Assembly: GCA_031286325.1 (NCBI GenBank)
Contig: JAITUT010000068.1
Location: 1 to 34,205 of the forward strand
Length of the DNA: 34,205 nt
Direction: 5' to 3'
From: Helicobacteraceae bacterium
GTDB lineage: Bacteria > Campylobacterota > Campylobacteria > Campylobacterales > SZUA-545
In this document: positions 1-34,205 of the stretch, piece after piece
Position numbering within the stretch: the stretch's first letter is position 1
How the letters are laid out: every line of letters starts with the position of its first letter
Translations under genes and position numbers: made by a program
The notes under the pieces: generated by a model
Told to the model about the DNA's origin: nothing
Databases searched by the model: none
What the model saw: only the letters and a program-made list of their open reading frames with translations

Positions 1-167
1 CGTCCCCTCAGGGAGAGGAGGGGTTTGTGATATTCAAGGGGGTTTGGGTCGGGTCGCGCCCCCCCCCCCCCCCCCCCCCCCCCGTCGCCTGCCCCGCAAG
101 CGATCAGCGAAAACCCAACTATCGCCGCAAGAGCGATATTCCTGAAAAGCTGATTAGCCTTTTTCAT
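1..167 (-). CDS. N-terminus of a probable phase-variable lipoprotein (runs off the left edge)
   Basis: On the minus strand an ATG at 165-167 follows AAGGAG (174-179) with a 6-base gap. The product opens with a lipoprotein signal: K2, K3, R9, a hydrophobic stretch, and the lipobox LIAC with the lipidated Cys at residue 24. Four residues later the DNA enters an uninterrupted run of 25 G, giving eight Gly codons, and the frame stays open to the window edge. With 24 G the frame would stop at TGA 8-10, and with 26 G at TGA 34-36, so only tract lengths congruent with 25 keep it open. This is the layout of a contingency gene as known in Campylobacter and Helicobacter. The mature part lies outside the window, so its function is unknown. 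The residues after the tract do not resemble anything I know. Confidence 0.68.
   Translation of the reverse strand, partial: MKKANQLFRNIALAAIVGFSLIACGAGDGGGGGGGGARPDPNPLEYHKPLLSLRG
59..83. repeat. Homopolymeric C tract (25 C on +, 25 G on the coding strand)
   Basis: Twenty-five consecutive C residues. Long G/C tracts are the usual substrate of slipped-strand mispairing in Campylobacterota. This one sits just after the lipobox codons of the minus-strand gene, so a one-base change would switch translation of the mature lipoprotein. The exact length is also what sequencing and assembly most often get wrong, so the ON/OFF state read here is tentative. Confidence 0.9.
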
Positions 168-251
168 ACAAAACTCCTTTTTGCGGAAGCGCGCCGCAAA
201 CTTAATGTTTTGGAAACTTCGCGTATGTGTAACGTACACATATTTTTCCCT

Positions 252-285
252 CTATCATTGTACCGTTTTTCGCCGTTATGGCGCA
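252..285 (+). repeat. Short dispersed repeat, copy A
   Basis: The stretch containing the core GTTATGGCGCAA recurs in inverted orientation at 4202-4233 with a few substitutions and a 3-base length difference. Both copies lie outside genes. It is probably part of the same family of decayed intergenic repeats seen elsewhere in the window. Confidence 0.5.
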
Positions 286-296
286 AGTCGTATTTA

Positions 297-477
297 ACTT
301 CTCGCGGGAGCAAAGCTTTTGCCTGTTTGGAAACCCACGAAAATCTTTGGGTGTTTCGCTCGCGCTTAAAAAGTTGCGATTTTCGCCCGTTGCGGAATCG
401 GGCGAACGCGGTTCGCCCCTACATATACGCTTGCGGCGATCGCGGCGGGAATAATAGGTTTTATTTGGGTTTTTTAC
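297..477 (+). repeat. Dispersed intergenic repeat R1, copy 1
   Basis: This block reappears inverted at 14391-14588 and in part at 12787-12862. Bases 416-472 match the reverse complement of 14392-14448 at all 57 positions, and the flanking sequence matches in long blocks (for example CGCCCGTTGCGGAATC). It begins near a hairpin-like CTCGCGGGAGC and ends near TTTATTTGGG. Because it contains few stops, the repeat creates spurious open frames on both strands. It fills most of the 168-524 gap, which has no other gene that I can support. Confidence 0.85.
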
Positions 478-524
478 TTTCCGCGATCGCGATCGCAATG
501 GGAATAATAAGTTTTTATAGCGCG

Positions 525-1073
525 TTAATCTTCCGTTTCCGTTTCGCTTTCATCGTTTGCGGCTTCGCGCGCCGCGTTTTCCGCCGCAAAGATCGCGATT
601 TCGTAATTGGGCTCGCTCATAATCTCGTCTACGATCTCAATGTATGTGATCTTGCCGTTCGGCGCGATCACAAATACCGCGCGAGCGAGCAAATTTGTAA
701 TCGGACGCTCCTTGACCAGCACGCCAAACGCCTCTCCAAACGCGCGATCGCGGTAATCTGAGAGCATCGTAAGGCGCGAAATATCGTCCGTACTCGCGAA
801 ACGCGCGAGCGCGAAAGGCAGATCGCACGAGATAAAATACAAATCGGTGTTATCAAGCCGCGCCGCCATTGACTCAAATCGCCGCGCGGTCGCGCCGCAA
901 ACGGGCGTGTCTACCGACAAAGCGGTGATAATCAGTTGCGTTTTTTCGCGAATTCCGCCGATATTAACTAACGAGAGGTCTGTTTTCACAAGCTCTATCG
1001 CGGGGGCGTCCATACCCGGGTTTAAGGCTTTCGCGGGTAAATTTATGACTCTGTCTTTGAATTTTATCTGCAT
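525..1073 (-). CDS. tpx: Thiol peroxidase (Tpx-type peroxiredoxin), atypical
   Basis: Predicted periplasmic or cytoplasmic lipid-hydroperoxide and H2O2 reductase of the Tpx family, 182 residues. The peroxidatic site reads DTPVCGATAR (C59), and ISCDLPFALARF matches the Tpx signature around the second half of the active site. The resolving Cys, normally directly after ARF, is Ala93 here. The only nearby alternative is C83 in SCDLPF, where Ser is usual. A short acidic tail rich in E and D extends beyond the usual end. The start is ATG at 1071-1073, preceded by AGAGG; an upstream in-frame ATG would add 12 residues not found in the family. The gene stands alone, divergent from the lipoprotein gene at 1131. 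Confidence 0.9.
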   Translation of the reverse strand: MQIKFKDRVINLPAKALNPGMDAPAIELVKTDLSLVNIGGIREKTQLIITALSVDTPVCGATARRFESMAARLDNTDLYFISCDLPFALARFASTDDISRLTMLSDYRDRAFGEAFGVLVKERPITNLLARAVFVIAPNGKITYIEIVDEIMSEPNYEIAIFAAENAAREAANDESETETED

Positions 1074-1130
1074 TCGCCCTCTTTGATTTGGATTGCGAAA
1101 GATAGGCAAAATCGCCTTAAAAGGATAAAA

Positions 1131-1472
1131 ATGCGATATTTAATTGGTGTTTTGATAGTGATTTTGATCGGCGGGTGCGCTCCCAAAAGCCGATCTTTAG
1201 AGGATTTGGGCTCGTGTTACGGCTACGGTTGCGAGTGGAACGGCAGGGCGAACGCGGTCGTTACTTTCGCGCGGGTTGTGGAGATTCGCGGCGATTTTTT
1301 GCGCCAAGATGTGGAGCTAATTTTAGACGATGGGCGGGTTTTCTCGATCTATGACTATACGGATCGCGAGGCGTTTAGGATCGGCGATCGCGTGAGAATC
1401 GACTACCGTTTTCGCAAAGCGCGCAAAATCACGCGCTACGGCACGATCTATAACGAATGGGGAATGTATTGA
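1131..1472 (+). CDS. Small lipoprotein of unknown function
   Basis: A 113-residue product with a lipoprotein signal peptide: a hydrophobic run from residue 4, then the lipobox LIGGC with Cys16. The mature part is mostly predicted beta strand and rich in charged and aromatic residues, with C29 and C34 in a CYGYGC motif. The start at 1131 is chosen because AAGGA (1121-1125) precedes it by five bases and the signal peptide begins there; an in-frame ATG at 1083 lacks both. It diverges from tpx with about 57 bases between starts. I do not recognise the family. By analogy with small surface lipoproteins it is likely anchored in the inner or outer membrane. Confidence 0.75.
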   Translation: MRYLIGVLIVILIGGCAPKSRSLEDLGSCYGYGCEWNGRANAVVTFARVVEIRGDFLRQDVELILDDGRVFSIYDYTDREAFRIGDRVRIDYRFRKARKITRYGTIYNEWGMY

Positions 1473-1504
1473 CGCGGATCGCGGATCGCAAGCGGTTTAA
1501 AGCT

Positions 1505-1510
1505 TATAAT
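1505..1510 (+). promoter_or_regulatory. Possible -10 element upstream of moaA
   Basis: A perfect TATAAT lies 71 bases before the moaA start in the short gap after the lipoprotein gene. No good -35 hexamer sits 16-18 bases upstream, which is common for sigma-70 promoters in Campylobacterota. The assignment rests on the hexamer and its position only. Confidence 0.4.
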
Positions 1511-1581
1511 TCACGCCGCGATCCTAGCGGCGAAAGACCTTTGCTCGCGAGAGAAAACTAAAAGCTAAAATTAGGCGAATA

Positions 1582-2547
1582 ATGCTTACGGATCAATTTA
1601 ACCGCATAGTAGATTACCTGCGCGTCTCCGTTACTGAGCGTTGCAACTTTCGTTGTCTTTACTGTATGCCCGACAAGCCTTTAAGCTGGGTGCCGCACGA
1701 ACAGATTTTGCGCTATGAAGAGTTGTTTTTGTTCGTCAAAGCCGCGATCGAGCTCGGCGTAAAAAAAGTGCGGATTACGGGCGGCGAACCCACCGTCAGA
1801 GGCGGCTTGGAGCGCTTTATAAAGATGATCGCCGATTTTGCGCCCGAAGTTGATCTGGCGATGACGACAAACGGGTTTTTAATGGCTGATCTCGCGGCGA
1901 AATTCAAAGCGGCGGGGCTAAAACGCGCCAACATTTCGCTTGATTCTTTGCGGCGCGAAACGGCGGGCAAAATCGCTAACAGAGATGTGTTAGATCGCGT
2001 GATCGCGGGGATTGAAGCCTCGATCGCATCGGGGCTCGAAGTGAAAATTAACTGCGTGCCGATCAAACGAATGAACGAGGACGAGCTAGGCGCGATTGTG
2101 AGTTGGTGCCTAGCGCGCGGAGTAACGGCGCGGTTTATTGAGTATATGGAAAATTCCCACGCCAATCGCCATTTACACGGCTTGCGCAAAGAGGAAATTC
2201 TTGCCGAGATCGCGAAAATTCACGATTTCACGCCGCTAGAATCGCCCGCGAAAAGCCCGGCTAAGTATTTCGCGATCAAAACGGGCGGCGAATTTGGCAT
2301 TATTGAGCCGCACTCCGAGGAGTTTTGCAAAACCTGCAACCGCGTGAGATTGAGCGCGCAAGGATTGCTCGCGCCGTGTCTATATTTTGACGAGGCGATG
2401 AGCGTTAAAGAGGCTTCCAGAGCGGGCGACACAGCGAAAATGGTTGAGATTTTGCGATCGGTACTCGCGGGCAAACGCGAGAAAAACCGCTGGAATCACG
2501 GCGAGTTCAAAGAGAGCGATCGCGCTTTCTATGAGACCGGCGGCTAA
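1582..2547 (+). CDS. moaA: GTP 3',8-cyclase MoaA (molybdenum cofactor biosynthesis)
   Basis: Radical SAM enzyme that, with MoaC, turns GTP into cyclic pyranopterin monophosphate, the first step of molybdopterin synthesis. Residues C21, C25 and C28 form the CxxxCxxC radical-SAM cluster motif, and GGEPTVR is the SAM-binding GGE motif. The second [4Fe-4S] cluster is held by C249, C252 and C266 (Cx2Cx13C). The protein ends in the conserved Gly-Gly. Length 321 is normal. No other moa, mog or moe gene is near, so the pathway must be scattered. recR follows after 19 bases and may be cotranscribed. Confidence 0.96.
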   Translation: MLTDQFNRIVDYLRVSVTERCNFRCLYCMPDKPLSWVPHEQILRYEELFLFVKAAIELGVKKVRITGGEPTVRGGLERFIKMIADFAPEVDLAMTTNGFLMADLAAKFKAAGLKRANISLDSLRRETAGKIANRDVLDRVIAGIEASIASGLEVKINCVPIKRMNEDELGAIVSWCLARGVTARFIEYMENSHANRHLHGLRKEEILAEIAKIHDFTPLESPAKSPAKYFAIKTGGEFGIIEPHSEEFCKTCNRVRLSAQGLLAPCLYFDEAMSVKEASRAGDTAKMVEILRSVLAGKREKNRWNHGEFKESDRAFYETGG

Positions 2548-2566
2548 AAATCGTTAAAATCCCGCA

Positions 2567-3130
2567 ATGCGAAGCAGGTTAAATCACTTTGAAAATCTTG
2601 TAGAGGCGCTTTCGAGACTGCCGGCGCTAGGCAAAAAATCCGCGTCCAACATCGCCTTTTACCTCGTGGCGAAAGACGCGGGCGCGGCAATTCGTCTTGC
2701 TCACGCGATCGAGACCGCAGTCGCCAAAACGCGCGTTTGCGCCCGCTGCGGCAACATCGGAGAGAACGAGCTCTGCGCCGTGTGCGCGGACGAGGATCGC
2801 GACCGCGCGAAATTATGCGTGGTTTTGAGCGTGAAAGATATTTTTACGCTTGAAGAAAACGGCGCGTGGAAAGGGCTCTATTTCGTCTATGAGAGCGAGG
2901 ATCGCTTCGCGGCGCTTGAAGAAATGGCGCGGCGCGGCGTGCAAGAGGTCGTATTCGCTTTCGCGCCGAGCGTGCAAAATGACGCGCTGATCTATTACAT
3001 TGAGGAGCGGCTTGCGCCGTTTGGGCTCTCATTCACGAAGATCGCGCAGGGCGTGCCGACGGGCGTGAGTCTTGAAAATGTGGATATGCTCTCGCTCGCT
3101 CGCGCGCTTGAGGGGCGCGTCAAAATTTAG
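2567..3130 (+). CDS. recR: Recombination mediator RecR
   Basis: RecR works with RecO (and RecF where present) to load RecA on gapped single-stranded DNA. The 187-residue product shows the N-terminal helix-hairpin-helix region (LSRLPALGKKSA), a C4 zinc finger (C58, C61, C70, C73) and a Toprim domain with VLSVKDIFTLE, followed by the GVPTGVSLENVD C-terminal segment. Length is close to the family norm of about 190-200. No clear Shine-Dalgarno sequence precedes the ATG. The gene lies between moaA and mqnD with small gaps, so the three may share a transcript. Confidence 0.95.
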   Translation: MRSRLNHFENLVEALSRLPALGKKSASNIAFYLVAKDAGAAIRLAHAIETAVAKTRVCARCGNIGENELCAVCADEDRDRAKLCVVLSVKDIFTLEENGAWKGLYFVYESEDRFAALEEMARRGVQEVVFAFAPSVQNDALIYYIEERLAPFGLSFTKIAQGVPTGVSLENVDMLSLARALEGRVKI

Positions 3131-3138
3131 GGGGCAAA

Positions 3139-4002
3139 ATGCCAAATTATAAAGTGGCGCATTCGCCGGACGCCGACGATATTTTTATGTATTACGCGAT
3201 CGCCTTTGGTTGGATTAGCGCGGGCGATCTAAGACTCGCGAACTTCGCGGCGGATATAGAGACTTTGAACGAAGCGGCGATCGCTGGAATTTACGACGCG
3301 ACCGCGATCAGCTTCGCGCTGTATCCGCATATCTGGCGCGATCAGGCGCTTTTGCGCACGGCGGCGAGTTTCGGGCAGGGCTACGGACCAAAGCTAATTC
3401 GCCGCAAAGATCGCGCGTTAAAACGCGATTTCAAAGCCGCTTTAAGCGGGCGGCGCACGACAAACGCGCTGCTTTTCCGCGCGGCTTACCCCAATGCGCG
3501 AGCGATCTATATGAACTTTCTTGAAATTGAAAACGCGGTTTTACGCGGCGAGGCGGACGCGGGAGTTTTGATCCACGAATCAATTTTGGATTTTAGCGAC
3601 GAGCTATTGGTGGAGGCGGAAATTTGGGATATTTGGCGCGAGCTCGCCGCCGCCGATCTGCCGCTGCCGCTGGGCGGAATGTGTCTGCGCCGATCGTTGC
3701 CGCTAAACCGCGCGATAGAGTTGGAAGATGTTTTGACGCGCGCCGTTAGGATCGCGATTGAGCACAAGGAATTGTTATCAAAAATGCTCGCCGAGCGCGA
3801 TCTGGTACGCGTGGATTTAGCGACTTTGAATAAATATCTTTCGCTATACGCCAACGAGGATTCCGCCGTTATCGGCGATCGCCAAAGGCGAGGAGTCGAG
3901 GCGCTCTTTAAGATCGGCTACGATCTGGGCGAATACAAAGAATTAGTAGATTTGGATCGCGCGTTTATTCCCAGCGAATACGCCGCTTTGCGCGGCTTTT
4001 GA
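3139..4002 (+). CDS. mqnD: 1,4-dihydroxy-6-naphthoate synthase MqnD (futalosine menaquinone pathway)
   Basis: MqnD converts cyclic dehypoxanthine futalosine to 1,4-dihydroxy-6-naphthoate in the alternative menaquinone route used by Campylobacterota. The 287-residue protein opens with the typical AHSPDADDIFMYYAI and carries DLPLPLGG near residue 175, both recognisable MqnD segments. It has a periplasmic-binding-protein-like fold but no signal peptide. A GGGGG ribosome site sits directly before the ATG, 8 bases after recR. The last genuine gene before an acquired segment, it is followed by about 300 bases without a gene. Confidence 0.93.
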   Translation: MPNYKVAHSPDADDIFMYYAIAFGWISAGDLRLANFAADIETLNEAAIAGIYDATAISFALYPHIWRDQALLRTAASFGQGYGPKLIRRKDRALKRDFKAALSGRRTTNALLFRAAYPNARAIYMNFLEIENAVLRGEADAGVLIHESILDFSDELLVEAEIWDIWRELAAADLPLPLGGMCLRRSLPLNRAIELEDVLTRAVRIAIEHKELLSKMLAERDLVRVDLATLNKYLSLYANEDSAVIGDRQRRGVEALFKIGYDLGEYKELVDLDRAFIPSEYAALRGF

Positions 4003-4159
4003 AACTTGCGACTCTCTCGTCTTGAATTTCGCGAATCCGCCGCGATCGCCGATAATGTTATCAAGAAACCCACGATCTCGTACGGTTGTATGGTAGGCGT
4101 CGGAGAAACACTAACGCAGAAACTCCATAAAAGCGCCTCAATCTAGCCCTAAAACAGCG

Positions 4160-4184
4160 AAAAACAGCCATTTTGCCTGTTTTT
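4160..4184. terminator. Possible weak bidirectional terminator hairpin
   Basis: AAAAACAG (4160-4167) pairs perfectly with CTGTTTTT (4177-4184) around a 9-base loop. The T run falls within the right arm, and A residues flank the left, so it could act in either direction. It lies about 160 bases after mqnD, and the stem is AT-rich, so efficiency is doubtful. Confidence 0.35.
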
Positions 4185-4201
4185 AAGGAGCGCGATCTGG
4201 A

Positions 4202-4233
4202 GTTGCGCCATAACAGCGAAAATGGTACGATAG
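4202..4233 (-). repeat. Short dispersed repeat, copy B
   Basis: Reverse complement of this stretch matches 252-285 with the shared core GTTATGGCGCAA and a few substitutions. It lies in the gene-free stretch next to the acquired segment. Confidence 0.5.
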
Positions 4234-4300
4234 CAAAAGGAAACAGTAGCTTCTCAAACATTAAACTTTGCGGCGTAATCCCGCAAATATGGAGTTTTGT

Positions 4301-4579
4301 ATGTCAAGAGATTATGCGCCGCATAATGCCGCGCAACTTAACTCCTTTATGAAAAGCCTGTTCAACTATGTAACCCAAAAGTCCGCCGAATGGGCAACCA
4401 TAGGTATTGGAAAGTTTAGAATTTATATTTATGGAAAAATAAAAATGGAATATGCCCGCCTATCGCGCAACAGGACTGTAGTCGCTCCGTCGCCTTACGA
4501 CGGACGGGGTTGCACAATGCCGTATTCGGGCTATTGCGCTTCGCACGATTTTGTTCCGCCACGTTTTTTGCGCCCGTAA
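4301..4579 (+). pseudogene. Truncated gene: N-terminal 34 codons then unrelated sequence
   Basis: An ATG at 4301 preceded by GGAG (4291-4294) starts a protein-like segment, MSRDYAPHNAAQ followed by an amphipathic stretch to residue 34 (4402). This opening resembles the N-terminus of a family of uncharacterised bacterial proteins that begin M-[SA]-[KR]-D-Y-x-P and continue with a Trp and a helical domain; I recall this family from general reading only. After codon 34 composition changes abruptly, and the rest of the frame to the stop at 4577-4579 is low-quality sequence. I read it as the 5' remnant of a gene cut by insertion or deletion at the left border of the A+T-rich module. Confidence 0.45.
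4487..4503. other. Hairpin in the gene-free stretch before the J-domain gene
   Basis: CCGTCG (4487-4492) and CGACGG (4498-4503) form a perfect 6-bp stem with a 5-base loop. A second inverted repeat, AACGTC (4581-4586) with GACGTT (4599-4604), follows 77 bases later. Neither has a T tail. They could be remnants of a mobile-element end or of the truncated gene's surroundings. The 4405-4668 interval holds no other feature that I can support. Confidence 0.4.
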
Positions 4580-4668
4580 AAACGTCAATTACCGCCGGGA
4601 CGTTATTATGTAATGCCCCAATAACGTTTCGCAATATTTTATCTTTGGATTCTTCGGGAAAATAATAG

Positions 4669-6045
4669 ATGTGGATATTAACAAAAAAGCGAAAAATGGA
4701 ATTCGAGGAACAAAGGCGAGTACTAGAAGATAGACGACAGTTTGTTGACAGCAGTATTGAACACTCAAATAAAATACAAGAGGAAACGAATAATACTCAA
4801 AAAAGTATGCTTGAAATTAACCGAAAAAATTATGAATTAAGCGAACAACTAGCAAAACTAGTTGCAGAAAATAAAGAAAAAGAAAATATCCTCTTGGCAA
4901 GGGAACAAAATATAAAAGATTCCGAAGATTATATAGAGGAACGTAAAAAAGAGGTGCGAAAGGAAGAAATTTTTATTGAAGCGCGTAAATCTGAAATTAG
5001 AAAAAAAGAACAGGAAGTTTCTGATAATGAAAGGGATGTTAAAGAGAGAGAAGTAGAGGCAGAAAGAGTAAAATCGGAATCAGAACAAGCAAAAGAAAAA
5101 TATCAACTATTATTTGACGAATTGGAAGAAGAACAAGAGAATATCAAAAATCTTAAAAAAGAAGCAAAAAGAAAAAATAACTTGGCAACTGAAAAAGAAA
5201 ACTCCGCTAACGCCATCTTTGAGAAAGCAAAAATTATTGATGATGAAATAAAGACAAAGGAATCGGAATTTGAGGCAAAAAGGGAAGAAATAGAATCTGC
5301 TCTAAAAGCAAAAATTGAAGAATACGACAGAAAACTTGAAGATATAAATAACGTCCAAGAATTTATTGACGACATCAAATTTGACGACAGTGAAGATGGA
5401 AAAGCGGCAAAAATTGTTGTTAAAGAAGCAATAAGACAGGCAAAAAAATCGCTTTCGGATATAAAAACTCAATTTGACGAGCTAGACGAGAAATATTGCA
5501 GCGGCACATTTAAGGGGTTTAGTACCCCGATTTCTGAAATAGATAAATCTTTTGAAGAACTTAAAACTCAATATCAGCAAATAAAGGAACATATAGAAGC
5601 CAATGATAGTTTGCCCGAATCAATTAATAAATGGCTTGATAATATCGAAAGTTATATCAATAATGCTGATAAAAGCAATAAATCATGGGAATTTTCAGAG
5701 GCGTATAGAAACATTGTTTTTGGTCTTTCGACTTGCAAAAGTTATGAACTTCTTTTGACTATATTAAATGAATGGGGCAATAGTGAGACAAATGATGAAG
5801 AAAATAATGGGCAAGAAGAAGAATTTAACGATTGGTATGAAATACTCGGATTGAATCCTGATGCAACAAAAGCAGAAATCAAGAAAAAATACAAGGAATT
5901 GATGAAGAAATACCATCCTGATAAAAATCAAGGTAATTCAGAATATAATGAAATGGCACAAAAAATAATTGAAGCGAATCGAATTCTGTGCGATGATGAA
6001 AAACGGAAAGAATTTGACGAAAAACGAAAAAAACATAAAGGTTAG
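4669..6045 (+). CDS. Long coiled-coil protein with a C-terminal J domain
   Basis: A 458-residue, highly charged protein. Residues about 10-230 are almost continuous coiled coil rich in E, K, Q and R. Residues 230-375 are helical with no recognised family. A canonical J domain occupies about 388-458 and contains WYEILGL and the HPD motif (416-418) needed to stimulate Hsp70 (DnaK) ATPase. J domains usually sit at the N-terminus, so a C-terminal J domain on a coiled-coil rod suggests an adaptor that recruits DnaK to a target. There is no signal peptide or membrane segment. The DNA is A+T-rich with AGA/AAA codons, unlike the flanking native genes, which implies recent acquisition. It is followed after 9 bases by the VWA gene, whose ribosome site overlaps its stop. 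Function unknown. Confidence 0.9.
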   Translation: MWILTKKRKMEFEEQRRVLEDRRQFVDSSIEHSNKIQEETNNTQKSMLEINRKNYELSEQLAKLVAENKEKENILLAREQNIKDSEDYIEERKKEVRKEEIFIEARKSEIRKKEQEVSDNERDVKEREVEAERVKSESEQAKEKYQLLFDELEEEQENIKNLKKEAKRKNNLATEKENSANAIFEKAKIIDDEIKTKESEFEAKREEIESALKAKIEEYDRKLEDINNVQEFIDDIKFDDSEDGKAAKIVVKEAIRQAKKSLSDIKTQFDELDEKYCSGTFKGFSTPISEIDKSFEELKTQYQQIKEHIEANDSLPESINKWLDNIESYINNADKSNKSWEFSEAYRNIVFGLSTCKSYELLLTILNEWGNSETNDEENNGQEEEFNDWYEILGLNPDATKAEIKKKYKELMKKYHPDKNQGNSEYNEMAQKIIEANRILCDDEKRKEFDEKRKKHKG

Positions 6046-6054
6046 GAGGATACT

Positions 6055-7008
6055 ATGGACAAGAACGAAAATAAACTAAATTTGCCGACTATTCGGAAAA
6101 CCGGTGAAGTCTTAGGCAAGCAAACAACCAAGTCTATTTCCAAGTTTGATTTGGATAAAAAGACTCAGGTCGCTTCTATAATGAAGAACGAAACTTCTTC
6201 TGTTGCAAAAGATATTGTTAACAGCGAGAAAGGGCTAGATTTGGTGTTGGTTGGCGATTTGACAACATCAATGACGAAGTATCATCAACTGCTTAAAGAT
6301 AAGTTTAAAGAATTGTGCCATAAACTTTTCTCAATGATTGATAATTTAAAAATAGGAATTATTTTCTATTTAGATCATGACGCTGGATTGCCTTATTGTA
6401 CAACAGTATCAAAATTAAGTTCAAATATTGAACAATTGGTATATTTTATAGAAAATACTCCTGTACTACATAGTGGAAATAGTACGGATGATGAAGCGGT
6501 TGAAGATGCGCTCTATGACGCAATAAACATTAATTGGCGTGAAATTGGAAGTCGCTCAGTGGTTTTGTTTGGGGATGCAAGACCGCATGAACCTTCCGGA
6601 TGTCCCAAAAATTACAGCTATTTTGATCTTACAAAACGGATGTATCAATCAAACATAGTTGTCAATAGTGTTTTCTGTGGAGATAAGATTAGATATTCTA
6701 ATGAACAATTGCAATATATGAAAAATGTTGATATTGGAGATTTTTCAATTAGATTATCTAGTCCGTCCGACCCCGAGTTTTTCTCTTGGATAGCTAATGT
6801 TACCGGTGGAATGATAATAGGTGTAGAAAGAGTTGATGATTTAGTGGACATTATTATGGCGGCGGCGGCAAAAGATTCTGGTCATTTGGACGATCTGGAA
6901 GAGAAATTAAAAACAAGCGCGCCGAATAAATTAAAACTTATAGAGATAGCAAAAAAAGCTGAGCAAAGAAAACACTTGGGCGGAGATAATAGGAAATTAT
7001 TAAGATAG
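6055..7008 (+). CDS. VWA-domain protein partnered with the J-domain protein
   Basis: A 317-residue protein with a single von Willebrand factor A domain at about residues 60-275. The metal-ion-dependent adhesion site looks intact: D68-x-T70-x-S72 in VGDLTTSM, the acidic/Thr loop GNSTDDEAVEDAL, and D in VVLFGDARPHE. The IIFYLDHD strand resembles the hemicentin/VwkA-type VWA rather than the MoxR-associated type. The C-terminus is short, helical and basic. No signal peptide. AGGAGG (6044-6049) overlaps the upstream TAG and precedes ATG by five bases, so the two genes are translationally coupled. The same A+T-rich composition marks them as one acquired cassette. VWA and DnaJ proteins recur in stress and conflict systems described by Aravind and colleagues; the role here is inferred only. 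Confidence 0.9.
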   Translation: MDKNENKLNLPTIRKTGEVLGKQTTKSISKFDLDKKTQVASIMKNETSSVAKDIVNSEKGLDLVLVGDLTTSMTKYHQLLKDKFKELCHKLFSMIDNLKIGIIFYLDHDAGLPYCTTVSKLSSNIEQLVYFIENTPVLHSGNSTDDEAVEDALYDAININWREIGSRSVVLFGDARPHEPSGCPKNYSYFDLTKRMYQSNIVVNSVFCGDKIRYSNEQLQYMKNVDIGDFSIRLSSPSDPEFFSWIANVTGGMIIGVERVDDLVDIIMAAAAKDSGHLDDLEEKLKTSAPNKLKLIEIAKKAEQRKHLGGDNRKLLR

Positions 7009-7142
7009 GATCTAGACAACCAAACGGAAACTTGATATACCAAAAAGGCGATATTTTCGTGGAAAACCGCTACTACAAAAGTTCTAAACTTTCTGAGGGT
7101 AAATTTCGGCAAATATCAAATATACTGAAGAGCTAAAGCGCG

Positions 7143-8360
7143 TTATTCGTGCCGCAAGGCTTCGATCGGATCAAGCCTAGCCGCTTTCCTAGCGGGGAAA
7201 AAACCGAAAACGATTCCGACAAACATTGAGAATCCAAATGACAAAAAGACGATCGTCTCATTGAAAACATACGGAATATCAAAGCCCTGCGTAACGCCGA
7301 TCGCCACCAACAATCCAAGCGCGATCCCCACAAGCCCGCCAAGACTCGAAAGCGTAACCGCCTCCACCAAAAACTGCGTCAAAACCTCGCGTTCCAAAGC
7401 GCCGATCGCGAGGCGGATTCCGATCTCGCGCGTGCGCTCCGTAACCGAAACGAGCATAATGTTCATAATCCCGATCCCGCCCACGAGCAAACTAATCGCC
7501 GCGATCCCACCCAAAAGCAGCGTCAAAGTCCGCGTCGTGGCGGTGAAAGTATCGGCGAGCTCTTTGGTGTCGCGGATATTAAAGTTGCTCATCTGATCGG
7601 CGCGGAGTTTGCGTAGCTCGCGCAGGAGAGAGTTTGTTTCGGCGATGATATTCGCGCTGTCGGCGGCGGGGTCAAGCGAAATAAAAACCGTGCGTATTTC
7701 TTTGTTGCCGGCGATGCGCCGCTCGAAAAGCTCAATGGGCAACATCACCAGATCGTCTTGATCCATTCCGAATGTAGACGCGCCCTTCGCCTCCAAAACG
7801 CCCACGACTTCGCACGAAAAGCGATCAAGCCGCACAAAACTGCCAATCGGATCGAGCGCGTCGAAGAGCTCCTTTCGCGCCGTTTCGCCCAAAATACAGA
7901 CCGCTTTGCCCGCGCGCAATTCGCTTTCCAGAAACTCGCGCCCGCTGACCACGCGCCAACTCCGCGCGATCAAATAATCATTCGTGGTGCCGTGGACGGT
8001 CGTGGCGTAACTCGCGCTGCCAAAGACTGCGGTTACGCCGTTTTTGGTAGAAACAGGCGCGACCGCTTTCACGCCCGCGATCTCGTTGCGGATCGCCTTC
8101 AAATCCGCCTCGCGAAAGGGCGGCGAAGCGCGATCGGTACTGAACATTCTGCCGCGCCGCTCTTGACCGGGCTGTAAAATCAGCATATTTGTGCCGAGTT
8201 TGGAGAGTTCGTTCGTGATTGACGCCGTCGCGCCGTCTCCTAGCATCACCATTGCGATCACGCTCGCCACGCCGATTACGATCCCCAGCGTCGTCAAAAA
8301 CGATCGCAATATATTGCGGCGGATTTCGCGCAGGGCGAGCAAAAAAGCGTTAAAGAGCAT
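7143..8360 (-). CDS. MacB-type ABC transporter permease (FtsX family), without fused ATPase
   Basis: A 405-residue permease. An N-terminal membrane segment with TLGIVIGVASVIAM is followed by a periplasmic MacB_PCD domain (about 40-250) and three C-terminal membrane segments that include GGIGIMNIMLVSVTERTREI and the terminal ARKAARLDPIEALRHE. MacB of E. coli and its Campylobacter relatives is about 640 residues with the nucleotide-binding domain fused at the front. Here only the permease half is present, and no ATPase gene lies in the window. Its start overlaps the adaptor stop by one base (TAATG), so the two are coupled. It probably moves a peptide, lipid or drug together with the adaptor and a TolC-like channel. 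Confidence 0.9.
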   Translation of the reverse strand: MLFNAFLLALREIRRNILRSFLTTLGIVIGVASVIAMVMLGDGATASITNELSKLGTNMLILQPGQERRGRMFSTDRASPPFREADLKAIRNEIAGVKAVAPVSTKNGVTAVFGSASYATTVHGTTNDYLIARSWRVVSGREFLESELRAGKAVCILGETARKELFDALDPIGSFVRLDRFSCEVVGVLEAKGASTFGMDQDDLVMLPIELFERRIAGNKEIRTVFISLDPAADSANIIAETNSLLRELRKLRADQMSNFNIRDTKELADTFTATTRTLTLLLGGIAAISLLVGGIGIMNIMLVSVTERTREIGIRLAIGALEREVLTQFLVEAVTLSSLGGLVGIALGLLVAIGVTQGFDIPYVFNETIVFLSFGFSMFVGIVFGFFPARKAARLDPIEALRHE

Positions 8361-9430
8361 TACTTTTCGACTCTTACGGCTTGATCGGGCAGGATTCGCT
8401 CGTTGCCCTTCACAATCACATTCGCCCCCTCTTTCAAAGCCGCCGATCGCACGGCGGCGAGTTTGCCGTCATAACCTACGACCTCTACGCCGGATAGTTT
8501 CGCCACCCCGCCCTCCACATAAAAGACCGCTTGACCGCCGAAACGATCTATGATCGCGTCTCTATCCACCAAAAGCGTATCTTCGGATAATTTGCCCTCT
8601 ATTTTCAATGTGGCTTGCATACCTTCTAGCAATTTGGAGTTCGGTTTGTTGATCGCCACGCGCGTTAAAAATGTGCGCGAAGCCTCGTCGCCGCGCGGCG
8701 AAAAACCCGCGATTTTGGCGTCATAGTCGCGCCCTGCGACGCTTACGATCGCCTTTGAACCCACCGAAAGCCGCTCAATCGCCGCCGCCGGCAGATAGAC
8801 GATCGCCTCAATGCTGTCCATTTTTGCCACGCTGATTACCGCCGCGCCCGCGCCCACGAAATCGCCCGCGCTAGCGTGCCGCTCCGCGACAATGCCGTCA
8901 AAGGGCGCTTTGATAGATCGCTTGTCGCGCTCTAATGTCATCGCCGCGAGGTTTGCGCGCAAGACTTCAGACTGCGCCGATTCTTGCTCGGCTTTCACGC
9001 GGTATTGCTCGTAAGCTTGCTCGCTCACGCTGTTTTGTTTCAAAAGCGCTTTGTAACGTTCCGCGTCTTTCGCGGCTTGGGCGCGGCTCGCTTCGGACTT
9101 TTTGAGCTCGGCGGATTTCGCCGCGATATTGGCGGATAATATCGCCGAATCTTGCCTCGCCAAAACTTGATTTTTCTTCACAAAATCGCCCACCTCCGCG
9201 AATGTCGCCTCAAGAGGCGACGCGCTCTCGGCGGCGATCTTGGCGAGAGTCGCGTATTTAAGCGATCCGATGTAACTTTCAAATGGTTTGATGTCGCCCT
9301 TTTTCACCGCGCTCACCACAACGGGCGCTGGAGGCGGTCCTTGTTGCGGCTTCGTAGCGTTTGTCTCCGCCGCCGCCAGACAAATTGCCGCCGCTAAAAG
9401 ACAAGCCGTCGTTCGCTTTAAGTTAGCCAT
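8360..9430 (-). CDS. Periplasmic adaptor (membrane fusion) subunit of an efflux pump, MacA/AcrA-like
   Basis: A 356-residue protein of the HlyD/RND membrane-fusion family. A Sec signal peptide (residues 1-22) precedes a barrel-sandwich (lipoyl-like) domain split around an alpha-helical hairpin at about 95-165. The second lipoyl half shows IKAPFDGIVAERHASAGDFV, and beta-barrel and membrane-proximal domains follow. It bridges the inner-membrane permease encoded next to an outer-membrane TolC-type channel, which is not in this window. Its start abuts the stop of the upstream unknown gene with no gap. The substrate cannot be told from sequence. Confidence 0.92.
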   Translation of the reverse strand: MANLKRTTACLLAAAICLAAAETNATKPQQGPPPAPVVVSAVKKGDIKPFESYIGSLKYATLAKIAAESASPLEATFAEVGDFVKKNQVLARQDSAILSANIAAKSAELKKSEASRAQAAKDAERYKALLKQNSVSEQAYEQYRVKAEQESAQSEVLRANLAAMTLERDKRSIKAPFDGIVAERHASAGDFVGAGAAVISVAKMDSIEAIVYLPAAAIERLSVGSKAIVSVAGRDYDAKIAGFSPRGDEASRTFLTRVAINKPNSKLLEGMQATLKIEGKLSEDTLLVDRDAIIDRFGGQAVFYVEGGVAKLSGVEVVGYDGKLAAVRSAALKEGANVIVKGNERILPDQAVRVEK

Positions 9431-10009
9431 CTAAGAATCTTCGCCGCTCACAGCGGAGGCGGATACGGAGCCAGCGATCAGATAATTGCCGTCAAATTCG
9501 GAGCGGTTTCCGTCATCTTTGGATTTTTTCACGAGCAAATACTCCTTTTCGTCTAGTTTGAGGCTCTCGTCTTTAAAGTGCAAAATCACAAACGCCGCGA
9601 GCGGAATCGTAGTCAAAAGCTCTTCGTTATTCACGACAGACAAAGCGAGCGGGGCGTTCATAACGCGCGTCCATACATAGAGCTCCGCTTGCGCTTTAAT
9701 GTGCGCGATTGAGCCGTTCACAACGCCCGCGATCGTCTCGTGGTTAATCACCACGCCTTTTTCGGCTAGAAACTTCGCAGCCGCGCACCGCGCGTAATAC
9801 GAATTTCGCGCGTTTTCAACAGCGTCGGCGATCATCTCTTCGTAAGCTTGCAATGTGTTGTGGTAAATCAAATGATCAAAGAGTTTATAATCCGCGCTGA
9901 TCGCGAACGCCGCTTCGGGCAAAGAGAGCGCGGCCGGCGACTTTTCAGCGGCTTCGGTCTCGTTTTTTTGCAATCTTTTTAAGAAAAGCTCCTCGTGGGA
10001 CTTCGCCAT
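9431..10009 (-). CDS. Unknown protein, first gene of the efflux operon
   Basis: A 192-residue protein without signal peptide or membrane segments that I can support. Its middle (about 40-160) looks like one alpha/beta domain, with YHNTLQAYEEMIADAVENA near the start, and the tail is Ser/Ala-rich. ATG at 10007-10009 is chosen because AGGAGGT (10013-10019) precedes it at normal spacing; an in-frame ATG further upstream would swallow that site. It directly precedes the adaptor gene with zero gap, so a cytosolic accessory or regulatory role for the pump is plausible. I do not recognise the family. Confidence 0.75.
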   Translation of the reverse strand: MAKSHEELFLKRLQKNETEAAEKSPAALSLPEAAFAISADYKLFDHLIYHNTLQAYEEMIADAVENARNSYYARCAAAKFLAEKGVVINHETIAGVVNGSIAHIKAQAELYVWTRVMNAPLALSVVNNEELLTTIPLAAFVILHFKDESLKLDEKEYLLVKKSKDDGNRSEFDGNYLIAGSVSASAVSGEDS

Positions 10010-10081
10010 AGATACCTCCTGAGGCAAACTGGGCGAATTTTATAACTTTAACGCTAAAATACGCGCTTTTAAGAGGTAAAT

Positions 10082-11140
10082 ATGGGAATTTTAGTCGCGA
10101 TTTTGGTGCTTTCTGTATTGATCGTAATCCACGAATTAGGGCATTTTCTGGCGGCGAGGCTAATGGGCGTAACCGTCGAGGTATTTTCGCTGGGCTTCGG
10201 CAAACGGCTTTGGGCGAAGAAAATCGGCGCGACCGAGTGGCGCGTGAGCGCGTTTTGGATCGGCGGCTATGTACAGATGAAAGGGCAAAACGACGCCGAT
10301 CCAACGGCGCGCAGCGGCGAGCCTGACGCTTATGATTCCAAAAAGCCGTGGCGGAGAATTTTTATACTTTTCGCGGGTCCGTTCGCGAACTTTGTTCTTG
10401 CCTTTTTCTTGTTTCTTTGGGCGGCTTTGATCGGCTACGAAACTCTTGCCCCCGTGATCGGCAAAATAATGCCTGATTCGCCCGCCGAAAAAGCGGGTTT
10501 GATCGTAGGCGATCGCGTGATCGCGATTAACAAATCTCCTATTGCGAGTTGGAACGAGCTAAGCGACACAATCAGGGCGAGCGAGGGCGAAGTTGAGTTG
10601 CTGGTGGATCGCGCGGGCGAAAAATTAACGTTGATCTTAAAGCCCGAACTCGCCGAAAGCCAAAACATCTTCGGCGAAAAAGAGCAGCGCAAAATGATCG
10701 GAATTTCGCCAAGCGGCGCGTTTGTGGCGCAGAGTTTCAACATAAGCGGCGCGATAGCCGAAGCGTGGGATCGCACAATCTTCGCCAGCACGATAATTTT
10801 CCAAAGCGTCATTAAGTTAATTTCGGGCGCGATCAGCCCCGACAACGTCGGCGGCGTTATCACGATCGTGGATCTGACGTCCAAAGCGAGCGAGATAGGG
10901 ATCGCCGCGCTCTTGATGTTCAGCGCGTTAATCTCCGTAAATCTTGGCGTCTTAAACTTGCTGCCGATTCCAGCGTTAGACGGCGGGCACATAATGTTCA
11001 ACATTTACGAGCAGATCGCGCGCCGCGCCCCCAGCGAAAAGGCGCTCTACCGAATGACCTACGCGGGTTGGGTCGTCTTGGGCGCGTTAATGCTTTTGGG
11101 ACTCTACAACGACATTGCGCGCCTTACAGGCAAGGGCTGA
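10082..11140 (+). CDS. rseP: RseP-family site-2 intramembrane metalloprotease
   Basis: A 352-residue zinc protease of family M50B that cleaves transmembrane regulators and leftover signal peptides in the inner membrane. The first membrane segment carries HELGH (17-21). GGYVQMKG and the PDZ domain (about 120-200, with SPAEKAGLIVGDRVIAIN) follow, and the third catalytic ligand is in PIPALDGGH (D300). One PDZ domain and this short length are typical of Campylobacterota, whereas E. coli RseP has two. It diverges from the efflux operon across 72 bases that must hold both promoters. The YggS gene follows after one base. Confidence 0.95.
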   Translation: MGILVAILVLSVLIVIHELGHFLAARLMGVTVEVFSLGFGKRLWAKKIGATEWRVSAFWIGGYVQMKGQNDADPTARSGEPDAYDSKKPWRRIFILFAGPFANFVLAFFLFLWAALIGYETLAPVIGKIMPDSPAEKAGLIVGDRVIAINKSPIASWNELSDTIRASEGEVELLVDRAGEKLTLILKPELAESQNIFGEKEQRKMIGISPSGAFVAQSFNISGAIAEAWDRTIFASTIIFQSVIKLISGAISPDNVGGVITIVDLTSKASEIGIAALLMFSALISVNLGVLNLLPIPALDGGHIMFNIYEQIARRAPSEKALYRMTYAGWVVLGALMLLGLYNDIARLTGKG

Positions 11141-11141
11141 A

Positions 11142-11801
11142 ATGGACTTTTCGGCGTTTGACGCGGCAATAGAGCGCGTGGAAAAGGCGCGGCTCGCTTA
11201 TGATTCGCGCCACATTACGCAGATCGTAGCGGCGAGCAAATATGTAGATTCCGCCGCGATCGCCGCGCTTTACGGCTACGGGCAGAGAGCTTTTGGCGAA
11301 AACCGCGCGCAGGATTTGGCGGCGAAGTCGGCGGAATTAGAAAATTTACCGATTGAATGGCATTTTATCGGCGTTTTGCAGAGCAATAAAATCGCGAAGC
11401 TGCTCGCGCTGCGCCCCGCTTTAATCCACTCTGTCTCGTCTTTGGAACTGGCGCGCGCAATCAATGATCGCGCGGCGCAAATGGGAATCATTCAGCGCGT
11501 TTTGTTGCAGGTAAATTCCGCGCGGGAAAAAAGCAAAAGCGGCGTTTTGCCCGAAGCGGCTTTGGAGACTTACGCCGCGATCAAAGAGACTTGTCCCGCA
11601 TTGGTTTTAGAGGGCGTAATGACAATCGGCGCGCGCGCGGAAGATCAAAATCAAATCGCGGCGAGTTTCAAAACCGCGCGGGAAATTCGCGACCAAACGG
11701 GCGGCAAAACGCTCTCAATGGGAATGAGCGGCGATTTTGAGATCGCGATCTCATTCGGCGCGAATCTTTTGCGGCTCGGCTCGGTTTTATTTAAAAATTA
11801 G
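11142..11801 (+). CDS. YggS-family pyridoxal phosphate homeostasis protein
   Basis: A 219-residue single-domain protein with an alanine-racemase-like barrel that binds PLP and affects vitamin B6 and amino acid balance (PLPBP/YggS family). K33 in IVAASKYVD is the PLP lysine. FGENRAQDL, WHFIGVLQSNK and the C-terminal SMGMSGDFEIAISFGANLLR with LGS are family hallmarks. ATG at 11142 is chosen over an upstream in-frame ATG that would overlap rseP, because AAGGG sits just ahead and family members begin here. It follows the rseP stop by one base, so the two are coupled. Confidence 0.93.
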   Translation: MDFSAFDAAIERVEKARLAYDSRHITQIVAASKYVDSAAIAALYGYGQRAFGENRAQDLAAKSAELENLPIEWHFIGVLQSNKIAKLLALRPALIHSVSSLELARAINDRAAQMGIIQRVLLQVNSAREKSKSGVLPEAALETYAAIKETCPALVLEGVMTIGARAEDQNQIAASFKTAREIRDQTGGKTLSMGMSGDFEIAISFGANLLRLGSVLFKN

Positions 11802-11816
11802 ATAAGAAAAATCTAA

Positions 11817-11822
11817 TATAAT
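11817..11822 (+). promoter_or_regulatory. Possible -10 element for aroE
   Basis: A perfect TATAAT lies 38 bases before the aroE start in the 59-base gap after the YggS gene. The upstream DNA is A+T-rich, as usual for this group, but has no clear -35. The element suggests that aroE can be transcribed separately. Confidence 0.45.
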
Positions 11823-11860
11823 GAAAAGTTAAATTTCGCGAGATAAACAAAGGCGCTCAA

Positions 11861-12685
11861 ATGCAAAAAATGGCTGTTTTCGGCAACCCGATAGAACATT
11901 CGCTCTCGCCCATAATGCACAACTATGTATATAAAGAACACGGAATTGACGCGATTTATGAGCGTTATCTGCTGGAAAAATCCGAGGATTTGCGCAAAAT
12001 TTTTGATAGGGAGGGCTACCGCGGCATAAATATCACCGTGCCGCACAAAGAGGCGGCGTTTTCAATGTGCGACGAGGTGAGCGACATAGCGCAAAAGATC
12101 GGCGCGGTCAATACTTGGCATATTGAGAACGGCAAAGTCGTGGGCTACAACACGGACGCTATCGGCTTTATTTGCTCAATTTCCAAGATGCCGCTGCCGA
12201 AAAATACATTGATTATCGGCGCGGGCGGCGCGGCGAAAGCAATAGCGATCGCGCTAATGGAGGCGGATTTTACGCTCACGATCCTAAACCGCACGAAAGA
12301 TCGGCTCTATTTTTTTGAGAATTTTGGGATAAAAACTTTGTCGTGGAAAGACAATCCGGGCGAGGGCTACGATCTGATTATAAATACCACGAGCGCGGGG
12401 TTAAAGGACAACACATTTCCTTTGGAGCAGGAAAGGCTCGCGAAATTATTTGACGGCGCGAAGAGCGCGATAGATATTATTTACGGCAAGGTTACGCCGT
12501 TTTTGCGCTTGGCGAAAGAGAAAAAACTTACGGTCAAAGACGGCGAGGATATGCTGATTTATCAAGGCGCGACGGCGCATTCAATTTTCTTCAATGATAG
12601 AGACACGTCCGCCATTGCGGAGCTAATGCGCAAAGCATTACTAGAGCATAAGGCGAGAAAAGCGGCGATGTCTCCTCAGGCGTAA
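11861..12685 (+). CDS. aroE: Shikimate dehydrogenase AroE
   Basis: NADPH-dependent reduction of 3-dehydroshikimate to shikimate in the chorismate pathway. The 274-residue protein has the substrate-binding NPIEHSLSP, the catalytic Lys in NITVPHKEA, the Asp in GYNTDAIGF, the dinucleotide-binding GAGGAAKA, the NADP-selective NRT and the C-terminal YQGATAHSIFF. All key residues are present. The stop codon sits in the loop of the terminator hairpin. Chorismate made through this step feeds pheA (18831). MqnD's menaquinone route also starts from chorismate. Confidence 0.96.
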   Translation: MQKMAVFGNPIEHSLSPIMHNYVYKEHGIDAIYERYLLEKSEDLRKIFDREGYRGINITVPHKEAAFSMCDEVSDIAQKIGAVNTWHIENGKVVGYNTDAIGFICSISKMPLPKNTLIIGAGGAAKAIAIALMEADFTLTILNRTKDRLYFFENFGIKTLSWKDNPGEGYDLIINTTSAGLKDNTFPLEQERLAKLFDGAKSAIDIIYGKVTPFLRLAKEKKLTVKDGEDMLIYQGATAHSIFFNDRDTSAIAELMRKALLEHKARKAAMSPQA

Positions 12686-12700
12686 CCGCCTGAATTTTTT
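12676..12700 (+). terminator. Rho-independent terminator of aroE
   Basis: TCAGGCG (12676-12682) pairs perfectly with CGCCTGA (12687-12693) around TAAC, followed by A and six T. The stop codon TAA (12683-12685) forms most of the loop, so the terminator overlaps the end of the coding region. Confidence 0.85.
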
Positions 12701-12786
12701 ACTTTGCGGAGCGGGAAAGTTTCTCTGCTCGCCGATCTCGCGAGGGTTTAAAGTTCCCGCGAGAAGTTAAAAATAGACTTACGAAG

Positions 12787-12862
12787 CCCAAATAAAACCT
12801 ATTGTTCCCGTTGCGATCGCCGCAAGCGTATTATGTAAGGGCGAACTGTGTTCGCCCGTTGT
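12787..12862 (-). repeat. Dispersed repeat R1, partial copy 3
   Basis: This is the distal half of R1 in the same orientation as copy 2 (14391-14588), sharing CCCAAATAAAACCTATT and GCGATCGCCGCAAGCGTA with a few changes. Together copies 2 and 3 flank the repeat-protein gene at 12916-14238 as direct repeats. The rest of 12686-12915 holds the aroE terminator and a decayed CTCGCGAG hairpin, but no gene. Confidence 0.75.
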
Positions 12863-12915
12863 CTATTGCTCGCCTAATCGCAATATAACGTCAGCCGACC
12901 GCAGGATCGCGCGAC

Positions 12916-14238
12916 TCATTTGCAAGTTACAGGGGAATAGTTAACCCAATTTTCTGGCTCTATAGAAAGTTCCCTAATTCTGTCCATTAGCTCTGCATAG
13001 AGTCCCTTATTCCAATTTTCTAAATCAGCTTTAGTGAAAGACGTTTTTTCACCATTCGCTTTATAGCAAACGCCGTTTATCGCCTTGTCCTTTTTGTATG
13101 TAACTATGCCGAAAATTTTGCCGCTTTTCCTGAAAATTTTCGATTCGCCCTCTCTTCCGCCGTTTTTGTACACGACCTCTTGCTCTAGCTTGCCGTCCTC
13201 GTAATAAGTTTTGCTAATCCCTTCCTTGCCATCATTTTTGTATGGCGTTTCACTTCGAAGTTTGCCGTTCTCGTAATAAGTTTTGCTAATCCCGTCCTCG
13301 ACGTTGTCTTTGTATGGTCTTTCTTCTTTAAGTTTGCCGCTCTCGTAGAAAAACCTCCAAACCCCTTCGGTTTTACCGCTTCCCCAACTTACGGGTATTT
13401 CCTTTTTAAGGTTGCCGTTTTCGTAATAAATTTTTATACTTCCTTTCCTGTTGCCGTATTTGTATGTATCTTCTCTTTGAAGTTTACCGCTCTCGTAATA
13501 ATCTTTGCCAACCCCGTCCTCGTAACCGTTTTTATATGGAGTTTCTTCTTTAAGTTTGCCGCTCTCGTAAAAAGTCCTCGCGACCCCTTTGGCTTTGCCA
13601 TTTTCGTATGATGTTTCGCTTTCAAGTTTGCCGCTCTCGTAAAAAGACCTCGCGATCCCTTCGGCTTTGTCGTTTTTGTATGGAGTTTCACTTTTAAGTT
13701 TGCCGCTCTCGTAAAAAGACCTCGCAATCCCTTCGGCTTTGCCATTTTCGTATGATGTTTCGCTTTTAAGTTTGCCGCTCTCGTAATAATAAGTCTTGCT
13801 AATCCCGTCTGCGACGCCGTCTTTATACGGTATTTCCTCTCTAAGTTTGCCGTTATTGTAGAAAAACTTCGCAACCCCTTCGAGTTTGTCATTTTTATAC
13901 GGCTTGATGTATTCCAGCCCATCGTTCCCATTGTAGCCGCGCTCCTCTGTTGTGTTGGCGTCTTTTTGCGTGATTTCTCTCTTTAACGCACCCCATTTGG
14001 AATATTGCCTAACCACGCCGTTTTTCTCGCCGTTAATACAGAGCGTTGTGAACATTGTGCCGTCTTCGAGCGGTTTCTGCGGTTGCAACTCCGCTTTGCC
14101 GAGGAGCAAATTGCCGTTCATATCCAAGCATTTGTTTCCGTCAAAACGCGCCGTCTCGCCAATGACATAAACTTTGTAATCCGTATCCGCACTTTGGCAC
14201 GCCGTCGCCAGCAAAATAGCGATCAAAACCCTTTTCAT
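12916..14238 (-). CDS. Secreted MORN-2/YwqK-type repeat protein
   Basis: A 440-residue protein with an N-terminal signal (residues 1-14, ATAC at the end, possibly a weak lipobox). From about residue 120 to 386 it has eleven tandem units of about 23 residues with the pattern G-[IV]-x-[KR]-x-[FY]-Y-E-[SN]-G-K-L-x-x-E-x-x-Y-K-[ND]-G. This is the MORN_2 repeat found in proteins annotated as YwqK-family antitoxins and in many secreted proteins. A related unit occurs at about 73-95. A globular C-terminus ends in Cys. AAGGAAG precedes the ATG. The gene is more A+T-rich than its neighbours, lacks the GCGATCGC octamer and is flanked by R1 repeats, so it may be mobile. The biochemical role is unknown; the antitoxin label should not be taken as shown. 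Confidence 0.85.
   Translation of the reverse strand: MKRVLIAILLATACQSADTDYKVYVIGETARFDGNKCLDMNGNLLLGKAELQPQKPLEDGTMFTTLCINGEKNGVVRQYSKWGALKREITQKDANTTEERGYNGNDGLEYIKPYKNDKLEGVAKFFYNNGKLREEIPYKDGVADGISKTYYYESGKLKSETSYENGKAEGIARSFYESGKLKSETPYKNDKAEGIARSFYESGKLESETSYENGKAKGVARTFYESGKLKEETPYKNGYEDGVGKDYYESGKLQREDTYKYGNRKGSIKIYYENGNLKKEIPVSWGSGKTEGVWRFFYESGKLKEERPYKDNVEDGISKTYYENGKLRSETPYKNDGKEGISKTYYEDGKLEQEVVYKNGGREGESKIFRKSGKIFGIVTYKKDKAINGVCYKANGEKTSFTKADLENWNKGLYAELMDRIRELSIEPENWVNYSPVTCK
13081..13881 (-). repeat. Tandem ~69-bp repeats within the MORN-2 gene
   Basis: The codons for the MORN-2 units repeat every 69 bases (with a few 72- or 78-base units). On the + strand the phrase TTTGCCGCTCTCGTAA recurs throughout. 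The units around 13560-13780 are closest to each other at DNA level, which points to recent duplication and makes copy-number change by slippage or recombination likely. Confidence 0.85.
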
Positions 14239-14390
14239 CTTACTTCCTTTTTCTATTGCTAAAAAATCGCGTGAAATTTAGCGAAATTCGCTTAAAGTTT
14301 TTTGTCGCGCTTTGCGTTTTAGAGGGCGATACGTGAAAATCACGATCATTATGTTTGCAATGACAAATACAGGCGGCGTTTAAGAGCTAT

Positions 14391-14588
14391 GAAACCCAAA
14401 TAAAACCTATTATTCCCGCCGCGATCGCCGCAAGCGTATATGTAGGGGGAAATTGTGTTCGCCTGATTCCGCAACGGGCGAAAATCGCGATTTTTTAAGC
14501 GTGAGCGAAAGAAGTAACCGCGATTTTCGTGGGTTTCCAAAAAGGAAAGCCCTTTGGTCGCAAGCGGGAGCTTTAAGCTCCCGCGAGA
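14391..14588 (-). repeat. Dispersed repeat R1, copy 2
   Basis: Reverse complement of copy 1 (297-477), with 57 identical consecutive bases at 14392-14448. Its gene-proximal end holds a near-perfect palindrome, GCGGGAGCTT (14564-14573) with AAGCTCCCGC (14575-14584), just downstream of the rplQ stop. It could serve as a processing or termination hairpin for the ribosomal operon, though no T run follows. The repeat fills most of the 14239-14590 gap, and I see no gene there. Confidence 0.85.
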
Positions 14589-14590
14589 GG

Positions 14591-14941
14591 CTAAACTAAA
14601 GCGAGTACCGCCATCGGCGCGGCGTCGCCAAGCCGTGTACCGGTCTTTTGGATAGTGAGGTAGCCGCCCTTGCGATCGGCGTATTTCGGCGCGATCTCGG
14701 TAACGAGCTTTTTAGTCGCCGCTTTCTCTTGCAAGCGGCTAAAAACGAGGCGGTGCGCGTTTAGATCGCCCTTACGCGCCTTCGTCAACAACTTTTCAAA
14801 GTAACTCTTCAACTCTTTCGCCTTCGGCTCGGTCGTCTCAATTTTGCCCTCGTTAATCAGCGCGATGCTCATATTTTTGAACAACGCCTTGCGGTGCGTA
14901 GAGGTGCGACCAAGTTTGCGGTGCGCTTTTAAGTGTCTCAT
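14591..14941 (-). CDS. rplQ: Ribosomal protein bL17
   Basis: A 116-residue large-subunit protein beginning [20 protein letters not shown], the standard bL17 opening, and ending in the conserved GDAAPMA region. It is the last gene of the alpha operon. The ATG overlaps the rpoA stop by four bases (ATGA), implying translational coupling. Length is normal. Confidence 0.97.
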
Positions 14942-15945
14942 AGATTTCCTTTTAACTCGGCGATCCGCTGTTTAAGTTTGATCACAAGATCGCTCGGTAA
15001 ATGCTCATTGATCGGGTAGCCTAGCTCAATGAGTTTCTCTTTAATTTCGTCAAGGGACTTTTTGCCCAGATTTTTCACGCGGCTTAACTCGTTTTCGCTC
15101 ATCATCGCCAGCTCCGCGAGGTAAGTGATGTTTGAGCGTGTGAGGCAGTTATGGCTACGCGCGGAGAGATCTAAATCCTCAACTCTGATCGTGAGCCGCC
15201 TGATCGCTTCGTCCCCTTCGCTCTCCGTCTTAGGCGCGCGGTAGCCGCCAACGCCCAGCGAGACTGAAAAGACTTCCATTTGCTTAAACATAGTCGCCAC
15301 GCCGCTTCTGAATACATTTTGCGGGTCAATTTGCCCGTAAGTCGCGACCTCAAAGACGATCTTTTCAAAGTCGGGGTTATCCTCCACGAGCATTTTTTCG
15401 ATCGTGTAGTTCGCTTTTTTGACGGGACCAAAGATGCCGTCAAGCGGCAAATAACCCTCCGGCGCGTGATCGCGCAACGCTTCGCTGGGTACATAACCCA
15501 TTCCGCGCTCCAAAATGATAGAGAGTTTGAGTTCGCCGTCTTCGTTAATGGACGCGAAGTGCGCGTCGGGGGTAACGACTTCCACGCCGTTTGCCGCCAG
15601 ATCGCGGCCTTTGACCTCTTTTTGCCCTTTGAAATGGACTGAAAGCTCCACCCGCTCCTCTTCGGTGGTGAGTTTGAAGCGGATATTTTTGAGATTCACG
15701 ATCAATCGGGCGACATCCTCTACCACTCCGCGAATGCTGTCAAATTCGTGAGCCGCGCCTTCAATTTTAACGGCGATCGGCGCGCAACCTACGGCGCTAG
15801 ACAAAATCAGGCGCTTGATCGGGTGCGCGAGCGTGATCGCGTATCCCGGCTCAAACGGATAGATTTCAAATACCGCGCGATCGGCTTCGCTCTTTACTAC
15901 GGCAAATTCCGTGGGCGCCATCGGCACTGTTTTGATCTTTTTCAT
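14938..15945 (-). CDS. rpoA: RNA polymerase subunit alpha
   Basis: A 335-residue subunit that nucleates RNA polymerase assembly and binds promoter UP elements and activators. The N-terminal dimerisation domain (to about 230) includes [21 protein letters not shown] in two conserved blocks and GYVPSE. The C-terminal helix-hairpin-helix domain (about 255-325) shows [12 protein letters not shown] and [12 protein letters not shown]. The order after rpsD and before rplQ is the universal one. Confidence 0.97.
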
Positions 15946-15966
15946 TTTCCACCGCTTTCGTTAGGT

Positions 15967-16593
15967 TTATTTGGAATAAAGTTCGATAATCAGGCGCTCT
16001 TCAATCGGCACATTCAACTCTGCGCGATCTGGAACGCGGGTGAAAATCCCCTCCAATTTGTCCTTATCTACATCGACCCAAGTCGCGATCCCCGTTTGAT
16101 TCGTGAGCTCAATCGCGCGTTTGATCTGCGGGTTGGATTTCATCTTCTCTTTGATCGCGATCTTTTCGCCCGCTCTAATGAGCATAGACGGAATGTTCGC
16201 GCTCTTGCCGTTTACTAGAATGTGCCCGTGCGAGACGATCTGGCGCGCCAAGCGGCGAGTCGTGGCGAAACCCATTCTATAAACCACATTATCCAAGCGG
16301 CATTCGAGCAATTTCATAAAGTTTTCGCCCGTGTTGCCCGCGCGGCGGCTCGCCTCTTGATACGCTCTGGCGCACTGCTTTTCGCTGATACCGTACATAT
16401 AGCGCGCTTTTTGCTTTTCGCGCAACTGCAAGCCGTATTCGCTGATTTTGGTCTTGCGCTGACCGTGCTGACCGGGCGCGAAAGGACGTTTCTCGATCGC
16501 GCTCTTGCCCGCTAAACGGCGTTCGCCTTTTAAGTTAAGGCTTACGCCAAGCCGTCTTTCAATTTTTTCTACCGGACCTCTGTATCTAGCCAT
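15967..16593 (-). CDS. rpsD: Ribosomal protein uS4
   Basis: A 208-residue primary 16S rRNA-binding protein with the MARYRGP start, an S4 N-terminal domain and the S4 RNA-binding motif ([18 protein letters not shown]). In E. coli, uS4 is the repressor of this operon, which it controls by binding a leader pseudoknot; whether that holds here is unknown. It lies 21 bases before rpoA and 9 bases after rpsK. Confidence 0.97.
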
Positions 16594-16602
16594 TTTAGAA
16601 CC

Positions 16603-16992
16603 TTACACTCTTCTTCTTTTGGGAGGGCGGCAACCGTTGTGCGGCAGCGGCGTAACATCTTTTAAGCTCGTTACGCGAATCCCCTCGGCCGCGCCCACGC
16701 TTTTGATCGCTGTTTCGCGACCGCCGCCTGGACCTTGAACGCGCACGGAAACCTCTTTCACGCCAGCCTCTCTAGCTTTCGCCATCGCGGATTCAGCCGC
16801 TTGCTGCGCGGCGTAAGGCGTGGATTTTTTGCTGCCTTTGAAGCCCAAAGAGCCCGCGGTCGTCCAGCAAACTACATTGCCCATTTTGTCGGTAACGGTG
16901 ATCGTGGTGTTATTAAAGGTCGCGGCGATATGCACCACGCCTTTGCCTATTGTCTTTTTGATCTTTTTTCCGGTTCGTTTAGGCGCTGCCAT
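16603..16992 (-). CDS. rpsK: Ribosomal protein uS11
   Basis: A 129-residue small-subunit platform protein. [19 protein letters not shown] and the C-terminal [13 protein letters not shown]-like end (here [15 protein letters not shown]) identify it, and [11 protein letters not shown] is conserved. Its start overlaps the rpsM stop by one base. Confidence 0.97.
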
Positions 16993-17363
16993 TATGCCTC
17001 CTTAGGTTTGCTGCCGACTGTTTTGCGTTTGCCTTTGCGGGTGCGCGCGTTGGTCTTCGTGCGTTGCCCTCGCACCGGCAAACCTTTGCGGTGGCGGACG
17101 CCGCGAGTCGTTTTGATGTCGATGAGGTTTTTAATGTCCATCGCGATCTTTTTGCGCAGATCGCCCTCGATCGTGTGGTTGCGCAACTCTTTTGTCAAAA
17201 GCGCGACATCGTCTTCAGAGAGATCCGCCACGCGCTTGTCGGGGCTAATGCCCGTCGCTTTCAAAACTGCCAGCGAGGTCGTGTGACCCACGCCGTAAAT
17301 GTAGGTTAAACCAAACTCAATCCGCTTTTTCTTCGGAAGGTCTACGCCTGCTATACGAGCCAT
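16992..17363 (-). CDS. rpsM: Ribosomal protein uS13
   Basis: A 123-residue small-subunit head protein beginning [20 protein letters not shown] and containing [20 protein letters not shown], both diagnostic. Length is normal for the family. It overlaps rpsK and rpmJ by one base on each side, so this part of the operon is tightly packed. Confidence 0.97.
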
Positions 17364-17476
17364 TATCCCTGCCTTTGTTTATGTTTTGGATTTACGCAAA
17401 TTACGCGAACGACGCCTTTGCGTCGTATCACTTTGCATTTGTCGCACATCTTTTTGACGCTTGCCCTGACTTTCAC
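17363..17476 (-). CDS. rpmJ: Ribosomal protein bL36 (zinc-binding type), GTG start
   Basis: A 37-residue protein reading [17 protein letters not shown] and onward, with C11, C14, C27 and H32 as the zinc ligands of the C+ form of bL36. Translation starts at GTG (17474-17476), with AAAGGA (17482-17487) five bases upstream. The open frame extends further upstream, but that extension has no family match. In most relatives infA precedes rpmJ; here it does not, so bL36 appears to be the first gene of the operon. Confidence 0.95.
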
Positions 17477-17805
17477 TTTTATCCTTTCTCGCGGAAACGA
17501 AGTTTCCGCTCGCCGACTTAGCGGACGGGTAAAGCCCGCCCTTGCGCCCAAAAGGCGATCGCCGTTTAGCCGCCGTGTTTCTTGCGGAAAATCCTCAATG
17601 CAATAATTCGCCGCCGCCGCGCGCGAAAAGAATGGGTTTTGCCGCGATCGTAACTATTTGTGTGGCTTTGGCTTAAAGCCGCTCCAAGCCGCGTGGAAAT
17701 AATTGTTGCGATTCGCGAACGCAACCAAACTAGGCGGTATCCTGATAAACAGGCGGGGTCGCGTAACCCGCATACGCCAAACTCAAATCTAACAAAAAGG
17801 CGGCG
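17477..17805 (-). promoter_or_regulatory. Long hairpin-rich leader of the alpha ribosomal operon
   Basis: About 330 bases with no gene separate the TATAAT box (17806-17811) from rpmJ. They contain several strong inverted repeats: GGCTTT/AAAGCC (17664-17669, 17675-17680), GTTGCG/CGCAAC (17705-17710, 17720-17725), GCGGG/CCCGC (17752-17756, 17767-17771), and GGAAAC/GTTTCC just before the ribosome site. A leader this long and structured suggests autoregulation by a ribosomal protein, as uS4 does in E. coli, but I see no clear uS4 pseudoknot. Confidence 0.45.
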
Positions 17806-17811
17806 ATTATA
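17806..17811 (-). promoter_or_regulatory. Probable -10 element of the alpha ribosomal operon
   Basis: Reading leftward, TATAAT is preceded by CTG. No consensus -35 is present. It is the only clear -10 in the 523-base gap between the ribosomal operon and the divergent SurA-like gene. The 17812-18000 side must hold the promoter of that gene, where I see only generic A+T-rich hexamers. Confidence 0.5.
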
Positions 17812-17999
17812 CAGAATTGAAGCTTAAATTATTAAAGAGCGCGGCTCTTAGCGACCTTCAGCTTCGCCGCGATCGCCCGTCTAAACAAACTATGATCGCG
17901 CCCCGCGATCGTACTAGCGCGATCTTTGGCGCGATAATTAGCGATATTACGGCGTATCAAAGACAACTCTCATTAAAATACTATTTTCAAAGGATTTGA

Positions 18000-18827
18000 A
18001 TGAGGTTTTTAGCGATATTTTTTGTGGGATCTGCGCTCCTGTTTGCCGAGACAATCAACGCTTTGGCGGCGATCGTAGAGGGCGAACCCATCACTTTGCT
18101 GGACATTTCAAAGGTTATGGCGGAGAAAAACGCGAGCCGCGGACAGGCTTTGGACTTTTTAATAGATGTGCGCCTAAGAGACGCGAAAGTTAAAGAGCTG
18201 GGCATTGACGCGGACGAGGGCGAAATCAATTCCAGAATCGCGCTCATCGCCAAACGCAACGATCTTGACGCGGCGTCTTTGCGCGATGTCTTAACAAGGC
18301 GCGGAGTGAATTGGACGAATTATTTGGAGCAAGTCAAGACCGCGATCATCAACGAAAAACTCTCAAACGCCATCGCCGCCCGCGCCGCGATCCCAATCAG
18401 CGAGGGCGAGATCGCCGCTTTTTATGATAGAAACAGCGCGAAATTCGCCGTGCCAAGCGAGATTGTCGTGATTCAATACGCCGCGAAAGACGAGCGAGCG
18501 CTCGCCGCCGCCCAGCAAAACCCGCTCGCGGTTGATCCCAATGTCGCGGCTACCACGCAGACGCTAAAAAGCGCGGAGCTTAACCCGCGTCTCCTCGCGC
18601 TTTTAATGAACACCGAGATCGGCGGATTTACGCCGATTTTTCCCGCCGCCGATAGGCTGGTTACGCTCCTCGTGCGCGAGAAAAACGGCGCCGAGACGCG
18701 CAAATTAGAAGACGTTAAGGGCTTGATCGCGGACGAACTCCGCGCGATCAACGAAGAGCGCGTGATCGCGGGCTATTTCGCGAAAGCAAGAAGCGCGGCG
18801 CGGATTGAAATAGTGCGCGAGGAGTAA
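18000..18827 (+). CDS. SurA/PpiC-like periplasmic chaperone
   Basis: A 275-residue protein with a signal peptide (about residues 1-24), then a SurA-type N-terminal helical domain in which INALAAIVEGEPITLLDI corresponds to the conserved strand, VNGxxIT-like. A C-terminal parvulin-like part from about 140 (GEIAAFYDRNSAKFAVPSEI) is short and lacks several parvulin residues, so isomerase activity is doubtful. Such proteins escort outer-membrane proteins across the periplasm. The gene ends in GAGGAG TAA, and that purine run is also the ribosome site of pheA, so the two are coupled. Confidence 0.8.
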   Translation: MRFLAIFFVGSALLFAETINALAAIVEGEPITLLDISKVMAEKNASRGQALDFLIDVRLRDAKVKELGIDADEGEINSRIALIAKRNDLDAASLRDVLTRRGVNWTNYLEQVKTAIINEKLSNAIAARAAIPISEGEIAAFYDRNSAKFAVPSEIVVIQYAAKDERALAAAQQNPLAVDPNVAATTQTLKSAELNPRLLALLMNTEIGGFTPIFPAADRLVTLLVREKNGAETRKLEDVKGLIADELRAINEERVIAGYFAKARSAARIEIVREE

Positions 18828-18830
18828 ATT

Positions 18831-19880
18831 TTGGCGTTGATAGAACTTCGCAAAAAAATTGACGCGATAGACGATCGCATTTTGGCGGCGTTAGAGGATC
18901 GGATGTCGCTCGTAAAAGAGATCGGCGCGATCAAGAAAAAGGACAGCGGCACGATCTACCGTCCCGCTCGCGAAAAAGAGATTTTGTCGCGTCTTGGCGC
19001 GCATAAAGGCTTGCTTGCGCGATCGGCGATTGAGGCGATATTTCGAGAAATTTTCGCCGCCTCGCGCCAGTTGGAGCAAGAGGAGCGCGTGGCGTTCTTG
19101 GGACCCGAAGGCAGTTTCAGCCACCAAGCCGCCGAGAGCCGCTTCGGGGCGACGAGCGAATATCTGCCGATGCAGACGATCGGCGCGGTTTTCAAAGCCG
19201 TTGAGTCGCGCCGCGCCAAATACGGCGTGGCGCCGATCAGCAATAATTTAAGCGGGCTTGTCGGCGATACGATCGACTGTCTTGAAAAGAGCGATCTCTT
19301 GATCGTGGGCGATATGGAACTTTCGATTCATCATTCGTTCGCCACGAAAGCCGAACATCTCGCGAAGATAAAGCGCGTCTATTCCAAAGATGTCGCGTTC
19401 GGGCAGTGCCGCGCGTTTTTTAGCGATCACAATTTGAGCGTAGAGATGATTCCCGTTGAGAGTACCGCTAAAGCCGCGCGCCTCGCGGCGGACGACGCCG
19501 AATCCGCCGCGATCTGCTCTGTGATCGCCGCGAAACTTAACGAATTGCCCGTGATGTTTGAGAACATTGAAGATTCGCACGATAACCGCACGCGCTTCGC
19601 GATCGTAAGCGATTTTCACAACTCGGCGAGCCGCCGCGATCTGACGACAATTTTGGCGCGCACGCCGCACAAGCCAGGCGCGTTATTCGCGCTTTTGAAA
19701 GAGTTTAATGACGCGCAGATAAACCTTACGATGATTGAGTCAATCCCAAGCCACATCAGCAAAAACCAAACGCTCTTTTTCATTGACTTTGAAGGGCACA
19801 GGGACGATCCTGCGATCAAAGCGATTTTGGACGGGCGCAAAAATGAGATTAAGTGGCTCGGAAGTTACGCTAGAAATTAA
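18831..19880 (+). CDS. pheA: Bifunctional chorismate mutase/prephenate dehydratase
   Basis: Converts chorismate to phenylpyruvate for phenylalanine synthesis. The 349-residue protein has an AroQ chorismate mutase (1-85, with IELRKKIDAIDDRIL), a prephenate dehydratase (86-265) beginning FLGPEGSFSHQAA and with the essential Thr-Arg-Phe at 254-256, and an ACT domain (about 270-345). Two regulatory or active-site motifs deviate: PIEN reads PISN (135-138), and the phenylalanine-binding ESRP reads ESIP (303-306). TTG start at 18831, with GAGGAG at 18819-18824. Confidence 0.93.
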   Translation: MALIELRKKIDAIDDRILAALEDRMSLVKEIGAIKKKDSGTIYRPAREKEILSRLGAHKGLLARSAIEAIFREIFAASRQLEQEERVAFLGPEGSFSHQAAESRFGATSEYLPMQTIGAVFKAVESRRAKYGVAPISNNLSGLVGDTIDCLEKSDLLIVGDMELSIHHSFATKAEHLAKIKRVYSKDVAFGQCRAFFSDHNLSVEMIPVESTAKAARLAADDAESAAICSVIAAKLNELPVMFENIEDSHDNRTRFAIVSDFHNSASRRDLTTILARTPHKPGALFALLKEFNDAQINLTMIESIPSHISKNQTLFFIDFEGHRDDPAIKAILDGRKNEIKWLGSYARN

Positions 19881-20055
19881 CGCGCTTTTTTTGCGCCGCG
19901 CTTTTGCCGTTTGTTTTCGCCTCGCGCGCCGCAAAACCGCCCGAATAGTCTACGAAAACTCCGCCGAAAACGGCTCGCTTTTTTGCGCGAACGGCGCGGG
20001 TAAAACGCGCAAAATCGCCGAAATTAAGAGGCGAGATTGATAGAGGAAAGGGGGA

Positions 20056-20083
20056 GTATGGGTTGGAGTAATTCAGCCCATAC
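20056..20083 (-). terminator. Possible terminator between pheA and the convergent DUF262 gene
   Basis: GTATGGG (20056-20062) pairs with CCCATAC (20077-20083) around a 14-base loop, followed on the + strand by ATTTT. It sits 20 bases beyond the stop of the minus-strand DUF262 gene and could end either transcript. The loop is long, so confidence is modest. The rest of 19881-20103 is a native G+C-rich sequence with a small GCCG/CGGC hairpin. Confidence 0.4.
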
Positions 20084-20103
20084 ATTTTACAAATAGAATA
20101 ATG

Positions 20104-22212
20104 TCAAGAAATTTCTATTGAAAATTTATCCGCACAATTAAATATTTCCAATAGTCGTTTAGCGTATATACGTGCGCTGATATTGCTAAGATTACTTTCG
20201 CAATAATAATCGCTATCGTTTATTCGTAAAGGTTTAAGCAAGTGGTTAGGATTCATTGAAATTATAGGGTCTTTTTGTGGGTAATTTTTTCTGCTTGTGG
20301 CTTTATGAATAAGATTATTTGCAACCGTACTTTTGAATAGTTGAGCGTCGCGTTTTAATAAATCAAAACAGACAATAGACAGTAAATCTTTCCAACGGCG
20401 ACAAGCGATGGGGTTAACATAATCGTCAATTATTACGTTTACAGGAACAGAGCCATTCATAAGCGAAGCAATATCTGATAATTGATAGATTCCAGGCGTA
20501 TAATCATCGGCGTTATTTTTTGTTCGGAAAGGACGCTTTCTTTCTAAAGGGCTTGTTATAGCGCTAATTGCTCTATCTGCCATAATATTACTTCTTTTAA
20601 TTATACTCTCTTTTGTCCAATGAGTATATTCATCTGCTATTTTGGAAGTAACAATGAATTGAACATCTTTCAAACACTCTAATTTATCGCCCCAAGGTTT
20701 ATTTGACATCGCGGAATTGTAACTTTTGGAAACTAATGTCAGATTGCCAATACAATTTATATACTCGCTATAAATTCTCTCTGCCTCTGCTTCTCCTCTT
20801 AAATTAGATTTCCACCAATCAGTCAATGTTTGCGGCATTAAATGTTCTACAGTAACTTCACTTATATCAACAGGTATATTTCTTGTTTCGTTTTCTTCAA
20901 TTTTTAGCAACAACACTTTTGCATAAGATGGATTCACATTTGATATTAAATGTTTTTTGAATTCTTCATCGTCTGGGAATCTCCCCGCCAATGTTGGGCT
21001 ATTTGAAAGCTCATAATAAATATCATCTCTTGTGAAATTTATGCTTTCATCTACAAGCTTTTCTAATATTTCTTGTAGAAACGAACGAAGAGCGCCGCCC
21101 CCGCCGGATGGTGTTACTATACGGTATCGCAACAAATAATCTGTAAGTAAAATAAATATTTTTCTTAATTCTTCTTTTTGATTTTCATACATACTGGCTA
21201 GCAAATACAAATACAAAGGATAACAATCGTCAGTCTTTAAAATGTTCAACATTTTAATAGAGCGATTGATATTTTTATCCGGACAAGCTTCGACTCTAAT
21301 CCAAGTATAAAATTTTGAATATTTATACATTTCATCTAACACCCGTTCGTTTTTTGCGCGAGTCTCATTGTAAAAATATTCTTTAAATAAACTATATATT
21401 TGCCTCTCTGGAACATCATTGAATGTTTTCATAATAATAAAGTCGCGAGCGAAGCGAGAAATATGTTCCCCCTGCAATGTGTTTTCTATTTTTATCCAAT
21501 ACTTATCATAAAGTTTGATTTGTTCGCTCGCGGAATGGACAAGCAATAGTAAATTTCTTATCAAATCAGCAGGAGTCAATGGTTTTCCCGTCGAATTTAT
21601 TTTTTCAAATACTTTCTGCACAGTTTCAAGCTTGTCGGAGGCGCCTAGATTTATACCTTGGAGAAGATTTACTTCAACCACTTCTAAGTTTTGAATGGCT
21701 TCATAAATTTGAATCGGCTCAAACTCTTTCTCCTTAATCATTTTTTTGAAAAGATTGTAGTTTTTGATTACATTGTTGCTTGAATCGTCCGGTATTTTGT
21801 TGTCAATTATTGAGGTAAAGCTGTTAGAATCATACTTTGTTTGTTTCAGGCGAATTCTGTAAATATCTTCATCAGAATCGTTTAGTAAATAACGTCTGTT
21901 TATGTTGTCTTTTTTAGCAGAATCGTTTATTAAATCCCGTATAGCGCAGAGCAGTATCAAGACAGTTGTCACGCGTTGTTGACCGTCTACAAGCACAATT
22001 TCGGTATGTGAAGCACCATTATTATCACCCTCATAGTAGGTGATATTACCAAGATAATGCGTTTTTCCAGTTCTGCAAGATTCTACAATGTCATCAAACA
22101 ATTCTATACATTCTTTTTCGCCCCAAGCATAGTTCCTCTGGAACGGCGGAACAATAAACGATTTATCTAAACCGCCAATAAATCTCAAAACAGTAGTATC
22201 CATTGCTTTCAT
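20104..22212 (-). CDS. DUF262/DUF1524 (GmrSD-like) probable restriction nuclease
   Basis: A 702-residue protein. The N-terminal DUF262 domain (ParB/sulfiredoxin-like) has IVPPFQRNYAWGEKE and DGQQR (76-80), the putative NTP-binding motif. A DUF1524 His-Me-finger/HNH-like nuclease domain has EHLMPQ (H457) and IGNLTLVSKSYN. A further C-terminal domain (about 560-702) has no family that I can name. The combination matches GmrSD-type type IV restriction enzymes and other phage-defence proteins that cut modified DNA. The gene is A+T-rich, contains no GCGATCGC and is preceded by GGAGGAG. Its target is unknown. Confidence 0.9.
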   Translation of the reverse strand: MKAMDTTVLRFIGGLDKSFIVPPFQRNYAWGEKECIELFDDIVESCRTGKTHYLGNITYYEGDNNGASHTEIVLVDGQQRVTTVLILLCAIRDLINDSAKKDNINRRYLLNDSDEDIYRIRLKQTKYDSNSFTSIIDNKIPDDSSNNVIKNYNLFKKMIKEKEFEPIQIYEAIQNLEVVEVNLLQGINLGASDKLETVQKVFEKINSTGKPLTPADLIRNLLLLVHSASEQIKLYDKYWIKIENTLQGEHISRFARDFIIMKTFNDVPERQIYSLFKEYFYNETRAKNERVLDEMYKYSKFYTWIRVEACPDKNINRSIKMLNILKTDDCYPLYLYLLASMYENQKEELRKIFILLTDYLLRYRIVTPSGGGGALRSFLQEILEKLVDESINFTRDDIYYELSNSPTLAGRFPDDEEFKKHLISNVNPSYAKVLLLKIEENETRNIPVDISEVTVEHLMPQTLTDWWKSNLRGEAEAERIYSEYINCIGNLTLVSKSYNSAMSNKPWGDKLECLKDVQFIVTSKIADEYTHWTKESIIKRSNIMADRAISAITSPLERKRPFRTKNNADDYTPGIYQLSDIASLMNGSVPVNVIIDDYVNPIACRRWKDLLSIVCFDLLKRDAQLFKSTVANNLIHKATSRKNYPQKDPIISMNPNHLLKPLRINDSDYYCESNLSNISARIYAKRLLEIFNCADKFSIEIS

Positions 22213-22681
22213 AATCTCACTCCTCCGATTATTTTGTGAACACGATTAGAAAATCGTCCAAACAATATCTTAATTATACAGATTTCTGGCACTCAACCAC
22301 CATTCAACACAAATCTTGTATTCACTCACCCAACTCGTTCTTGTCCGTCTTTGTTTTCCCTTGCTTTATCGCAGAATCCAAGAAGATTCCAAAATCATTT
22401 GGATATTGTATCATACACGACCTGTTGAGCTTTTCCGTATCAGATGAGATGTGTATGGGCGGCAAAGCCCATATTATCCTAATGCAGGGCGATCCCGTCT
22501 CTTTGCGACGCGGCGGCGAAAGAGCTTCACACGATCGGCGTTTTATGCGATCGGCAAGATCGTTAGGGTTGTTGGGTTCGCGCCCAAAAATTTCGCCCTA
22601 ATTTCAGACCCCATTTATGAAGCAAGAGAAACAATATAATTTTTTCGGCTAAATAGGGAAAGCAAATTTTGGAAAATTAAA
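22213..22681. other. Gene-free stretch with a composition break and a possible gene remnant
   Basis: Bases 22213 to about 22440 share the A+T-rich composition of the DUF262 gene. From about 22450 native-type sequence with CGATCG-like words resumes. On the + strand 22451-22639 is open, and its last 33 codons (AFYAIGKIVRVVGFAPKNF and onward, ending at TAA 22637-22639) look protein-like, perhaps the 3' end of a gene destroyed by the insertion. I could not identify it. Confidence 0.4.
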
Positions 22682-23824
22682 TCAACTCGTTTTTGGGGTA
22701 AATTTTCTAAAACGATCGGGAAGCAATGAGTTTTCCAACGACTTTTGAGAAAATATGCAGCGTCCGTCGCACACGAAACCTAATTCAAACCAGCGAACAT
22801 CATTTAACATATCGCAAAGTTCGGAAATATCAGCTTCTTCATCGTGCGGAAATATCGCGAGAATAGAGCCGTCGTAATTTACGCAAGCGTGCGTAAAAAA
22901 CGGCTTTTTATTGCGCGTTTTGGCATTGACATATATTCTCTTGCGATCGGATATATAATGGTTGCGTCCCCATTGCCACCAATTTGTTTCGTCAAAACTT
23001 TTGATTTGGCGATTGATTAAACAATCTTTATATTGTTCCAAAAATTGAGATTTTGAATTAAAGATCATTTTGCGCGTTTCGCCTGTTTTGTATGTGCTGG
23101 AACAGACAAATTCCATATTGCCGTAAGTTTCGTTTGTGAATATTTTATCCGCGCCGCTTACCGCGCCGACTTTCACAAAAAATATATCTTTAAAATGTAA
23201 CGGATAATGAGAGTCTGTAAATAATAATTGCCCATTGCAGAAAACAAACTCTTTTGTTATATTTGTTTTGCGCGAAAAGTTGTCTTTTTCAAAGCGCCAT
23301 ATAGCGCAGTTCGGCGAAAAACCGTTAAATATTTTTTTGTCGCCCAAATCTATAATATCCGTGATCGTTCCGTTTTCATAGATAAAGTTGTTTAATTTTA
23401 TCGCGGAAGTCGCTTTGAGAAAATCGCGCGGCGTAATAAAAATAAGTTCGCCGCGATCATTTAGATGTTTTATACACTTTTCTATAAAAAAGAGATATAG
23501 GTTGGTTCTGGCGTCAAAGAGACGGCTTTTGAGTTTGCCGCGCGTAGATGGTAAAATATCTTGATAGCGCACGTAAGGGGGGTTGCTGATAATAGTATCA
23601 AATTTATTTGTCGTGGGATAATCAAAAAAATCCATATTTAACGTATTTTCTCCAATATGTTTTTGATCTATTTCGATACTCGCGCAGTTTTGTATATTTT
23701 TTGAAAACGCGCCGTTACCTGCGGAAGGCTCTAAAACGTTTCCGAAATTTTTACGCAAAGACAGCATCTCCGCTACTATAAATTGCGGCGTAAAAACCTG
23801 CCCTAAATTTATTATGTCATACAT
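22682..23824 (-). CDS. N6-adenine DNA methyltransferase (gamma/TaqI-like order)
   Basis: A 380-residue SAM-dependent methyltransferase. Motif X (GQVFTPQFIVAEM) leads directly to motif I, EPSAGNGAF (32-40), the SAM-binding loop, then the catalytic motif IV NPPY (81-84), followed by a C-terminal target-recognition part. This order is typical of M.TaqI/Eco57I-type enzymes. No endonuclease gene adjoins it, so it is an orphan unless it works with the DUF262 protein 470 bases away on the same strand. Composition is lower in G+C than the neighbours. The recognition sequence cannot be read from the protein. Confidence 0.9.
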   Translation of the reverse strand: MYDIINLGQVFTPQFIVAEMLSLRKNFGNVLEPSAGNGAFSKNIQNCASIEIDQKHIGENTLNMDFFDYPTTNKFDTIISNPPYVRYQDILPSTRGKLKSRLFDARTNLYLFFIEKCIKHLNDRGELIFITPRDFLKATSAIKLNNFIYENGTITDIIDLGDKKIFNGFSPNCAIWRFEKDNFSRKTNITKEFVFCNGQLLFTDSHYPLHFKDIFFVKVGAVSGADKIFTNETYGNMEFVCSSTYKTGETRKMIFNSKSQFLEQYKDCLINRQIKSFDETNWWQWGRNHYISDRKRIYVNAKTRNKKPFFTHACVNYDGSILAIFPHDEEADISELCDMLNDVRWFELGFVCDGRCIFSQKSLENSLLPDRFRKFTPKTS

Positions 23825-23880
23825 ATTTCGTAAAACGCCTTTTGAAGTTAAAATATATTTAAGATCGCAACTTCAAACAC

Positions 23881-24585
23881 TTAATCCTGCAAAAACTTTT
23901 CGTTTGTCATAAGCGTAAGAGCTTTACAGTCGCCCAGATCGCAGGCTTTTTTCGCGTCTTTCGTGGCGCTTTTAAGATCGCCCGATTCCAAATAAACCGC
24001 TACGCGATTGGCATAAGCCGCCGCGTAAGAGGGGTTGATTTTGATCGCCTGCGCGTAGTCGGCGAGAGCTTTTTTGAGATCGCCTAACTGATGACGCGAG
24101 TACCCGCGATTGACGTAAGCCGCCGCGTAAGAAGGGTCGGCGCGGATCGCGTGGGTCAAGTCTGTGATCGCCGTTTCGTGATCGTTCAAATTCGCGTACG
24201 CGACTCCGCGATTGTTGTATGCGGCCGCGAATTTCGGGTCAATTTGTAACGCCTGCGTGTAGTCGGCGATCGCTTTCTTAAAGTCGCCCGCGTTTTTGTA
24301 AATCACACCGCGATCGTTGTAGGCTTGCGCGTGGTTTGGGTTGATTCTGATCGCTTGGGCGTAATCCCTGAGCGCCTTTTGCGGTTCGCCTAAACTTTCG
24401 TATGCGTCGCCGCGCCGATAATAGGCGTCCGCGTAGCTCGGCTGGGCTTTGATCGCCTCGGTAAATTCTTTCACCGCCTCTGCGGACGCGCCGGCTTTTA
24501 GAGCCGCGATCCCGCGATCGTAAGACGGATTTTCCGCCGCGAAACTCGCCGCGATCGTTAAAAATAACGCAACTAAAAAACGCAT
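23881..24585 (-). CDS. Periplasmic TPR-repeat protein
   Basis: A 234-residue protein with a signal peptide (1-17, ending SFAAE) and about six consecutive 34-residue tetratricopeptide repeats of the type AYNNRGVAYANLNDHETAI. A short C-terminal segment resembles a Sel1-like end (CDLGDCKAL). The start is ATG 24583-24585, preceded by AGGAGG at normal spacing; an upstream in-frame start at 24675 would lie inside the exporter gene. Being 11 bases downstream of that gene's stop, it is cotranscribed with it. TPR proteins usually scaffold other proteins, so it may serve the exporter. Confidence 0.88.
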   Translation of the reverse strand: MRFLVALFLTIAASFAAENPSYDRGIAALKAGASAEAVKEFTEAIKAQPSYADAYYRRGDAYESLGEPQKALRDYAQAIRINPNHAQAYNDRGVIYKNAGDFKKAIADYTQALQIDPKFAAAYNNRGVAYANLNDHETAITDLTHAIRADPSYAAAYVNRGYSRHQLGDLKKALADYAQAIKINPSYAAAYANRVAVYLESGDLKSATKDAKKACDLGDCKALTLMTNEKFLQD

Positions 24586-24596
24586 TCGTAAGCCTC

Positions 24597-26966
24597 CTAT
24601 TTTTTCTTCGCAAACCATATAGCGAGCAACGCCGGCGTCAAAACAAAATCCGCCAGCAACGCGAGCGCGATACACAGCGCCGCGATAATTCCGAAGTTCG
24701 CGAAATTTCGCATATACGCGAACATATATACGCTAAACCCCGCCGTCAAAACCACGCTCGTGATCGTCATCGCGCGCCCTGTGGAGAGCATCGCGCCCTC
24801 CAGCGCGCGCCGCAATTCGCCGCGCTCGGCGAAGTAGCGGCGAAAGTTGTGGATAAAGTGGATCGTATCGTCTATCGCCAGCCCCAGCACGATCGAGCCT
24901 ACGAGCATCACAAACATATCAAACGGGATTTTTAAGGCGACCATAAACGCCATTCCGATTATGATCGGCGTTAAATTTGGGATCATAGCGAAGAGTCCCA
25001 GCCGCCAGCCAAAGGCGAATATCATCGCCGCCGCGATCATAAATATCGCCGCGCCGTAACTATACGCCGTTGAAATCACCGCCGCCGTAAGCGCTTGGCA
25101 CATCAAAGCGAGCAGTCCCGTAACTTCTACTTTTGCGCCGCCGTTTTCGCCCGATCGCGTTTCGCGCTCAAAAATCGCTTTGACTTCGCGCAAAATTGGA
25201 TAGCCTTTGATCGCGTCTATCAGCGGCATTTTGAGGGTAACGCGCGTTTGGCTTAGATCTGGGTTTGCCACTTCGGCGAGATCGTCATTGCCGCTATTGG
25301 AAAAGAGCAAAATCTCCTCCGCGATCGCGCCGCGCGAATCAGGCAGAGTGTAAAAATTATCGTCATTCTCGTTTAACGCGCGGTTAATTTCTTTTACGAT
25401 CGTAGGGATTCCAAGCGCCGTTCCGATCGGCTTGACTTGCTCCGCTTCTCTGATCGCGCGATCCAGCCGCCGCATAATTTCAGGGTCGTAAAGCGCGTTT
25501 TCTTCGCCGAAATCCAGCAAAATTTCCGCCGTAACGGTGCCTTTAATTTGATCGTCGAGAAGATTTGTCGCGATCTTGATCGGGTCGTTTTCAGGAAACC
25601 AATTCATCAGGTAATAACTGAGTTTAATTTGCGAAAGCGAGGCGATACTCACAATTAAAAGCGCCGCCGAAACCGCCGCGATCTTCTTCGGGTGGGTGCA
25701 AGAAAAATCAATGAAGGCGATCAAAACTTTGTCCATACGCCTGTTGCGCTCCGCAATTTCGCGCCGTTTAATCGGCGTGATCGCAAGGAGCGCGGGCAGT
25801 AAAATCAGCGTCAGAACGAGCGCGTAGAAAATACCCAGCGGCAAAAACACGCCGATTAAAATGAACGGCGCGATCTTCGCGGTTACAAACGACGCGACGC
25901 CCGCGATCGTAGTGAGCGAAGTCATCACGATTGGAAACGCGCTGTGGCGGCAAGCGGTTTTGATCGCGTCCAAACGATCTTTGCCGCCGTCAAATTCGCG
26001 GTAAAAAATTGAGAGCAAATGCGCGCACGCGCCCACGCCGATCGCGAGCAAAAACGGCGGCGCGATCATCATCGGCAACTTGACTTCCATTCCGCTGATC
26101 GCCACGCTTCCCATCATTGAAACGAGGGCGAAAACAATCACCAAAAGCGGGTAGAAAACGCCGCTAAATCGCCTGAAAAACGCGAACAATAAAACCGCGA
26201 TCGCCGCTACAAGAAGCTTAATCATCAAAGCCGCGTCCGCTAACATCTGTTTTTTCAACGTATCCGTTACGACGGGCGATCCCGCGAGGAAAATTTCATA
26301 GCTTTCCTCCGCCTCTTGCAGTGTAATTTCGCGGATTTTACGGACGATTTCGCTATTTTGTTCGTCTGTTAACGGAATTTTTTCTCTACTCGCGGAGTCG
26401 TCGAAAGCCTCCAAATCGTCCGCCTCGCCGCCAACTTGCACGCGGCTTAAAGTGCGCGCCGCGATCACCGCGATTTTGGAATCCTCGCTCACAAGGCGGT
26501 TTTTGTAGAAGGCATTCGCTAGCGCGCGAGTCTTGATTTCGCGCCACTCCTCAGCCGTCGCGGGCGGAAAGTCAAAGAGTTTGCCCACGATCAACGTATC
26601 ATTTTCGCCGCGCGTGTCGCGGGCGTTCGCTAGGCTATCCACGCGCGAAATTAACTCCACTTCGTTCTCTATGCGATCGTGGATTTTCGCGATTTTGGCG
26701 ATCGTTTGCGGCGTGAAAATCTCATTCGCGCGGATCGCGATTAGGATTTTCTCATCGCGCCCGTAGGCGTCAAGAAACTTCTCATAGACGCCGATCGCGG
26801 GATCGTCGCTTACAAGAAGCCCTTCGGTCGTCATATCAAACTTCAAGCCGCGAATGTTTGAGGCGAGCAAGATCGCGCCGATTACGCACAACGCTATCGC
26901 CAGTCGCGGCATATTCACCGCGAAGTCGGTCGCCGCCTCTAAAAACCGCTCTAATTTCGCTCTCAT
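24597..26966 (-). CDS. RND-superfamily exporter (MMPL/HpnN-like)
   Basis: A 789-residue membrane protein with the two-fold RND layout: a first membrane segment (about 20-40), a large periplasmic loop, five segments (about 245-400), another segment near 420-440, a second loop, and five C-terminal segments (about 625-785). Each half has a sterol-sensing-like block, for example GVGACAHLLSIFYREF and GLAIDDTIHFIHNFRRYF, which carry the charged residues thought to conduct protons. Relatives export hydrophobic compounds or lipids (hopanoids, mycolates). The start ATG has no ribosome site, and a TATAAT box ends eight bases before it, so the mRNA may be leaderless. Confidence 0.88.
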   Translation of the reverse strand: MRAKLERFLEAATDFAVNMPRLAIALCVIGAILLASNIRGLKFDMTTEGLLVSDDPAIGVYEKFLDAYGRDEKILIAIRANEIFTPQTIAKIAKIHDRIENEVELISRVDSLANARDTRGENDTLIVGKLFDFPPATAEEWREIKTRALANAFYKNRLVSEDSKIAVIAARTLSRVQVGGEADDLEAFDDSASREKIPLTDEQNSEIVRKIREITLQEAEESYEIFLAGSPVVTDTLKKQMLADAALMIKLLVAAIAVLLFAFFRRFSGVFYPLLVIVFALVSMMGSVAISGMEVKLPMMIAPPFLLAIGVGACAHLLSIFYREFDGGKDRLDAIKTACRHSAFPIVMTSLTTIAGVASFVTAKIAPFILIGVFLPLGIFYALVLTLILLPALLAITPIKRREIAERNRRMDKVLIAFIDFSCTHPKKIAAVSAALLIVSIASLSQIKLSYYLMNWFPENDPIKIATNLLDDQIKGTVTAEILLDFGEENALYDPEIMRRLDRAIREAEQVKPIGTALGIPTIVKEINRALNENDDNFYTLPDSRGAIAEEILLFSNSGNDDLAEVANPDLSQTRVTLKMPLIDAIKGYPILREVKAIFERETRSGENGGAKVEVTGLLALMCQALTAAVISTAYSYGAAIFMIAAAMIFAFGWRLGLFAMIPNLTPIIIGMAFMVALKIPFDMFVMLVGSIVLGLAIDDTIHFIHNFRRYFAERGELRRALEGAMLSTGRAMTITSVVLTAGFSVYMFAYMRNFANFGIIAALCIALALLADFVLTPALLAIWFAKKK

Positions 26967-26974
26967 TAGGCGCG

Positions 26975-26980
26975 ATTATA
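26975..26980 (-). promoter_or_regulatory. Probable -10 element of the RND exporter operon
   Basis: TATAAT on the minus strand is followed by CGCGCCTA and then the start codon. A transcript starting the usual 6-8 bases after the box would begin at or one to two bases before the ATG. This fits a leaderless mRNA and explains the absence of a Shine-Dalgarno sequence. Confidence 0.45.
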
Positions 26981-27008
26981 CGCCGCGAGCGATAAAGAGC
27001 CGATCGCG

Positions 27009-27014
27009 TATAAT
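27009..27014 (+). promoter_or_regulatory. Possible -10 element upstream of fliP
   Basis: TATAAT in GCGTATAATGCGC lies 174 bases before fliP, back to back with the exporter's -10 box. The interval to fliP contains AGGAGA (27042-27047) and an open frame ending near 27150 with protein-like content but no acceptable start codon. It may be a decayed gene. No sigma-54 or sigma-28 site is evident here. Confidence 0.4.
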
Positions 27015-27187
27015 GCGCAATTAAAGCGCCGTCGCGCGGCTGTTAGGAGACCGCTATTTAGTCGTTGCTGTTAAAGCCGCAATCTCGTTCGCCGCGAATT
27101 ACGAGATCGCAGATTATGACCGCAATGATGAGAAAGAGTATTCCTAAGCCCAAATTGGCGAAGCAAACCTAAAATAAGACCAACTAA

Positions 27188-27925
27188 ATGCGCGGATTTT
27201 TGCTCCTTTTGCTTTTGCCGATCGCGATATTCGCCGCGCCTGAGGTGGTGCAACTGCCGGCTGTGGATTTGCGGATAAACGCCCCGCAAACGCCGGGTCA
27301 ACTTGTAACCACGCTCAATATCGTGCTGATTACGACCCTCTTGGTACTTGCGCCCAGCCTCGTTATGATGATGACGAGTTTCACGCGGCTTGTGATAATT
27401 TTCGGCTTCTTGCGCCAAGCAATGGGCACGCAACAGATGCCGCCCACGCAAATTCTCGTTTCAATGGCGTTGATTTTGACCTTTTTTATTATGGAGCCGG
27501 CGGCGCGGCAGGCGTGGAGCGATGGGATCGCGCCCTACATTAACGAGGAGATCGGCTATGCAGAGGCGTTTGATCGCGCGATCGCGCCCTTTGAGGACTT
27601 TATGTTGCGCAACACGCGCGAAAAAGATTTAGCGCTTTTTTTGCGCGTTAGAGGGCTTGATAATATAAACAGCGAGGCGGATATTACTCTGCCTATTTTA
27701 TTACCCGCTTTTATGATTAGCGAATTAAAGACCGCCTTTGAAATCGGTTTTCTGCTTTATCTGCCCTTTTTGGTGATTGATATGGTGGTGAGCTCCGTGC
27801 TAATGGCTATGGGTATGATGATGTTGCCGCCGGTGATGATCAGTTTACCATTTAAGATCATATTATTTATTATGGTGGACGGCTGGAATTTAATAATCGG
27901 TTCTGTGGTGCAAAGTTTTAGATGA
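27188..27925 (+). CDS. fliP: Flagellar export apparatus protein FliP
   Basis: Core subunit of the flagellar type III secretion export gate, forming a ring with FliQ and FliR. The 245-residue protein has a cleavable signal sequence (about 1-16), a first hydrophobic block with TSFTRLVIIFGFLRQAMGTQ, the conserved QMPPTQILVSMALILTFF, a periplasmic loop, and the C-terminal block with FMISELKTAFEIGF and MMMLPPVMISLPFKI. It is a genuine flagellar gene, indicating a motile organism. Its stop overlaps the trmA start (ATGA). No clear ribosome site precedes the ATG. Confidence 0.96.
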   Translation: MRGFLLLLLLPIAIFAAPEVVQLPAVDLRINAPQTPGQLVTTLNIVLITTLLVLAPSLVMMMTSFTRLVIIFGFLRQAMGTQQMPPTQILVSMALILTFFIMEPAARQAWSDGIAPYINEEIGYAEAFDRAIAPFEDFMLRNTREKDLALFLRVRGLDNINSEADITLPILLPAFMISELKTAFEIGFLLYLPFLVIDMVVSSVLMAMGMMMLPPVMISLPFKIILFIMVDGWNLIIGSVVQSFR

Positions 27926-29034
27926 AGTGTGAATTTTTCGGTATTTGCGGCGGGTGCGCTTTAGCTTATGAATATAATGAGCAGTTTACGATCAAAAAAA
28001 AGCGGTTTTTGGAGGAGTTTATAGAATTTAATATAAATAAGGTCGACGAGTTTTTATCGGAAGAGTTATACTTTAGAAATCGCGGCGAATTTAGAGTCTG
28101 GAAAGAAGATAGCGGAGTTAGTTGCGCGATGTTTGCCGCGGGCGGCAAAAAGTTAATTTGTATTAGCGATTGCCCTATTGTGAATAAGCGGTTTGATATG
28201 ATTAAGATCGTAAGTTTTTTAAACGAAAACACGACGTTTTCAGCGAAACTTTTTGAGATTGATTTTTTAGCCTCAACGAACGAAAAAGATATTGTAATTT
28301 CCTTTATTTTCCACAGAGAGTTAAACGACGAACTAACCCTGATCGCAACTCATCTTGCCAAGAAATTAAACGCCAATATAATTTTAAGAAGCCGCAAACA
28401 AAAAGTCGTAATAGGAAATGACTATATTATAGAAAATTTTACGATCGCGGGCGTTAATTATTCTATGAAACAACTTGAAAATTCTTTTAGCCAGCCAAAC
28501 GGCGGCGTAAATCAAAAAATGACGAGTTGGGTCTATGAAAACACATTAAACATTAACGGCGATTTGCTCGAACTTTATTGCGGCAACGGAAATTTCACAA
28601 TCTTAATCGCGAAGAATTTCGCGAAAGTATTAGCGATAGAGGTTGCCGCAAATTCATTACAAACCGCGCGAGAAAACGCAATTAGAAATAACGCAGAAAA
28701 TATATCATTCGCGCGTTTAAGCGCGGCGGAATTTGCGAGCGCTTATCGCGGCGATCGCGAGTTTAACAGATTAAAAGAGATCAACTTAAAAAGTTTTAAT
28801 TTCAAAACGATTTTTGTCGATCCGCCTCGCGCGGGAATGGACAACGACTCAATAGCGTTAGCCGCGCAATTTGACAAAATTATTTATATCTCTTGCAACC
28901 AAGAGACGCTTAAACGCGATCTGCTTATTTTAACCCAAACTCATAATGTCATTTCAGCGGCGATTTTTGACCAATTTCCATATTCAAATCATCTTGAAAG
29001 CGGCATAATTTTAGAGAGGAGAAAAAGTGATTAG
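27922..29034 (+). CDS. trmA: TrmA-family tRNA (uracil-54-C5)-methyltransferase
   Basis: A 370-residue SAM-dependent RNA uracil-5 methyltransferase. The SAM loop is ELYCGNGNFT, motif IV is IFVDPPRAGMD, the nucleophile is C325 in YISCNQETL (usually CNPET), and the end DQFPYSNHLESG contains the general-base Glu of TrmA enzymes. FSQPN also favours TrmA over RlmD. The N-terminus carries C3, C9 and C12 in an FGICGGC context, which resembles the Fe-S motif of RlmC/RlmD, so target choice is not certain. The start overlaps fliP by four bases. Composition is more A+T-rich than neighbouring genes. Confidence 0.85.
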   Translation: MKCEFFGICGGCALAYEYNEQFTIKKKRFLEEFIEFNINKVDEFLSEELYFRNRGEFRVWKEDSGVSCAMFAAGGKKLICISDCPIVNKRFDMIKIVSFLNENTTFSAKLFEIDFLASTNEKDIVISFIFHRELNDELTLIATHLAKKLNANIILRSRKQKVVIGNDYIIENFTIAGVNYSMKQLENSFSQPNGGVNQKMTSWVYENTLNINGDLLELYCGNGNFTILIAKNFAKVLAIEVAANSLQTARENAIRNNAENISFARLSAAEFASAYRGDREFNRLKEINLKSFNFKTIFVDPPRAGMDNDSIALAAQFDKIIYISCNQETLKRDLLILTQTHNVISAAIFDQFPYSNHLESGIILERRKSD

Positions 29035-30445
29035 TTTCGAGCCGTATCCGTTTGAAAAAATGCGCGATCTTTTAGAGGGTTTAGAGCCTAAAAATTCGCT
29101 TAAACTATTAAATCTTTCGATCGGCGAACCGCAATTTCCCACGCCGCAAATTATTCTTGACGAGTTGCGGCGAAACGAAAAATTGTTCGCAAAATATCCC
29201 ACTAGCGCGGGCGAGGCGCGTTTGCGCGAGGCGCAGCGGGGCTTCATTAGACGCCGTTTTAGTTTAGAGCTCACTAATGAAGAGTGCCTTCCCACGCTCG
29301 GCACGCGCGAGGCGCTCTTTAATTTCCCGCAATTTTTGCTCTTTTCTCGTGAAAACGCGCTCATCGCGCACCCGAATCCATTCTATCAAATTTACGAGGG
29401 GGCGGCGAAAATGTGCCGCGCGGAGCAGATTTTACTGGAGTTGCGCGAGGAAAACGGCTTTTTGCCCGATCCTGCCGATCCGCGTTTAGCCGCTTGCGAT
29501 CTTGTGATTTTGAATTCGCCGAATAATCCGACCGGCGCGGTAATGAGCCTCGAAACTCTGAAAATTTGGGCGCGGCTCGCGGCGAAGCACGGATTTGTGC
29601 TCTTAAATGACGAGTGTTACAGCGAAATTTATCGCGGCGAAAAACCGCCCTCATTGCTTGAAGCCGCTCGCGCGATCGGCAACGATAAATTCAAAAATAT
29701 CATCGTGATGAACTCGCTTTCCAAGCGTTCCAGCGCGGCGGGGGTACGCAGCGGTTTCGCGGCGGGCGACTCGGAAATTTTGCGGGGCTACGCGCGCTAT
29801 CGCTCCTATGCGGGGTGCGCGGCGGGCGTTCCGCTCCAACTTGCGGCGGCGGCGGCGTGGGAAGACGACTTTCACGCCGAGCAAATCCGCCAAAAATACG
29901 CCGCGAATCTCGTGTTGGCGGAGGAAATTTTGGGTATCAAAGCCCCCGAAGCGGCGTTTTATCTGTGGCTGAAAGTTACGGACGATCAAGCGGCGGCTCG
30001 CGAGTTGTTCGTAAATTACGCGATCCGCGCCTTGTGCGGCTCGTTTTTGTCGCGATTGTCTGGCGATAGATCGTTTTTGCGAGGCGACTCGTCCGATCAC
30101 CGCGCCGCGCACAATCGCGCCGCTAAAAACGACTCTTTTTTTGACAGAAAAAGCCGCGAAAGCAAGTATGAAAGCGATCGCGCCGCCGAAAAAAACTCGT
30201 ATGATCCACGCGGCGGACACAATCGCGCCGCCGCAGAGAACTCTTCTTTTGACCGCGCTAATTCTGATCGCTCTGTTCATTGCCCTGTGCATACTTCTAA
30301 CCTCGCCGTCCGTTGCGCGAATTTAGACCACGCCAGCCAAAAGCATCAATATCTGCGTCTCGCGCTGGTCTATGAACAAGACGAAACTACCGAAGCTCTA
30401 ACGCGCCTTAAAGAATTTCTCTCACATAGCAAATTCGCGGCGTAA
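29027..30445 (+). CDS. dapC: Class I/II aminotransferase, probable succinyl-diaminopimelate aminotransferase, with an internal insert
   Basis: PLP enzyme expected to transaminate N-succinyl-amino-ketopimelate in lysine and peptidoglycan synthesis; the substrate is inferred from similarity to Campylobacterota DapC. It shows the LNLSIGEPQFPTP start, LNSPNNPTGAVM, NDECYSEIY and the PLP lysine K233 in NSLSKRSSAAGVRSGF. The usual C-terminal GSFL (338-341) and YLRLALVYE (442-450) are separated by about 95 residues of low-complexity sequence rich in R, D, S, N and A. Without it the length would be about 377, the family norm. GTG start at 29027 with GAGAGGAG (29013-29020), overlapping trmA by eight bases. 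Confidence 0.85.
   Translation: MISFEPYPFEKMRDLLEGLEPKNSLKLLNLSIGEPQFPTPQIILDELRRNEKLFAKYPTSAGEARLREAQRGFIRRRFSLELTNEECLPTLGTREALFNFPQFLLFSRENALIAHPNPFYQIYEGAAKMCRAEQILLELREENGFLPDPADPRLAACDLVILNSPNNPTGAVMSLETLKIWARLAAKHGFVLLNDECYSEIYRGEKPPSLLEAARAIGNDKFKNIIVMNSLSKRSSAAGVRSGFAAGDSEILRGYARYRSYAGCAAGVPLQLAAAAAWEDDFHAEQIRQKYAANLVLAEEILGIKAPEAAFYLWLKVTDDQAAARELFVNYAIRALCGSFLSRLSGDRSFLRGDSSDHRAAHNRAAKNDSFFDRKSRESKYESDRAAEKNSYDPRGGHNRAAAENSSFDRANSDRSVHCPVHTSNLAVRCANLDHASQKHQYLRLALVYEQDETTEALTRLKEFLSHSKFAA
30056..30340 (+). repeat. In-frame insert within dapC containing degenerate repeats
   Basis: About 285 bases separate the conserved dapC segments. Three degenerate copies of a unit starting [CG]AATCGCGCCGC-like (30112-30145, 30175-30206, 30220-30253) lie inside. 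The first and third are 108 bases apart and alike at most positions (CAATCGCGCCGC ... ACTCTT ... TTTTGAC). The insert is open in the dapC frame; the other frames on + and - are also largely open, one of them encoding a hydrophobic stretch. This resembles a selfish protein-tolerated element of the kind known as Rickettsia palindromic elements, although no overall palindrome is evident. Confidence 0.6.
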
Positions 30446-30486
30446 TCATTGGCGAACTTCCCCCGCCCTAACAGGCTTTTTCTCTC

Positions 30487-30517
30487 AAAGACGATCTATA
30501 TAATATAGATCGTCTTT
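30487..30517. terminator. Perfect palindrome after dapC, probable terminator or operator
   Basis: AAAGACGATCTATAT (30487-30501) and ATATAGATCGTCTTT (30503-30517) are exact inverted copies around one A. As RNA this gives a 14-bp stem with a 3-base loop ending in UUU, and a T-rich CTTCGTTTTTT follows 15 bases on. A bidirectional terminator is the simplest reading; as DNA it could also bind a dimeric regulator. Confidence 0.6.
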
Positions 30518-30597
30518 AGTAGGCTTCGTTTTTTCTGCGCAAATTTTACGTATAAATACATCAAAAATTTTTCCTTAATCTTCCGTATATCTTATTT

Positions 30598-30613
30598 TGG
30601 AGCGAAATTTGCT
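30598..30613 (+). promoter_or_regulatory. Candidate sigma-54 promoter
   Basis: TGGAGCGAAATTTGCT matches the sigma-54 pattern TGGCAC-N5-TTGCT with the invariant GG and GC ten bases apart. In Campylobacterota sigma-54 drives many flagellar rod, hook and secreted-protein genes. It would transcribe the leader ORF at 30763 and the two small genes after it. One mismatch pair in TGGCAC keeps this tentative. Confidence 0.45.
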
Positions 30614-30628
30614 ACAAATCTGCAAGAA

Positions 30629-30671
30629 AAATCGGTGAAAATTCTGTAAAACTTGGAAAAAACACCGATTT
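30629..30671 (+). promoter_or_regulatory. Inverted repeat in the 5' region of the small-gene operon
   Basis: AAATCGGTG (30629-30637) and CACCGATTT (30663-30671) are perfect inverted copies separated by 25 A-rich bases. The repeat lies just downstream of the sigma-54-like site and about 90 bases before the leader ORF. It could be a hairpin in the mRNA leader or an operator. The 30446-30762 interval is otherwise A+T-rich and has no other gene. Confidence 0.5.
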
Positions 30672-30762
30672 ATCATTAATCTTAACCAATGCTTAAACAA
30701 AGTGAAATGCAAATAAAGCACGATTTTACGCTGTTTAACGCATTATTAAAGGAGTTTTAATA

Positions 30763-30825
30763 ATGATTTACAGAAAATTAGAAGTTTATTTAAGAAACTT
30801 ATATTACAATTTGCGGTCGTTTTAG
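30763..30825 (+). CDS. 20-codon leader ORF
   Basis: ATG at 30763 is preceded by AAAGGAG (30748-30754) at ideal spacing, the best ribosome site in the vicinity. It encodes a Tyr/Leu/Arg-rich peptide, MIYRKLEVYLRNLYYNLRSF, ending at TAG 30823-30825. The next gene starts eight bases later with only a weak site of its own. A regulatory or coupling leader peptide is plausible, but a chance short frame cannot be excluded. Confidence 0.45.
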   Translation: MIYRKLEVYLRNLYYNLRSF

Positions 30826-30832
30826 AGAAATT

Positions 30833-31129
30833 ATGATAAATAAAAATCTCGACGCGATCATAGAGGCTCGCCTAAAAGAGCAAGAGGAGGAGCAAAGCTA
30901 CCACAAACGCTCGCGCCTTTTGAAGGTGAAAAGCAGTCTGGAAAAGATGCTCAAAGGCGATTTGAGCATAAAAGATCAGATTGAGATTCTTAGAGAATAC
31001 GGTATCGCAATATCGGATCGCGCCTACCGCGATTTTCTCGCTCGCGAGTTTGGGCGCGTCTATGAAGATTTCTTGAAGCGCAACGGCTGGATACGTAAAA
31101 AAAGACGAAAGGAAGCAAATGATTGGTGA
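30833..31129 (+). CDS. Small basic unknown protein
   Basis: A 98-residue, helical, strongly charged protein. The N-terminal half looks like a coiled coil (residues 5-50). The second half contains REYGIAISDRAYRDFLAREF, which has the look of a helix-turn-helix-like pair found in small plasmid or phage proteins, and the C-terminus is a basic IRKKRRKEAND cluster. DNA binding is therefore possible, but this is pattern reading only. It overlaps the next gene by 11 bases and follows the 20-codon leader by seven, so the three form one unit. Confidence 0.65.
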   Translation: MINKNLDAIIEARLKEQEEEQSYHKRSRLLKVKSSLEKMLKGDLSIKDQIEILREYGIAISDRAYRDFLAREFGRVYEDFLKRNGWIRKKRRKEANDW

Positions 31130-31379
31130 GTTCAGGGAGGCGAAAAGCGATAGTTTTTTGGGCGAAGAGTCTTTGAAGCTAGCGAAGATTAGCGCCAAAA
31201 TCGAGGAGCTAAACAAGCGCGGAAACGGCGTGTTCGGGACGCTAGACAATGTAGTCTTGGACGATGCGAATGGCGCGGCGCAAAATGTCCTGAACGACAG
31301 CGAGGTTTCGCGCGCTTTGAGCGCGATTTCGGCTCTGCAAGAGAGGATCGCCTACCTGCGTTCAATTGCGGCGAAGTGA
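31119..31379 (+). CDS. Small unknown protein coupled to the basic protein
   Basis: An 86-residue protein with GAAGGA ahead of an ATG that lies inside the end of the preceding gene. It is predicted helical, with Asp/Asn- and Ala-rich stretches (VVLDDANGAAQNVLNDSEV) and a C-terminal amphipathic helix (ISALQERIAYLRSI). No signal peptide, membrane segment or known motif. The overlap implies a stoichiometric partner of the 98-residue protein. Confidence 0.6.
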   Translation: MIGEFREAKSDSFLGEESLKLAKISAKIEELNKRGNGVFGTLDNVVLDDANGAAQNVLNDSEVSRALSAISALQERIAYLRSIAAK

Positions 31380-31432
31380 GGTTTTTTAGGTTTTACTTCG
31401 CAGGCTTTGGTTATAAAAGAGCTCGCATACGA

Positions 31433-31637
31433 GCAAAGCTTGTTTTTGCAAGCAAGAGAGGCGCTCCTTGAGTTTCTAAAATCGTTGCTATTTTTGTCGA
31501 TAAGCGATCACCATTTTCGTTATTCTCGAATACAAACAAAGCTCATTTTCCGACAAGAGAGCTTGCTCATTGAGCCTCTAAAATCGTTGCTATTTTTGCC
31601 GATAAGCGATCAGCATTTTCGTCATTGCGGACTTCTA
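31433..31637. repeat. Two tandem degenerate units of about 102 bases
   Basis: Unit 1 (about 31433-31535) and unit 2 (about 31536-31637) share CTAAAATCGTTGCTATTTTT and GATAAGCGATCA, offset by 102 bases. A further partial copy of the AAAGCT...GACAAGAGA part lies near 31855-31877, and an R1-like piece near 31770-31800. The repeats yield an open frame with duplicated peptide segments at 31407-31697, but it has no ribosome site. The 31380-31884 interval holds no gene that I can support. Confidence 0.65.
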
Positions 31638-31884
31638 CGCGACAACGCCGCAAGCGGTTACGTTTTGACGCGCAACCTCATAAACAGAAAATTTTAACTT
31701 ACAGAACGACGGGAATGGAGGTTTCTTGATAATCCTAATCGCAGGCTACGATCCGCAATTTCTAATACGGCAAAAGTCGTGATTTTCACCCGTTGCGCCG
31801 ATCGCTTAGTCTTTCTCCGCAGTAAAGACGTCGCTCCTTGACGCCGACGAGCAAAGCTTTTTTCGCGACAAGAGAAATGACGTA

Positions 31885-32215
31885 TCATTGTTTCTTAAAA
31901 CACATCAGCAACGCAGACGCGACCAACGTAACCGCCCCACCGCCGCCGCTAACACCGCTTCCCGCTTCACCCTTCCTCTTCCTCTTTTTCAGCGTCTCTC
32001 TGAATACCGACCGCACAGCCGCCGCCGCGCTTGTCAACAATAATGCCAATTATTGATATGTAAACAGTATAAGCCCAATCACCGCCTATGCCGCCGCCAC
32101 AAACATCAATAGCGATCGCGCCGGCGCTTGAATTGCGGATAATTCCATAGAACAATCTCTCCCGTTCGTCATCTCGGAAACTGCTAAATTGTCTATACCT
32201 CTGATATTCGGACAT
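31885..32215 (-). pseudogene. Small Gly-rich gene, probably frameshifted
   Basis: From ATG 32213-32215 the frame reads MSEYQRYRQFSSFRDDERER and on through CGGGIGGDWAYTVYISI, then degenerates and stops at 31967-31969. The next frame, open from 32049 to a stop at 31885-31887, supplies a more convincing end: a basic VRSVFRETLKKRKRK segment, a Gly-rich linker, a hydrophobic stretch (AVTLVASALLMCF) and KKQ. Joining the two at about 32049-32035 would give about 110 residues with a C-terminal membrane anchor. Either one indel has broken the gene, or a frameshift occurs during translation. The family is not recognised. Confidence 0.45.
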
Positions 32216-32263
32216 TTTTTATTTTCGCGAACCAACCGCGATCTAAAATTAAGGGGCAAGGGC

Positions 32264-32294
32264 TTCCATAGGAACGCAAAGCGTTTCTATGGAA
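32264..32294. other. Strong 14-bp hairpin
   Basis: TTCCATAGGAACGC (32264-32277), a loop of AAA, and GCGTTTCTATGGAA (32281-32294) pair with a single G-T wobble. It lies between the end of the minus-strand gene at 32374 and the start of the frameshifted gene. No T run follows on either strand, so processing, attenuation or a mobile repeat is as likely as termination. Confidence 0.6.
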
Positions 32295-32373
32295 AACTCT
32301 CAACGGCTTCTATGCGGCGCGCAAAGCGACCCTCGCGCCCGCGCGAATCTCTAGTAACCTCTAAGCACACAAC

Positions 32374-33228
32374 TTAATAGGGAGCTACGAGATTTTCAAA
32401 GCAAAGGTCATTGCAGTCGAATAAAGGCTTTGATTGTTCAAGCCCTTGTTTTTTTACAACGCCCGCGTATATCAACCCTTTTTCCGCCCAAAGAAGCCTA
32501 TCGCCATCAACATCCGCCCATTCCCAATCAGGGCATACGAGCTCCTCGCCTGTTTTCTTGTTTAGCAATAGATGGCTTTCGTGATAAATCCCTTTGCCTA
32601 TCGGATGGTCAAGCCCCCCGTGAAACTTTTTCACGATATCCCAAGCGTCGTTGATCCGTTTGCTGAAATGCTGAACAGTATTTCGCTTATCAATCGTTTC
32701 AAAGGATTTTTCTTGCCAGCCGTCCCGCCTGAGCCTTATAAAATATATCATCGGACATTCGCCAAAACCGTTTTGATGATTTGGATAATCAGCCGTTACA
32801 GACAAGGGCGAGAGTTTTCTTGAACGCTTATGTTTTTCAAAACCGTTATCGTTTAGCCAGTATGCCCTGTCGTTTAGAAAAAGCCCGCCGCCATTCCAAC
32901 TGTCGCCTTTGCTGTAAAAATCCAACGCTGTGAAATATGGCGTTTTCGCGACGCAAGTCCAAGTTTTTCCATCTTTCATCGCGAAATAAATCCAATACTC
33001 GCCATTTGGCGAAATGTCGCATCTGTAATGATAGACTCTTCCTTTCAGCCATTGCCCGACAAAAAAAGTGTCGTCCTTGCGATTCCGGCTTATTGCCGCA
33101 GTCTGGCGCGACGGACCCCTCCGTATTACGATCGCCTGATACGAGTTTTTGGCGAGCAATATATGTATTCTGGCGGGCGCGGAGGAGTTTAATTGATTGT
33201 TAAAAACGTCTCCCCCTCGCTTAGCCAT
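32374..33228 (-). CDS. Conserved unknown protein, coupled to the upstream gene
   Basis: A 284-residue protein starting at ATG 33226-33228, which overlaps the stop of the preceding gene by eight bases; a longer in-frame extension would run through that gene. Recognisable segments are RIHILLAKNSYQAIVIRRGP, DTFFVGQWLKGRVY, DISPNGEYWIYFAMK, and a Trp/Gly-rich SWNGGGLFLNDRAYWLNDNG. I know these from uncharacterised proteins of diverse bacteria. It is beta-rich with repeated 'DG/NG' turns and no signal peptide. The function is not known to me. Coupling to the upstream gene suggests that the two products act together. Confidence 0.75.
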   Translation of the reverse strand: MAKRGGDVFNNQLNSSAPARIHILLAKNSYQAIVIRRGPSRQTAAISRNRKDDTFFVGQWLKGRVYHYRCDISPNGEYWIYFAMKDGKTWTCVAKTPYFTALDFYSKGDSWNGGGLFLNDRAYWLNDNGFEKHKRSRKLSPLSVTADYPNHQNGFGECPMIYFIRLRRDGWQEKSFETIDKRNTVQHFSKRINDAWDIVKKFHGGLDHPIGKGIYHESHLLLNKKTGEELVCPDWEWADVDGDRLLWAEKGLIYAGVVKKQGLEQSKPLFDCNDLCFENLVAPY

Positions 33229-34033
33229 AAATAGCAAGACGCGCAAAATCGCTTTTGGTAAAACTAAACGCGCCCAAATTACCGATATTGGGAATACTTT
33301 CATAACCGCCCGGCGCATTCAAAAAACTATTGGCATATTTCAAAATTGTCAATGCGGCAGCGTCTTTATCTGTGGTTACCACAGGATTTGAAATATCGTA
33401 ATCGCTCTCAAAAATCCACGACAATTCTTTCGGGTAACCCGCTATTTTTCCGCTTTCGGTTCTGTAAAGTTGAGAAAAATCCATAGAGACGCCCGTTCTC
33501 TCCATTACGACTTTGCTTGCGGTGTCTTTCATAGCGATCAGAGCCGCCCTATTATCAAGCATATCGTTAAAATCCGTTCCCTCTCTGGAATAGTCGGAAT
33601 TGAGAAAAAAAGGAATTTTTACGGTAAAGTGAAATAATTTTGTATTCGTGTTTTTATTCAGGACGTCTTCAAGTTTATTCGCCCGCGCATCGTCTCTTAA
33701 CCCGCCAACCTTTACGCGCCCTTCCGCACCCATAGTTAATTCTAAGGTTTCATCTTCGCCAAGCGTAATGCCCGCCTCTTTCATTGCCTCTTCTACCGTA
33801 TGCCTAAAGTTGGCGTTTGCCTCTTCTACGCTTGTTATATGTTTGAAAGGAATTTTTGACATCGCCTCCAGCAAAGCCGCTTTATCCTCATTGACGGGTG
33901 GATTATTTTCCGCTTCGGCCATTTTTTTCTGCTGATGCGTCGCAAAGAGCGACTGATTTTGATTCGCCGCAGGATTTTGAACTAGATTATAAATGCCGCC
34001 TATTGAGCCGTACCATAAAGTGTTGTTTATCAT
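33221..34033 (-). CDS. Unknown protein, possibly a secreted or flagellum-exported product
   Basis: A 270-residue protein. The start is ATG 34031-34033, nine bases after GGGAGG; the upstream TTG touches the ribosome site and is less likely. It begins INNTLWYGSIGGIYNLVQ, a Gly/Asn/Gln-rich disordered N-terminus with no Sec signal, then a mixed alpha/beta body with FHFTVKIPFFLNSDYSREG and MDFSQLYRTESGKI. Such an N-terminus is seen in proteins exported by the flagellar apparatus, and the layout recalls the Campylobacter Cj0814-type flagellum-dependent proteins, but I cannot confirm the family. It lies just downstream of the PseC-like gene. Confidence 0.65.
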   Translation of the reverse strand: MINNTLWYGSIGGIYNLVQNPAANQNQSLFATHQQKKMAEAENNPPVNEDKAALLEAMSKIPFKHITSVEEANANFRHTVEEAMKEAGITLGEDETLELTMGAEGRVKVGGLRDDARANKLEDVLNKNTNTKLFHFTVKIPFFLNSDYSREGTDFNDMLDNRAALIAMKDTASKVVMERTGVSMDFSQLYRTESGKIAGYPKELSWIFESDYDISNPVVTTDKDAAALTILKYANSFLNAPGGYESIPNIGNLGAFSFTKSDFARLAIYG

Positions 34034-34076
34034 AGCTTTCAACCTCCCGGTATTATCTTATCAGATTTATACGCAT

Positions 34077-34205
34077 TTATATCGTCCGCATTGTTTTTAT
34101 TACGAAGTCCACTTCGCGATCGTCTAATAGAACGTGGCACGGCAAAGATAATTCGGCGGCGTAAAATTTTTCAGCGTTTAGCAAAGGCGCGATACGCGGG
34201 AATTT
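34077..34205 (-). CDS. C-terminus of a DegT/PseC-like sugar aminotransferase (runs off the right edge)
   Basis: The last 42 codons read KFPRIAPLLNAEKFYAAELS, then LPCHVLLDDREVDFVIKTMR and a stop at 34077-34079. The pattern [AG]E-x-FY-x-x-E-x-SLP-C-x-x-L-x-D-x-E-x-x-x-VI is the C-terminal signature of DegT/DnrJ/EryC1 aminotransferases and is closest to PseC, which makes the 4-amino sugar on the way to pseudaminic acid for flagellin glycosylation. The catalytic part is outside the window, so PseC is a likely but not certain assignment. Confidence 0.65.
   Translation of the reverse strand, partial: KFPRIAPLLNAEKFYAAELSLPCHVLLDDREVDFVIKTMRTI

What the first reader, a model, noticed from the sequence alone, without database searches (positions are those of the whole stretch)
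1..167. Poly-G switch placed directly behind a lipobox
A 25-base G tract begins four codons after the lipid-attachment Cys. The current length keeps the frame open to the window edge, while one base fewer or more gives stops at 8-10 or 34-36. The switch would turn off the mature lipoprotein while leaving a short lipidated peptide, and it encodes a polyglycine linker whose length varies in 3-base steps, so length as well as ON/OFF state may change.
Basis: partly seen in the sequence, partly recalled or inferred. Interest (0 to 1): 0.72.

Follow-up and report, generated by a model that had tools for sequence, protein, structure and literature searches.

The report
Poly-G switch in a surface-type lipoprotein

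Summary
The lipobox and the 25-G tract directly behind it are real (minus strand, window 59-167). The 58 bases past the tract (window 1-58) are not usable. They are an error-ridden tail at a contig end, as at other poly-G contig ends in this assembly; two sibling contig pairs show the pattern clearly. The window's true partner is very probably the right end of contig C14, supported by tail matching in both directions, paralogy and partial synteny. There the gene continues open for 313 codons.

The gene is therefore a ~350-residue lipoprotein: signal peptide, Cys-GAGD, polyglycine, then a predicted seven-bladed beta-propeller. Full length needs n = 2 mod 3. The other two phases stop 0 or 5 codons past the tract, not at window 8-10 or 34-36. 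With 25 the gene would be OFF, but assembled lengths disagree (25 against 41), so the state is unknown.

The layout recurs: three lipoprotein genes here, and tracts behind lipobox-like heads in four same-genus genomes. In two of those, orthologous genes bridged within contigs carry G16 and G17. The mechanism is ordinary slipped-strand translational phase variation, as in neisserial hpuA. Length change of the polyglycine tether is a plausible, untested side effect.

The parts
84..167 (-). 5' end of the lipoprotein gene: signal peptide, lipobox LIAC and first mature residues (MKKANQLFRNIALAAIVGFSLIACGAGD)
   Evidence: translation; paralogous head on contig C90, 86-87% DNA identity
96..98 (-). 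codon of the lipid-attachment cysteine (TGC)
   Evidence: reading of the sequence
59..83 (-). poly-G tract, 25 as assembled; true length uncertain because C14, very probably the other end of the same gene, says 41
1..58 (-). unreliable contig-end tail: a corrupted copy of the DNA behind the tract (best match C14 from position 31306 downwards)
174..179 (-). ribosome-binding site AAGGAG, 6 bases before the ATG
   Evidence: reading of the sequence
168..249 (-). upstream region conserved with the paralog on C90; carries the inverted repeat TGTGTA-N3-TACACA at 226-240
   Evidence: 86% identity over window 70-249

Best explanation
This is the 5' end of a contingency (phase-variable) gene for a lipoprotein. 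An N-terminal signal peptide and lipobox are followed by Cys-GAGD, a poly-G tract of changing length, and a body that is predicted to fold as a seven-bladed beta-propeller and lies on contig C14. Slipped-strand mispairing at the tract changes n during replication. n = 2 mod 3 gives the full lipoprotein. n = 0 gives an immediate TGA and n = 1 gives five codons and a TAA, so only a lipidated stub of roughly 13-18 residues could be made. Steps of three bases keep the gene ON but change the number of tether glycines. Shown here: lipobox, tract, open body, short OFF frames, recurrence in paralogs and same-genus genomes, purifying selection on the body. Well supported but not proven: the C13-C14 join. 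Inferred: slippage in the living population, surface exposure, stub production, and the role (binding a host, protist or bacterial partner, with switching as bet-hedging).
For: Lipobox and tract. Contig tails are garbled copies of the true downstream DNA: C90/C76 z=16, C79/C29 z=14. C13 tail to C14 body is the best of 8 candidates (1.8e-4 of positions score as well); the reverse tail of C14 to the C13 head is the best of 5 (2.5e-3). C14 and C76 bodies are 61% identical, as expected for partners of the paralogous C13 and C90 heads. The C14 body is open for 313 codons only in frame +1, with quick stops in the others. dN/dS 0.35 between the bodies, 10-17 stops in alternative frames. AlphaFold2 pLDDT 85.6, pTM 0.86, seven repeats of beta-strands; best PDB folds are YCF48 propellers, TM about 0.7. 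Treponema homolog L087 has lipobox IVGC, a Gly/Asn-rich linker and the same repeats without a tract. Lipobox-plus-11-G pattern: 3 tracts here, reversed-pattern control 0. G005 and G006 orthologous lipoproteins have bridged G16 and G17 tracts and open 251- and 233-codon bodies. All 7 genomes of the genus carry 22-48 runs of 11 or more G.
Against: No reads were available, so no length polymorphism within one population was seen. The C13-C14 join rests on a weak individual alignment (naive z=2.2). C76's reverse tail fits the C13 head slightly better than its own C90 head, so reverse tails discriminate poorly between the two similar heads. Synteny is only partial: SDR lies near rseP in two relatives, but the pgsA between them was not found in the window or the other contigs fetched. 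Neither assembled length is trustworthy, so the ON/OFF state is unknown.
Confidence: 0.8

Rival explanations
1. The tract is a sequencing or assembly artefact (for example dark-cycle poly-G calls) and no long homopolymer exists in the genome.
For: Tracts at contig ends are longer (14-47) than bridged ones (9-18), and the post-tract tails are full of errors.
Against: The tails return to real downstream DNA after the tract (C90 to C76 z=16, C79 to C29 z=14), which an artefactual read end would not do. Orthologous genes in G005 and G006 have tracts bridged inside contigs. Many tracts of 9-18 are bridged in this genome too. The artefact affects length and the far side, not existence.
Confidence: 0.05
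2. The tract is real but works mainly as a coding polyglycine tether whose length drifts; switching is an unselected by-product.
For: The Treponema homolog has a Gly/Asn-rich linker at the same place without a homopolymer, so a flexible linker is useful there in any case.
Against: A tether needs only mixed glycine codons; pure G tracts are kept behind lipoboxes in several unrelated lipoproteins and in other gene types of this genus. Two of three lengths switch the gene OFF, a heavy cost if only the linker mattered.
Confidence: 0.1
3. One reading: n=25 is ON and the protein continues ARPDPNPLEYHKPLLSLRG into unseen sequence.
For: The window as written is open to its edge.
Against: The 58 bases fit a corrupted copy of C14's body start, and every comparable contig end whose partner was found with confidence carries a corrupted tail.
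Confidence: 0.03

Closest known systems
hpuA of Neisseria (haemoglobin-haptoglobin receptor lipoprotein with in-frame poly-G tract; PMC3786947, PMC3352162)
   Same: A lipoprotein gene with a poly-G tract in its reading frame; slipped-strand translational switching; one tract length in three is ON (lengths 7-19 reported).
   Different: Body is a TbpB-like barrel fold, partner of HpuB; here a predicted beta-propeller with no TonB partner seen. That the hpuA tract also lies right behind the lipobox is my recollection and was not checked in sequence.
SSR phasomes of Campylobacter (PMC6321876)
   Same: Many poly-G/C tracts per genome, most inside reading frames.
   Different: There 9-10 G is the mode and 13-15 rare; here bridged tracts reach 18. 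The cited paper's text does not mention lipoproteins.
Spirochaete lipoproteins with the same WTAV/KMAYS propeller (L086, L087)
   Same: Lipoprotein signal peptide and the same repeats, 53 and 49% identity.
   Different: No poly-G tract.
YCF48-type seven-bladed propellers (PDB 2xbg, 5ojp)
   Same: Predicted fold, TM about 0.70-0.74.
   Different: Only 14-17% identity; a photosystem II assembly factor; no functional link claimed.

Membership tests
Simple-sequence-repeat contingency locus (translational phase variation) | Hypermutable-length repeat inside or at the start of a reading frame | tested here: met
   G25/G41 tract between lipobox and body
Simple-sequence-repeat contingency locus (translational phase variation) | One phase gives a long product, the others early stops | tested here: met
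   313 codons against 0 and 5 on the C14 sequence; conditional on the C13-C14 join, but met independently by C90/C76 and C79/C29
Simple-sequence-repeat contingency locus (translational phase variation) | Tract length varies between cells or strains | tested here: inconclusive
   Orthologs in G005 and G006 have G16 and G17, but these are different species; length disagreement between contig ends may be technical
Simple-sequence-repeat contingency locus (translational phase variation) | Expression switches reversibly | not testable with these tools
   needs reads, reporter or antibody
Bacterial lipoprotein | Signal peptide with lipobox [LVI][ASTVI][GAS]C | tested here: met
   LIAC at residue 24; consensus as given in PMC7857515
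Bacterial lipoprotein | Lipidation and surface exposure | not testable with these tools
   needs experiment
Seven-bladed beta-propeller | Seven repeats of four-stranded blades in a ring | tested here: met
   AlphaFold2 model, pLDDT 85.6, pTM 0.86, and Foldseek matches to seven-bladed propellers; a prediction, not a solved structure
HpuA / Slam-dependent surface lipoproteins | TbpB-like barrel and handle fold | tested here: not met
   body predicted as a propeller

The most novel reading that the evidence does not exclude
Placing the hypermutable tract exactly between the lipid anchor and the body may be a repeated design in this genus. It would give two outputs from one repeat: ON/OFF switching by single-base steps, and a tether of changing length (how far the body stands off the membrane) by three-base steps, with an OFF state that still exports a small lipopeptide.
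Probability: 0.2. Interest if true: 0.6.

Novelty: new member of a known kind. Interest (0 to 1): 0.38.

Why it matters
It adds a predicted beta-propeller lipoprotein to the list of phase-variable surface-type proteins, in a genus with a large set of unusually long poly-G tracts. The repeated placement right behind lipoboxes makes a simple idea testable: whether such tracts tune the length of a membrane tether as well as switching the gene. It also gives a practical warning. In draft genomes, the bases just past a long poly-G at a contig end can be a corrupted copy of real DNA, and frames should not be read through them.

Tried and rejected
A first lipobox pattern had one N too many and missed the window's own site; it was rerun correctly, and the wrong version serves only as a rough off-register control (10 of 200 genomes). 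Several hits did not translate into convincing lipoproteins (G107, G003, G002:C246) and are not counted. A promoter/signal-peptide match in G002 is a chance match in a reading frame of another gene. A sequence search of the PDB gave only chance-level hits; the fold comparison was needed. Synteny by the redoxin (tpx-like) gene failed because most same-genus genomes lack it. A paper search for phase variation with polyglycine and lipoprotein gave nothing. The third body copy on C74 is a decayed fragment with a stop and no tract.

Full report
Observation. The window's minus strand starts a gene at 167: MKKANQLFRNIALAAIVGFSLIACGAGD, then 25 G (window 59-83). A nine-base G run is expected 0.03 times in the window by chance.

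The far side of the tract. The window is the left end of contig C13 of a 2.05 Mb, 96-contig draft genome. The genome has 26 listed runs of nine or more G, many within about 100 bases of a contig end. At such ends the sequence past the tract is a degraded copy of DNA found clean on another contig. C90 (a paralog of the window's head, then G14) has a tail that matches the start of C76's body at z = 16; C79 (another lipoprotein head, then G21) matches C29's body at z = 14. Of 169 tail positions in those two pairs, 32 are wrong, often equal to a neighbouring base, as expected from loss of phase after a homopolymer (inference).

The partner of the window. With a scoring model that allows such errors, the window's 58-base tail fits the start of the body on C14 far better than the seven other candidates; 1.8e-4 of 224,802 positions score as well. 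In the other direction, C14's own tail fits the window's head best of five (2.5e-3). The plain alignment alone is weak (z = 2.2). Independent support: C14's body is a 61% identical paralog of C76's body, and the heads C13 and C90 are paralogs too. In two same-genus genomes (G004, G005) the SDR gene at the end of C14 lies about 2 kb from the ortholog of rseP (window 10082-11140), in the orientation that a C14-C13 join predicts. The pgsA gene between them in G004 was not found in the window or the other fetched contigs, so synteny is partial.

Frames. On C14 the body is open for 313 codons in frame +1 only. With the head in place this needs n = 2 mod 3. n = 0 ends at once with TGA; n = 1 adds V-T-R-P-I and stops. 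C90/C76 and C79/C29 also need n = 2 mod 3. The assembled lengths of the three genes disagree between their two ends (25 and 41, 14 and 36, 21 and 47), so no ON/OFF state should be read from them.

The protein. The body carries repeats such as KMAYSSDGVNWTAVSNSTFG and ends GKMWYSTGL. Pfam gives only sub-threshold matches for it, and DUF6242 above threshold for its paralog. AlphaFold2 gives pLDDT 85.6, pTM 0.86 and seven sets of strands; the best solved folds are YCF48 seven-bladed propellers, TM 0.70-0.74. dN/dS between the C14 and C76 bodies is 0.35, so the frame is kept as protein. Homologs occur in a Treponema MAG and a Spirochaetaceae MAG and more distantly in a Bacteroidia record. The Treponema one is a lipoprotein with a Gly/Asn-rich linker and no tract. 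Of 150 relatives only one of another family shows a weak match, so the body looks lineage-specific or acquired (inference).

Recurrence. All seven genomes of the genus have 22-48 runs of 11 or more G. The lipobox-plus-tract pattern finds three tracts here and hits in several same-genus genomes; the reversed control finds none. Translation supports lipoprotein heads in G001, G002:C60, G005 and G006. G005 and G006 carry orthologous lipoproteins with tracts bridged inside contigs (G16, G17) and open bodies of 251 and 233 codons; both are OFF as assembled. G187, of another family, has FNACGSS-G13 and a frame open for 499 codons to the edge of the locus read.

Mechanism and known kinds. The best reading is slipped-strand translational phase variation of a lipoprotein. 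Neisserial hpuA is the closest described case: a lipoprotein with a poly-G tract of 7-19 in its frame, ON at one length in three. Whether its tract is also right behind the lipobox I recall but did not verify. Campylobacter tracts are mostly 9-10 G, shorter than the bridged 12-18 common here. Tether-length variation follows from the code but has no direct evidence here.

Limits. That the host genome is Campylobacterota from an insect gut is an inference from the gene content and the MAG homologs and was not tested.

Noticed in passing
window 293-472: An interspersed repeat with tens of further copies in the genome (most at 75-97% identity), containing the palindromic stretch GGGCGAACGCGGTTCGCCC; a copy also follows the C14 body.
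   Followed up: partly
L043, L046, L050, L055 (contigs C10, C16, C24, C32): A second family of tract genes: poly-C right after a start such as MATILSKIADRDQVKG, followed by long open frames of 161-242 codons in the C sense; looks like another phase-variable family.
   Followed up: partly
L057 (contig C49, G17): A frame open for 476 codons behind the tract begins KKKTENMIIQGDNLEALKALLPFYA, which looks like a DNA methyltransferase; a possible phase-variable methylation gene.
   Followed up: no
L052 (contig C26, G15): Tract inside a frame reading VYVIFALGESVRADHLKALGYDRDTTPNLSALKNEG, which resembles a phosphoethanolamine transferase.
   Followed up: no
L071 and L069 (contigs C79, C29): A third lipoprotein whose tract follows the Cys codon directly (TLAGC-Gn), with a 332-codon body that matches no Pfam family.
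   Followed up: partly
L082, about 1498-1866, minus strand (contig C74): A decayed third copy of the propeller body with an internal stop and no tract.
   Followed up: yes
window 226-240: Inverted repeat TGTGTA-N3-TACACA upstream of the gene, conserved with one change at the C90 paralog; could be an operator.
   Followed up: no
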